From the NCBI GenBank assembly GCA_017459345.1, contig JAFUDC010000128.1:1-47377 (forward strand): 47,377 nt of DNA, written 5' to 3'. Below are positions 1-47,377 of the stretch, one piece after another. The number at the start of each line of letters is the position of its first letter. The stretch's first letter is position 1. The position numbers were made by a program, and so were the translations under genes. This DNA comes from Eubacterium sp. GTDB taxonomy: Bacteria > Bacillota > Clostridia > Lachnospirales > Lachnospiraceae. A model generated the notes under the pieces. It did no database searches and was not told the DNA's origin. It worked only from the letters and a program-made list of their open reading frames with translations.

Positions 1-71
1 AAGCAGCCAGCAGACTGCACAAACACAACAGCATTCTTTTGTAGACATCTAACAAATCTCATTTTTTTCAT
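1..71 (-). CDS. Possible start of a leftward gene running off the window
   Basis: An ATG on the minus strand opens a frame of about 23 codons that starts MKKMRFVRC and stays open to the window edge. It lies about 90 bases downstream of a good minus-strand promoter, which is the main support. No strong ribosome binding site is visible (only GGTCTGG just before the ATG). Too little is present to name a product; it could equally be untranslated leader. Confidence 0.25.
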   Translation of the reverse strand, partial: MKKMRFVRCLQKNAVVFVQSAGC

Positions 72-111
72 CCAGACCCGATTCAGGGGAAAAACGCCAT
101 ACAGAACAAAT

Positions 112-143
112 GCCGCAGAGCCTTTATTTATCAGCTCTGCGGC
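112..143 (-). other. Leader hairpin
   Basis: Two perfect 10-bp arms, GCCGCAGAGC and GCTCTGCGGC, enclose a 12-base loop. On the minus strand the hairpin would sit in the 5' leader of the transcript from the promoter just upstream and is followed by a weak T-rich stretch, so it could be an attenuator. Read on the plus strand it is followed by GATTTTG and could be a weak terminator. Confidence 0.45.
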
Positions 144-164
144 GATTTTGCTTCAAAACTTGAG

Positions 165-193
165 ATTATACAGCAGAAGCACTAATTTGTCAG
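165..193 (-). promoter_or_regulatory. Sigma-A-type promoter firing leftward
   Basis: On the minus strand a CTGACA -35 box and a TATAAT -10 box are separated by 17 bases. It would transcribe out of the left edge of the window and is separated from the membrane-protein gene to its right by that gene's terminator. Confidence 0.6.
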
Positions 194-242
194 CTAAAAA
201 AGGCCTTGCTATGTCCTCTGCATGCTCTCTCATGGGAATATG

Positions 243-330
243 GTATCAAAGCAGTATCAAGAAGGCAAAAATAATCCCCCAGAGCATGTTTACGCACTCT
301 GAGGGGATTTTGGTCACTATTCGTACTCTA
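243..330 (-). repeat. Direct repeat of the guaA stop-codon/terminator region (left copy)
   Basis: About 88 bp match the segment at 40489-40580 at roughly 85% identity by eye, in the same orientation. The match covers the last four codons of a reading frame (EYE plus stop, minus strand), the bases after the stop (TGACC) and a terminator hairpin, and ends in GGTATCAAA. It resembles an attachment-site pair or an old segmental duplication. Confidence 0.7.
266..309 (-). terminator. Rho-independent terminator after the membrane-protein gene
   Basis: On the minus strand AATCCCCTCAGAG pairs with CTCTGGGGGATT across a short loop, followed by ATTTTT. It would end the acyl-CoA operon that finishes with the membrane-protein gene. 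Confidence 0.8.
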
Positions 331-362
331 TGTCAGCATCAAGGTGTTCCTGATAGAATAGC

Positions 363-1244
363 CTATTTAAATATACCGAATATAATAAAACTTAAGATAA
401 AAATCGTCATTGCCGGTGGATCCCAGTGGGATTTCACATGGCTGTTGATGTTATTGGTAAAGAAGTCTGCCAGGAAGGTGGCGGCTACTGCAACTACCAG
501 GCCCACCAGAAAGCTGCCGCTTAACATGGTAGCATTGGCACAGGTGATGGTAATGTGATGGGTCGCCGGGGTAGATGCTCCTGCCTCGGTCATCATCAGG
601 ATAAAGCAGATGGCACTGATTGAGAAAAAGAGATTTGCATAGTTTCCTGTAATCAGGTCCGCCTGGTCAGGGAAGGTACGCAGGAGATACATACCGGTTC
701 CTGCAACAATGAATCCCACACTTACGCCAAGAATCAGATTATTTAACAGACCATTTTCTTTGATGGTAAAGAAATCCCTCTTCTCCCCCTCATAATCTCC
801 GAACAATCTGGCCTCTCCAAAAATTAAGCGGGTCAGGATACCCAGAGTAGCCACGGTCATGGCTACCGTATCCGTATTAAAGTGGAAGACATTGGCATAG
901 GTCCACTGGACCACATATCCAACGGCACCTGTCAATCCGCCAACCAGAAAGACATCCGGCTTCCTGCACCCGAAAAGGGCAGTAAATATATCGGCTCCTC
1001 CTGTTGGCAGATATCCTTGTTTTCCTGCATAGGCAGCAGCCGTAACTGCTCCGGCAAAGGAAATGTGGGGTCCGAACACGGTTCCAAAGGCGATGCAGGC
1101 TGTTGCCAGGTCGGCTCCTCCAGCCATGGCTGCGATGGAGCCTGCCAGGGCGATAAAACCTACCATGACGAAGGTTGCCACACCTCCGAGCATAGAGCCG
1201 AACACACCGGCTCCAAAGGCTGCTATAAGACTCAAGTAATTCAT
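363..1244 (-). CDS. Multi-pass membrane protein, possible permease (C-terminus may be frameshifted)
   Basis: A 293-residue, very hydrophobic, Gly/Ala-rich protein with about eight predicted membrane segments and no cleavable signal peptide. The start at MNYLSL is chosen because GGAGGT lies four bases upstream. A conserved-looking polar loop (FGEARLFGDYEGEKRDFF, near the middle) and a TPATHHITITCANA segment suggest an uncharacterised permease family; I do not recognise a substrate. It is the last gene of the minus-strand acyl-CoA operon, 64 bases after hbd, so a role in carboxylate import or export is only an inference. The frame ends at FGIFK. The neighbouring frame stays open for a further 16 codons, ending in DADIEYE and stop, so a one-base slip in the TTTAAA run may have shortened the protein. 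Confidence 0.7.
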   Translation of the reverse strand: MNYLSLIAAFGAGVFGSMLGGVATFVMVGFIALAGSIAAMAGGADLATACIAFGTVFGPHISFAGAVTAAAYAGKQGYLPTGGADIFTALFGCRKPDVFLVGGLTGAVGYVVQWTYANVFHFNTDTVAMTVATLGILTRLIFGEARLFGDYEGEKRDFFTIKENGLLNNLILGVSVGFIVAGTGMYLLRTFPDQADLITGNYANLFFSISAICFILMMTEAGASTPATHHITITCANATMLSGSFLVGLVVAVAATFLADFFTNNINSHVKSHWDPPAMTIFILSFIIFGIFK

Positions 1245-1308
1245 ATGTACCTCCATATTTTATCAAACTGCTTTTTATCTCAAAATTTCTGCTTAATCCA
1301 TCTACTGC

Positions 1309-2163
1309 TTAATCATCGTATGTATAGAATCCCTTTCCGACCTTCTTACCCAGCCATCCGGCCTTCACATACTGGCGCAGGAGGGGGCATGGACGGTACT
1401 TGCAGTCTCCATATCCTTCATACATGACTTCCATGATGGCAAGGACAGTATCAAGACCGATAAAGTCAGCCAGCTTTAATGGGCCCATGGGATGGTTCAT
1501 GCCGAACTTCATTACTGTATCAATATCTTCTACAGAAGCTACGCCTTCATAGAGACAGTAGATCGCCTCATTGATCATGATCTGAAGAACACGGTTAGAT
1601 ACGAATCCGGGTACATCCTTCACTTCAACCGGCAGCTTGTTAAGGCGCAGTGTCAATTCCTTCACTGCGGCGTAGGTTTCATCGGAGGTCTGCAGCCCGC
1701 GGATGATCTCCACCAGCTTCATGACTGGAACCGGATTCATGAAGTGCATGCCGATCACCTGGTCCGGTCTGTTTGTGACTGCTGCAATCTCCGTGATGGG
1801 CAGGGAGGAGGTGTTGGAAGCCAGAACGCAGGATGGCTTGCAGATTGTATCCAACTGTTTGAATACATTGCTCTTGATGTCCATGTTTTCCACGATGGCT
1901 TCAATCACGATATCGCAGTCCTTTGCGTCCTCAAGGCTGACAGAGGGAATCAGATTAGCCAGTGTAGCTGCCTTCTCCTCCTCTGTATTCTTTCCCTTGG
2001 CCACGTTCTTATCTAATAACTTCGTAATAAATGCGATTCGGTTGTCAACGATGTCCTGCTTTACATCGTTCATATAGGTTTCAATTCCTGCGGCTGCCAG
2101 AACCTGGGCGATTCCTCCGCCCATCTGTCCTGCGCCGATTACCATAGCTTTTTTAATATCCAT
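1309..2163 (-). CDS. hbd: 3-hydroxybutyryl-CoA dehydrogenase
   Basis: Catalyses the NAD(P)-dependent interconversion of 3-hydroxybutyryl-CoA and acetoacetyl-CoA in the cytoplasm. The 284-residue length is normal for the family. The N-terminal Rossmann fold has GAGQMGGGIAQ at residues 10-20. The catalytic His140 lies in VIGMHFMNPVP, with Ser119 in SNTSSLPI and the GFVSNR segment before the helical C-terminal domain. An AGAGGT site sits five bases upstream of the ATG. It follows the thiolase gene by 19 bases and belongs to the same transcript, giving with crotonase and thiolase a complete crotonyl-CoA to acetyl-CoA route. Confidence 0.95.
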   Translation of the reverse strand: MDIKKAMVIGAGQMGGGIAQVLAAAGIETYMNDVKQDIVDNRIAFITKLLDKNVAKGKNTEEEKAATLANLIPSVSLEDAKDCDIVIEAIVENMDIKSNVFKQLDTICKPSCVLASNTSSLPITEIAAVTNRPDQVIGMHFMNPVPVMKLVEIIRGLQTSDETYAAVKELTLRLNKLPVEVKDVPGFVSNRVLQIMINEAIYCLYEGVASVEDIDTVMKFGMNHPMGPLKLADFIGLDTVLAIMEVMYEGYGDCKYRPCPLLRQYVKAGWLGKKVGKGFYTYDD

Positions 2164-2182
2164 AACGTACCTCTATTCTTTC

Positions 2183-3379
2183 TTACTCTACCTCAACCCA
2201 CACAGCATCACCCTGAGCCATACCGGAACAGATTGCGGCGATACCATTCTTTTTGCCTCTTCGTTTGAGCTCATAGATCATAGTCATGAGAATTCTGGAG
2301 CCGGTAGCCCCGATTGGGTGACCCACTGCAACTGCGCCGCCATTGACATTTACTTTTTCATCCATGGTCTTCTCATCCATTCCGAGAATACCCAGGCAGC
2401 TTACCAGCGGTACTGCAGCAAATGCTTCATTTACCTCGATCAGGTCGATATCATCCAGTGTCAGGTCATTTTTCTCCATCAGCTTTTTGATGGAAAGACC
2501 CGGAACGGTGGCAATGTATCTGGATTCTCTGGATACCTGGGCATAGCCCTTGATGGCAGCAAGAATAGGAGCACCAAGCTCTTCTGCCTTTTCCCTGCTC
2601 ATGATTACGATGGCAGATGCACCGTCATTGGTCCCTGGTGCGTTGCCGGCTGTGATGGTACCATCCTTGGTAAAGAGAACCGGAAGCTTGCTTAAGCCTT
2701 CCATGGTAGTGGTGGGGCGTGGTGCCTCATCCTTATCCACGATGGTTACCTTGCCTTTTTTGCCCTTGACTTCCACAGGGAAACGTTCCTCGTCAAACTT
2801 ATGGTTTTCTTCTCCCTCTTTCCACTTCATCTGGCTCCTGTAAGCCCACTTGTCCTGCATTTCTCTTGTGACACCGTACTCACCGGCAACAGCACCGCCG
2901 ATGACTGCCATATGGACATCATTTTCCGGGCACCATAATCCGTCTAAGACCATGGCATCCTTGGCCAGGACATCGTTCATACGGGAACCCCAGCGCATGT
3001 TTGGCAGAACATAAGGAATATTGGACATGCTCTCCATGCCGCCGGCCACGATGACATCGGCATCTCCGGCCTTGATCATCTGGGCACCCAGAGTCACTGC
3101 TTTTAAGGCAGAACCACAAACCTTATTAATGGTAACTACAGGAACAGAATGAGGAATCCCGCCCTTTACCGATGCCTGACGGCCGGGAATCTGACCCTGG
3201 CCTGCCGGAACTACCATACCATAGACTACCTCATCTACCTGACTGCCTTCGATACCAGCCCTCTTTAAGGCTTCCTTGATGGCAAGACCGCCCAGATCCA
3301 CTGCCTTTAAGGGAGTTAATGCCCCGCCCAGCTTACCAAATGGTGTTCTTGCTGCACTTACGATTACTACTTCTTTCAT
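2183..3379 (-). CDS. thlA: Acetyl-CoA acetyltransferase (thiolase)
   Basis: Cleaves acetoacetyl-CoA with CoA to two acetyl-CoA, or condenses them in reverse. The protein has 398 residues, typical for the biosynthetic/degradative thiolase family. Cys88 in NKVCGSALKAV is the acylated nucleophile, His354 lies in GGAVAVGHPIGATGSR, and Cys384 in CSGMAQGD completes the active site. It sits between the nitroreductase and hbd genes of the minus-strand operon. Several thiolase chain-length variants share these motifs, so the exact acyl preference (C4 or longer) is inferred from context. Confidence 0.93.
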   Translation of the reverse strand: MKEVVIVSAARTPFGKLGGALTPLKAVDLGGLAIKEALKRAGIEGSQVDEVVYGMVVPAGQGQIPGRQASVKGGIPHSVPVVTINKVCGSALKAVTLGAQMIKAGDADVIVAGGMESMSNIPYVLPNMRWGSRMNDVLAKDAMVLDGLWCPENDVHMAVIGGAVAGEYGVTREMQDKWAYRSQMKWKEGEENHKFDEERFPVEVKGKKGKVTIVDKDEAPRPTTTMEGLSKLPVLFTKDGTITAGNAPGTNDGASAIVIMSREKAEELGAPILAAIKGYAQVSRESRYIATVPGLSIKKLMEKNDLTLDDIDLIEVNEAFAAVPLVSCLGILGMDEKTMDEKVNVNGGAVAVGHPIGATGSRILMTMIYELKRRGKKNGIAAICSGMAQGDAVWVEVE

Positions 3380-3427
3380 TTTTATCGTTACCCTCTTTCT
3401 TTCGCTTCTTCATTCATCAATATTATT

Positions 3428-3463
3428 GCAAACGACAAAGTAAATCTTACTTTGCTCGTTTGC
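3428..3463. repeat. Long perfect hairpin between thiolase and nitroreductase genes
   Basis: GCAAACGA-CAAAGTAA and TTACTTTG-C-TCGTTTGC form a stem of 16 pairs around ATC. No T-tract follows on the minus strand, so it is not a classical terminator; it may set mRNA processing within the operon or be a dispersed hairpin repeat. A decayed similar sequence lies near 43406. Confidence 0.6.
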
Positions 3464-3499
3464 CGCGCCGGATTTGCGCTGCGTTAGCAGCATATTTCA

Positions 3500-4078
3500 T
3501 CAGATTATCTCATATCGTCCGGTCTTTCTCCTGGGCATGGCCGGCTCCTGGTCAGGATAACCGAAGGTCAGCATGGCCACCATATCTCCCTTCTCCGGAG
3601 CAAACCTCTCCTTTAATGGCTGGTCCATCCCGGTCTCTAAGGGGGCTGTCAGCCAGCAGGATCCGATACCCTTATCGAAGGCCATGAGAAGCATGTTCTC
3701 GATGGCTGCAGATACACTCTGAATCAGGGTAGAATCCGCCTTCTTATAATCCGGCTTGTTGATAAAGGCCATCACACATAAGGGTGCATCACCCAGAAGC
3801 CCCACAAAGCGCTTGGTATCCTTGACCACCTGTGGGTGTCTGGGGAAACGCTCCTTTAAGATAGGATCCAGTGTGGCGGCGGCCTGCTGCATGATATCTT
3901 TTATCTCCTTTAGGGTTTCCGGAGACCGCACTGCCACAAAATACCAGGGCTGATAGTTTACAGCGGATGGAGCCATGATTCCGGCCTCCAGGATATCAAG
4001 AATATCCTGCTGGTCTAAAGGCTGAGGCTTATATTTTCTTACGGACCTTCTTCCGTATATAGCGTCTTTAACTTCCAT
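3500..4078 (-). CDS. Nitroreductase-family flavoprotein
   Basis: A 192-residue FMN-dependent NAD(P)H oxidoreductase of the nitroreductase fold. The N-terminal YGRRSVRKYKPQPL contains the Arg/Ser residues that contact FMN phosphate, followed by APSAVNYQPWYFVAV; the C-terminal half has GSCWLTAPLE and a closing MLTFGYPDQEP segment typical of the family. AAAGGA precedes the ATG. It is inside the acyl-CoA operon between crotonase and thiolase, 21 bases from the former, so it may act as an NAD(P)H or flavin oxidase or reduce an unsaturated intermediate. The true substrate is not visible from sequence. Confidence 0.85.
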   Translation of the reverse strand: MEVKDAIYGRRSVRKYKPQPLDQQDILDILEAGIMAPSAVNYQPWYFVAVRSPETLKEIKDIMQQAAATLDPILKERFPRHPQVVKDTKRFVGLLGDAPLCVMAFINKPDYKKADSTLIQSVSAAIENMLLMAFDKGIGSCWLTAPLETGMDQPLKERFAPEKGDMVAMLTFGYPDQEPAMPRRKTGRYEII

Positions 4079-4099
4079 AGATTTCCTTTCCGTAATTCT

Positions 4100-4882
4100 T
4101 TACTTATCCGTAAACTCTGCCGGTCTCTTCTCAAGAAATGCAGTCATACCCTCATACTTATCGTCCGTTCCGGAAACCACACCAAAGAGGGCTGCCTCAT
4201 ACTGGGCGGCGCTGCGCAGGTCGATTTCTGTCCCGTAATTTACGGCATGTTTAATAATATCCAGGGTGACAGCGCTCTTATTTAAAAGATCCTTGCAGAA
4301 GTCATCCACTTCATCCATCAGATTGTCAACCGGAACCACTCTGTTGACCAGGCCAACCCGGTAAGCCTCTGCGGAATCGATAAACTTGCCGGTCATGAGC
4401 ATTTCCTTTGCCTTGGTAATGCCAACCACTCTGGGAAGACGGATGTTGCCGCCGAATCCGCAGCATACACCAAGCTTGGATTCCGGAGCGCCGAACTGAG
4501 CATTTTCAGAACAGATTCGGAAATCACAGGCAAGGGCAATCTCAAATCCGCCGCCCAATGCATATCCGTTTACCGCTGCGATTACCGGCTTGGGGCAGCT
4601 CTCGATGGTTGCACAAAGCTTGTGGCCTGTGAGAGCCCAGCGATAGGATACCAGACCGTTCATCTTCAGTTCTTCTCCCACATCTCCCCCGGAGATAAAG
4701 GCCCTCTTACCGGCTCCGGTGATAATGATTACCCGGACACTGTCGTCTGCGATCATGTCCTCAAGGCCTGCCTGGAACTTAAAAAATGTATCCCAGTCCA
4801 GGGCGTTTAATACCTTGGGTCGGTCGATAGTGATAATTCCTTTTCCATCCTTTTTCTCAAATAAAACAGGTTCTCTATCCAT
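4100..4882 (-). CDS. crt: Enoyl-CoA hydratase / crotonase
   Basis: A 260-residue crotonase-fold enzyme expected to hydrate crotonyl-CoA to 3-hydroxybutyryl-CoA. The ATG at MDREPVLF is chosen because AAGGAG lies 11 bases upstream; an earlier in-frame ATG would add 17 unlikely residues. The oxyanion-hole segments AGKRAFISGGD and NGYALGGGFEIALACD are present, as are the two hydratase glutamates in FEIALACD and PESKLGV. It lies between abfD and the nitroreductase gene. A second crotonase is encoded at 13814-14602; this one fits the butyrate route best because of its hbd/thlA neighbours. Confidence 0.9.
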   Translation of the reverse strand: MDREPVLFEKKDGKGIITIDRPKVLNALDWDTFFKFQAGLEDMIADDSVRVIIITGAGKRAFISGGDVGEELKMNGLVSYRWALTGHKLCATIESCPKPVIAAVNGYALGGGFEIALACDFRICSENAQFGAPESKLGVCCGFGGNIRLPRVVGITKAKEMLMTGKFIDSAEAYRVGLVNRVVPVDNLMDEVDDFCKDLLNKSAVTLDIIKHAVNYGTEIDLRSAAQYEAALFGVVSGTDDKYEGMTAFLEKRPAEFTDK

Positions 4883-4985
4883 AATATTTTCTACTCCTTC
4901 CTGCCCATGCAAAAGTACAGAGGCTTCCCACATGGGCAGATTCTTCTTATTTCTACAGCTATCTTATTTCGTTTCTTCAGCTATC

Positions 4986-6440
4986 TTATTTGGCAATTCC
5001 GGCAATTCTCTTAGCCAGTTCCTTCTTACCATCCAGATTACCCTGTCTGGAAATCATGATCTTCTGGGCCTGGGGTGATCCGGCACCATGCATGGACTCT
5101 GTCCTATATCCCACTGCTGCGGTTCCAAGAGCCAGGTTCTCACATAATCTTAAAGCTCTTAAGCGATCCTCTGCATTGACATCTCTGCCCACCAGATATT
5201 TCTCCACATAGTGGCCGACTGCATCGCTGCGAAGGTCTGCCTCTGCCGGTGCTGTTACCATGATACCTCCGGCAATATCTTCCATGAGACGGACGATCTC
5301 ATAGGGATTTCTGGTGACATTGAGCTTACATACATTTGCAATCAGAAGGTCTACCATATAGTTGCCGGCCTTTGTCTGCCATCCTTCGGCGGAGGAAGCA
5401 ATACCCAAAGCGTAAAGCTGCTCGTTTAACTGAGTCATCTCAATCAGCTTGTCCTTTACATGGCTGGCCTTCTCGATTCCATTGTACTGGGCGATCAGGC
5501 TGGCTGCGCCGATGGCAACATCGCCAACACCGCTCTTACATCCGCCGTAGCTGTTGCGGTGGTATCCGGCAAAGCGCTCAACCAGCATGCCTGCGAATTC
5601 CACTTCGCCGTTTAAGTAGATATTCTCATTGGGAATAAATACATGGTCGAATACGGTAAGGGCTTCCACACCGCCGTATTTTGCGTTACCAACATCGATG
5701 TTGGCAAGCTTCTCCATCTTTCTGGTATCGCAGGACTGTCTTCCGATGATCATGGTGATTCCGGGTGCGTCAAGCGGAACGGAAAATGCGATGGCGTAAT
5801 CTTCCTGTCCTGGTCTTAAGGCCTGTGTGGGCAGGACAACCACTTCATGGGCATTGGTGATACCGGTAAGATGAGCCTTGGCACCATTTACCACAACACC
5901 ATCCGGACGGCGCTCTACAACATGAAGGTAGAGGTCCTTATCCTGTCCGTCTCCGCCGATAGGAACGCTCCTGTCTCCCTTGGGATCTGTCAGGGCGCCG
6001 CCGACAATCAGGTCCTCGTCCTGGACACGGACGATGAATTTCTTGAAGCGCTCAAAATAGTCGGTTCCATGGGCTTCGTCGATTTCAAAGGTTGTGGAGT
6101 AGAATGCGTTGGCACAGTCCATGATGACACATCTCTGGAAGCAGGCTCCGGTTCTCTGTCCCATCAGTCTCTGCAGCTTCACCTTCTTATTGAGGTCTTC
6201 CTTACTCTTGTGAATATTGTTAAAACGATTGATCTTATGACCTGTAAACTGGGAAGTTGCGGTCATCAGATCTTCGAATTCCGGATCTAATGCCATGTTG
6301 TAGGTCTCGATCAGGCAGTTCATGGAAGGACGGAGAATGGGATGATCTACCGCATTCTCAATCTTCTCTCCCTGGATATAGATATTTCTGTTCATCTTTC
6401 GGATGCTTTCCACATACTGTTCGCCTGTCATTAAAGCCAT
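4986..6440 (-). CDS. abfD: 4-hydroxybutyryl-CoA dehydratase / vinylacetyl-CoA isomerase
   Basis: A 484-residue member of the 4-hydroxyphenylacetate 3-hydroxylase superfamily that uses FAD and a [4Fe-4S] cluster to convert 4-hydroxybutyryl-CoA to crotonyl-CoA. The cluster ligands are recognisable: Cys100 and Cys104 in TGACFQRC, His294 in AGYHRNSYGG and Cys301 seven residues later, matching the known Cys99/Cys103/His292/Cys299 pattern of the Clostridium aminobutyricum enzyme. That separates it from flavin monooxygenases of the same fold, which lack these ligands. The start at MALMTGEQ has AGGAGG seven bases upstream. It lies between acyl-CoA dehydrogenase and crotonase genes, which supply the reductive and oxidative exits for its product. 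Confidence 0.93.
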   Translation of the reverse strand: MALMTGEQYVESIRKMNRNIYIQGEKIENAVDHPILRPSMNCLIETYNMALDPEFEDLMTATSQFTGHKINRFNNIHKSKEDLNKKVKLQRLMGQRTGACFQRCVIMDCANAFYSTTFEIDEAHGTDYFERFKKFIVRVQDEDLIVGGALTDPKGDRSVPIGGDGQDKDLYLHVVERRPDGVVVNGAKAHLTGITNAHEVVVLPTQALRPGQEDYAIAFSVPLDAPGITMIIGRQSCDTRKMEKLANIDVGNAKYGGVEALTVFDHVFIPNENIYLNGEVEFAGMLVERFAGYHRNSYGGCKSGVGDVAIGAASLIAQYNGIEKASHVKDKLIEMTQLNEQLYALGIASSAEGWQTKAGNYMVDLLIANVCKLNVTRNPYEIVRLMEDIAGGIMVTAPAEADLRSDAVGHYVEKYLVGRDVNAEDRLRALRLCENLALGTAAVGYRTESMHGAGSPQAQKIMISRQGNLDGKKELAKRIAGIAK

Positions 6441-6589
6441 TGTTGTTCCTCCTATGATTTTCAATACTTCTGATTCTTAATTCTCTGATACTGAATTCTT
6501 TTATTCTTAATTCGGACTTTTGAGATGGTTATTAAAGCATTTTGCCTTTCCTTCTCTCACAATTCCCGTAATGCACTTTGTATTTTCTT

Positions 6590-7735
6590 TTATTTCACCC
6601 CGATGGATCTTCCGATTACCATCTTCTGGATTTCATTGGTTCCCTCATAGATCTGAGTGATCTTGGCATCCCGCATCATTCTTTCAATCGGGTACTCCTT
6701 GGTATATCCATAGCCGCCGAAGAACTGAACACATTTCACTGTGGTCTCCATGGCAAGATCGGAGCAGTAGAGCTTGGCCATGGCTGCCTCTGTGGCAAAT
6801 GGTTCTCCCTGATCCTTTAAGGTGGCTGCTCTCCAGAGCAATAAACGGCCTGCGTCCACTCTGGTCTGCAGGTCAGCCAGGGTAAACTGGGTATTCTGGA
6901 ACTGAGCGATGCGTTTTCCAAACTGCTGTCTTTCATTTACATATTTGATGGTTTCATCGATAGCTCCCTGAGCGATACCCAATGCCTGGGCACCCATGGA
7001 AATACGGCCTGCATTTAAGGAAGCCAGGGCTACCTTCATGCCTTCTCCGACCTTTCCAAGAATCTGGGTCTTTGGAACCACACAGTCTTCAAAGATCAGC
7101 TCTGCAGTAAGAGAACCGCGGATTCCCATCTTGTGGATGTGCTTTCCTACAGAAAAGCCTGGTGTGTCTTTATTAATAATGAAGGCGGTGAACTCCGGGC
7201 GTCCCTTTGCATTGGTTCCGGTCACTGCAATCACAATGTTGAACTCATTTGCCGGAGCGGAGGAAATGAACATCTTAGCTCCGTTGATAATGTAGTTATC
7301 GCCATCTTCCACTGCCTTTGTGATCATTCCCGAGGAATCGGAACCTGCGTTGGCCTCGGTGAGGGCAAAGCCCATCAGGTGGCCCTGGGCCATCAGCGGC
7401 ATATAGTGTTCCTTCTGCTCCTTAGTACCAAAGAGCTCCACACAGTACATGCTGACACCGGCATGGGTGGAAACGATACTGGCTGTGGACCCGCAAACCT
7501 TTGCGATCTCTTCCATACATAAGATGAAGGAAAGGAAATCCATGCCGGATCCTCCCAGCTCCTCAGGATAGGCACAGCCCAGAATTCCGGTCTCGCCTAA
7601 TAAATCGATGGTCTCTCTTGGGAAGATCTCCTTCTCGTCCAGCTCTGCTGCTAAAGGCTTGATCTGTTCCTGGGCAATCTCTCTTGCCAGGTCCCTAATC
7701 TCTTTCTGTTCTTCTGTCAATAAAAATCCGCTCAT
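6590..7735 (-). CDS. bcd: Acyl-CoA dehydrogenase, probably butyryl-CoA dehydrogenase
   Basis: A 381-residue FAD enzyme, normal for short-chain acyl-CoA dehydrogenases. FALTEANAGSDSSGM (FAD contact) and the catalytic Glu364 in IYEGTNEIQ are intact. The start at MSGFLLTEEQ is chosen for the GAGAGGTG site nearby; an upstream ATG would add 19 residues lying over the ribosome site. As first gene of the abfD-crt-thl-hbd unit it most likely reduces crotonyl-CoA to butyryl-CoA with EtfAB (encoded at 18590-20508). A second homologue at 20578-21720 sits next to the etf genes, so which of the two partners with Etf is unresolved. Confidence 0.9.
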   Translation of the reverse strand: MSGFLLTEEQKEIRDLAREIAQEQIKPLAAELDEKEIFPRETIDLLGETGILGCAYPEELGGSGMDFLSFILCMEEIAKVCGSTASIVSTHAGVSMYCVELFGTKEQKEHYMPLMAQGHLMGFALTEANAGSDSSGMITKAVEDGDNYIINGAKMFISSAPANEFNIVIAVTGTNAKGRPEFTAFIINKDTPGFSVGKHIHKMGIRGSLTAELIFEDCVVPKTQILGKVGEGMKVALASLNAGRISMGAQALGIAQGAIDETIKYVNERQQFGKRIAQFQNTQFTLADLQTRVDAGRLLLWRAATLKDQGEPFATEAAMAKLYCSDLAMETTVKCVQFFGGYGYTKEYPIERMMRDAKITQIYEGTNEIQKMVIGRSIGVK

Positions 7736-7767
7736 GTTAAGCACCTCTCTCTTTTTTGCATTTTTTT

Positions 7768-7816
7768 GAATGGAAGAAATACTCACATTCAACTATTTGA
7801 ATATTTATTTCCATTC
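7768..7816 (-). promoter_or_regulatory. Nested stem-loop / inverted repeat in the bcd leader
   Basis: Outer arms GAATGGAA and TTCCATTC enclose inner arms ATTCAA and TTGAAT, with AAATA/TATTT pairing between. It falls between the proposed promoter and the ribosome site of the bcd unit, so it may be an operator or an mRNA-stabilising structure. No T-tract follows. Confidence 0.55.
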
Positions 7817-7849
7817 AGCCTTCCGTTTGTTTGCTGCTTTATGCCTGTA

Positions 7850-7877
7850 ATTATAAGTGCCCCCTGCTCTTACGTCC
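7850..7877 (-). promoter_or_regulatory. Promoter of the bcd-abfD-crt-thl-hbd unit
   Basis: Minus-strand TGGACG (-35) and TATAAT (-10) with a 16-base spacer. Transcription would start about 110 bases before the bcd ATG, leaving a leader that carries the nested stem-loop. Confidence 0.55.
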
Positions 7878-7977
7878 ACGTCGCAGAATTTCATGATTAC
7901 TTGAAAAAAAGTCAAACAAAATCAGGCCTTAAAATAGTGGAATTATAGGAAACATAATCATAAAAATTACTCAGTGG

Positions 7978-8003
7978 TTGTATAGGAAGAGGATTGATAT
8001 AAT
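7978..8003 (+). promoter_or_regulatory. Extended -10 promoter of the CoA-transferase gene
   Basis: TGATATAAT is an extended -10 element; a weak TTGTAT lies 14 bases upstream. It is divergent from the bcd promoter in a 321-base gap, so the two could share a regulator. Confidence 0.5.
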
Positions 8004-8056
8004 ATAGAAAACAATTCAAAACCATAAATATATATGAATAAGGAGGTAACTATCAT

Positions 8057-9415
8057 ATGAGCAGCACAAATAATCAAGCCTTATCGGGAGTAAAAGTGGT
8101 AGATCTTACCTACTATGTTGCCGGACCCGGCACAGCGAAGATTCTTGCTGACTGGGGAGCCGATGTCATCAAGATCGAGCCCCCGGGAGGAGAACCTGGA
8201 AGAGGAACCGGATTGACCTTGGGAGTTCCTGCAGAAAATACCTTTAATCCTTATTTTGGCACCTATAACTGCAACAAAAGAGCCATCGGCCTGAATCTGA
8301 AAACCGATGAGGGAAAAGAAATCCTGGACAAGCTCTTAGCCGAGGCCAATGTCTTTGTCACCAGCTTCCGGCCGGGAGCCTTACAGAGACTGGGCCTTGA
8401 CTATGATACCATGAAGGTAAAACATCCCCATATCATCTGGGCCTCCATCAACGGCTTCGGCGAGCTGGGACCGGATAAGGACAAGGCCGGGTTTGATACC
8501 GTTGCCTTCTGGGCAAAGAGCGGTGCCATGATCGACCTGACAGAGAAGGATACCTCACCGATCAACCCCACCCTGGCCTTTGGCGATGCGGCAACAGCCT
8601 GTTCTCTGGCCGGCGGTATCTGCGCAGCCTTATATAAGCAGGCGAAAACCGGAGAAGGATCCAAGATTATGCTATCCCTTTACTCTCAGGCTATCTGGCA
8701 GCTGGGCTCCATCATCTCCTCCTCCCAGTTCGGAGATGTTTATCCCAAGTCCAGAAAAGACCCCAACGGCCCCCTGGTAAACTCTTACAAAACCAAGGAC
8801 GACCGGTGGATCTTCCTCACCGTCTTTGACGACCGCCTCTATAAGCCTTTCTATACGAAAGTACTGGGCCGGCCGGACTGGGCTGAGGATGACAGATATA
8901 ACACACCGGTTGCAGTAAAAAGCTGCAGCAAAGAGCTGACAGCCATGATCCAGGGAGAAATTGAAAAGCATACACTTTCTGAGATGGAAGAGCTTCTTAC
9001 CAATGCCGATATCGCCTATGAGGTGGTCAACCACATCCGGGATATCCTCAATGACGAGCAGGCCAAGGTCAACAATTACATTATAGATACGGTTCAGCCA
9101 GGCGGAAGAGCTGTGGTGATGGCACAGACCCCGGTCAAGATTGATACCCTGGAGGTACCCGCCAGATACTCCACTCCCTGCCTTGGTGAGCATACGGAGG
9201 AAGTCTTAAAGGATCTTGGCTACTCTGATGAAGCCATCCAGTCCTTAAAAGAGGCAAATGTAATCGAAACCATGCATGAGGATGCAATAGAGCAGATTAA
9301 GGCAGCGAAGGAAGAAGCAAAAAAAGAATCGGAAGCCGAAGCTAAACCGGCAAAGAAAGGCCGGAAGAAAAAGGCTGGTAAAGGAAAAAAGACCAGCGCA
9401 AAGAAAGCAGTATAA
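8057..9415 (+). CDS. Class III (CaiB/BaiF) acyl-CoA transferase with lysine-rich tail
   Basis: Transfers CoA between an acyl-CoA and a free acid. The core (about residues 8-405) carries the family start LSGVKVVDLTYYVAGPGTAKIL, LADWGADVIKIEPPGGEP, FNGFGELGPDKDKAGFD-like INGFGELGPDK and the catalytic Asp177 in LAFGDAAT. From memory it is closest to the HadA/FldA group (2-hydroxyisocaproate or phenyllactate CoA-transferases) rather than CaiB. Homologues end near residue 400. Here the last 41 or so residues are a Lys/Ala/Glu then Lys/Gly tail (about 15 lysines) resembling histone-H1-like tails. A strong AAGGAGG site precedes the ATG. It stands alone on the plus strand between two minus-strand operons. 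Confidence 0.88.
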   Translation: MSSTNNQALSGVKVVDLTYYVAGPGTAKILADWGADVIKIEPPGGEPGRGTGLTLGVPAENTFNPYFGTYNCNKRAIGLNLKTDEGKEILDKLLAEANVFVTSFRPGALQRLGLDYDTMKVKHPHIIWASINGFGELGPDKDKAGFDTVAFWAKSGAMIDLTEKDTSPINPTLAFGDAATACSLAGGICAALYKQAKTGEGSKIMLSLYSQAIWQLGSIISSSQFGDVYPKSRKDPNGPLVNSYKTKDDRWIFLTVFDDRLYKPFYTKVLGRPDWAEDDRYNTPVAVKSCSKELTAMIQGEIEKHTLSEMEELLTNADIAYEVVNHIRDILNDEQAKVNNYIIDTVQPGGRAVVMAQTPVKIDTLEVPARYSTPCLGEHTEEVLKDLGYSDEAIQSLKEANVIETMHEDAIEQIKAAKEEAKKESEAEAKPAKKGRKKKAGKGKKTSAKKAV

Positions 9416-9424
9416 GTACCATAA

Positions 9425-9456
9425 TAAAAAAGGTAACGTATAGTTACCTTTTTTAT
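9425..9456. terminator. Bidirectional terminator between convergent genes
   Basis: AAAAAAGGTAAC and GTTACCTTTTTT flank a six-base loop, giving a T-tract in both directions. It ends the CoA-transferase gene and the MaoC operon. Confidence 0.9.
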
Positions 9457-10335
9457 TTACTGCCAGCCAAACTGGCCCTTGTCTAATATCTTATTTCCCT
9501 CTTCATCCACCAGCCGGAAGACTGCCAGGTTATCGGACATCTTCCAGATCCTGCAGCTGATCCGGGTGTCCGGATACAGAATAGCCCTCATCTGGGCTGT
9601 AATCTGAGTCATCCGCTCTGGCTCATTGGGTATTATGGCTCCGATCAGCATCCTGCATGAAAAACCAAAGGAGCATAAGCCCTGCATAAAGACTCTGTCA
9701 AACCCATGGTCCCTGGCATAATCCGGATCGACATGAACCAGGTTGGTATCACCTGTCAGACGATAGAGGACATTCTGCACCGGGCTGATATAGTCTTCCA
9801 CGATGTAGTCTGGTTCCCTGTCTGGGATAACCACCCTGCTCTTGGGCATGGGATCCCCTCCAAATCCCCCACCCTCATGGAAGAGGGTGGAAGAAATATT
9901 GGAACAGAGAAGATTGCCTGCCTCATCATAGACATCAGCGCAGGTTTTTATCACCAGGCCTTTGCCTTCCCCCCGATCATAAACATCTGTAATCCTGTCC
10001 TGAAAACTCATAGTACCTTTGATAGGATCGATGGGGCGATGCATCAGCAAAGTATGTTCCATATGGAGGGGGGCAATATTGCTGTGAAGAATATCATTGG
10101 CCAGCATGGCAGCGGGGAAGGGCCGCGGGAGAAAGGGTTTAATACCAACGGTTCCCCAGTAGGGCAGCACGCCGAAGGTGGGCAGGGTCTTTAAGTTTTT
10201 CTCGTAGGTGTATATCAGGTCATCCCTGCCTGCTCCGACTGACAGTGCATACAGGGCAACATCCCGCCAGGTATATTCCAGATAGCGGCGCTCTGTCGCC
10301 TTACCCACCAGCTGTTTGGCAATATTCTCAGTCAT
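9457..10335 (-). CDS. MaoC-type (R)-specific enoyl-CoA hydratase, double hotdog
   Basis: A 292-residue protein with two hotdog halves, as in hydratase 2 of peroxisomal multifunctional enzymes. The C-terminal half has the hydratase-2 signature YRLTGDTNLVHVDP with catalytic Asp196 and His201, followed by GFDRVFMQGL. The N-terminal half (RRYLEYTWRDVALYALSVGAG) is the degenerate lid domain. It should hydrate a trans-2-enoyl-CoA to the (R)-3-hydroxyacyl-CoA, the opposite stereochemistry to crotonase. It is the last gene of the ALDH unit, so its substrate is probably not plain crotonyl-CoA. GAGGAG sits six bases before the ATG. Confidence 0.85.
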   Translation of the reverse strand: MTENIAKQLVGKATERRYLEYTWRDVALYALSVGAGRDDLIYTYEKNLKTLPTFGVLPYWGTVGIKPFLPRPFPAAMLANDILHSNIAPLHMEHTLLMHRPIDPIKGTMSFQDRITDVYDRGEGKGLVIKTCADVYDEAGNLLCSNISSTLFHEGGGFGGDPMPKSRVVIPDREPDYIVEDYISPVQNVLYRLTGDTNLVHVDPDYARDHGFDRVFMQGLCSFGFSCRMLIGAIIPNEPERMTQITAQMRAILYPDTRISCRIWKMSDNLAVFRLVDEEGNKILDKGQFGWQ

Positions 10336-10373
10336 AACTGTCTCCTCTTTATTATTACATATTTAAGAAGAAG

Positions 10374-10398
10374 CCCCCTCCTGTTATCAAGGAGGGAG
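10374..10398 (-). other. Intercistronic hairpin before the MaoC gene
   Basis: CCCTCCT and AGGAGGG pair around a short loop in the 77-base gap between the small dimeric-barrel gene and the MaoC gene. The following bases (GGGGCTTCTTCTT, minus strand) are only weakly T-rich, so it could be a leaky attenuator or an mRNA processing site. Confidence 0.5.
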
Positions 10399-10412
10399 CA
10401 GTTAATGTACGA

Positions 10413-10703
10413 TTATACTTCGTAGATGCTGTCAACGATGGATTCTTCTACATATTTTCCATAGAGTTCAGTCCATGTTGTCTTAACTTCCTCAGAATTG
10501 CAGTGGCCGTCAAAACCATCTCTGTCTTCCCATGCATCAATGCAGATCAGAAGATCATCATCGGAGATGGACTTCATCATATAATAATATACATTTTTAG
10601 GCTGTTTGCGGAAGATCTCTTCCAGGTTGTTCTTCTTTAACTCAGCAATGTACTCATCTCTTTTGCCGGCTTTAACTTTATTAACACCAAAATATACTGT
10701 CAT
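10413..10703 (-). CDS. Small dimeric alpha/beta-barrel protein (ABM/quinol monooxygenase-like)
   Basis: A 96-residue protein of the antibiotic-biosynthesis-monooxygenase-like fold. The ferredoxin-like pattern is visible: strand MTVYFGVNKVKAG, helix with RDEYIAEL, then YYYMMKSISDD, and CIDAWEDRDGFDGHCNSEEV, which carries the W-x(4)-F-x(2)-H-x(2)-S pattern common to the family. These proteins are monooxygenases of aromatic or quinol compounds, or have unknown roles. In an anaerobe an oxygen-dependent reaction is unlikely and another role is probable. It lies 12 bases after the first aldehyde dehydrogenase gene and is certainly co-transcribed. AAGGAGG precedes the ATG. Confidence 0.75.
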   Translation of the reverse strand: MTVYFGVNKVKAGKRDEYIAELKKNNLEEIFRKQPKNVYYYMMKSISDDDLLICIDAWEDRDGFDGHCNSEEVKTTWTELYGKYVEESIVDSIYEV

Positions 10704-10715
10704 GGTTTTTCCTCC

Positions 10716-12152
10716 TTACATAATGTGCAGATTACGGAATACGATGGTCTTTTCCTGTGTTACTTCGTCGAAGGATACGCAAACGCCCTCACGTCCCAGA
10801 CCGGAGTTCTTAGCGCCGCCGAATGGCATCTCATGGCTTCTTAACAGGGAGGAAGCGTTGATGTTCATGGAACCTGTAACAACCTCGCGGCAAACCTTTA
10901 AGGCAAGCTTCATGTTCTCTGTGAATACGCAGCCGCCAAGACCCAGTGTGGACTGGTTTGCGATATCAACTGCCTCTTCTACTGTATCAAATCCCATGAT
11001 GGAAGCAACCGGCCCGAAGATCTCCATGTCATTCATAACATCCATGTCTCTTGTGCAGTCAACAAGGATAGTTGGCTTATAGAAAGCGCCGTCATGAGTT
11101 CCGCCGAGAGCCAGCTTAGCGCCCTGAGCGATTGTATGCTCAACCTGTCTCTGTACCTTCTCAGCTGCGGCAACATTGATCATGCAGCCCATTTCTGTTT
11201 CCGGATTTAACGGATCGCCCTGTTTTACCTTCTTGAAGCGCTCGATCAGCTTGTTTGTGAACTCTTCTTTTACGGAGTTCTGGATCAGGAGACGCTTAGC
11301 AGCGATACAAACCTGGCCGGAGCAGAGAAGTCTTCCAGCTACAACCTCTTCTACCGCAAGGTCAATATCTGCATCTTCGCAAACGATAAATGCATCATTT
11401 CCACCAAGCTCAAGAGCAACCTTTGTCAGGTTCTGTGCAGCTGCTTCATAGATCTTCTTACCAGTCTCTGTGGAGCCTGTGAAGTTGATCATATGTACAT
11501 CTTTGCTGTGAGTCAGTCTCTCACCAACCTCAACACCACCGGTGATGATCTGAAGAACGCCATCCGGAATACCTGCTTCCTTGAATAATTCAACCAGCTT
11601 TATACAGGTAAGGGGGTTATAAGGAGAAATCTTAACGATTGCTGTGTTACCAGCTAAAAGTGTGGAGGAAATCTTCTGTCCCATCAGCTCAACCGGATAG
11701 TTAAAAGGAACCAGGCAAACAGATACGCCATAAGGCATACGAACTGTGAACATAAGGTTTCCATCCTGGCCTGCCTCAAAACCGTTCTCGATTACGCGGC
11801 CTTCAAGATGTTTGTATTTCTCGATGTATTCCTGAAGAAGGTCCGGGAACTCGTTTGCTTCAAAAACTGCCTCTGTATATGGCTTACCACACTCTTTGCA
11901 GAGAAGAGTAATGTACTCATCCATGTTGGCTCTGGCAAGGTCAACCACTTTGGATAACATATTGGCACGCTGGATCGGGAGAAGCTTAGACCATTCCTTC
12001 TGTGCTCTGTTAGCTGCTGCGATAGCTCTGTCCGCATCCTCTACGGTTGCATCCGGCACGGTATCAATCACTTCGCCTGTAGCAGGGTTGATAATCTCAA
12101 TCACTTTACCGTTTGAAGAATCCACTTTCTGGCCGTCAATGATCATTTTCAT
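10716..12152 (-). CDS. NAD(P)-dependent aldehyde dehydrogenase, paralogue 1
   Basis: A 478-residue non-acylating aldehyde dehydrogenase. Catalytic residues are intact: Asn151 (PFNYP), Lys174, Glu248 (LELGGND), Cys282 (SGQVCIAAKR), and the Glu of EIFGPVASI. The cofactor segment reads VKISPYNPL, so the glutamate that normally binds the adenosine ribose of NAD is replaced by Pro177. That hints at altered NAD/NADP preference. It is about 60% identical by eye to the adjacent paralogue and lies 120 bases downstream of it. Succinate-semialdehyde-like substrates would fit the 4-hydroxybutyrate context, but aromatic or other aldehydes are equally possible. AAGGAGG lies nine bases upstream of the ATG. 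Confidence 0.88.
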   Translation of the reverse strand: MKMIIDGQKVDSSNGKVIEIINPATGEVIDTVPDATVEDADRAIAAANRAQKEWSKLLPIQRANMLSKVVDLARANMDEYITLLCKECGKPYTEAVFEANEFPDLLQEYIEKYKHLEGRVIENGFEAGQDGNLMFTVRMPYGVSVCLVPFNYPVELMGQKISSTLLAGNTAIVKISPYNPLTCIKLVELFKEAGIPDGVLQIITGGVEVGERLTHSKDVHMINFTGSTETGKKIYEAAAQNLTKVALELGGNDAFIVCEDADIDLAVEEVVAGRLLCSGQVCIAAKRLLIQNSVKEEFTNKLIERFKKVKQGDPLNPETEMGCMINVAAAEKVQRQVEHTIAQGAKLALGGTHDGAFYKPTILVDCTRDMDVMNDMEIFGPVASIMGFDTVEEAVDIANQSTLGLGGCVFTENMKLALKVCREVVTGSMNINASSLLRSHEMPFGGAKNSGLGREGVCVSFDEVTQEKTIVFRNLHIM

Positions 12153-12272
12153 AGTAACAATCCTCCTTAATTCGATGTATTTAAGTTCTCTTTTATCTTA
12201 GGTATCAGAGCCATATATCCGTCAGAGCATGCTATACAGCTCTGATACATTGATACACTTCGTTATGTACTT

Positions 12273-13709
12273 TTATAATACGTTTCTTAACAGGATAACC
12301 TTCTTCTGTGTCACTTCCTCGAAGGAGCTGCTGATACCCTCGCGGCCTTTACCCGAGCATTTTGCTCCGCCGAATGGCATCTCATGGCTTCTGCAGAGTG
12401 TGGAAGCATTGATATTAACAGAACCTGTCACCACTTCGTTGGCAACCTTTAAGGCAGTCTTGATATCTTTGCTGAATACAGCGCCGCCAAGACCATACAT
12501 ACTCTGATTTGCGATATCAATTGCTTCATCGACTGTATCAAATCCGATGATCGGTGCAACCGGTCCGAATACTTCCACATCCTTTGCGATATCCATATCC
12601 CTGGTTACATCGGTAAGGATTGTGGGAGCATAGTAAGCACCATCATGAGTTCCTCCGATGGCAATCTTGGCGCCCTGCTCTACCGTATGATCAATCTGTC
12701 CCTGCACCTTCTCAGCTGCAGCTACATTGATCAGGCAGCCGATGTCGTTGGTGGGATCGATGGGATCGCCCTGCTTTAATACGGAGAATCTGTCAACCAG
12801 CTTTTTAGTGAACTCTTCCCTGATGTCGTTCTGAACCAGGATTCTCTTGGAACCGATACAGATCTGACCGGATGTGGTGATACGTCCTGCAACAACCTCT
12901 TCTACTGCAAGGTCGATATCTGCATCTTTGCATACGATAAATGCATCATTTCCGCCCATTTCCAGAGCAACATGTGCAAGATGCTTGGCACCGGATTCGT
13001 AAACCTTGGTTCCTGTAGCAGTAGAACCGGTAAAGTTAATCATGTGGATACCCTTGCTCTGGGTCAGCCACTCACCGATAGGAGCTCCCTTACCAGTCAC
13101 AATCTGGATAACACCGTCCGGAACACCTGCTTCCTTGAAGATCTCTGTCAGCTTGATCAATGCCAGCGGGTTGAACTCAGAGGGTTTTACGATTGCAGTA
13201 TTTCCAACCAGGAGTGTGGAAGAAATCTTGTGGCAGTATAAAAGGATCGGATAGTTGAAAGGTACGATACAAGCGGATACACCAAGAGGCATATGGGTGG
13301 TCATAATCAGGTTTCCATCCATTCCCTTCTCGATTCCGTTCTCGAAAAGAGTTCCCTTCAGATGCTTATAAGCCTCGATGTACTCCTGTAAGAGGTCACA
13401 GAACTCAGCAGCCTCACCCTTTGCCTCTGCAATCACCTTACCGGTTTCCTTGCAGAGAATGGTGCCAAGTTCATCAACTCTGGTACGTGCGATGGCAACA
13501 ACATTGCCAAGAAGCTCTGCACGTTTCCAGCCAGGAAGCTTTGCCCATTCCTTCTGGGCTGCGTTAGCTGCCTCGATGGCACGCTCCACATCTTCCTTCG
13601 TGGCATCAGGTACAGTGTCAATCAGTTCATTGGTGGCCGGGTTATATATATCTAATGTTGCCCCGTTGGAAGCCTCAACCTGTTCGCCATTAATGATCAT
13701 CTTTAACAT
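12273..13709 (-). CDS. NAD-dependent aldehyde dehydrogenase, paralogue 2
   Basis: A 478-residue aldehyde dehydrogenase with all catalytic residues: Asn152 (PFNYP), Lys175, Glu250 (ALEMGGND) and Cys284 (SGQICIGSKR). It keeps the canonical VKPSEFNPL segment with Glu178, which favours NAD, unlike the downstream paralogue. Length, start context (AAAAGGAGG before ATG) and the shared ends VTQKK/VTQEK show a tandem duplication followed by divergence. It is encoded between the second crotonase and paralogue 1 and probably shares their transcript. The two could oxidise different aldehydes or use different cofactors on one aldehyde. The substrate cannot be told from sequence. Confidence 0.9.
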   Translation of the reverse strand: MLKMIINGEQVEASNGATLDIYNPATNELIDTVPDATKEDVERAIEAANAAQKEWAKLPGWKRAELLGNVVAIARTRVDELGTILCKETGKVIAEAKGEAAEFCDLLQEYIEAYKHLKGTLFENGIEKGMDGNLIMTTHMPLGVSACIVPFNYPILLYCHKISSTLLVGNTAIVKPSEFNPLALIKLTEIFKEAGVPDGVIQIVTGKGAPIGEWLTQSKGIHMINFTGSTATGTKVYESGAKHLAHVALEMGGNDAFIVCKDADIDLAVEEVVAGRITTSGQICIGSKRILVQNDIREEFTKKLVDRFSVLKQGDPIDPTNDIGCLINVAAAEKVQGQIDHTVEQGAKIAIGGTHDGAYYAPTILTDVTRDMDIAKDVEVFGPVAPIIGFDTVDEAIDIANQSMYGLGGAVFSKDIKTALKVANEVVTGSVNINASTLCRSHEMPFGGAKCSGKGREGISSSFEEVTQKKVILLRNVL

Positions 13710-13813
13710 CTTGTTTTCCTCCTTTTAATAAAATGTGTTTTATTGTCCTGAGCTCTCTTTCCAGCAGAGGAAGAGAGTCACAATCGTGGTTGTTCAAATC
13801 GGAATCATCCAGA

Positions 13814-14602
13814 TTATTCCGCGCAAGTTCTGCTTGGAAATTCCGGCTCCCTCTTCTCGGAGAATGCCTTCATTCCCTCTTCCTTATCCGGCAGTCCGTA
13901 GCAGATACCGGACAGGTTTCTCTCCAGTTCCAGAGCATTGACAAGGTCCAGCTCCAGTGTCTGATTCAGGACCTCTTTTGCGTAACCGACAGCCGCCGGA
14001 GAATGCTTTGTCATCTCCCTGGCCATAGATACCGCTTCATCTAACAATGTCTCCTGAGATACCACATAATCTGCCAGGCCAATCTCTTTAGCCTCCGCTG
14101 CCTTTACCATCTTTCCGGTGTAAATCAGCTCCTTGGCTTTGGAAAGCCCCACTCTCTTAGGAAGTCGGTGGGTTCCCCCGAAACAGGGAATCACACCCAG
14201 ACTCACCTCCGGCATACCGAATTTTGCTTTCTCACCTGCGATGATCACATCACAGACAAGACTCAGCTCACAGCCGCCGCCTAAGGCAAATCCGTTTACT
14301 GCCGCGATCACCGGGAAGGGAAGTTTCTCAATCCTGGTAAATGTATCCTGGGCCAGTCTGGCATAGGCTCTGTTCTCTTCTATACCGGCATCCTTGCACT
14401 CTGACAGGTCTGCACCAGCTACAAAGGACCTTCCCTGGCCGGTGATGACCAAAGCCAGCAGATCTCTGTTTTCATTCATCCGGTCCATCCAGACATTCAA
14501 TTCTTTGAATGTCTGGATATTAAGTGCATTCAGAGATTCAGGCCGGTCGACTGTCAGGATGCCGATATGGTCATCTCTTAATTCAAATCTGATATTATTC
14601 AA
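13814..14602 (-). CDS. Enoyl-CoA hydratase/isomerase family protein
   Basis: A 262-residue crotonase-fold protein and the first gene of the ALDH-ALDH-ABM-MaoC unit. AGADLSECKD and NGFALGGGCELSLVCD form the CoA pocket and oxyanion hole; both hydratase glutamates are present (CELSLVCD and MPEVSLGV). The reading frame begins with TTG (LNNIRFELRD), preceded by AAAGGAGTGAGGTGAT; no ATG lies nearby. It ends in FPSRTCAE. The context without hbd or thiolase suggests it acts on the same unknown acyl-CoA as the MaoC hydratase. Confidence 0.87.
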   Translation of the reverse strand: MNNIRFELRDDHIGILTVDRPESLNALNIQTFKELNVWMDRMNENRDLLALVITGQGRSFVAGADLSECKDAGIEENRAYARLAQDTFTRIEKLPFPVIAAVNGFALGGGCELSLVCDVIIAGEKAKFGMPEVSLGVIPCFGGTHRLPKRVGLSKAKELIYTGKMVKAAEAKEIGLADYVVSQETLLDEAVSMAREMTKHSPAAVGYAKEVLNQTLELDLVNALELERNLSGICYGLPDKEEGMKAFSEKREPEFPSRTCAE

Positions 14603-14929
14603 TCTGTCCTATCACCTCACTCCTTTGGTTGAATTCCCTTATCAGGCAATTCCCTGTGCATATTGCACAATCTGTTTTTTAAATGTTTTGGGTTGCTGTA
14701 CATTTTGTATCTGTTTGATGACTTTACTTTAAACCATTATCAACTATAATTCCATCTAATAAAATTCACTGAACTATTTCCTAAAATTCATTTATCCTTA
14801 CGGAAACGAACCTTTGATTTATTTTCATATGTATACTGGCATCATCACATAAGAAGCAAAAAGGCAGCTGTAAAGATCAGCCGCCTCTAAGATGTCTTAA
14901 AAAATATATCTAATTTAAATGATATGAGA
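14603..14929. other. Intergenic stretch without a gene
   Basis: AT-rich spacer upstream of the second crotonase gene. It holds a minus-strand terminator-like hairpin and presumably the promoter for the crotonase-ALDH operon, but no convincing -35/-10 pair with normal spacing is visible. That fits an activator-dependent promoter controlled by the neighbouring LysR or HxlR protein. Confidence 0.4.
14856..14885 (-). terminator. Terminator-like hairpin without an obvious upstream gene
   Basis: On the minus strand GGCGGCTG pairs with CAGCTGCC (one G-T pair) and is followed by TTTTTGC. No minus-strand gene lies immediately upstream, so it may stop antisense transcription from the regulator region. 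Confidence 0.45.
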
Positions 14930-14958
14930 TTGACACAGAAATCATTTATGAATATAAT
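14930..14958 (+). promoter_or_regulatory. Consensus sigma-A promoter for the HxlR-LysR genes
   Basis: A perfect TTGACA and a perfect TATAAT are separated by 17 bases. Transcription should start near 14965, giving a leader of about 215 bases before the HxlR start codon; the ATACTAT palindrome lies just downstream of the start point, a position suited to repression. Confidence 0.8.
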
Positions 14959-14983
14959 TATAGCTAGAATTATATTTTCTTCA

Positions 14984-15025
14984 AGAACGCACTTTAATGT
15001 AATATACTATCATTTTGTATAGTAT
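14984..15025 (+). promoter_or_regulatory. Palindromic operator in the HxlR leader (copy 1)
   Basis: ATACTAT and ATAGTAT flank CATTTTGT. The 40 bases from AGAACGCACTTT to TATAGT recur at 24002-24041 with five differences, and a shorter ACTATCATTT-ATATAG variant lies right before the HxlR ribosome site. Autoregulation by the HxlR protein is the simplest explanation. Confidence 0.6.
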
Positions 15026-15179
15026 GGAAAACTATTCGGACGTAGAAGTAAAGTCTGGAAACTACCCACATAATAAAAGGAGCCGATTTCGTCCGTGTAA
15101 GCAAGGCGGCACGGCTACGAAAGCGAGCATCCGGAGGATTTTGTCACAAATAAACTATCATTTATATAGGAGTTATGAC

Positions 15180-15524
15180 ATGAATATCGACAAGATTAAG
15201 TCTTATAATTGTCCGGTCGAGGCGGCTATGGATGTGGTGGGCGGCAAGTACAAGGCACAGATTGTTTATGAACTGATCGGGGCCACACGCCGCTATAACG
15301 AGATTGCCAAGGCTCTTCCCCAGGCGACACCCAGGATGCTGAGCAAGCAGCTCAAGGAACTGGAGGAGGATGGGGTTATCAACCGGGTTCTATACCCTGT
15401 AGTACCTCCCAAAACAGAATACTCTCTTACAGAGCTGGGAGAGACACTGGTTCCCATTGTCGAAGCTTTATGTAAATGGGGAGAACACTACTTTGACCTG
15501 GCAGGACTGCCGGTGCCATTTTAA
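15180..15524 (+). CDS. HxlR-family transcriptional regulator
   Basis: A 114-residue winged-helix protein. The ATG before NIDKIKSYNCPVEAAMDVVGGKYK is chosen because TAGGAG lies seven bases upstream; the frame extends 55 codons upstream into leader sequence that does not look coding. It shows the family pattern: Cys11 in a CPVEAAMDVVGGKYK block, recognition region ATPRMLSKQLKELEEDGV, then VLYPVVPPKTEYSLTELGETL. HxlR proteins often sense electrophiles or aldehydes through the conserved N-terminal cysteine. It is 23 bases upstream of the LysR gene, so both regulators are co-transcribed between the two minus-strand catabolic operons. Confidence 0.88.
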   Translation: MNIDKIKSYNCPVEAAMDVVGGKYKAQIVYELIGATRRYNEIAKALPQATPRMLSKQLKELEEDGVINRVLYPVVPPKTEYSLTELGETLVPIVEALCKWGEHYFDLAGLPVPF

Positions 15525-15547
15525 ATTAGTTAAAAGGAGTAAAAAAT

Positions 15548-16450
15548 ATGAATTGGCAGCATTTAGTATATTTTAAAGTAGTTGCGGAGACAGAGAATTT
15601 CTCCAGAGCATCCGAGCAGCTTTATGTGACCCCATCTGCCCTCAGCAAGGCTATCAGCGGTCTGGAGCAGGAGCTGAATTTCCCTCTCTTTGAGAAATCC
15701 GGGCGGAATTCCGTACTGACGGATTGCGGCAGAGAGTTTAAGGTCTATGTGGACCAGGCTATCGATACCATCAATCATGGTCTGTCGACCATCCATGAGA
15801 ACCTGGATATCTGCATTGGCAAGGTGAACATTGCCGGCATCTATACCATGGTGGCTGAGTATCTTCCTCCCCGTATTAAGGGTTTTCTTGATATCTATCC
15901 CAAGGTGAATTTCTCCCTGGTTTATCAGATCACTTTGACCGTGCTGGACAGCATCATCAGCGGAACTGCCGATCTTGGCTTCTGCGGGTCCTTCGATCAG
16001 AAGTCCAAAATCTACAACAATATCGAATCTGTCCTGTTAAAAACGGAAGAGTTGGTCATTGTCACCTCCAAGGACCACCCCTTAAGCAGTCGTGACTACA
16101 TAGACTTTTCTGAGCTAAAAGATGAGAACTTTATCACCTACCGGAATGTGAATGCCGGCATCCACCAGATTTATCAGGATCTTTGTGATACTACCGGCGT
16201 TTATCCCCGGATTGCTTTTGAAGCACCGGATGACCACACTATCCTGGGCCTTGTGGCTGCGAATCTTGGAGTCGCCCTGATTGCCAACAACCCTGTGCTT
16301 ATGTCCAAAGACCTCCATGTCCTTCACTTTGAGGAGGGCAAGGTTCCCACCAGACAGCAGTACATGGTGTGGAAGAAGGGGCATCATCTCTCACCTGCTG
16401 TCAAGGCCTTCCGGGATTATATCCTGGATGAGATTCCGGATTCCGTATAA
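15548..16450 (+). CDS. LysR-family transcriptional regulator
   Basis: A 300-residue LysR regulator. The N-terminal helix-turn-helix (FKVVAETENFSRASEQLYVTPSALSKAISGLEQEL, residues 9-43) is followed by a linker helix and a substrate-binding domain from about residue 90 (KVNIAGIYTMVAEYLPP) with a second lobe (EELVIVTSKDHPLSS). It probably binds a carboxylate or acyl-CoA intermediate and activates the flanking catabolic operons. Its position between operons of opposite direction supports this. AAAGGAG lies before the ATG. A strong terminator follows. Confidence 0.9.
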   Translation: MNWQHLVYFKVVAETENFSRASEQLYVTPSALSKAISGLEQELNFPLFEKSGRNSVLTDCGREFKVYVDQAIDTINHGLSTIHENLDICIGKVNIAGIYTMVAEYLPPRIKGFLDIYPKVNFSLVYQITLTVLDSIISGTADLGFCGSFDQKSKIYNNIESVLLKTEELVIVTSKDHPLSSRDYIDFSELKDENFITYRNVNAGIHQIYQDLCDTTGVYPRIAFEAPDDHTILGLVAANLGVALIANNPVLMSKDLHVLHFEEGKVPTRQQYMVWKKGHHLSPAVKAFRDYILDEIPDSV

Positions 16451-16526
16451 TCCTGAGAATACTGATATCCATCGTAACAAAGTTTTCGCAATCACCTAAT
16501 CGGTCTTTTTCCATATACGTATAATA

Positions 16527-16563
16527 AAGGAGCCCGCAACCATGGATTGCGGGCTCCTTTTTT
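16527..16563 (+). terminator. Rho-independent terminator after LysR
   Basis: GGAGCCCGCAA and TTGCGGGCTCC form an 11-bp stem followed by TTTTTT. The minus-strand reading also has a T-rich tail (TTTATTAT), so it may end the opposing operon too. Confidence 0.92.
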
Positions 16564-16575
16564 AGGGATATTTAT

Positions 16576-16935
16576 TTATATAAGAAGTTGATGATGAAGC
16601 TCCTCAAGCTCTTTATCATTTAATTCATGATCGATATAGATGGGCGGGTGCTGGATATGATATGGTTCAAGAGATGCGCATCGTGCAGGGCAGCTGCACA
16701 ACACTAAAGCATAAACGAATTCTTTATCCACAATTATCGTAAATGAATAAATTCATTTACGATATTCTCGCTCAGAGAATAATTGCGGCTTTAAGCAAGC
16801 TTAATCCGCAATTGCTTTCTTCGCTTAGTTAATATTCTGAAAACGGAGGTCAGACATCAAAGTCTGGATTTTATTAATCAATGCCTTTCGGTCATATCCG
16901 GCATGACAGCCGCCGCAAAACTTAATCCCGATCAT
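16576..16935 (-). pseudogene. Small CGGC-type cysteine protein gene, split by a palindromic element
   Basis: The frame opens with an ATG three bases after the NifU-domain stop and reads MIGIKFCGGCHAGYDRKAL through FQNIN, then a stop. After 78 bp of back-to-back hairpins a second open frame resumes with DKEFVYALVLCSCPARCA and ends ELHHQLLI. Joined, the two parts give a protein of about 90 residues with an N-terminal CGGC motif and a second CSCPARC motif. That pattern is known from small uncharacterised proteins with probable metal- or cluster-binding cysteines. I do not know its function. Its place as last gene of the etf operon, next to a NifU-domain protein, suggests an iron-sulfur or redox role. 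Confidence 0.65.
16736..16813. repeat. Three contiguous hairpins inserted in the CGGC gene
   Basis: Three inverted repeats sit end to end: ATCGTAAATGAAT/ATTCATTTACGAT, ATTCTC/GAGAAT, and AATTGCGG/CCGCAATT with an inner TTAAGC/GCTTAA. The block separates the two halves of the CGGC gene and looks like a MITE or palindromic repeat insertion. Confidence 0.65.
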
Positions 16936-16937
16936 AA

Positions 16938-17249
16938 TCAGCTGCGATCCTGTCTGTTTCCAAAGAGGATGGCTCTTGCCTGAGCAAGCAGTTCATCATC
17001 AACCTTCTCATCAAGGGTTACTTCCCTTACATAAGGGAGGGCTGATGACAGCACATCTTTGATATAATAGCGAGTAGACAGGTTGGCTGATGGGCATCTG
17101 GCACACTGGCCGGTCAGCCGTACTGTCACATTTCCGTTATTATATCCAACATATTCAATATTACCGCCATGGTTCTGAATCGATGGACGAATCTGGTTCT
17201 CTATAAGGTCAATTATGCAGTTTTCATATTCATTTGCAGTCTGATTCAT
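16938..17249 (-). CDS. NifU C-terminal-domain iron-sulfur scaffold-like protein
   Basis: About 103 residues with the NifU C-terminal domain: IRPSIQNHGGNIEYVGYNNGNVTVRL, then GQCARCPSAN with the CxxC pair that holds a transient [4Fe-4S] cluster. I place the start at MNQTANEY, where GGAG is six bases upstream; an ATG ten codons earlier is possible. It lies 42 bases after the CoA-transferase gene and just before the broken CGGC gene. A role in supplying the iron-sulfur cluster of AbfD or of another enzyme in the pathway is plausible but is inference. Confidence 0.82.
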   Translation of the reverse strand: MNQTANEYENCIIDLIENQIRPSIQNHGGNIEYVGYNNGNVTVRLTGQCARCPSANLSTRYYIKDVLSSALPYVREVTLDEKVDDELLAQARAILFGNRQDRS

Positions 17250-17291
17250 CATACTCTCCATTTGATGTGCTATCATCATAGTAATGTAAAT

Positions 17292-18593
17292 TCAGATTAT
17301 CAGGTTTCTCTTTTTCGCTTCCTGGGTCAGTTCCTTTCGAAATGCCGGGTGGGCAATGCTGATCAGGGCTTTTGCTCTCTCACTGGCTGTTTTTCCTTTC
17401 AGCCTCACACATCCGAATTCTGTGACGACATAGTCCACATCATTCTTGCTGGTGGTGACTGCCGCACCAGGAGTTAGTATGGGCTTAATCTTTGATATGG
17501 TACCTTTTTTTGCAGTAGCACTCATGGCAATAAAGCTCTTTCCTCCTTTGGACAGGTTGCAGCCTCGCACAAAATCTGCCTGTCCTCCTGACCCGCTGAA
17601 AGGAACCGTGCCGATGGATTCGGCACAGACCTGTCCTAAGATATCAATCTCCAGGGCAGAGTTGATGGACATAAAATTATCGATTCTGCCGATGGTATAA
17701 GGGTTATTCACATAGCTGACCGGCTGCAGCTCTATGGCAAGATTGTGCTCCAGGAATTTGTACATTTTCTTTGATCCCCAGGCAAAAGCAGCCACTGATT
17801 TATTGGGGTTCAGTGCCTTTCTCCGGTTATTGACAATCCCCTTCTTCATCAGGTCTACCATACTGTCGGTAAAGAGCTCTGTATGAATTCCGAGATCCTT
17901 CTTGTCATCCAGACATTTTCCAACTGCGTTGGGGATTCCGCCGATGCCAAACTGCAGTGTGGCACCGTTGGGAATCTGTTCGGCAATCAGGCTGCCGATG
18001 ACTGCATCGATGTCAGATACCGCAACCTCCGGCAGAATATCCAGCTCTCCCTCTCTCTCGCAGATGGCATCCACCTGGGAAATATGGACCAGATTAGATC
18101 CATATACTCTCGGCATGTTGGGGTTGACCTCCAGAAAGACATATTTTGCCTGGTTCATCAGCTCCACATTCTCTGAAGAAACCAGACCGAAGCTGAAATT
18201 GCCATGGATGTCCATGGGGGTTACCACACTGTAAAAGACATCCAGGTTCCTGTTTTTCCACAGAGATGAAACCTCACTGTAGTTGCAGGGCATGTAATCA
18301 CTCATGCCCTCCTGGACACTTTTTCTTGCCACCCCTGTTGTGAACCAGGAGACATAATCGTATTTTCCATGAAGCTCCGGTTCCAGGAAGGGGGCCGGAT
18401 TTACAGCGATGATGCTGTGGTGCTTCACCCCTTCTATCTCATTCTTCCTGGCCCTGTCCGCAATCGCTTCCGTAATGGCGATGGGCTGGGACATGGCAGT
18501 TGGTGAAGCGCAGACCATGCCGCTCTCAATCATTGCGGCGATCTCCTCCGGAGACTTCAGTTTATCCTGATATAAATCTTTGAATTGATTCAT
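17292..18593 (-). CDS. abfT: 4-hydroxybutyrate CoA-transferase-like (acetyl-CoA hydrolase/transferase family)
   Basis: A 433-residue family I-type CoA-transferase. It should move CoA from acetyl-CoA or butyryl-CoA to a free acid, most likely 4-hydroxybutyrate given abfD nearby. Glu239 in LGIHTELFTD matches the position of the catalytic glutamate of AbfT (Glu238). The glycine loops LQFGIGGIPNAVG and FSGSGGQADFVRG bind CoA, and SINSALEIDILGQVCAESIG is typical of the family. Its ATG overlaps the etfA stop by four bases (ATGA), so translation is coupled. Related butyrate:acetate CoA-transferases cannot be excluded. Confidence 0.85.
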   Translation of the reverse strand: MNQFKDLYQDKLKSPEEIAAMIESGMVCASPTAMSQPIAITEAIADRARKNEIEGVKHHSIIAVNPAPFLEPELHGKYDYVSWFTTGVARKSVQEGMSDYMPCNYSEVSSLWKNRNLDVFYSVVTPMDIHGNFSFGLVSSENVELMNQAKYVFLEVNPNMPRVYGSNLVHISQVDAICEREGELDILPEVAVSDIDAVIGSLIAEQIPNGATLQFGIGGIPNAVGKCLDDKKDLGIHTELFTDSMVDLMKKGIVNNRRKALNPNKSVAAFAWGSKKMYKFLEHNLAIELQPVSYVNNPYTIGRIDNFMSINSALEIDILGQVCAESIGTVPFSGSGGQADFVRGCNLSKGGKSFIAMSATAKKGTISKIKPILTPGAAVTTSKNDVDYVVTEFGCVRLKGKTASERAKALISIAHPAFRKELTQEAKKRNLII

Positions 18594-19693
18594 GCTGTTT
18601 CTGCTCCCTGCAGTTCCTCAATAAACATGGGAACGACCTTAAAGAGATCTCCCGTGATGCCGTAATCTGCAACATCAAAGATGGGAGCCTCCTCATTCTT
18701 ATTGATGGCAATGATATAGTCGGAATCCTGCATACCTGCGATATGCTGGATGGCGCCGGAGATTCCCAGTGCAATGTACAATTTGGGCCTCACTGTCTTT
18801 CCGGTCTGGCCCACCTGATGGTCCGCCGTCAGCCACCCGGAATCGATGGCAGCTCTGGATCCGGCAACCACGCCGCCTCCCAGGGCTTTGGCCAGCTTCT
18901 CTGCCAGTGATATGCCGCCTTCCACATCCTTGCTGATCCCGCGGCCGACTGCTACGATAATATCAGCACCAATCAGATCGACGGTCTGCTTTGCCTCTTT
19001 TACCACTTCCAGAACTCTGGTTCTAAGATCACTGTCCGCGATCTTTACCGGATAATTTACCACGGTGACACGGTCAGCGGCTCCCTGGTCATACTCTGAT
19101 TTCTTGAGAACACCGGGCCGAACCGTTGACATGCAGGGGCGGAATCTCGGACAGATGATGGTGGCCATCAGATGGCCGCCGAAGGCCGGTCTGGTCATCT
19201 TAAGATTGGTATCTTCCATCTTGAACTTTGCCTTCTCCACATCGATGGTAGACGAGTTTTTAAGGAAGTCTACATAGTTTTCCATGTCGATGTCCAGGTG
19301 GGTACAGTCTGCAGTAAGACCCGTATGGAGTCTGGCTGCGCAGCGAGGTCCCAGATCACGGCCGATATTGGAGGCTCCGATCAGGAATACCTCTGGCTTT
19401 CTGTCCATGATCACGTCGCAAACCACCTTGGTATAGGCATCGGTCGTATATACCTTAAGAGACGGATCTTCACATACGATAACCTGATCGGCGCCGTATC
19501 CGCCAATTTGGGAAGCCAGATCAGCAACCTGATCTCCCAGGAGAAGACCGACCAGTCTGGATCCTCTCTCATCCGCCAGCTTTCTTCCCTCGGAAAGCAG
19601 TTCAAAATCTGTGTCCATCAATTTGCCGTCCCGCTGTTCGCAGAACACCCATATATCCTTAAAAGCTGCTATATCAGCACTATTATATCCCAT
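18590..19693 (-). CDS. etfA: Electron transfer flavoprotein alpha subunit
   Basis: A 367-residue EtfA. The C-terminal FAD domain has [53 protein letters not shown] and [23 protein letters not shown], all diagnostic. It lacks the N-terminal ferredoxin domain present in some clostridial EtfA proteins. It pairs with EtfB, 14 bases upstream, to carry electrons to or from acyl-CoA dehydrogenase; in clostridia such complexes may bifurcate NADH electrons to crotonyl-CoA and ferredoxin. AAGGAGGG lies eight bases before the ATG. Confidence 0.95.
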
Positions 19694-19707
19694 ATATTAT
19701 ACCCTCC

Positions 19708-20508
19708 TTAAATCACATGCTGGTCTTTCAGTTTCTCCACCAGCATCTTCACTGTATTCTTATCTGCGCCCGGCAGCATCTGACCAATCCCCTTCTGAGG
19801 TGGTGTGAAGGATTTGAATATATTGGTGGGTGACCCTTTCAGGCCGATGGTATCCAGTTCAATCAGGGGTTCATCCTTCAATTTTTCAAAATCATAAACT
19901 TCGATGGGTTTTTCATAGCAGTGCTTGATTCCGGAGAGGGTCTTATATCGAGGCACATTCAGCTCTTTGATACAGGTGATCAGACAGGGAGTCTGAACCT
20001 CGATTCTCAGGTATCCATCCTCCAGGGCTCTTTTCACTTCCAGAGTCTTCCTATTCTTTTTTATCTCAGCTGCGTAGGTCACCTGGGGAATATCCAGCTT
20101 CTCGGCAATCTGCGGGCCCACCTGGGCGGTATCCCCGTCAATGGCCTGCCTGCCGCAGAAGATGATATCTTCATCGGAGAGGCCGGCATAATGGATGGCG
20201 CCGGCAATAATCTGAGAGGTGGCAAAGGTATCGGAACCGCCGAACTCTCTGGAGGAGATCAGGATTCCGTCATCTGCTCCCATGGCAATCAACTCCCTGA
20301 GCATCTCAGCAGCAGGAGAGGGTCCCATAGTCACAACCGTAACCTGACAGCCGGTCTCATCCTTCAGCTTAAGGGCTGCCTCCATGGCATTCATATCATC
20401 GGGATTGATGATTGTGGCCATGGAAGCCCTGTCCAGGGTTCCATTTTCCTTTACCGCGACCTTTCCTGATGTATCAGGAACCTGCTTCACACATACATAG
20501 ATTCTCAT
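19708..20508 (-). CDS. etfB: Electron transfer flavoprotein beta subunit
   Basis: A 266-residue EtfB. The N-terminus MRIYVCVKQVPDTSGKVAV and NPDDMNAMEAALKLKDETG are typical. The nucleotide-binding segment IFCGRQAIDGDTAQVGPQIAE resembles that of bifurcating or clostridial Etf proteins, where it holds FAD rather than AMP; I infer but cannot prove bifurcation. It is encoded 69 bases after acyl-CoA dehydrogenase 2 and just before etfA. Confidence 0.95.
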   Translation of the reverse strand: MRIYVCVKQVPDTSGKVAVKENGTLDRASMATIINPDDMNAMEAALKLKDETGCQVTVVTMGPSPAAEMLRELIAMGADDGILISSREFGGSDTFATSQIIAGAIHYAGLSDEDIIFCGRQAIDGDTAQVGPQIAEKLDIPQVTYAAEIKKNRKTLEVKRALEDGYLRIEVQTPCLITCIKELNVPRYKTLSGIKHCYEKPIEVYDFEKLKDEPLIELDTIGLKGSPTNIFKSFTPPQKGIGQMLPGADKNTVKMLVEKLKDQHVI

Positions 20509-20577
20509 TTATGTTAAATTCCTCTCTTTCGCTGTTTTTTATATTCTCGCAGACAGTCAGAACAGCTGCGCATTGAT

Positions 20578-21720
20578 CTACTTCAACAAGTTCTTTGCTA
20601 TGACAATCTTCTGCACTTCCGAGGTACCCTCATAGATTGTCAGGATTCTGGCATCCCGGTAGATTCTCTCAATTTCATAATCCTTGATGAAACCGTAGCC
20701 CCCGTGGATCTGCAGGGCTTTTCCTGCAACTCTTACTGCCATCTCGGCAGCAAAGAACTTGGCCATGGAGGCATTCATTCCTGCAGGCTGCTTCCTGTCT
20801 CTGAGATCTGCCGCCTGGAGGGTCAGCAGCCTTGCGGCTTCCAGGTCCGTGGCCATCTCTGACAGATACCACTGAATTCCCTGGTTGGAAGAGATCGGCT
20901 TCTTAAACTGCTTTCTCTGCTTAGAGTACTCGACCGCCAGCTCCAGGGCTCTTGCCGCCTCACCGCAGGCCTGGGATGCAATCCCGATTCTCCCGCTGTC
21001 CAGTCCGCTCATGGCGATACGGAATCCGTCTCCAACCCTTCCCAGGATATGATCTTCATCAACTATGCAATCCTCCAGAATCAGCTCTGAAACAGCCGCA
21101 GCCCGGATACCCATCTTGTCTTCTGTCTTTCCCACCTTGAAACCGGGATTATCTCTGTCCACCAGGAAGGCTGTCATACCTCCATGTGTCTTTTTTGCCG
21201 GGTCTGTGAGGGCGATGACGATGGCATAGGAGCCTTCCTCCGGCCCCAGATTACTGATGAAACATTTGCTGCCGTTGATCACATAATGATCGCCTTCCTT
21301 AACTGCAACGGTCTGCAGGGATCCGGCATCGGAGCCGGCCCCCGGCTCTGTCAGGGCAAATGCACCAAGCTCCCCCTTCAGGGTTCTGCCGAAATACTCC
21401 TTCTTCTGGGCATCATTGCCGTTCATGGAGATGATGGCATTGACCAGAAGCTGGACTGCATACATTTCTGCGGTACTGGCGCAGGCTTTGGCCATCTCGC
21501 TGACCGCAAGAACCTTGCAGACCTCGCTCATCCCCACTCCGCCGTAGCTTTCCGGGATGTTTAAGCCGAACAGGCCGACCTTCACCATCTTCTCAACCGT
21601 TTCCAATGGAAATCTGCCGCTTCTGTCGATCTCTTCTGCCAGAGGTGCCACTTCATTCTGAGAGAATTCTCTCACCAGGTCTAAAAGCATACTTTGTTCT
21701 TTTGTCAGTTCAAATGTCAT
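20578..21720 (-). CDS. Acyl-CoA dehydrogenase 2, Etf-linked
   Basis: A 380-residue acyl-CoA dehydrogenase that heads the etfB-etfA-CoA-transferase unit. FALTEPGAGSDAGSL (FAD contact) and catalytic Glu364 in IYEGTSEVQ are intact. It diverges from the dehydrogenase at 6590-7735 across the substrate pocket (here AMYAVQLLVN where the other has SIVSTHAGVS), so the two probably prefer different acyl chains. Adjacency to etfBA makes this the likelier partner of the encoded Etf. GGAG lies six bases before the ATG. Confidence 0.9.
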   Translation of the reverse strand: MTFELTKEQSMLLDLVREFSQNEVAPLAEEIDRSGRFPLETVEKMVKVGLFGLNIPESYGGVGMSEVCKVLAVSEMAKACASTAEMYAVQLLVNAIISMNGNDAQKKEYFGRTLKGELGAFALTEPGAGSDAGSLQTVAVKEGDHYVINGSKCFISNLGPEEGSYAIVIALTDPAKKTHGGMTAFLVDRDNPGFKVGKTEDKMGIRAAAVSELILEDCIVDEDHILGRVGDGFRIAMSGLDSGRIGIASQACGEAARALELAVEYSKQRKQFKKPISSNQGIQWYLSEMATDLEAARLLTLQAADLRDRKQPAGMNASMAKFFAAEMAVRVAGKALQIHGGYGFIKDYEIERIYRDARILTIYEGTSEVQKIVIAKNLLK

Positions 21721-21768
21721 AATTCACTCCGTCCTTTCGTCTATGTATCTGCTCTCTTGAATGGCTCT

Positions 21769-21791
21769 ATTATAATTGGTCTTTCCGGAAA
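21769..21791 (-). promoter_or_regulatory. Promoter of the acd2-etfBA unit with a palindrome in the spacer
   Basis: Minus-strand TATAAT lies about 50 bases before the ATG. No good -35 is present; instead the palindrome TTTCCGGAAA lies in the spacer region and an ATTCA-TTGAAT repeat further upstream. That suits a regulator-dependent promoter. Confidence 0.4.
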
Positions 21792-21868
21792 AAACTATTT
21801 ACAAGAATTCAATGAATGTTTTCCATGAAGTGAAGTCTCACATGGTAAAAACCACGTGCTTCCTATTC

Positions 21869-21948
21869 GCGCCTTACGGCGCATAGTCCGCTTTAGGCGG
21901 ACAGGACTTCCTCTCCACCCTTCGGCCTTTACTCAGCTTCCGGCAGCT
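21869..21948 (-). ncRNA. Possible omega/reRNA 3' part of the tnpB element
   Basis: Directly downstream of the tnpB stop are two tight GC hairpins (five and six pairs). TnpB proteins use RNAs that overlap the 3' end of tnpB and run into the right end of the element. Position and structure fit; the boundaries and any guide segment cannot be set from this sequence. Confidence 0.4.
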
Positions 21949-23256
21949 TTACGCTGCCATGGCCGCACAAAGGTCATATAAGGTGGATAAGGTGCAGGTA
22001 CTTCTCCTGGTACACCCGGGAACTTTTGCCACGATGCCCAACCTCTCCGTCTCCGGCAAGGATTTTATGATCTCTCTTATAAAGTATCTCGCCCCTATGT
22101 TATACGAGGCGTTTAAGTCACAATGGTACTCTTTCCCATTCTGGAATCTGCAGAGGCTGTAGTTGCCATTTATCCCCCGTTCCACATAGCCGCTCCCGTC
22201 ATAGGCCAGAGCGGAGGTCTTCCATGCATTAATACGGCTCACCCTGATCCCCAGGCGGTGTGCCTTGTCCATCACCATGGACTGTATATACTGGGAACGC
22301 CACAGGTGGAGCCTCTGCTTCTTCCGACCCCTCTTCTTCCCTTTCCGGTCCAGATGTTCGAAGACGATTACATGGGCTCCGCTTCTCTTTGCAGACTCGA
22401 TGATGAATGCCGCAGTCTTTACCGCGATCATTTTATTTATGCCCTTCGCCCGGCCCCAGAGCCGCGGGGTCCGGCCAGCCCCTTTCTGCTGTGCCTTCTT
22501 TATGCGGTTTACCGCCGTGTCCAGCCGGTCTTTTTCTACATGGAGGGATAAGAAATACCTCCCCGTGACAGTGCCGTCCGGTCTCATGGCGGAACACACG
22601 CATGCCTGGTTGATGCCCAGATCCACAGCAAGGACTGTCTGTTCCTCAACAGGTATACCATCCAGGGTGCAGGACTCCTCGAAGGCGAAGTCCAGGAACC
22701 ATTCCTTCCCCCTTTTCCTTAAGGTGGGGACACACTCCTTCCGCCCTGCGCAATGACGGAGGATATAATCCACATCCGTCTTCCTGAGCTTTACAGTCAC
22801 CCAATCCCAGGTGTTGCGGATATAGACCTTGATCCGGGCAGTATGGTCATCGATACGGACATAGGTATTATCCCGGTAAAGAGCAGGATAGATATGGCCC
22901 GCACGGGGGTAACCCGGCCTGCTTCCTTCCCCGGACTCCTCATATCTCTCCAGACTGGACATGTAAGATGCACACTTGCCCAGGGCCTCTGCAATGGCGG
23001 CACGGCGCAGGTAGCTGGGAAACTTATAGAAGCCTTTCGAAAAGTCATACAGCACTTCCGGTCTTTTTTTCGTACATACCGACAGCTTTTCTACTGCATT
23101 ATTACGCCTGTGTCCAGTGAACAGGCTCAGGGATTTCCACTCCCTTAGACAGACTGCAATATAGAAATCTACTGCTTCCCGGTAGATTTCCACTGTTTTC
23201 TTAAATATACAATTATATTCCCTGATTTTAACCTTGTAAGTGCTGTAGCTCTTCAT
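21949..23256 (-). CDS. tnpB: TnpB-family RNA-guided nuclease/transposase-associated protein
   Basis: A 435-residue TnpB. The RuvC active site is complete: Asp212 in AVDLGINQA, Glu300 in VFEHLDRKGK and Asp380 in CDLNASYNIGAR. The zinc finger expected before the last motif is degenerate: where CxxCG is normal the sequence reads AYDGSG (351-356), and only Cys369 and Cys379 remain. The N-terminal half (IYREAVDFYIAVC and FPSYLRRAAIAEALGKCASYMSSL) is the usual recognition region. Length is slightly above the common 370-400. It may still be an active nuclease of a divergent lineage; the missing zinc ligands make that uncertain. Confidence 0.85.
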   Translation of the reverse strand: MKSYSTYKVKIREYNCIFKKTVEIYREAVDFYIAVCLREWKSLSLFTGHRRNNAVEKLSVCTKKRPEVLYDFSKGFYKFPSYLRRAAIAEALGKCASYMSSLERYEESGEGSRPGYPRAGHIYPALYRDNTYVRIDDHTARIKVYIRNTWDWVTVKLRKTDVDYILRHCAGRKECVPTLRKRGKEWFLDFAFEESCTLDGIPVEEQTVLAVDLGINQACVCSAMRPDGTVTGRYFLSLHVEKDRLDTAVNRIKKAQQKGAGRTPRLWGRAKGINKMIAVKTAAFIIESAKRSGAHVIVFEHLDRKGKKRGRKKQRLHLWRSQYIQSMVMDKAHRLGIRVSRINAWKTSALAYDGSGYVERGINGNYSLCRFQNGKEYHCDLNASYNIGARYFIREIIKSLPETERLGIVAKVPGCTRRSTCTLSTLYDLCAAMAA

Positions 23257-23443
23257 TCCTGGCAGACCATCCCATCATCTATTTTGTCAGCATTATACTG
23301 GATTGATAAATATTGTATATATCATTATACCATGCAATGAATATCCGGTCAAGAAAAATCGAATATTTGTTCTGTCTGTATTTAATGTACTTACTCTCCT
23401 GACAGGAAGAATAATTATAATAATTATAATAATATTATATATC
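23257..23443. other. AT-rich flank of the tnpB element
   Basis: No gene is visible. The stretch contains runs such as AATAATTATAATAATTATAA and probably includes the left end of the transposable element. Confidence 0.4.
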
Positions 23444-23700
23444 TCAATGATATATCATCTTATACATACGACTGATTAACGATATAAAATTGTTTATCTG
23501 AGAGGACCGTACGGAATATCTCTCTGCAGCAAGTTCCATAAAGCCCTTGGGCATATGTACAGGTGGACAGGCATAATAGAAGGAATCATAGGTTCCGGCA
23601 TCCACATCCAGCAGGTATCCCCAGTGAATGGACTTCAATACCATCAAAGCCACTTTCCTGTGCCAGCTTTGCAGCATGTACAACAGAGTCAATATCTGTT
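23444..23700 (-). pseudogene. Remnant of an Old-Yellow-Enzyme/dienoyl-CoA-reductase-type gene
   Basis: One frame reads DSVVHAAKLAQESGFDGIEVHS, the helix-strand segment of the FMN barrel. After a frameshift the next frame reads IHWGYLLDVDAGTYDSFYYACPP and continues VHMPKGFMELAAERY. In family members the GYLL and DVDAGTYD segments are separated by roughly 100 residues, so an internal deletion joined them. The DAGTYD-Y-PP pattern recalls the BaiCD/BaiH/trimethylamine-dehydrogenase branch, different from the two intact relatives at 30463 and 33434. No start or C-terminal flavoprotein domains remain. Confidence 0.6.
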
Positions 23701-23711
23701 TTCCCCCTGAT

Positions 23712-23934
23712 TTAATACTGATGGAACACCTTAGCCAGAATCTTCCACTCCCCATCTTCCTTGATCAGGCTGTGGAAATCAGTGAATGCAAGACCATGCC
23801 AGTCTTCCAGTGTGACCCTTACAGTGGCTGCAGTTCCTTAAATGCAAAGTACATCCACTCTGGTCTTTGTCTCCGGTACCGGTCCAAATGCATCGACAGC
23901 CCCATAGGTGCTTTTTCTGCGAAGCTTTACATCT
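23712..23934 (-). pseudogene. Remnant of an NTF2/SnoaL-like (lumazine-binding-type) gene
   Basis: The minus strand encodes DVKLRRKSTYGAVDAFGPVP, then TKTRVDVLCI, an in-frame TAA, and TAATVRVTLEDWHGLAF followed by TDFHSLIKEDGEWKILAKVFHQY and a proper stop. The last segment is a clear C-terminal half of a small NTF2-like protein. The internal stop and the absence of an N-terminus mark it as decayed. It lies just upstream of the flavin-oxidoreductase remnant, so the two were probably one operon. Confidence 0.6.
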
Positions 23935-24001
23935 GAGATTGATTGCTGCAGTTTACAAGTACGAGTAGTTACATATTACATCATCCGTTATACAAGTGAT
24001 G

Positions 24002-24041
24002 AGAACACACTTTTTTGTGATATACTATCATTTTATATAGT
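24002..24041. promoter_or_regulatory. Relic operator matching the HxlR leader (copy 2)
   Basis: AGAACACACTTTTTTGTG then ATACTATCATTTTATATAGT match 35 of 40 bases of 14984-15023. It lies upstream of the decayed NTF2/flavin-oxidoreductase pair on the minus strand, as expected of their former control region. Confidence 0.6.
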
Positions 24042-24098
24042 GCAGACTGCCTTCAGCTGTGACGGCTTTTCCTAGTTTTACGGCTAACTCGTTGAAAA

Positions 24099-24170
24099 CA
24101 AAAAATCCCCCAGGTTCATTGACGAACTCTTACTTTATGTAAAGTTTCCGACAAATCACCTGGGGGATTT
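24099..24170 (-). terminator. Long-looped terminator after the flavin reductase gene
   Basis: AAATCCCCCAGGT and ACCTGGGGGATTT form a 13-bp stem; on the minus strand TTTTTTG follows. The 42-base loop holds a nested palindrome ACTTTA-TG-TAAAGT. Confidence 0.8.
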
Positions 24171-24221
24171 TCAATATCAGACTTTATGAAGTTATAAAAG
24201 CCGTATCAGCAATCCTCTTTC

Positions 24222-24794
24222 TCACTTCTTCATTAAGCCTGCTCCGGCGTTCCATGCCTTTCCTACCTGCTCGCCGGATACATAGTAGCCATGCTGGAAC
24301 TGGTCAAAGATCAGGGCATTCAGCCTGGACGGATCTACCTTGCCGTTCTCAGAGAGAACGGATTCCTCTGCGGCAGTGTTCACGATTTTTCCTACGATAG
24401 CGTACATGCTCTCTGTCTGAACAACCTCTGCCAGCTCGCACTCCATCACAACCGGGAACTCCTCGATAACGGGGCCATTCACAAACTCGCTTTTTACCGC
24501 ATGATATCCGGTTCTCTCAAACTTATCCGCCATCTTATTACCGGTTGCTATACCGAAGAAGTCAGCCACATCCATATGGTCCTTATCTGCAATACTTACA
24601 GTAAAGGCTTTTGTCTTAAGAAGATTCTGGGTTGTCTTGTGGTCTTCATCGATAAAGAGGGCAATCTTGTCTGCACCGCAGATCATACCCCATGCAGCAT
24701 TCATTACATTTACCTTGTCATTCTCATCGTATGCGGCAACCATTAAAACCGGCATAGGATATACTGCCTGAACGACTCCTAAGTTTTTCTTCAT
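24222..24794 (-). CDS. Flavin reductase-like FMN-binding protein
   Basis: About 190 residues of the split-barrel flavin reductase family (FMN-dependent). PMPVLMVAAYDENDKVNVMNAAWGMI, then FTVSIADKDHMDVADFFGIATGNKMADKFERTG and ECELAEVVQTESMYAIVGKI follow the usual order. I place the start at MKKNLGVVQ; a GTG five codons earlier is less likely because it falls in the ribosome site (GTGAGGAAC). Such proteins reduce FMN with NAD(P)H or act on small electrophiles in anaerobes. It follows the NAD(P)-binding gene by 20 bases, under the divergent HxlR regulator. Confidence 0.85.
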   Translation of the reverse strand: MKKNLGVVQAVYPMPVLMVAAYDENDKVNVMNAAWGMICGADKIALFIDEDHKTTQNLLKTKAFTVSIADKDHMDVADFFGIATGNKMADKFERTGYHAVKSEFVNGPVIEEFPVVMECELAEVVQTESMYAIVGKIVNTAAEESVLSENGKVDPSRLNALIFDQFQHGYYVSGEQVGKAWNAGAGLMKK

Positions 24795-24814
24795 ATTTTT
24801 GTTCCTCACTTTCT

Positions 24815-25456
24815 TTATACTGCTTTTAATGCGGAAGCGATCTCTGTATCTCCTGTCCGCATTTTTATCACTTTTTTATAGGTATTTTTCATCTCAAGGA
24901 CATCAGACAGCACCCGGGCCACATCCGGGATGGGATTGCTGCCATCATGTTCCGGATTAATCTCAATCCTTCCTGTTCCTTCTGTTTCCTTCAGAACGCT
25001 GGGCTGAATGATGGTATAGTCCAGATCTGTATTATGAACCAGCCATTCATCTGCAAAGAACTTGGCGATATTATAATTCGTAATATTCTTCAGAGACTCT
25101 TCCTGGCTCCATTTATCCGGTTCCATGGCAAAGATGGAACTTAATATTATAAATCGCTTTACCCCGGCCTCCTCTGCTGCCTGCATCAGTTGAACTGCCC
25201 CGAATGCATCTGTCTGCAGGAGATCCTTACCTCTGGAACCTGCAAGGAAATATACAGCATCTGCCCTCTTTACGGTTTCCATCATCCGGGCTTTGCTCCA
25301 GTGAAGATCAAAGGGAACCACCTCTACCGATGAACGATCAATCTGAAAGGAATCCGGCTTTCTCGCAGCCGCATAGACAAAATGTCCGGCATCTGTCAGA
25401 TTCCTGATTACATATCCTGCAACACGCCCTGTTGCCCCAACAATCAATACTTTCAT
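24815..25456 (-). CDS. NAD(P)-binding atypical short-chain dehydrogenase
   Basis: A 213-residue single-domain Rossmann protein of the NmrA/YwnB-like group. GATGRVAGYVIRNL near residue 7 is the dinucleotide loop; RADAVYFLAGSRGK, VKRFIILSSIFAM and YNIAKFFADEWLVHNTDLDYTIIQPSVL follow in normal order. Tyr/Lys of the classical SDR motif are not clearly kept, as usual in the atypical group. It is divergent from the second HxlR gene, with that regulator's repeats between them, so it is probably the regulated target. The substrate is unknown. Confidence 0.85.
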   Translation of the reverse strand: MKVLIVGATGRVAGYVIRNLTDAGHFVYAAARKPDSFQIDRSSVEVVPFDLHWSKARMMETVKRADAVYFLAGSRGKDLLQTDAFGAVQLMQAAEEAGVKRFIILSSIFAMEPDKWSQEESLKNITNYNIAKFFADEWLVHNTDLDYTIIQPSVLKETEGTGRIEINPEHDGSNPIPDVARVLSDVLEMKNTYKKVIKMRTGDTEIASALKAV

Positions 25457-25533
25457 CTATCCACCTCACATACTCTTATTGACTTTTCTTTATTGTTCAT
25501 ATAAAATTATAGCCAATGCGAGAAAAAATACAA

Positions 25534-25560
25534 GTACTTACATTTTAGTTAGGTACTTAC
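25534..25560. promoter_or_regulatory. Direct GTACTTAC repeats, probable HxlR operator
   Basis: GTACTTAC occurs twice 19 bases apart, ending 13 bases before the HxlR start, in the divergent gap to the NAD(P)-binding gene. Spacing of about two helical turns and position fit a dimeric HxlR site controlling both genes. Confidence 0.65.
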
Positions 25561-25573
25561 GTGGAGGTAAGTT

Positions 25574-25912
25574 ATGAGCCAGAATATCAACGATGCTGAT
25601 TTTTATGAAACAGGATATTGTTACACACTGTCTTTGATCTCGGGTAAGTACAAACCTATCATTCTCTACTGCCTGATGGAATATGAACCGGTCCGTTTTA
25701 ATGCCATGAGAAGATATCTGAAGAATGTAGCAGATAAGACTTTAAGTCAGAATCTGAAAGAGCTTGAAGCTGATGATCTGATCATAAGGACTGTCTACCC
25801 TCAGATTCCGCCAAAAGTAGAGTACTCTCTTACTGAAAGGGGACACTCTCTTGTGAAAGTTCTGGATAAGCTTTGTGACTGGGGGAATGAAAACAGAGAA
25901 CCACACAGGTAG
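25574..25912 (+). CDS. HxlR-family transcriptional regulator 2
   Basis: A 112-residue HxlR protein. The cysteine-containing start (DFYETGYCYTLSLISGKYKPIILY), recognition region NVADKTLSQNLKELEADDLI and wing VYPQIPPKVEYSLTERGHSL are present. GGAGGT lies before the ATG. It likely represses the divergent NAD(P)-binding and flavin-reductase genes in the absence of an inducer such as a reactive electrophile. Confidence 0.9.
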   Translation: MSQNINDADFYETGYCYTLSLISGKYKPIILYCLMEYEPVRFNAMRRYLKNVADKTLSQNLKELEADDLIIRTVYPQIPPKVEYSLTERGHSLVKVLDKLCDWGNENREPHR

Positions 25913-25957
25913 TGGTTCTCCGCAGGATTGCAATTATTCGTATGCTGGCAAGTTCCT

Positions 25958-26611
25958 TTATTCCAGAGTCAGGAGCAGTGCCATCTTGAACTTTTTGTCT
26001 GCCTTCACTGAATGCAGCCCGCCTTTTGCAAAGTGAAAATTCTCGCCTGCTTTGATTCGATGATTCTTTCCTTCATAGCCGATCACTGCCTCTCCGTCCA
26101 ATGCAAAAATCAGTGCTTCACCCGGAGCCGCATGCTCTGAAAGCCCTGTACCTTCATCAAAGGTCATAACAACAAACTTCATCTTATCATTATGTACCAC
26201 ATCCATATTGACGATCTTTCCGTCCTGATATGGCACCAGATCTGCCAACTTAAAAACATCTCCTGCTTTGATTGCTTCGTTCATACTGTCATTCCTCCTT
26301 ATTGCTATTTCTGTATAAATGGCTGACTCTGAAGTTCTTACTCCTACAGGAATATTTATTGGAGTCAGGATACACTCACCTGTCTTTAATTTTCTCGTCT
26401 CTTGATCAGACATGTAAACCTCAGCCTCTCCGTCTGCCAGAATGATCAGCTTATGATAGGGATATATTTCTGCACTGATATCTGTATTTCCCGCAAGAGA
26501 ATAATAAGCGATATAGTTTTCACCGCCATAGATTTCTTTTGAGATTGTACATCCGGGTACCGGAAGATTATCAAGTGCAATTGAGAATACCTCACCCGTC
26601 TTTTCTTTCAT
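25958..26611 (-). CDS. Bicupin protein
   Basis: About 217 residues with two cupin halves. The first (roughly 25-100) includes SLAGNTDISAEIYPYHKLIILADGEAEVY; the second (130-215) includes GTGLSEHAAPGEALIFALDGEAVI and ENFHFAKGGLHSVKADKKF with metal-ligand-like His/Glu residues. The start at MKEKTGEVF has GGAGGG six bases upstream, and the gene overlaps the end of the DUF438 gene by 20 bases, so the two are translationally coupled. Such small bicupins near hemerythrin-like proteins are of unknown function, perhaps in nitrosative or oxidative stress. Confidence 0.82.
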   Translation of the reverse strand: MKEKTGEVFSIALDNLPVPGCTISKEIYGGENYIAYYSLAGNTDISAEIYPYHKLIILADGEAEVYMSDQETRKLKTGECILTPINIPVGVRTSESAIYTEIAIRRNDSMNEAIKAGDVFKLADLVPYQDGKIVNMDVVHNDKMKFVVMTFDEGTGLSEHAAPGEALIFALDGEAVIGYEGKNHRIKAGENFHFAKGGLHSVKADKKFKMALLLTLE

Positions 26612-28058
26612 CACTGTCCCTCCCGATAAAATGTTCTTTTACTGATGTGAAATCTTCTACCAGCTCTGCCGCACCTAAATAATTACCTTTCTCATCTCTC
26701 ACCGCCGCATAGATCACACGCACCGGATGATCTTCATTAGGTGTCCAGACCTCCATAAAGTTCCTGGCTCCTGACTTGAAATCATCCAAAAGCTTTTGTA
26801 CCATCGGCTTGACCCTTTCCGGATGACACTCGTAGGTGGATCGATCCAGTGCAGACAGGGGACGGGAAAATACCTTGCCCTCATTGGTAAAGAACCGGTT
26901 AATGTCCTCATCATCGATAAATGTTATATCAATCGGAAGCACTTTAAATAGCCCGTTTAACTGTGCTATTGTCAATTTCCCACCCGGAAAATATAAGATA
27001 CCGTCTTCCATAACATCCACTGTTTTTTTCTGACGTTTGGCAAGAGCTTCCTCTCCATGGTTCCACTTCGGAGCATCATTTATGAAGACAAATCCCATTT
27101 CCGGGAGATCCCTGTATGCATCCAGCCATTCTTCCTCGGTCAGATGTTCAAGGCATAAGGGGAAGAAAATGTTTTCCTCTTTGTAGATCATCTCCTTCAT
27201 ACGGTTCAAAACTGTCTTTGCCGGTTCTTTCTCATCAGAATAATTAGTCACTGTTAAATTCTGTGCCAGACGGGCGATTTCAGCCTTAATCTCATCATCT
27301 ACACCCCACATCACGTCATTTGGTCCCGTAATCCCATGATGCATCAGCATCGGCATCAGGATGCTCTCCTTCTTACTGTATAATACACCGATTTTACGAA
27401 GTACTTTTATATCATCCAGGAGAACTGATACTTTGTCTGCTTCCAATGCCGAAAGCGCATGATCAAGTATTTTCTCAAGGGCAATATTCTCCCGGCGCAG
27501 TACATCGACAGGATGTCCTTCCGGCACCTTCCCGTCCGCATTTTTTTCTGCCTCTTCTTCCTCCGCCCAGATCTCAGCTTCCGTCTTGCCATGAAACAGG
27601 GCTGAATGCAGATCGCATAACCTCTGTACTTCCTGCATCGGAATCCCGTCATTGATCAGATCCTGTTCGGCTTTAACGATGTCATGGACAGAAACACTTT
27701 CAAACTCTCTGACAAAATCCACCCGGACCTTTTCAATTTCTTCTCCCTCATTAAGTCTCATGATCATCTTTTTCAGTTTTATATTTCGGTCATCTGTCTC
27801 ATCCCGAAATTCTACTTTCGCATTACTTCCAGGGACACCGGCAACAGTAAACCCTTCGTTTTCAAATGCGGTAATTATTTTGTCCATCGCTATCCCCTTG
27901 ATAGCTGCTCCTTTATGAATCGTCATTACTTTGCCCATAAATTTTAAGGCTGCTGAGCTGGTAATATCCTTAAATCCAAGGTCAACCATGATATCCGATA
28001 TTTCAGGATATTCCAAAACCAAGTCCGCAACGGTCTTAGTCAAATCTAATTCTTTCAT
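26592..28058 (-). CDS. DUF1858/DUF438-hemerythrin-PAS protein
   Basis: A 488-residue multidomain sensor-like protein. Residues 1-75 resemble DUF1858 (MKELDLTKTVADLVLEYPEISDIMVDLGF); about 90-165 is DUF438 (MIMRLNEGEEIEKVRVDFVREFESV and LHSALFHG); 185-330 is a hemerythrin HHE region (VDVLRRENIALEKILDHAL, LYSKKESILMPMLMHHGI, MIYKEENIFFPLCLEHL) supplying diiron His/Glu ligands; the C-terminus (375-480) is PAS-like. These proteins are linked to NO or oxygen handling in anaerobes. A Crp/Fnr-type palindrome is centred 41.5 bases before its predicted transcription start. Confidence 0.88.
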   Translation of the reverse strand: MKELDLTKTVADLVLEYPEISDIMVDLGFKDITSSAALKFMGKVMTIHKGAAIKGIAMDKIITAFENEGFTVAGVPGSNAKVEFRDETDDRNIKLKKMIMRLNEGEEIEKVRVDFVREFESVSVHDIVKAEQDLINDGIPMQEVQRLCDLHSALFHGKTEAEIWAEEEEAEKNADGKVPEGHPVDVLRRENIALEKILDHALSALEADKVSVLLDDIKVLRKIGVLYSKKESILMPMLMHHGITGPNDVMWGVDDEIKAEIARLAQNLTVTNYSDEKEPAKTVLNRMKEMIYKEENIFFPLCLEHLTEEEWLDAYRDLPEMGFVFINDAPKWNHGEEALAKRQKKTVDVMEDGILYFPGGKLTIAQLNGLFKVLPIDITFIDDEDINRFFTNEGKVFSRPLSALDRSTYECHPERVKPMVQKLLDDFKSGARNFMEVWTPNEDHPVRVIYAAVRDEKGNYLGAAELVEDFTSVKEHFIGRDSDERKDG

Positions 28059-28093
28059 GCCTGCCTCCTCCTTTTCATCTAAGCTTCAGGTAT

Positions 28094-28137
28094 AGTATAT
28101 ATTGACTTAAGTACGATTTCTGTATCTGTGGATACAG
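28094..28137 (-). promoter_or_regulatory. Promoter and Crp/Fnr-type box of the DUF438-bicupin unit
   Basis: The palindrome CTGTATC-TGTG-GATACAG lies upstream of a minus-strand TATACT -10 box. The box centre is 29.5 bases from the first base of the -10, the class II activation geometry, and identical to the box before the flavodiiron gene. Confidence 0.72.
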
Positions 28138-28160
28138 TTTTAAGTTTTTGTGTTATTTTA

Positions 28161-28832
28161 CTATGAGAGTAAAGCCTGCAAGGCTGCGGGATTCAGGATT
28201 ACAATCCTGGAGGATTCACATCGGACTACCCCTTCTTCTTCCAGCCGTTTCAATTCCCTGTAAAGAGAGGGCCTGGAGACATTAAGCTGCATTGCCCACT
28301 TTGTCATAGAGCCGGGGACGACAATAGCGTCATTTCCGGTCTTTTTCCTTTGCATCAGAAGATAGAATGCCGCTTTCTGTGCAATGCCACTATAGGAAAG
28401 AAGTTCAAGACGCTGCTGGAGCATATAAGTTGCAGTTGCAATTTCTGTGGTGAAGTTTTCCAGAACTCTGACATCCTCCTGCATCAACTTTAACATTTCC
28501 TCTCTCCGGAACATGATCACCGTGGACGGTTCAGTCGCTACAACATCACAGGGATAGGTGTGGTCACGAGAAAAAACTGCTGCAGGGCCAATCATTTCCC
28601 CCGGATTACGTGTGGAAATATTTACCTGATTACCGTTCGGAAAGGGCTTTTGGGCTTCAACACGCCCTTCCAGAACTATTCCCAGTCTGTCAGCAGGTTC
28701 CATAAGCCGAAAAATAATCTCGCCCTTATCATAGCATTGTATATAATGTGCAACTGTTTTTAATCGATTCCTTAAATCCCTGGCAGGGATTCCGTGAAAC
28801 AGCTGACTGTTTTCCAAAACACTATAATCCAT
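28161..28832 (-). CDS. Crp/Fnr-family transcriptional regulator
   Basis: A 223-residue cyclic-nucleotide-binding-like regulator. The effector barrel spans residues 20-115 (YDKGEIIFRLMEPADRLGIVLEGRVEAQK, GEMIGPAAVFSRDHTYPCDVVA), followed by a dimer helix and a C-terminal helix-turn-helix (MTKWAMQLNVSRPSLYRELKRLEEEGVV). It lacks the N-terminal cysteine cluster of FNR, so it is not an iron-sulfur oxygen sensor; haem- or ligand-based sensing as in related clostridial NO-responsive regulators is possible. It sits between its two probable targets. Confidence 0.9.
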   Translation of the reverse strand: MDYSVLENSQLFHGIPARDLRNRLKTVAHYIQCYDKGEIIFRLMEPADRLGIVLEGRVEAQKPFPNGNQVNISTRNPGEMIGPAAVFSRDHTYPCDVVATEPSTVIMFRREEMLKLMQEDVRVLENFTTEIATATYMLQQRLELLSYSGIAQKAAFYLLMQRKKTGNDAIVVPGSMTKWAMQLNVSRPSLYRELKRLEEEGVVRCESSRIVILNPAALQALLS

Positions 28833-28908
28833 AGTAAACGCATCCTTTCTTTATTTGATATCTTTCCTTCCGACAAATCACATTATACATTAAAAAAACC
28901 ACATGGGA

Positions 28909-28951
28909 TGTATCTACAGATACAGAAATTTGAATTAATATCGAATATAAT
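28909..28951 (+). promoter_or_regulatory. Promoter and Crp/Fnr-type box of the flavodiiron gene
   Basis: TGTATC-TACA-GATACA lies upstream of a TATAAT -10 box with no good -35. The box centre is 29.5 bases from the -10, the same as at the DUF438 promoter. The site also lies in front of the divergent regulator gene and may control it. Confidence 0.75.
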
Positions 28952-28984
28952 ATATCCAAAACAGCATAAGGGAGGGCTTATCAT

Positions 28985-30379
28985 ATGAGAAAACATGTTA
29001 AAGGAAATGTCAGCTGGGTAGGTTATATCGACTGGGAGCTGGAAAGCTTTCATGGGGATGATTACTCCATCATGAACGGGTCAAGCCAGAATGCATACCT
29101 GATCGAAGAGGAAAAGACCGTTCTGATCGATACAGTCTGGACACCTCACCGGTTCGATTTTGTGGACAACCTGAAAAAAGAGATTGATCTGAATAAGATT
29201 GATTTCATCGTAGCCAACCACGGAGAGTGCGACCATTCCGGTTCGTTGACCGCGCTGATGGATGAGATCCCGAATACACCAATCTACTGTACCGCCAATG
29301 CAGTAAAGAGCATTGAAGGCCAGTTCGGTAAAAGAGGCTGGGATTTTCGTGTGGTAAAGACGGGCGACAGTATAGATATCGGGAATGGGAAGAAGCTGGT
29401 CTTCGTGGAAATGAGGATGCTCCACTGGCCGGATTCCATGGCAACCTATATGACCGGAGACAATATCCTCTTCTCCAACGATGCATTCGGACAGCATTAT
29501 GCCGTAGAGGAGCTCTTTAATGATAAGGCAGACCAGTGTCTTTTGAACAAGGAGGCTATGAAGTATTTTGCTAACATCTTGAACCCCTTTGCACCGATCC
29601 TGGTTAAGAAGCTTGATGAAATCGCCGGTTTTAATCTTCCGATTGATATGATCGCACCCTCACACGGTGCCATCTGGAGAGACAACCCCCTCCAGATCGT
29701 AGAAAAATATGCTGCCTGGGCGGATGCCTATCAGGAAGACCAGGTGACTATCGCCTATGATACCATGTGGGAGGGGACGACAAAGATTGCCCACAAGATT
29801 GCAGAGGAGATCCACAGACAGAGTCCGGATAAGGTTGTAAAGGTCTTCAATATCGCCAAGGCAGATAAGAATGAAGTCATGACAGAAATATTTAAGTCCA
29901 GGGCCATCGCCGTCGGATCACCAACCGTCAGCAACAGCATCCTGTCCAGCGTAGCCGGATGGCTGGAATTCCTAAAACAGCTCAAGTTCAAGAACAAGAA
30001 GGCCGCTGCCTTTGGCTGTTACGGATGGAGCGGAGAATCTGTAAAGATTCTTCAGGAACGGCTGAAAGAGGCTGGCTTTGATGTAATCGAAGATGGCATC
30101 CGTATCCAGTGGACTCCCAGGGATGAGGATATGGCCCAGATTCCTGCCCTGGTGGAGGGAAAACTGATTGGGAAAACTACAGTGGAAGAGGCTGCTGCAG
30201 ATGAAGGAAATACTGCACTGGCCAGGTATCAGTGCCAGCCTTGTGGATTTATCTACGACCCGGAAAAGGGCGACCCCGACAGCGGGATAGCTCCAGGAAC
30301 AGCTTTTGAAGATCTTCCTGACGACTGGTGCTGCCCGGTCTGCGGTGTAAGTAAGGATATGTTTAAGAAGATTGATTAA
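28985..30379 (+). CDS. Flavodiiron protein fused to rubredoxin
   Basis: A 464-residue A-type flavoprotein that reduces oxygen to water or NO to N2O, protecting anaerobes. The metallo-beta-lactamase domain carries diiron ligands His79, Glu81, Asp83, His84 ([10 protein letters not shown]), His147 (MLHWPDS), Asp166 and His227. The flavodoxin domain (about 255-400) has [12 protein letters not shown] and [13 protein letters not shown]-terminal rubredoxin begins near residue 410 with [10 protein letters not shown] and [11 protein letters not shown], holding one iron. The rubredoxin fusion removes the need for a separate rubredoxin electron donor. GGGAGGG precedes the ATG. Confidence 0.95.
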
Positions 30380-30412
30380 TATCTGTTGTGATTTGATGAA
30401 TAGCAAAGTTAA

Positions 30413-30457
30413 AAAAGGTGTGGGTACTCCTCTATTCCAGGAGTCCCACACCTTTAT
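30413..30457. terminator. Bidirectional terminator between convergent genes
   Basis: AAAGGTGTGGG-TACTCCT and AGGAGT-CCCACACCTTT form a long stem with T-rich tails in both directions, separating the flavodiiron gene from the convergent flavin oxidoreductase. Confidence 0.88.
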
Positions 30458-30462
30458 TATTA

Positions 30463-32385
30463 TCAACAATTGTATCCGGCCATATATCCCTCGTAGACAG
30501 CTGCAAGACCATTCCTCACCTGCTTCGCATCACCCACCGGAGTCACCTTGATGCCCAGAGCCTCCAAGGGGTCCACCAACTGGTTGACCGGTCTGCTGCC
30601 GGCAGCAACAACGACTGTGTCTATTTCATCAATCGTCACATCTTTTCCTTTCCGGTTAAATGTAATAGAGTTCTCGGAGATATTTGTCACACGGCTCTCT
30701 GTATATACTTTGATCTGACGTTCGCGGATGGAATCCAGGGACATGAGGCGGGTCTCTCTCTCCAGACCGATCAGGATATCATCCATCATCTCGATGATCA
30801 TGGTCCTGCTTCCACAGTAGTCCATGTATTCCGCAGTTTCAACACCTACAGAACCACCGCCTAATACAGCAACATTCTTGCCAAAGGAAGCATTCTGAAG
30901 AAGGATGTCATTGGCCTGTACTACATGAGGCAGGTCTGCTCCCGGGATCGGAGGAATAAATGGCTTTCCTCCTGTTGCCAGGATGACTTCATCCGGGTTC
31001 ATCTCCTTAATCATATCTACAGTGGCCTCCGTGTTCAGTCGGATCTCAACGCCCAGACGGCCAAGTTCGTCATTCTGCCACTTAATCAGGTTGACAAGCT
31101 CTCCCTTATACAGAGGAAGACAGGCTATGTTCCATGTGCCGCCGACCTGGTCAGCCTTCTCCAGGATCACTACATCATGACCCCGCTTCTTGGCTACGAT
31201 GGCTGCCTCCATACCTGCTGGTCCGGCTCCGATGACAACAATCTTCTTTGCCTCTTTGGCGGGATTGTCCGGAAGCTCAAACTCACGGTCTAATTCCGGA
31301 TTGACCAGACAATGGCAGTTCTCTCCGCGCATATTGCCGCCAATACAGCCCTGTACACAGCCGATGCAGTAACGGATTTCATCTGCACGCCCTTCCTGGA
31401 CCTTCTTCGGGAAATCAGGATCTGCAAGGGAAGCTCTCCCCATACCGATAAGGTCTGCCTTGCCGGCCTTTAAGATGTTCTCAGCCAGGTTGGCTTCATT
31501 GATCCTGCCTGCAGTAAGCACCGGAATAGAAACACACTTTTTAATCTCCTCGCTGGCATCGACAAAGACTCCATTATCCATGCGGAAGGGTTCCACAATG
31601 TTATTGGACACGGTAAAGATACCCTGTGAACAGTCGATGGCATCCACGCCTGCCTGCTCAAGCCTCTCTGCGATCACCCGGGTCTCAGCCATGGAAAGGC
31701 CGCCGGGAACAAACTCTCTGGTGGACAGACGGACGAGGATGGGGAAGTCAGGACCAACCTTTGCTCTGGTGTCCGCAACGATCTCCATCAGGAAGCGCAT
31801 CCGGTTCTCAAGACATCCACCGTACTCATCGATACGTTTGTTGGAATACTTGGACAGGAAATTGCTGATCAGATAACCATGAGCAGCATAGATCTCCACC
31901 GCATCAAATCCGGCTTTTTTCAGATTCATGGCAGTATCCCCGTACTTGGATACAATCTCCTTTATCTCTTTTTTTGAAAGCATCCTCGGCTTCTTCGTCC
32001 CCGAAACGTCCATGTAAGGAGAAGGTGCTACCAGATTCTCATCACTGACAGCGATAAATGTCTCTCTTCCGGAGTGGGAGATCTGGGCTGCAATCTTAGC
32101 TCCCGCTGCGTGTACACGGTCAGTCACCTTGCGATGGGATTCAATCAGTTCATCGTTCCAGATGCCCAGCATACGGGGGAAGAAACCCACATAGGGTGCA
32201 ACTCCGAAATACTCTGTGATAATCAGACCCCAGCCACCCTGGGCCTTCCTCTCCAGATAAGCAGCAAACTGCTCTGTAGAGGCACCCTCCGGTGTAGCTG
32301 TCAGCGTTGACATGGCCGGGACAAACAACCTGTTCTTCAGTTCCATGGTTCCGATCTTAACCGGCTCAAAAAGTTTCTCGTACAT
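30463..32385 (-). CDS. NADH:flavin oxidoreductase / 2,4-dienoyl-CoA reductase-like enoate reductase 1
   Basis: About 640 residues in three parts: an FMN TIM barrel (1-330; FVPAMSTLTATPEG, AHGYLISNFLSKYSNKR, GMGRASLADPDFPKK), a [4Fe-4S] motif (CIGCVQGCIGGNMRGENCHCLVNP) and an FAD/NAD domain (VVIGAGPAGMEAA; VLGGGSVGVETAE). This is the layout of FadH, enoate reductases and BaiCD/BaiH. It probably reduces a C=C bond in an unsaturated acid or CoA ester. The start at MYEKLFEPVK has AGGAGGG five bases upstream; an earlier in-frame ATG would overlap the operator. A TetR gene lies just upstream. Confidence 0.88.
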   Translation of the reverse strand: MYEKLFEPVKIGTMELKNRLFVPAMSTLTATPEGASTEQFAAYLERKAQGGWGLIITEYFGVAPYVGFFPRMLGIWNDELIESHRKVTDRVHAAGAKIAAQISHSGRETFIAVSDENLVAPSPYMDVSGTKKPRMLSKKEIKEIVSKYGDTAMNLKKAGFDAVEIYAAHGYLISNFLSKYSNKRIDEYGGCLENRMRFLMEIVADTRAKVGPDFPILVRLSTREFVPGGLSMAETRVIAERLEQAGVDAIDCSQGIFTVSNNIVEPFRMDNGVFVDASEEIKKCVSIPVLTAGRINEANLAENILKAGKADLIGMGRASLADPDFPKKVQEGRADEIRYCIGCVQGCIGGNMRGENCHCLVNPELDREFELPDNPAKEAKKIVVIGAGPAGMEAAIVAKKRGHDVVILEKADQVGGTWNIACLPLYKGELVNLIKWQNDELGRLGVEIRLNTEATVDMIKEMNPDEVILATGGKPFIPPIPGADLPHVVQANDILLQNASFGKNVAVLGGGSVGVETAEYMDYCGSRTMIIEMMDDILIGLERETRLMSLDSIRERQIKVYTESRVTNISENSITFNRKGKDVTIDEIDTVVVAAGSRPVNQLVDPLEALGIKVTPVGDAKQVRNGLAAVYEGYMAGYNC

Positions 32386-32405
32386 AGTAGCCCTCCTCTT
32401 TAAAA

Positions 32406-32435
32406 AATATATCATGATTTAGATTATGATATATT
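32406..32435. promoter_or_regulatory. Palindromic operator before enoate reductase 1
   Basis: AATATATCAT and ATGATATATT flank 10 bases, 21 bases before the start codon. The position overlaps the promoter; the adjacent TetR protein is the likely repressor. Confidence 0.65.
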
Positions 32436-32463
32436 TTTATCATATTGTCAGCTATTTGTCAAG

Positions 32464-32504
32464 AAAAAACCACTGTACTTTTATACTTTTTCGTACAGTG
32501 GTTC
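32464..32504 (-). terminator. Terminator after TetR regulator 1
   Basis: AACCACTGTAC and GTACAGTGGTT pair across a 14-base loop; on the minus strand a TTTTTTC tail follows. It separates the regulator from its downstream target. Confidence 0.85.
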
Positions 32505-32560
32505 AATATAAGAAATATATATAGGAAGGTCGGGTCTGAGATGAGATGATTTCTACCGAC

Positions 32561-33193
32561 TTATGGCAGAAACTGTCTTATATATTCCTTGAACAATCTC
32601 TCAGTCTCACCTACCATGTCAACTTTTCCATTGCTCAGACACCAGTTGAAGGTGACACCATTGAATATATAGCAATAAGTATGGGTAATCTTCATAATAT
32701 CTGCCTGATCGGACAAAGTTCCTTCTGCCTTTGCTTTCTTAAGATACTCCTCTGCCATCTGCAGCAGAGGAGTAAAAGAATACTTTTCGTCAGTGGCATC
32801 CAGGTCTGGAAACAGGCTGTCATTGTTAGGGGTATAGAATCCCCGGATAAAGCGGATTCCTTTTATCACATTATATCTGGCACAGCAGACAAAGACATCA
32901 ATGCTTTTATCCACATTGCTTAAGTCATCAAATTCCCCATGTTCTTTATAATAGTCTGTAAGATATCTGGTGAAATCCTCTGTAAGATATTCCCGAAGGA
33001 AAACCTCCTTTGATTCATAAAGATTGTAAAATGATCCATAGGAAACCCCGGAAACCTGACAGATATTCCGTATCGTGACCGTATTGTAATCATACTGCTC
33101 CATGATAGACTCCATGGCATCCAGAAGCCTGCGGCGGTTTTCCTCATTTTTCAGCTGACGTTTTCCTTTTTTGATCAGACCTGTATCCTTCAA
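32561..33193 (-). CDS. TetR-family regulator 1
   Basis: A 210-residue TetR-type repressor. The N-terminal helix-turn-helix reads RRLLDAMESIMEQYDYNTVTIRNICQVSGVSYGSFYNLYESKEVFLREYL. The frame begins with TTG (LKDTGLIKKGKR) about 11 bases after AAAGGA; no earlier ATG exists. The C-terminal ligand domain is not assignable. It is transcribed in the same direction as the downstream enoate reductase, whose promoter carries a palindrome. Confidence 0.87.
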   Translation of the reverse strand: MKDTGLIKKGKRQLKNEENRRRLLDAMESIMEQYDYNTVTIRNICQVSGVSYGSFYNLYESKEVFLREYLTEDFTRYLTDYYKEHGEFDDLSNVDKSIDVFVCCARYNVIKGIRFIRGFYTPNNDSLFPDLDATDEKYSFTPLLQMAEEYLKKAKAEGTLSDQADIMKITHTYCYIFNGVTFNWCLSNGKVDMVGETERLFKEYIRQFLP

Positions 33194-33357
33194 AATAGTT
33201 TTATTCCTTTCCTGCTAACATTGGTATCTGTATTCTGAGATGTATGTATCCAGAAGGACAATTGGAGTATAACATAAAGGCAGAAATTAATAAAGTGTAT
33301 CTGGGGAGACAAATCTTAGACCTAAAGCTTAAAACCCTATTAACGACACTAGAGAAA

Positions 33358-33415
33358 TAAAAAACACCTCCAACCTTGATAAAAACATTAATCTGTTCCC
33401 ACCAAAATTGGAGAT
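33358..33415 (-). terminator. Possible terminator after enoate reductase 2
   Basis: CTCCAA and TTGGAG can pair across a 40-odd-base loop, followed on the minus strand by GTGTTTTTTATTTC. The stem is short, so confidence is low. The rest of the 240-base gap shows no gene. Confidence 0.35.
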
Positions 33416-33433
33416 ATTCATTCATTTTGCAGT

Positions 33434-35365
33434 TTATGCGTTCATTCCGGCAAAGAATCCTTCACAGGATGCAACAGCTGCATTGCTTGTCTTCACAGCA
33501 CCGCCGATCACAACAAGGTCATCACAGATGGATCTTAAGGATTCCTCAAGATTGTTGACCGGTTTGTAGCCCAGGGCCAGGACTATCTGCTGAGCAGGAA
33601 TCTTATACTGTCCCTTCTCTGCATTTTCTACCAGAGCGCCATCTTCCATGAACTCAAGGATTTTTGTATCAGCAATCCTGACAGCTCTGTATTCGTCCAT
33701 GATCTCAAATATCTTGTTTCTGAGAAGGGGTGCGATCAGCTCCTCACCAAATTCATGCTTCATCTCCACGACAGTGACGTCACGTTCCTCGGTTGCCAGA
33801 TGAGCCGCTGTCTCAAGTCCTACTTCTCCTCCTCCGGCTACAAGAATCTGATCAGCAGGCTGTACCTTGCCAAGAAGGATTTCTTCTGCAGTGACTACAT
33901 TGGGATTATCAATACCTTTAATAGGAGGTGTCAGAGAAGTACCGCCGGAAGCCAGTATTACCTTATCCGGGGATATTTCTTTTACAAGGTTCTCGGTTAC
34001 TTCCGTATTCAAGTGGATCTCAACTTTCAGGTCCTCCAGCTGTTTGATCAGCCAGCCGGTGTATACGGAAAAATCACCTTTACAGGGCGGATAGGCTGCG
34101 GCTTTAAATTGTCCGCCCAGGAATTCCTGCTTCTCATACAGAACGACCTCATGCCCTCTTGTCGCTGCCGCTCTGGCAGCTTCCATGCCTGCGATTCCTC
34201 CGCCAATTACCATAACCTTCTTAGGATTGCTGACCGGAGAAAGGTCTACATCAAGTTCTCTTCCGACTGTGGGATTAACAAGGCAGCTGATAAACCGTCC
34301 ACGCAGTAATCCGCCATAGCATTCCTGCATACAGCCAACACATTTACGGATATTTTCTACATCTCCCCTCTTTGCCTTGTTGGGGAATTCCGGCTCTGCC
34401 AGAGATTCCCTGCCCATTCCGATGATATCTGCCTTGCCGGCGGCAAGAATGGACTCCGCAACAAAGGGATCTGCTATACGGTTCACTGTAAATACCGGAA
34501 TATTCACAAGCTTCTTGACTTCTTCGGCATAATTAACCAGCCAGGCCCTTGGCGTATACATGGAAGAGATGATTCCATTAATATGATTCCCATATACGGA
34601 TGCACTGATATGAAGGGCATCCGCTCCCCACTGCTCTAAAAGCATGGCAAGTGGTCTGGATTCTTCCATCGTTCTTCCACCAGCAGCTTCTTCAATGGCG
34701 GAATATCGGACTGTAACAGGATAATCGTCTCCGACATTCCTGCGGATTTCTTCCATAATTTCCTTTAAGAAACGGACGCGGTTGACAAAATTACCGCCAT
34801 ACTTATCTGTCCTTTTATTGATATAAGGTGACAGGAACTCGGCAATCAGATACCCGTGGCCAGCATGAATTTCGATTCCATCAAAACCGGCCTCCTTTAC
34901 CCTTCTTGCTGTCTGTCCGAAATCTTTTACAATCTGCTCAATTTCAGGTATCGATAATTCTCTCGGAAGCTCTCTGTTGACAGGACAGGGAATTGCGCTT
35001 GGTGCCATTGGCTGAACTCCATTATTCGTCCAATGGGTAGCCTGCTTACCTGCATGCCAGATCTGACAGAAGATCTTCGAATTGTATTTGTGGATTGTGT
35101 CAGTCAGCTTTTTATGGCTGGCAATCTGAGCATCATCCCATAATCCGGCAGTTCCCGGTATATTCATGGCATGCTCGTTCACAGCATAATCCTCAGTAAT
35201 AATCAATCCCCAGCCTCCTTTTGCCTTAGCCTCATGATAGGCAATGTACTGATCAGAGGCAGTTCCATCCGGGTTACACATGCCTGCAACCATAGCAGTT
35301 ACGGCCAGTCTGTTCTCAATCTCACAGTTATTGATTTTGATTGGTGAAAAAAGTCTTTCAAACAT
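33434..35365 (-). CDS. NADH:flavin oxidoreductase / enoate reductase-like 2
   Basis: A 643-residue paralogue of enoate reductase 1 with the same layout: FMN barrel (GHGYLIAEFLSPYINKRTDKYGGNF; GMGRESLAEPEFPNK), cluster motif CVGCMQECYGG followed by a fourth Cys in SCLVNP, and an FAD/NAD domain (VMVIGGGIAGMEAARAA; VAGGGEVGLETAAHL). Barrel residues near the substrate side differ (HISASVYGNHINGI here, DCSQGIFTVSNNI in the first), so substrates probably differ. GGAGGGG lies eight bases before the ATG. It is divergent from TetR regulator 2 with a near-perfect palindrome between. Confidence 0.88.
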   Translation of the reverse strand: MFERLFSPIKINNCEIENRLAVTAMVAGMCNPDGTASDQYIAYHEAKAKGGWGLIITEDYAVNEHAMNIPGTAGLWDDAQIASHKKLTDTIHKYNSKIFCQIWHAGKQATHWTNNGVQPMAPSAIPCPVNRELPRELSIPEIEQIVKDFGQTARRVKEAGFDGIEIHAGHGYLIAEFLSPYINKRTDKYGGNFVNRVRFLKEIMEEIRRNVGDDYPVTVRYSAIEEAAGGRTMEESRPLAMLLEQWGADALHISASVYGNHINGIISSMYTPRAWLVNYAEEVKKLVNIPVFTVNRIADPFVAESILAAGKADIIGMGRESLAEPEFPNKAKRGDVENIRKCVGCMQECYGGLLRGRFISCLVNPTVGRELDVDLSPVSNPKKVMVIGGGIAGMEAARAAATRGHEVVLYEKQEFLGGQFKAAAYPPCKGDFSVYTGWLIKQLEDLKVEIHLNTEVTENLVKEISPDKVILASGGTSLTPPIKGIDNPNVVTAEEILLGKVQPADQILVAGGGEVGLETAAHLATEERDVTVVEMKHEFGEELIAPLLRNKIFEIMDEYRAVRIADTKILEFMEDGALVENAEKGQYKIPAQQIVLALGYKPVNNLEESLRSICDDLVVIGGAVKTSNAAVASCEGFFAGMNA

Positions 35366-35387
35366 ACTATTATCCCCTCCATATTAA

Positions 35388-35411
35388 TTTTAGTTACCGT
35401 GGTAACTAAAA
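35388..35411. promoter_or_regulatory. Near-perfect TetR-type operator between enoate reductase 2 and its regulator
   Basis: Arms TTTTAGTTACC and GGTAACTAAAA are separated by two bases, 22 bases before the reductase start. Length (24 bp) and symmetry are typical of TetR sites. Confidence 0.82.
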
Positions 35412-35517
35412 GATAACACAGACCTCCTTATATGTCAATACTGTCAACACAGAAAAGACTGTAATTTCTATGAAAAGAATGGTATGATAATCAGGAATAC
35501 CTCGGAGGATATGAATT

Positions 35518-36165
35518 ATGGAACATAAAGACAGTAAAAAGAATCTGATCATCAAAAAAGCTGCAGAATACTTTTATGAATATGGATATGTGAGAAGCAC
35601 TTTAAGGGATATAACTTCTGCCTGTGGAGTGACACATCCGACAATTTACAAACATTTCAAAGGGAAGGACGCATTAGCCCAGTTGTTTTTAAAAAATTAT
35701 TTCTCTAATTGTAATGAAGCTGTATCAAAGATGGCTGAAAACTGCTCTCTGTCAGATAGATATATTTATTTTTGGCTTATTCATTTTAGTGTTATATATC
35801 ATGATAAACGTTTTGCCAGATATTTCTATGAGTATCTGGATACGTCTCCGGAAAGCTTTATGACTCTGGAGATGGAAAATACCATTAACGCAACCAGAGA
35901 TCTGCTCTCTCTGGACACATTTATGAACCAATTAGACCTGAATCTGGAATTGATCAATTCCTGTGGGGCAAAGCTTGGTGAATATTGCATGAATGAAAAG
36001 ATTGATGAATTCCAGGCTGCAATCTATATGCTGCGAATCATGAATACTTTAAATAATAATGTTTTTTCAATCTCTCCTGAAGATATTAGTAATTTTACAC
36101 AGACTCATCCGGAAGCGGTTCTTTATACTCGTTATGATATGGTAAAGGATGAGCTTGGCGTGTGA
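35518..36165 (+). CDS. TetR-family regulator 2
   Basis: A 215-residue TetR-type regulator. The DNA-binding domain reads IIKKAAEYFYEYGYVRSTLRDITSACGVTHPTIYKHFKGKDALAQLF. GGAGGA is seven bases before the ATG. It is divergent from enoate reductase 2 and probably represses both itself and that gene through the GTTACC palindrome. The C-terminal half is Asn/Leu-rich and gives no ligand hint. Confidence 0.9.
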   Translation: MEHKDSKKNLIIKKAAEYFYEYGYVRSTLRDITSACGVTHPTIYKHFKGKDALAQLFLKNYFSNCNEAVSKMAENCSLSDRYIYFWLIHFSVIYHDKRFARYFYEYLDTSPESFMTLEMENTINATRDLLSLDTFMNQLDLNLELINSCGAKLGEYCMNEKIDEFQAAIYMLRIMNTLNNNVFSISPEDISNFTQTHPEAVLYTRYDMVKDELGV

Positions 36166-36174
36166 AGCTCATCC
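36147..36174 (+). terminator. Terminator overlapping the TetR 2 stop codon
   Basis: GGATGAGCTT and AAGCTCATCC form a perfect 10-bp stem containing the stop codon in its loop region, followed by a T-rich but interrupted tail (CCTTTCTTTCTC). Confidence 0.65.
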
Positions 36175-36258
36175 ATACCTTTCTTTCTCATCATTTGTAA
36201 ATATTCCGGCCATAGAAGAAAAGAAAACCTTACCAATCTTCAGAGTCATTCTTTTCTA

Positions 36259-37974
36259 TTACACTTCCCATGGAATCACCACAAAATATCCATCTGTATC
36301 ATCTGAAATCCTGCCGATCCACTTCATTTCACTCTCCGCCCTGGCCTTAAGAAAAGGATCCCGGGTTCCGGCAGCCTTCAGGCTTGCATTGATCACCCAC
36401 CATTTTGAAGAAATCCCGGCCCGTTTCAGATCTTCTTCCAGTCGCCTGGCTTCGTAATAAGGAGTGGCTTCTGGAGGGTTAACAATAACAACCTCTGTTT
36501 CCTCCTGGTTTTTCAGTCTCGGAAGGAGCTTCTTTACCGATTCAGGGATATCAGCGTTGGAATGCTGCATTTCTCTGGCATAGCTTTCCGTGGAATTCAG
36601 AAGCAGTAAGGTATGGCCGGTCGGGGCAGTGTCTATGACCACAATCTGTTCTTCTGCCTTATCCACAATCTCAGCAAAAGCACGGAATACCGCAATCTCC
36701 TGGGTGCATGGGGAACGGAGGTCTTCCTTGATATAATCCAGGTCATCCTCAGAGATACCGCCGGCAATGGATTTTGCGATGACTTCGTTCTGGTATTTCA
36801 AAAGTTCTTTCTTCTCATCAATATTGCTGACTTCAATATCTCCAAAAGAAGACAGGTCCTCTGCCATGTGGCCGGCCGGGTCTGTGGTGGTCAGGTGGAC
36901 TTTACAGCCTTTTTCTGCTAATCCTTTTGCTATGCTGATGGATACCGATGTCTTTCCAACACCACCCTTTCCCATGGTAAATATAACCTTCTTATTCTTT
37001 TCGTAGAGGTCATCGATCAGCTTATCCAAATCAGGGAAGGAAACGTCCTGACTGAAAAGTCCTGAATCCGGCACTGCATCCTCCCTAAAGAGTTTCCTTA
37101 TATTATCGATCCCACTGACATTATAGGACCGCAGGGGAACCGTGTATAATGGCAAGTCCCGAATAGTTCCCGGGATTTGTTCTAGAGCTTCCTGCTGTTT
37201 TCGATAAAAGCTGGCAGAAGTCTGGTCCCCAGTGTTCTCACTCTCAAGGACTCCGTTCACGATGAGAATCTGGTTCCCTATACCCAGCTCAGAAAGCTCA
37301 CCAGATGCCCTGGCAGCCTCCATAAGTGGATCTTTCTCCGGCCGACTTACCAGCATCAATGTCGTGACGGTCTCATCGGATAATGTTTTCACTGCACGGG
37401 CATACATTTCCTTTTTATCGCCAAGCCCGGCCAGCTGGCCCAGACAGGATGCCCCATGTGTGCTCTCGTCAATAAAGTTATCCCAGGCAGAAGGAAGCTG
37501 AAGCATCCGCAGGGTATGTCCTGTGGGGGCCGTGTCAAAGATAATGTAATCATAAGAAGAGTTGATACCATCATCTGTAATAAAATGAGCAAATTCATTA
37601 AAGGATGCTATCTCCACCGTACAGGACCCGGAAAGCTGTTCCTCCATGTTGGCCACCACGGAATCCGGCAGTTTTCCGCGATAGGGTCCCACTACGGATT
37701 CCCTGTACTCTGCGGCAGCTTCCTCCGGGTTCAGGTTTGCCACTGTAAGCCCGGAAACCTCAGCAATCGGAAGTCCCTTGTTGTTAAGCTCCATCTCGAA
37801 TACATCCTGGAGGTTAGATGCCGGATCCGTGCTGATCAGGAAGACTTTCTTTCCCTGATCCGCAAGATAAACCGCCGTAGCGCAGGCGGTGGAAGTCTTC
37901 CCAACACCACCCTTCCCAGTAAAAAACATGTATTTTGTCAGTTCTGTCTTTTCAGGATTAAAAATCTGGCTCAT
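36259..37974 (-). CDS. arsA: Arsenite-stimulated ATPase ArsA (two-domain)
   Basis: A protein of about 571 residues with two tandem ATPase halves. Each has a P-loop (FTGKGGVGKTST; TMGKGGVGKTSV) and a DTAPTGHTL signature. Three metalloid-site cysteines are present, in GSCTVEIASF, HGASCLGQL and SPCTQEIAVF, matching Cys113/172/422 of the E. coli enzyme. It energises an arsenite pump. The start at MSQIFNPEK has AAGGG nine bases upstream, 11 bases after the arsD stop. No arsB or acr3 gene is in the window. Confidence 0.93.
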   Translation of the reverse strand: MSQIFNPEKTELTKYMFFTGKGGVGKTSTACATAVYLADQGKKVFLISTDPASNLQDVFEMELNNKGLPIAEVSGLTVANLNPEEAAAEYRESVVGPYRGKLPDSVVANMEEQLSGSCTVEIASFNEFAHFITDDGINSSYDYIIFDTAPTGHTLRMLQLPSAWDNFIDESTHGASCLGQLAGLGDKKEMYARAVKTLSDETVTTLMLVSRPEKDPLMEAARASGELSELGIGNQILIVNGVLESENTGDQTSASFYRKQQEALEQIPGTIRDLPLYTVPLRSYNVSGIDNIRKLFREDAVPDSGLFSQDVSFPDLDKLIDDLYEKNKKVIFTMGKGGVGKTSVSISIAKGLAEKGCKVHLTTTDPAGHMAEDLSSFGDIEVSNIDEKKELLKYQNEVIAKSIAGGISEDDLDYIKEDLRSPCTQEIAVFRAFAEIVDKAEEQIVVIDTAPTGHTLLLLNSTESYAREMQHSNADIPESVKKLLPRLKNQEETEVVIVNPPEATPYYEARRLEEDLKRAGISSKWWVINASLKAAGTRDPFLKARAESEMKWIGRISDDTDGYFVVIPWEV

Positions 37975-37985
37975 AATAAATACCC

Positions 37986-38348
37986 TTAGCAACAAGTATT
38001 CTTCTCGATTTCCGTCTTTACCATGGCATCCAGCAGTTCCTCCATGGATGCACCAGTCCAGGTCACCAGCTGTTCATTGGTCGGATATTCTCCGATCATC
38101 ACGACCTCCCCATCAACCAGGGTGATGGGGAGCGCATCTGCCCCCTTCTCCATCAGGACTGCATTGACTTTAGTATTATTCACATAGATATCCGGTTCAT
38201 CTGCAAGGTTGTGGCGGATGACCTCCTTCCCCGCCTTCTGAAGGTTATTAATGATGGTGGCGACCTTTAATAATTCCGGGTCCACTCCCGGTCCGCATAC
38301 TCCTGTGGAACAACACATAGCCGGGTCAAAAATCTCAACTTTACTCAT
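37986..38348 (-). CDS. arsD: Arsenic metallochaperone ArsD
   Basis: A 120-residue ArsD that delivers As(III) to ArsA. The cysteines Cys12, Cys13 and Cys18 in AMCCSTGVCGPGVD are all present, and a C-terminal NTCC vicinal pair is also kept. The start at MSKVEIFDP has AAGGAG six bases upstream. It is co-transcribed with arsA. Confidence 0.93.
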   Translation of the reverse strand: MSKVEIFDPAMCCSTGVCGPGVDPELLKVATIINNLQKAGKEVIRHNLADEPDIYVNNTKVNAVLMEKGADALPITLVDGEVVMIGEYPTNEQLVTWTGASMEELLDAMVKTEIEKNTCC

Positions 38349-38542
38349 AAGAAACTCCTTTCTCTCATGACAGTAACAGACTGTTGCAAAACTTGCATCG
38401 CCATGCCATCTGGCTTGCAAAAGTCAATAGACTACTAACACTCAAGTTTTACTTGCAAGTCTTATTGCCAAATAAATACCATTTTATGTTGATATAATTA
38501 TAGAAATAACTCTATGTATTGTGATCTAATCCAACTGTTAGA

Positions 38543-38755
38543 TTAGACCGCTTCTTCACCAGACTCACACACCACATCCACAGAACGGCAGATACAGTCA
38601 TCTGATACTGAGAATATTTCATGAAGGGCTTCCTCCAGTTTCTTGAGTTTCTCTGTGTTTAATGTGTAATACACATTCTGACCCTCACGTCTGGTAGTCA
38701 CAACTTTTGCATTACTGAGAACCTTAAGATCATGGGAAAGAGTCGGCTGCGTCAC
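38543..38755 (-). pseudogene. arsR: Truncated ArsR-type regulator
   Basis: Seventy residues starting at a GTG: TQPTLSHDLKVLSNAKVVTT contains the recognition helix and REGQNVYYTLNTEKL the wing, but the first 35 or so residues of a normal ArsR (helices 1-3) are missing. The frame is closed by a TAA four codons upstream. The C-terminus keeps DDCIC and VVC, possible arsenite ligands. The start overlaps the stop of the preceding unknown gene (ATGTGA), so a short protein might still be made. I regard it as a remnant of the ars operon regulator, cut when the upstream gene arrived. Confidence 0.65.
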
Positions 38756-39561
38756 ATATACTTAGATACTTTGCCCTGCTTCAGGTTATCCATAGACTGA
38801 TCTATCATAGCGAGGGTCTTCTCAGAAATCTGATAACCTTCAATCTTTTCATAATTCGGAGCTGTTTCACCGAGACTTTCCAATATCCGACTTCGTTCAC
38901 GCCAATGACAATATCTTAAAAAAGCATGAGCTGCTTTGCTAATCTCTCTGTCAAGTTCATCCTGCTTTTCATCTTTTTCATCAATAGGAAGACTGTATTC
39001 TCTTCTGATATCAGCAAACGCTTCTTCTGCCGGTATTGTACGGCCTTCCTCAATCTCTTTCATTGCCTGATCAAGATCTACTTTAACCTCTTCTATTTTT
39101 TCCCTGTGTCTCACCGGATCCATTCCAAAAAAAGATATCTCATTTAAGTAATGTGTCAGCAACTCTATCATGTAGTCCTGCGTCAGTTTATTGTCTGCCA
39201 CCAGGTATCCCAGGGTTTCTTCCCAATCAGATAGTTCAAATGAATATCCTGTTGCAAAAATGTCCTCTCTGATTTCGTTGAGGTCGATAAGACAGAGCGA
39301 CTTATCCTCATGATTATATTGTTTGTCAAACAAGGATGCCTCACACATATAGAGCACCATATGATCTGATGGAATTGCTTCTACAGAAAGAAGATAATCA
39401 ATGAAATCATTCAAGCGGCTTCGGTATCTATCCTGAATCTCTGCAATTGACATATCTTTGTATTCAAGCAGTAAATGGGTATGGCTGATCATATCATATA
39501 CCAAGTTGTCTAATAATCGTCCTCTATCGGTAATACGTAAATATTCCTGTACAATTTTCAT
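38752..39561 (-). CDS. Unknown protein, possibly DUF6179-like
   Basis: A 269-residue soluble, acidic, mostly helical protein (MKIVQEYLRITDRGRLL; HYLNEISFFGMDPVRHREKIEEVKVDLDQAMKEIEEG). AAGGAG lies before the ATG. I do not recognise a function; the middle section vaguely recalls DUF6179 proteins of Clostridia, which are longer, so this may be a C-terminal version. It directly abuts the truncated arsR, which suggests it was placed there by a rearrangement. Confidence 0.6.
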   Translation of the reverse strand: MKIVQEYLRITDRGRLLDNLVYDMISHTHLLLEYKDMSIAEIQDRYRSRLNDFIDYLLSVEAIPSDHMVLYMCEASLFDKQYNHEDKSLCLIDLNEIREDIFATGYSFELSDWEETLGYLVADNKLTQDYMIELLTHYLNEISFFGMDPVRHREKIEEVKVDLDQAMKEIEEGRTIPAEEAFADIRREYSLPIDEKDEKQDELDREISKAAHAFLRYCHWRERSRILESLGETAPNYEKIEGYQISEKTLAMIDQSMDNLKQGKVSKYM

Positions 39562-39858
39562 AAGGTATTTCCCTCTCCTTCTTCACAGTTCCGTTCTGAT
39601 AATAGAAAGGCGGGTTAGAACCGTACCTCTCCCGCCCGGAACATCACATTTTCTGATCAGTTGAACATCAGTCCCCGCACGCCCCTGAACCAAAACAAAT
39701 AACAGTCAAAATAATGGATAAGGGCCAGAAACAGCCACGTGAAAACGTAAGACACGAAACCTCAACATGGAGTGCGTTTTCAAGACGCCTGGTACTTATG
39801 CTCTGTTCCAGGTTTTTCAGCCTGCAACAGCGAACAGCCATGACAGGCTGCGGAAAAA
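39562..39858. other. Intergenic stretch without a supported gene
   Basis: About 300 bases. A 64-codon frame on the minus strand (Cys-rich, TTG start) overlaps the stop of the next gene but has no ribosome site and no recognisable similarity. Nothing firm is visible. Confidence 0.4.
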
Positions 39859-40374
39859 TCAATCGATATCTGCCTCAAACAGCACTGTGGTATTTGCAGT
39901 ATCCAGAGCGTTCTGAGCCTTTGCCAGTTTATCCGAAACAGCTATGTACGCTTCCTCGGCCTTGGAGATTTCATAGTTAGCGTAGTCATACTCAATGAAA
40001 TTGTTGCCGCGGCCAAAGGTGCTCTGCACTCTCTCCTTCGGCAGTTTGCTCCGCATACCATCGAGCTGCTTCTTTCTCGAAGTAAGCTGAGGAATATAAA
40101 TCAGCATCTGATCGATGGTCATGTTGAATTCCGGAATCACGTAGGTGGAATTGAAGCAGTTAAGCGTGTGCTTCAGATTCCGGATTTTCTCCTCGAACTC
40201 TGTCAGTGCATCCTGTGTTGCCTGGAAATCATATGCAGGTCTGACGCTCTCCACATCCTCCTGGATGGCTGCTGTAAAGGTCTTCACTTTCTTCTCTCTT
40301 GCAAGTAATGCGTCTCGCTGCTCGTTCAGCTTCCTGAGCTGTTTTGCAGCAATCGCAGATGTAATCTTTGCCAT
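39859..40374 (-). CDS. DUF6847-like coiled-coil protein
   Basis: A 171-residue, largely helical protein: MAKITSAIAAKQLRKLNEQRDALLAREKK, then NMTIDQMLIYIPQLTSRKKQLDGMRSKLP and FIEYDYANYEISKAEEAYIAV. The pattern resembles a conserved Firmicutes family annotated, as far as I recall, DUF6847, of unknown function. Superficially it could be taken for a V-type ATPase subunit D, but the motifs differ and no other ATPase subunits are near. AAGGAG precedes the ATG. Confidence 0.7.
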   Translation of the reverse strand: MAKITSAIAAKQLRKLNEQRDALLAREKKVKTFTAAIQEDVESVRPAYDFQATQDALTEFEEKIRNLKHTLNCFNSTYVIPEFNMTIDQMLIYIPQLTSRKKQLDGMRSKLPKERVQSTFGRGNNFIEYDYANYEISKAEEAYIAVSDKLAKAQNALDTANTTVLFEADID

Positions 40375-40488
40375 TTGAACCTCTCCTTTTCTGTCTTTAT
40401 TACCTTGATGATACTACATCCAGGAATGTTTGTCATTGAACCTGTAGTATAAAATTCGATTCTTAACAATGGACAATTGTTATTTTGG

Positions 40489-40580
40489 GGTATCAAAACA
40501 GTATTAAGAAGGCAAAAAAAATCCCCCCAGACAGCTTATTTAAGCGCTCTGAGGGGATTATGGTCATTATTCGTACTCTA
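40489..40580 (-). repeat. Direct repeat at the guaA 3' end (right copy)
   Basis: The guaA stop codon with its last codons (VEYE), the following TGACC and the terminator match 243-330 in the same orientation. The gene end is intact here. Confidence 0.7.
40514..40557 (-). terminator. Terminator of the guaA-like gene
   Basis: AATCCCCTCAGA and TCTGGGGGGATT pair, with a nested AGC-TTAAATAA-GCT, followed on the minus strand by TTTTTTTT. Confidence 0.9.
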
Positions 40581-41766
40581 CCGTTGCCGGGGGCTTGGGT
40601 GTATAGTCGATCAGTACCCTGTTGATTCCCGGTACCTCGGTGATGATTCTCTGCACCAGATGGTCAATGAATTCCGGAGCAAAGTGCTCTACTGTCACTT
40701 CCATAACGTCTGTGGTATTGATAGCCCGGACGATGCAGGGCCAGTCAAAGGTCCTCTTGCCGTTTTTGATGCCAGTGGATTTGAAATCCGGTACCACGGT
40801 GAAGTACTGCCATACTTTTCCGGAGAGGCCATTCTTGGCGAATTCTTCCCTGAGGATAGCGTCAGATTCACGAACTGCTTCAAGACGGTCACGAGTTATG
40901 GCGCCTGGGCAGCGTACACCGAGACCGGGGCCTGGGAATGGCTGACGGTTTACCATGTCATCGGGCAGGCCCAGGGCTGCGCCTACCACACGTACTTCAT
41001 CCTTGAATAGAAGCTTCACGGGTTCTACCAGCTCAAGCTTGACCTCTTCCGGGAGTCCGCCCACATTGTGGTGAGCCTTGATGCCATCCTTGCTCTCCAG
41101 GATGTCCGGGTAAATGGTTCCCTGTCCCAGGAAGCCGATGCCGGAAAGCTTGGCTGCTTCCTCATCGAATACGTCGATAAACTCGCCGCCGATGATCTTT
41201 CTCTTGGTTTCCGGATCGGTCACGCCAGAAAGCTTATCCAGGAAGCGGTCTGTGGCGTCAATGTAGATCAGGTTGGCGCCCAGCTGCTTTTCAAATACAT
41301 CGATGACCTGCTGGCTTTCGCCCTTTCTCATAAGACCATGGTTTACATGGATGCAGGTGAGCTGCTTTCCGATAGCCTTGATCAGTAAGGCTGCCACTAC
41401 GGAGGAGTCAACTCCGCCGGAGAGAGCTAAGAGGACTCCGCCGTCACCGATCTGTTTCTGCAGGAGGTCCACCTGAGCTTCGATAAATGCGTCTGCCTGC
41501 TCCTTTGTTGTGATTCGCTCCATGGATTCCGGCCTCACATTCCCATCATCCATACCGGTAAATGTATAATTCTCAAACTGTGCCACTGCTGCCTTGAGGT
41601 CTTCATCTGCTACCGTATCTGCGCAGGTCACATCCGCCTGGCCGGCAATACGGCTTACCACTACCTTTTTTACGCCATCAATGGCCTCTAATGCTGCCTT
41701 TACCTTACCTTCACATTTTGGGCATCCCATGCCTTCGATATAGAGGGTTCTGCTTTTGTCCGCCAT
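40567..41766 (-). CDS. guaA: GMP synthase synthetase domain fused to a heavy-metal-associated domain
   Basis: A 399-residue protein. Residues 5-72 form a heavy-metal-associated domain with the metal motif GMGCPKC (Cys15, Cys18). From about residue 80 it is the ATP-pyrophosphatase and dimerisation part of GMP synthase: SGGVDSS (116-122), GQGTIYPD, HHNVGGLPE, EPVKLLFKDEVR and RQPFPGPGLGVR, ending DYTPKPPATVEYE. Normal bacterial GuaA (about 515 residues) has a glutamine amidotransferase at this N-terminus; it is absent, so the enzyme would need free ammonia or a separate amidotransferase to make GMP from XMP. AGGAGG lies before the ATG. It might be a second, specialised guaA. Confidence 0.9.
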   Translation of the reverse strand: MADKSRTLYIEGMGCPKCEGKVKAALEAIDGVKKVVVSRIAGQADVTCADTVADEDLKAAVAQFENYTFTGMDDGNVRPESMERITTKEQADAFIEAQVDLLQKQIGDGGVLLALSGGVDSSVVAALLIKAIGKQLTCIHVNHGLMRKGESQQVIDVFEKQLGANLIYIDATDRFLDKLSGVTDPETKRKIIGGEFIDVFDEEAAKLSGIGFLGQGTIYPDILESKDGIKAHHNVGGLPEEVKLELVEPVKLLFKDEVRVVGAALGLPDDMVNRQPFPGPGLGVRCPGAITRDRLEAVRESDAILREEFAKNGLSGKVWQYFTVVPDFKSTGIKNGKRTFDWPCIVRAINTTDVMEVTVEHFAPEFIDHLVQRIITEVPGINRVLIDYTPKPPATVEYE

Positions 41767-41886
41767 GTTTCTTCTCCTCCTGTAGATTAATTTCGGTCAT
41801 TAAATGTTCTTATAGAGTTGCATTCATTGAGTTTCTTTTCGGTTTAATAATATCTCATTTACTTCCGTCCTGTAAACCACCTTTTT

Positions 41887-43335
41887 TCACATTGCCCCTG
41901 CAATCTGCCTTGCCACGTAAACTCCGCTGGCCGAGGCATGGGACAGGGAATGGGTAACTCCGCTGCCGTCACCGATGATATAAAGTCCCGGGTAATTGCT
42001 CATGAGATTCTTATCCAGCTTGACTTCCATGTTGTAGAACTTGACTTCCACACCATAAAGAAGGGTGTCATCGTTGGCCGTACCTGGGGCAATCTTATCC
42101 AGGGCGTAGATCATCTCGATGATGCCATCAAGAATCCGCTTGGGCAGCACCAGGGACAGGTCTCCCGGTGTCGCAGAAAGGGTAGGCCTGACGGTACATT
42201 CCGCAATACGGGTGGGATTGCTGCGCCGGCCTCGCTCCAGGTCTCCGAATCGCTGGACGATTACGCCGCCCCCAAGCATGTTGGAGAGCTTTGCGATGCT
42301 CTCTCCGTAATCATTACTGTCCTTAAAGGGCTCGGAAAAATGTTTGGAAACCAGAAGAGCAAAGTTGGTGTTGTCGGTCTTCTTTTCCGGGTCTTCGAAG
42401 GAGTGGCCGTTTACCGTCACAATGCCGTTGGTGTTTTCGTTCACCACGATACCGTTGGGATTCATGCAGAAGGTCCTGACCGCATCTTCAAACTTCTCCG
42501 TGCGGTAGGTAATCTTGCTCTCATAAAGGGCATCGGTCAGATGGGAGAAAATCACGGCGGGAAGCTCCACCCGGACGCCGATATCCACCCGGTTCGACTT
42601 GGTGGGAATATTCAGTTCTTTACAGATGGTCTCCATCCATTTACTGCCGCTGCGGCCCACGGAGACGATGCACTGATCACATTCTGCCTGACCTTCATCG
42701 TATATCACTCTGAATCCCTGACCCGACTTATTCTGGTTGGCTGACGGATCCCCTTCTGCCCCCTCCTTTTCCGGTTCAGGCACGGCGGCCCCTTTCCCCA
42801 TCAGCTCAATTTTTCTCACCGGTGTATGGAAATGAAAGTCAACATGGTCTTTCATCTCATCATAGAGCTTCTCCAGCACCACATAGTTGATATCCGTACC
42901 CAGATGGCGTACTGATGCCTCAAGAAGGTTCAGCTTATTCTGCATGCAGAGTTTTTTAAACTCGCTGCCTGCTGTGGAGTAGAGGCGGGTGTTCTCTCCA
43001 CCGTGAGAAACATTAATCTGATCTACATATTTCATCAGTTCCAGGGCTTCTTCCTTGCCGATATACTCATACAGGGTTCCGCCGAAATCATTGGTAATAT
43101 TATACTTTCCATCAGAAAATGCACCGGCGCCGCCGAACCCGTTCATGATGGCGCAGGTTTTACATTTGATGCAGGACTTGATCTTCTTTCCATCGATGGG
43201 ACAATGTCTCTTCTCCAGGGGGTATCCGCTTTCAAATACGCCCACCTTGAGATTCGGATTCAACTTCATCAATTCGTAAGCAGAGAAGATTCCGCCCGGA
43301 CCGGCACCGATGATGATGACATCATATTTTGTCAT
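41887..43335 (-). CDS. FAD-dependent dehydrogenase (COG2509-type)
   Basis: A 482-residue flavoprotein. The N-terminal FAD loop is DVIIIGAGPGGIFSAYEL, followed by a cysteine-containing stretch (PIDGKKIKSCIKCKTCAIMNGFGGAGAFSDGK), and the C-terminal FAD site is YPGLYIIGDGSGVTHSLSHASASGVYVARQ. A charged, low-complexity insert (PEPEKEGAEGDPSANQNKSG) interrupts the middle. The CxxC pair suggests a metal or cluster site. This family is common in anaerobes and its function is undefined. TGGAGC precedes the ATG, 120 bases after the guaA-like gene begins in the same direction. Confidence 0.83.
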   Translation of the reverse strand: MTKYDVIIIGAGPGGIFSAYELMKLNPNLKVGVFESGYPLEKRHCPIDGKKIKSCIKCKTCAIMNGFGGAGAFSDGKYNITNDFGGTLYEYIGKEEALELMKYVDQINVSHGGENTRLYSTAGSEFKKLCMQNKLNLLEASVRHLGTDINYVVLEKLYDEMKDHVDFHFHTPVRKIELMGKGAAVPEPEKEGAEGDPSANQNKSGQGFRVIYDEGQAECDQCIVSVGRSGSKWMETICKELNIPTKSNRVDIGVRVELPAVIFSHLTDALYESKITYRTEKFEDAVRTFCMNPNGIVVNENTNGIVTVNGHSFEDPEKKTDNTNFALLVSKHFSEPFKDSNDYGESIAKLSNMLGGGVIVQRFGDLERGRRSNPTRIAECTVRPTLSATPGDLSLVLPKRILDGIIEMIYALDKIAPGTANDDTLLYGVEVKFYNMEVKLDKNLMSNYPGLYIIGDGSGVTHSLSHASASGVYVARQIAGAM

Positions 43336-43451
43336 ATTTTATTGCTCCATTCACTCATATAAGTTTTTATACTCAGAACCCTACCTGGATTAGGCATGGC
43401 TTTGAGTAGATAAACAAAACTTTGCTTCGTCTGTTTTATTAATTATATCAG

Positions 43452-44945
43452 TCATTCTGCCTTTTTACATGCTTTTCTGAGTGCTGCTACCACAATCTTT
43501 AATGCCTTTATTCTGGCATATTTCTTGTCTACAGATTCCAGAATATGCCATGGCGCAAAGGAGGTATTGGTCTTTTGCAGCATCTCGTTGATCGCTTCCT
43601 CATAGAGATCCCATTTCTCCCGGTTTCTCCAGTCCTCATCCGTGATCTTCCACTGTTTTTCCGGGGTGTTCTGCCGGTCTGTAAACCGGGCCAGCTGGGT
43701 ATCGCTGTCAATCTGCACCCAGAACTTGAGAACCACTGCACCCCAGTCTGTCAGCTCTTTCTCAAATTCATTTATTTCGTTATATGCTCTCTGCCAGTCA
43801 TTCTCCGAGCAGAAGCCCTCCAGCCGCTCCACCATGACCCGGCCGTACCAGGTCCGGTCAAAGACGGCAATATGCCCCGTCTTGGGCAGCCGGTTCCAGA
43901 AACGCCAGAGGAAGAACCTGGCCTTCTCGTGGGGCTCGGGGCTGGCAATAGGATGGACAATATAGCCTCTGGGATCCAGAGCCCCGGTAATCCTCTTGAT
44001 ATTTCCTCCCTTTCCTGCCGCGTCCATCCCCTCATAGGCGATAACCACAGGAATCTTCTTGCGGTAAAGTTCATAGTGGAGGTCCCGGAGTTCTCCCTGG
44101 AGACGCTTCAGTTCTTCCTTATAGTCCTTGGGATCGATGGTCTTGGAAAGATCCAAATCCTTAAGATATGGTATGGGCTCCAGAGGAAATGTATTCTGCA
44201 GAATCGGAACTGCCAGTGCATGATTTTTCAAAGCGGTGTCAATACCCTGAGTCAGATAGCGGAGCACCTGCAGAGCCGCCCACTTCTTATCCTTGGCATC
44301 AATGATATACCAGGGGGCTGTAGGCCGGTTGGTATCGGAGAGATACTGCTCGTAAACCTCCAGGCAATCGTCATAATGCCTGTTCTCCCACAGGTCCTTA
44401 TCATCCACCCTCCAGGAGGTATTCTTATCAGAAGCCAGGGCAGAAAGGCGCTTCTTCTGCTCCTTCTTCCCAATCTGGAAGAAGAACTTCATGACCAGAT
44501 AGCCATTGTCCGTCAGCTGTCTTTCCGTGGTGACGATACTGTGGATCTTATGTCTGTAATCCTTCTGTGTATAAGTTCCATTCAGAACTCCTCCGGTCAC
44601 TTCCTCCATCCAGCACGTATCGAAAAATTTGAATTTGCCTGCCTCCGGCAGCTCCACCAGATAGCGGTAGAGAAATGGCTTTCTCTTCTCCTCCGGGGTG
44701 GGCTCCGCCTCCATCTTGGCCACGGAGAAAAATCTTGGATCGATATCTTTGATGACTTCTCCCAATACACTGCCCTTGCCGGCAGCACCCCAGCCTTCAA
44801 AGATGATCATTACCGGAAGCTTTGCTTCCTTGATCTTAAGCTGAAATCCCGACAGCTTTGCCCTCTGGGCAGCCATCTCCTCTTTCAGGGCTTCCCTGGA
44901 TGGTTTTTCTGTTTTAACAAAATGTTTAATCAGATTATCTCTCAT
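43452..44945 (-). CDS. Two-domain PPK2 polyphosphate:AMP phosphotransferase
   Basis: About 497 residues with two PPK2 domains. The first P-loop is FEGWGAAGKGSVLGEV near residue 50; the second, FEG-like YEGMDAAGKGGNIKRITGALDPRGY, is near 305 and is followed by VFDRTWYGRVMVERLEGFC. The second domain keeps the lid and DRTWYGR residues, while the first has DTCWMEEV at that place and is probably inactive, as in characterised Pap enzymes. It would make ADP from AMP and polyphosphate. The start at MRDNLIKHFVKTE is chosen for the GGGGGG just upstream. A long antisense frame over it is a shadow. Confidence 0.88.
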   Translation of the reverse strand: MRDNLIKHFVKTEKPSREALKEEMAAQRAKLSGFQLKIKEAKLPVMIIFEGWGAAGKGSVLGEVIKDIDPRFFSVAKMEAEPTPEEKRKPFLYRYLVELPEAGKFKFFDTCWMEEVTGGVLNGTYTQKDYRHKIHSIVTTERQLTDNGYLVMKFFFQIGKKEQKKRLSALASDKNTSWRVDDKDLWENRHYDDCLEVYEQYLSDTNRPTAPWYIIDAKDKKWAALQVLRYLTQGIDTALKNHALAVPILQNTFPLEPIPYLKDLDLSKTIDPKDYKEELKRLQGELRDLHYELYRKKIPVVIAYEGMDAAGKGGNIKRITGALDPRGYIVHPIASPEPHEKARFFLWRFWNRLPKTGHIAVFDRTWYGRVMVERLEGFCSENDWQRAYNEINEFEKELTDWGAVVLKFWVQIDSDTQLARFTDRQNTPEKQWKITDEDWRNREKWDLYEEAINEMLQKTNTSFAPWHILESVDKKYARIKALKIVVAALRKACKKAE

Positions 44946-45013
44946 CGTTTCCCCCCAATACATTTTTTCTCATATATTTTTCTATTACATATTTTCCCAT
45001 TGTGTTTTTTTCA

Positions 45014-45553
45014 TCAAAACACCTTACGAATCTCATCCAGGTCTTTTCTTTTTGGGCACATGGGCTCTGCTGCGGAATATCCCAGGGCGATCACTGCCGC
45101 AACCTGCTGGGAAGCCGGGATACCTAATTCTTTCCTAAGCTTCTCGCTGTCCCGGATACCCATGATCAGTGAATCAATGCCCAGCTCCCTGGCTTTTAAG
45201 AGCATGTAGGCATTCTGAAGGCCAAGATCGTAAGCACCCCATTCATTTCCCAGTTCATTGGTCGGAGTTCCGTCCTTCTCAAAACCGGAAATATTCTTCT
45301 CGAAAGCAGTCACGATAATAACAGGGGCGTTCTTCGAACTTCTCTGGTTAAAGTCCGGCAGAGTCTCTGCTTTAATCTTAGCGACCATATCCGGAGATTT
45401 CACGATATAATATCTTCCTGTCTGGGTATTCTTCCAGGATGGCGCCATCTGGGCAGCCAGCAGAATCTCATTGATGGCGGCATCGGAGATGCTGGTTCCT
45501 TCCTGGTACTTTCTCACACTTCTTCTTGCCTTTATCAGTGTTGAATAATCCAT
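45014..45553 (-). CDS. Nitroreductase-family protein
   Basis: About 179 residues of the nitroreductase fold: MDYSTLIKARRSVRKYQEG, then AAQMAPSWKNTQTGRYYIV, GAYDLGLQNAYMLLKARELGIDSLIMGIRD and AVIALGYSAAEP. FMN-dependent NAD(P)H oxidoreductase of unknown substrate. Three in-frame ATGs lie close together; the third is chosen because AAAGGA then lies at a proper distance. It differs from the nitroreductase in the acyl-CoA operon. Confidence 0.86.
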   Translation of the reverse strand: MDYSTLIKARRSVRKYQEGTSISDAAINEILLAAQMAPSWKNTQTGRYYIVKSPDMVAKIKAETLPDFNQRSSKNAPVIIVTAFEKNISGFEKDGTPTNELGNEWGAYDLGLQNAYMLLKARELGIDSLIMGIRDSEKLRKELGIPASQQVAAVIALGYSAAEPMCPKRKDLDEIRKVF

Positions 45554-45653
45554 TATATCCATCATCCTTTCTATGATTATCTCTTCCTTATATACTACTC
45601 ATGTCTGAAGAATAACAATGACCTGAATGTGATTTATTGTGAAAACCAGGTAA

Positions 45654-45953
45654 TCACGATGCATTTCTCATGATCCTGGTTCCGATCCAGATAGCAATCA
45701 CAAACCCCGCAATCAAAACGACCATTGCCGCTCCAAAATTCCAGATAGCGGTCAGTCCTGAAAGAACCGGCGCTGCCGCTGTAAGGGCAGTCACCTTGGA
45801 AAACTGAGTCATATAGGCCTTGGGATCCTTAGGCTTCACCGATACCCTGCTTCTGTAGGGAAGAATATTATAATCCTTTGTGACAGCCATCAGGATGGCA
45901 TATAAAAGAAGTCCTGCCGAAAACAGAAACATCAGTATGCTGTAAGGCGGCAT
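45654..45953 (-). CDS. Small membrane protein with two or three helices
   Basis: A protein of about 99 residues. An N-terminal segment (ILMFLFSAGLLLYAILMAV), a basic loop with RSRVSVKPKDPKAY, and two C-terminal hydrophobic stretches (VTALTAAAPVLSGLTAIW; AAMVVLIAGFVIAIWIGTRI). The start at MPPYSIL follows GAGGTG. It resembles small uncharacterised Lachnospiraceae membrane proteins; no function can be assigned. Confidence 0.65.
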   Translation of the reverse strand: MPPYSILMFLFSAGLLLYAILMAVTKDYNILPYRSRVSVKPKDPKAYMTQFSKVTALTAAAPVLSGLTAIWNFGAAMVVLIAGFVIAIWIGTRIMRNAS

Positions 45954-46096
45954 ATATATCACCTCGCTTTATCATTCTGATCATTCAAATCGGAATCATC
46001 TCAATGTTTCAGGATTTCTTCTATTATACCTTCTGGAAGGCTTTTGCACAATATTAAACTAGGGGTATTTCACATTTCCTTTTTTCTGTTCCCCAA

Positions 46097-46894
46097 TCAC
46101 TTTAAGTAATGGGAAATCATCTTTTCAATCACCTTTGTCCCAATAGGATGCAGGCTTGTCTCATGAGTAAGAATCAGATGACTCCCTGGAAAATATCCGT
46201 TTTTCTCATAACTCTCTATTTTGGTTAAAGCCTTTTGGGAGTATTCCTGATCATCCATCATTCCGAAATGCTCCCACAAGAAGGCTCTCCTTAATCTGAC
46301 ATTTAGCACCGTGAAATCTGGGTATACCGTTCCGAATCCCTTCAGCTTTAGAGGACACTCGTAGCGATAGGGGACATTCATCCTGCCTAATGTATCAGCA
46401 ATGATGATTTCTGATTTTGACCTCACCCTTTCCCCCTTACTGGTGAAAAATTCTGGGGCATCATCATAAAAAGGTTTCTTTTTGTAGTTAACGTTCAGCC
46501 AGCTGTCGACATACTGTTTATCTGTGGCTATAACTGGTTGAATCAGATCTTGACGAGGTACCTGAAGGTTTTCATATACAGATTCTATTTGCTCTTTTTC
46601 ATAGATCATTAACAGGGATTGTATAATTGACAGTTCATTTTCTGCAAGTTTCAATATTCGTTTATCATAATCTTTCTGAGCCAATGCTGCTGCAAAACCA
46701 CGATCTTTATTCTTTATGTACTTACCTGCTGGATCTTTAGAATCTTTCCTGCAATAGTATTGAATATACTTTCCATGGTGATGGACTCTTAGTATTCCAT
46801 TAGGTGCATCTTGCAGGGCTTTTGTTTTTTCTGCAATAATTCTTTCCAGGAATTGCTTCCTCCTTAGAAGTTCTATATTTGTCTGTATATTCAT
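46097..46894 (-). CDS. Unknown protein with a probable PD-(D/E)XK nuclease fold
   Basis: A 265-residue protein: an N-terminal helical, lysine-rich half (LLRRKQFLERIIAEKTKAL, KDSKDPAGKYIKNKDRGFAAALAQKDYDKRI) and a C-terminal domain with RSKSEIIIADTLGRMNVPYRYECPL, YPDFTVLNVRLRRAFLWEHFGMM. The E...PDF...WEH spacing is that of a PD-(D/E)XK core, so a nuclease or nuclease-like role is suggested, not shown. AGGAGG lies six bases before the ATG. A similar architecture is frequent as an orphan gene in Lachnospiraceae genomes. It lies next to the tandem repeat array. Confidence 0.65.
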   Translation of the reverse strand: MNIQTNIELLRRKQFLERIIAEKTKALQDAPNGILRVHHHGKYIQYYCRKDSKDPAGKYIKNKDRGFAAALAQKDYDKRILKLAENELSIIQSLLMIYEKEQIESVYENLQVPRQDLIQPVIATDKQYVDSWLNVNYKKKPFYDDAPEFFTSKGERVRSKSEIIIADTLGRMNVPYRYECPLKLKGFGTVYPDFTVLNVRLRRAFLWEHFGMMDDQEYSQKALTKIESYEKNGYFPGSHLILTHETSLHPIGTKVIEKMISHYLK

Positions 46895-46950
46895 AAAAAC
46901 CCTCCTGGCATAAACTCTCTTTCACACAGCAATTTTATGGCACTCCTACT

Positions 46951-47377
46951 GGCCCGGCGGCTTTCCGCCGGCGCCAGCAGTGTTTTTTACACTTAGATTT
47001 CTTATCTTTGGCTTTTTTAGGGGTAATCTCGGCTGGCCCGGCGGCTTTCCGCCGGCGCCAGCAGTATTATTTACACTTAGATTTCTTATCTTTGGCTTTT
47101 CTAGGGGTAATTTGAACTGCTCCGGCGGCTTTCCGCCGGCGCTAGCAGTGTTTTGTACACTTAGATTTCTTTTCTTCAGCTTTTCTAAGGGTAATCTAGT
47201 TGGGCTCGGCGGTCTTCCGCCGGCACCAGAGGTGGTTTTTACACTTAGATTTTTTATCTTTGGCGTTTTTAAGGGTAATTTGAACTGCTCCGGCGGCTTT
47301 CCGCCGGCGCCAGAGGTGTGTTTTACACTTAGATTGCTTTTCTTTGGCGTTTTTAAGGGTAATATGATTTGGCAGGA
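46951..47377. repeat. 84-bp tandem repeat array, at least five units
   Basis: Five successive units start at 46951, 47035, 47119, 47203 and 47287, each exactly 84 bp, and a sixth begins at the window edge. Each has a GC hairpin (CCGGCGG-N4-CCGCCGG) followed by TTACACTTAGATT and GGGTAAT. Units differ by roughly 10-20% with no length change. On the minus strand one frame runs through all units, coding a Lys/Arg-rich 28-residue repeat (ITPKKAKDKKSKCKKH, then CWRRRKAAGPAE), broken by three single stop codons. It is not CRISPR: there are no separate unique spacers. Confidence 0.85.

Follow-up and report, generated by a model that had tools for sequence, protein, structure and literature searches.

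A heavy-metal-associated domain fused to a GMP synthetase that lacks its glutamine amidotransferase, within a paralogue family of gut Clostridia

Introduction

De novo synthesis of GMP in bacteria is usually described as a glutamine-dependent process carried out on one chain. The review PMC10526850 presents the two units of the bacterial GMP synthetase as domains of one chain, and the alignment of PMC9312489 kept sequences with the canonical domains. What, then, is the product of a gene that joins a heavy-metal-associated (HMA) domain to a GMP synthetase without a glutamine amidotransferase (GATase)? Such a gene lies in the 47,377-nucleotide stretch of Eubacterium sp. DNA analysed here as a whole (the window). 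The original prediction, made from the sequence alone, held that the HMA domain stands there instead of the GATase, and considered a metal-controlled or ammonia-dependent enzyme. Here we ask whether the fusion is real, from what it descends and what its product may do.

Results

The fusion gene

The window gene encodes an HMA domain that continues in frame into an entire GMP synthetase core, with its catalytic and dimerisation parts but without a GATase (Table 1), which confirms the predicted architecture. Besides the HMA family PF00403, the protein matched NCBIfam guaA_Cterm (TIGR00884) at residues 94–399 (409.6 bits, cut-off 338.75) and Pfam GMP_synt_C (PF00958) at residues 307–398 (101.6 bits, cut-off 27), and the motif GMGCPKC occupies residues 12–18. 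A Pfam scan of the protein gave no match to the class-I GATase family PF00117. The full guaA model NF000848 aligned solely via model positions 190–512; the GATase part is therefore absent, as had been claimed, and the protein does not carry the Cys-His-Glu triad by which membership of the glutamine-hydrolysing GuaA enzymes is judged. The P-loop of N-type ATP pyrophosphatases (ATPPases), the catalytic Asp and Glu, the lid motif K-HHN and the KDEVR motif are all present, as are the XMP contacts, Mj R102, R249, R294, K302, E308 and E310 corresponding to R189, R338, R383, K391, E397 and E399 of the window protein.

Table 1. Features of the fusion gene and its upstream neighbours, in coordinates of the window
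Feature	Position	Strand	Remarks
HMA–GMP synthetase fusion gene	40567..41766	(-)	399 aa plus stop; open reading frame without internal stop
HMA domain, residues 7–63	41578..41748	(-)	Pfam PF00403, 44.2 bits, cut-off 24.8
CxxC metal site, Cys15–Cys18	41713..41724	(-)	both Cys invariant in 5/5 fusions
Tyr67	41566..41568	(-)	invariant in 5/5 fusions
Junction/linker, residues 72–93	41488..41553	(-)	Met72 aligns with the start of HMA-free short forms
ATP pyrophosphatase part, residues 94–305	40852..41487	(-)	P-loop SGGVDSS, D221/E224, lid motif IKAHHN
Dimerisation/XMP-binding part, residues 307–399	40570..40848	(-)	PF00958
Shine-Dalgarno sequence AGGAGGAG	41774..41781	(-)	spacing of 7 nt to the HMA start codon; read from the sequence
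Intrinsic-terminator-like hairpin	40508..40566	(-)	directly 3′ of the stop codon; 12-pair outer stem
FAD-dependent protein	41887..43335	(-)	120 nt upstream of the fusion gene; also adjoins the fusion in G004
Polyphosphate:AMP phosphotransferase (PPK2)	43452..44963	(-)	two genes upstream of the fusion gene

Since a Shine-Dalgarno sequence precedes the HMA start codon and none was seen upstream of the internal Met72, the HMA part is very probably translated. The hairpin behind the stop codon has a folding energy of −25.3 kcal/mol (z = −4.44) and a run of eight U, two of these within the stem; a consensus terminator scan, which covers loops of 3–8 only, did not list it. A riboswitch search of the window and of three fusion loci gave no Rfam match at the gathering score.

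The same in-frame fusion was found in four other assemblies. Two, of the same genus (G004 and G023, 90% and 87% identity to the window protein), came from a 99-genome sample that also holds the genome of the window, G000. A third (G287, 79%) came from 397 genomes of the window's family, in which only G000 has the fusion besides, and the fourth (L039, uncultured Clostridiales RUG467, 78%) was among 80 loci kept of at least 590 from a genome contig collection. No fusion outside G000 was found in 392 genomes of the order or in 398 genomes of the phylum, all these sets being samples that overlap one another. The fusion is thus rare, an offshoot of a large GATase-less paralogue family. A frameshift or an assembly join of two genes, foreseen as a possible source of the frame, is practically out of the question, as is a chance open reading frame, because the same in-frame fusion, divergent in sequence, recurs in five assemblies and the fusion genes bear marks of purifying selection. 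In the open-access full-text literature searched, we found no description of an HMA–GMP synthetase, in agreement with the earlier statement that no characterised protein has this design, and none of a GATase-less bacterial GMP synthetase family.

A GATase-less paralogue family

The fusion belongs to a large paralogue family of gut Clostridia that also occurs in records named Bacteroides and Parabacteroides. Other members are of two types, one (~430 aa) with a GATase remnant without the Cys-His-Glu triad, the other (~327 aa) with no GATase. We compared 142 paralogues with 29 canonical guaA cores, leaving out pieces with a core of fewer than 290 residues. The paralogues comprised five HMA fusions, 113 proteins without GATase and 24 remnant forms, a 113/24 split that rests on score and N-terminal length (the start choice of our script misjudged several N-termini, and L201 and L175 were assigned by hand). 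The family is separate from the canonical cores by bit score, as complete paralogues reached at least 415 bits against the core and canonical enzymes at most 338, two paralogue fragments scoring lower; in a FastTree tree the paralogues were monophyletic, but with low branch support (0.27). Among the 397 genomes of the family, 117 matched at E ≤ 1e-100, six of them with canonical enzymes (52–54% identity, full-length-type matches), and at least 111 carry a paralogue.

Alignment of 13 remnant forms with five canonical enzymes revealed that ~85 N-terminal and 25 C-terminal GATase residues survive and that the segments with the catalytic Cys (CYG) and with the His and Glu (HPE) are missing. Remnant forms, which are annotated or score as 'glutamine-hydrolyzing GMP synthase', include L013–L017, L176, L178, L180–L184, L197, L199–L201 and others, and are present in records named Bacteroides finegoldii and Parabacteroides distasonis. 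The P. distasonis record has the remnant form directly behind a full guaA, as do a Subdoligranulum record and G1110. Such a tandem, with a full-length-type guaA just upstream of the remnant form, was seen in three loci (L201:2054-4933, L199:2497-4939 and L174:78-2436).

All nine family members scanned exceeded the cut-off of the NCBI model 'glutamine-hydrolyzing GMP synthase'; weak matches of family members to LarE and other PP-loop models merely mirror the shared fold. Ruminant gut sites or reindeer are mentioned in the titles of 23 of the 80 named loci listed, which are a similarity-ranked sample and no habitat test. Ammonia is abundant in the ruminant gut, and the bacterium that hosts the window gene is probably an animal gut dweller too. 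In IMG/VR, three loci matched, two remnant forms (L176 and L178) and an end piece (L177). A phage collection yielded 17 matching records; the ten matches listed are at most 56% identical and canonical-like, and one record outside these ten was counted at 60–80% identity. By eye, an integrase-like gene lies near the paralogue in six loci (L051, L056, L088, L094, L097 and L131), several of which also have an XRE-like regulator and a small mobilisation-like gene. The idea that the paralogue gene marks an attachment site was rejected, as its 3′ end was repeated downstream, within the available flanks, in 0 of 73 copies tested.

Canonical GuaA and GATases in paralogue-bearing genomes

G000 contains two GMP_synt_C matches, the fusion and a canonical GuaA of full length with its GATase (524 aa, contig C48); the second full-length guaA that the original prediction had proposed to look for thus exists. 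The guaA_Nterm model TIGR00888 exceeded its cut-off in G000 solely within this gene, and none of the six class-I GATase matches of the genome lies on the window's contig, C97. A split GATase partner was therefore rejected for G000, and the earlier claim that no separate GATase gene accompanies the fusion holds for the entire contig. A GATase gene upstream in close relatives, which had been considered as well, did not turn up: none was seen adjoining the five fusion genes (by eye, with Pfam for the window's own neighbours), two of the five contigs stopping within ~230 bases downstream.

Paralogue-bearing genomes without a second full GMP_synt_C match number 21 of 110. They include G446, which besides the paralogue has only a 51-aa GMP_synt_C piece, and G125 (61% complete), both of whose GMP_synt_C matches are paralogues. 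IMPDH exceeded its cut-off in 17 of the 21. In the 13 of them that were scanned no guaA-type GATase reached the cut-off of 172 bits (best 123 bits), the same model giving 243–251 bits in three control genomes, and ten small GATases from paralogue-only genomes proved to be nine HisH and one below-cut-off match to a gamma-glutamyl-GABA hydrolase model. Both genomes sampled of genera g122, g131 and g140 were paralogue-only; in g74 and g93 one of two had a canonical copy.

By itself this distribution looked like strong phylogenetic complementation, but it failed the control; the P values calculated for it presuppose random loss and are not to be relied on. Ten of ~61 paralogue-free genomes in the 99-genome sample (at least 90% complete) have no GMP synthetase at all (16%); within the window's family these are 4 of 30. 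Seven of the ten have IMPDH over the cut-off (G007, G026, G059, G060, G074, G082 and G086, with completeness of 90–100%). The canonical copy was missing from 15 of 96 paralogue carriers, equal to the control's 16% (the filters differ slightly). As canonical guaA is missing just as often from paralogue-free assemblies, the paralogue-only genomes are no proof of function.

Conservation of active-site residues

Residues tied to ATP, XMP and the formation of adenyl-XMP are discussed in parts of PMC10526850 and PMC4673825. In all 142 paralogues, including the five fusions, the P-loop, the equivalents of Pf D371 and E374, the lid K-HHN and KDEVR are kept, as are the equivalents of Mj R102, R249, R294, K302 and E308, and the Arg at the xanthine O6 is unchanged. 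The last Glu, equivalent to Mj E310, is kept in 140 of 142 paralogues and falls in an alignment gap in the other two, and a single paralogue has H for L immediately before the P-loop SGG. The lid Ser/Thr is replaced by Ala in 5/5 fusions and in 114 of the 137 other paralogues; this change had a marginal effect in the P. falciparum enzyme, according to the mutant data given in part of PMC10526850. Twenty-five positions set the two groups apart, paralogues and canonical enzymes each being fixed (at least 85%) for a residue of their own. Among the changes fixed in 142/142 paralogues, E. coli F259 to H and D261 to N flank the adenine-binding V260, and E. coli residue 412, changed to C, stands beside R411. 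Moreover, many fixed positions in the dimerisation region differ from the canonical enzyme. Because family-specific changes are fixed in all 142 proteins, they speak for a maintained, specialised enzyme rather than decay; those beside the adenine site could signal altered specificity. The Gln of the WQYF segment is also kept in all 142, and we take it, assuming the numbering, to be the ribose-contacting Gln described in part of PMC11448925.

Origin and neighbourhood of the fusion gene

By sequence, the closest solved relatives are the E. coli and other two-domain GMP synthetases and the archaeal subunit B and, for the HMA domain, CopZ. Residues 95–399 align with the two-domain E. coli GuaA (1gpm) at 318.8 bits with catalytic and XMP residues kept, whereas the fusion differs in lacking the GATase, in its extra HMA domain and in the family-specific fixed residues. 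With the archaeal subunit B (6jp9, 2dpl) it shares a stand-alone ATPPase chain and segments of the type WQYF..V.D.K.TG; the archaeal type, however, has a partner GATase subunit (GuaAa), unlike G000 with its guaA_Nterm match confined to canonical guaA. The GATase remnant in relatives suggests that the ancestor was a two-domain enzyme. Since remnant forms exist and Met72 of the fusion aligns with the first residue of short forms (L007, for example), a stepwise loss of the GATase in HMA-free paralogues appears to have come first, and the addition of the HMA domain in front of the old start Met second. The idea that the HMA domain simply replaced the GATase does not survive this comparison, as the GATase is eroded or lost in paralogues that have no HMA domain.

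In a quick clade test on 66 of 173 aligned rows, for a group named after a first tree had been seen, a single clade of the five fusions was not rejected for residues 93–305 (constrained tree 24 log units above the free search, p-AU 0.87) and was rejected for residues 306–399 (p-AU 0.0057), where the proteins of the window, G004 and G023 cluster with other short forms. Both results are explained if the fusion arose once, as supported by the first two thirds of the gene, and if recombination with another family branch then replaced the last third (window 40570–40851), as is probable for the window's genus. A first FastTree tree with weak supports hinted at two separate HMA fusions; this was set aside, since the first two thirds are compatible with a single clade.

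The gene order PPK2–FAD-dependent protein–fusion (Table 1) was found in the window and G004 only (84% and 88% identity for the FAD and PPK2 proteins) and is absent from G023; as a suggestion from these two loci, a PPK2-type kinase could recycle the AMP made by a GMP synthetase. No conserved operon was seen, the largest neighbour cluster covering 16 of 97 loci (the clusters are unannotated; 97 loci were the input, and the 80 rows kept are those in which a simple gene picker retained the paralogue). The 171-aa protein adjoining the fusion gene (window 39859–40374) matched nothing in Pfam or NCBIfam at E 0.001. A few kilobases downstream, at window 36259–38755, lie arsA and arsD (model matches) and a 70-aa ArsR-like frame (by eye); ArsD and ArsA genes are absent among the neighbours listed for the G004 fusion.

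The HMA domain

PF00403 exceeded its gathering cut-off in 5/5 fusions. Like CopZ and the C-terminal HMA modules of CopA-like proteins, the domain has the MxCxxC motif and a Tyr in the last loop (Tyr67, which we take to occupy the position of the CopZ loop tyrosine); it differs from the HMA modules compared in its GMGCxxC motif, where they have GMTC or GMMC, and from CopZ and CopA in being joined to an enzyme of nucleotide biosynthesis. The CopZ model NF047957 scored 41.5 bits in the window protein against a cut-off of 85, and the domain is therefore not a CopZ. In a comparison with 14 HMA loci from the 99-genome sample and one more, the best non-fusion matches (46–58 bits) were C-terminal modules of longer frames, two of which, in G000 and G004, read by eye as P-type ATPases (copper specificity is assumed). 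The fusion HMA domain matched the C-terminal HMA of the G004 ATPase at 50 bits and its N-terminal HMA at 14 bits, and stand-alone HMA frames scored 31–36 bits.

Within the genus, HMA identity is 55–68% against 93–95% in the core, indicating rapid drift of the HMA domain. Across the five fusions no more than 25 of the 76 N-terminal positions are invariant, and these include G12, M13, G14, C15, C18, E19 and Y67. For two same-genus pairs, dN/dS of the HMA domain was 0.13 and 0.21, rough values with saturated dS, the third pair giving no usable dS. The domain is thus probably a copper-type HMA domain under constraint, for which we infer a Cu(I)-linked role.

Discussion

Our results bear out the architecture that the original prediction described, but not a simple exchange of GATase for HMA, and so support it in part. 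The reading that explains the whole best, and that we favour with some though by no means full confidence, is a glutamine-independent second GMP synthetase to which one lineage has added an HMA domain. We infer the GMP synthetase activity, the ammonia substrate, the metal and the role of the HMA domain from sequence. The fusion would bind ATP and XMP and form adenyl-XMP, which would be aminated by free ammonia to give GMP, AMP and PPi, a route that the ATPPase domain or subunit of known GMP synthetases also takes when isolated. External ammonia is accepted by ATPPase subunits and by two-domain enzymes, as stated in part of PMC10526850, and the sections of PMC4673825 on the isolated Plasmodium ATPPase domain report that ammonia-dependent activity was kept, with a 5.9-fold lower kcat and a 2.7-fold lower Km for NH4Cl. 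Against this reading stand the canonical guaA that the host also has and the high Km of canonical enzymes for ammonia, 10.8–174 mM in part of the table of PMC10526850. As isolated ATPPase subunits and domains use free ammonia, the paralogue family and the fusion are most economically, and most probably, read as ammonia-dependent GMP synthetases; the ammonia dependence considered earlier is plausible on the residues, which fit.

The family would have arisen from a two-domain GuaA by loss of the GATase, and in a small lineage a C-terminal-type HMA domain of P-type (copper) ATPases would have been joined to the gene immediately 5′ of its former start codon. The HMA domain would most likely bind Cu(I) via Cys15 and Cys18, and Cu(I)-HMA might either tune the enzyme to copper stress or shield it. 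With the GATase the enzyme has also shed a reactive cysteine, and this may be relevant when soft metals impose stress. It is possible, though doubtful, that the HMA domain has no metal function and is a fold or partner module that merely caps the former GATase site: outside the motif it drifts fast, nearly all members of the family manage without it, and by eye no copper gene is common to the fusion neighbourhoods. However, the Cys pair, the GMGC motif and Tyr67 are invariant in 5/5 proteins despite the small number of invariant positions around them, and the nearest HMA kin are modules of P-type ATPases. A bolder version, rather unlikely in our estimate, makes the fusion a metal-gated glutamine-independent GMP synthetase, in which Cu(I)-HMA at the GATase dock would control ammonia access or the lid so that copper switches GMP synthesis, and its HMA-free relatives a widespread ammonia-only class annotated as 'glutamine-hydrolyzing'.

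A dependence on canonical GuaA appears unlikely. Active sites of GMP synthetase span two subunits, and both chains contribute to the XMP site, according to parts of PMC4673825 and PMC10526850; a GATase-less chain might thus act only in mixed dimers, tuning or titrating GuaA. The remnant forms directly after a full guaA in L174, L199 and L201 would suit such a role, as would the full guaA that stands alongside the paralogue in 14 of the 16 paralogue-bearing genomes of the 99-genome sample. Against it, only 3 of the 80 named loci listed (L097, L114 and L117) hold a canonical guaA in their flanks, many fixed residues of the dimerisation region are not those of canonical GuaA, and a second full copy is missing from 21 of 110 genomes with the paralogue, a weak point given the control.

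Quite improbable, too, is a PP-loop enzyme with a new substrate, be it another nucleotide or a nucleophile other than ammonia, such as sulfur on the CxxC of the HMA domain. The H and N that flank the adenine-binding Val, and the Cys next to E. coli R411, found in every paralogue, could be read in this way; yet the XMP contacts examined, including the Arg at the xanthine O6, are unchanged, the guaA_Cterm model was exceeded in 9/9 proteins scanned, and no neighbour is conserved across the family.

If the preferred reading of a glutamine-independent GMP synthetase is correct, a bacterial family that sheds its glutaminase would show how GMP synthetase is re-tuned, perhaps to ammonia-rich habitats, and glutamine analogues that target the GATase cysteine should leave its members unaffected. 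The database annotation of the family as 'glutamine-hydrolyzing' likely misleads, given that all nine members scanned pass the NCBI model. A metal domain on GMP synthetase would couple metal handling with purine synthesis, and in the open-access literature we found no described case of a metal domain linked to a purine-synthesis enzyme of this kind. The main interest lies in the hidden GATase-less family, of which the metal-domain fusion is the most unusual member.
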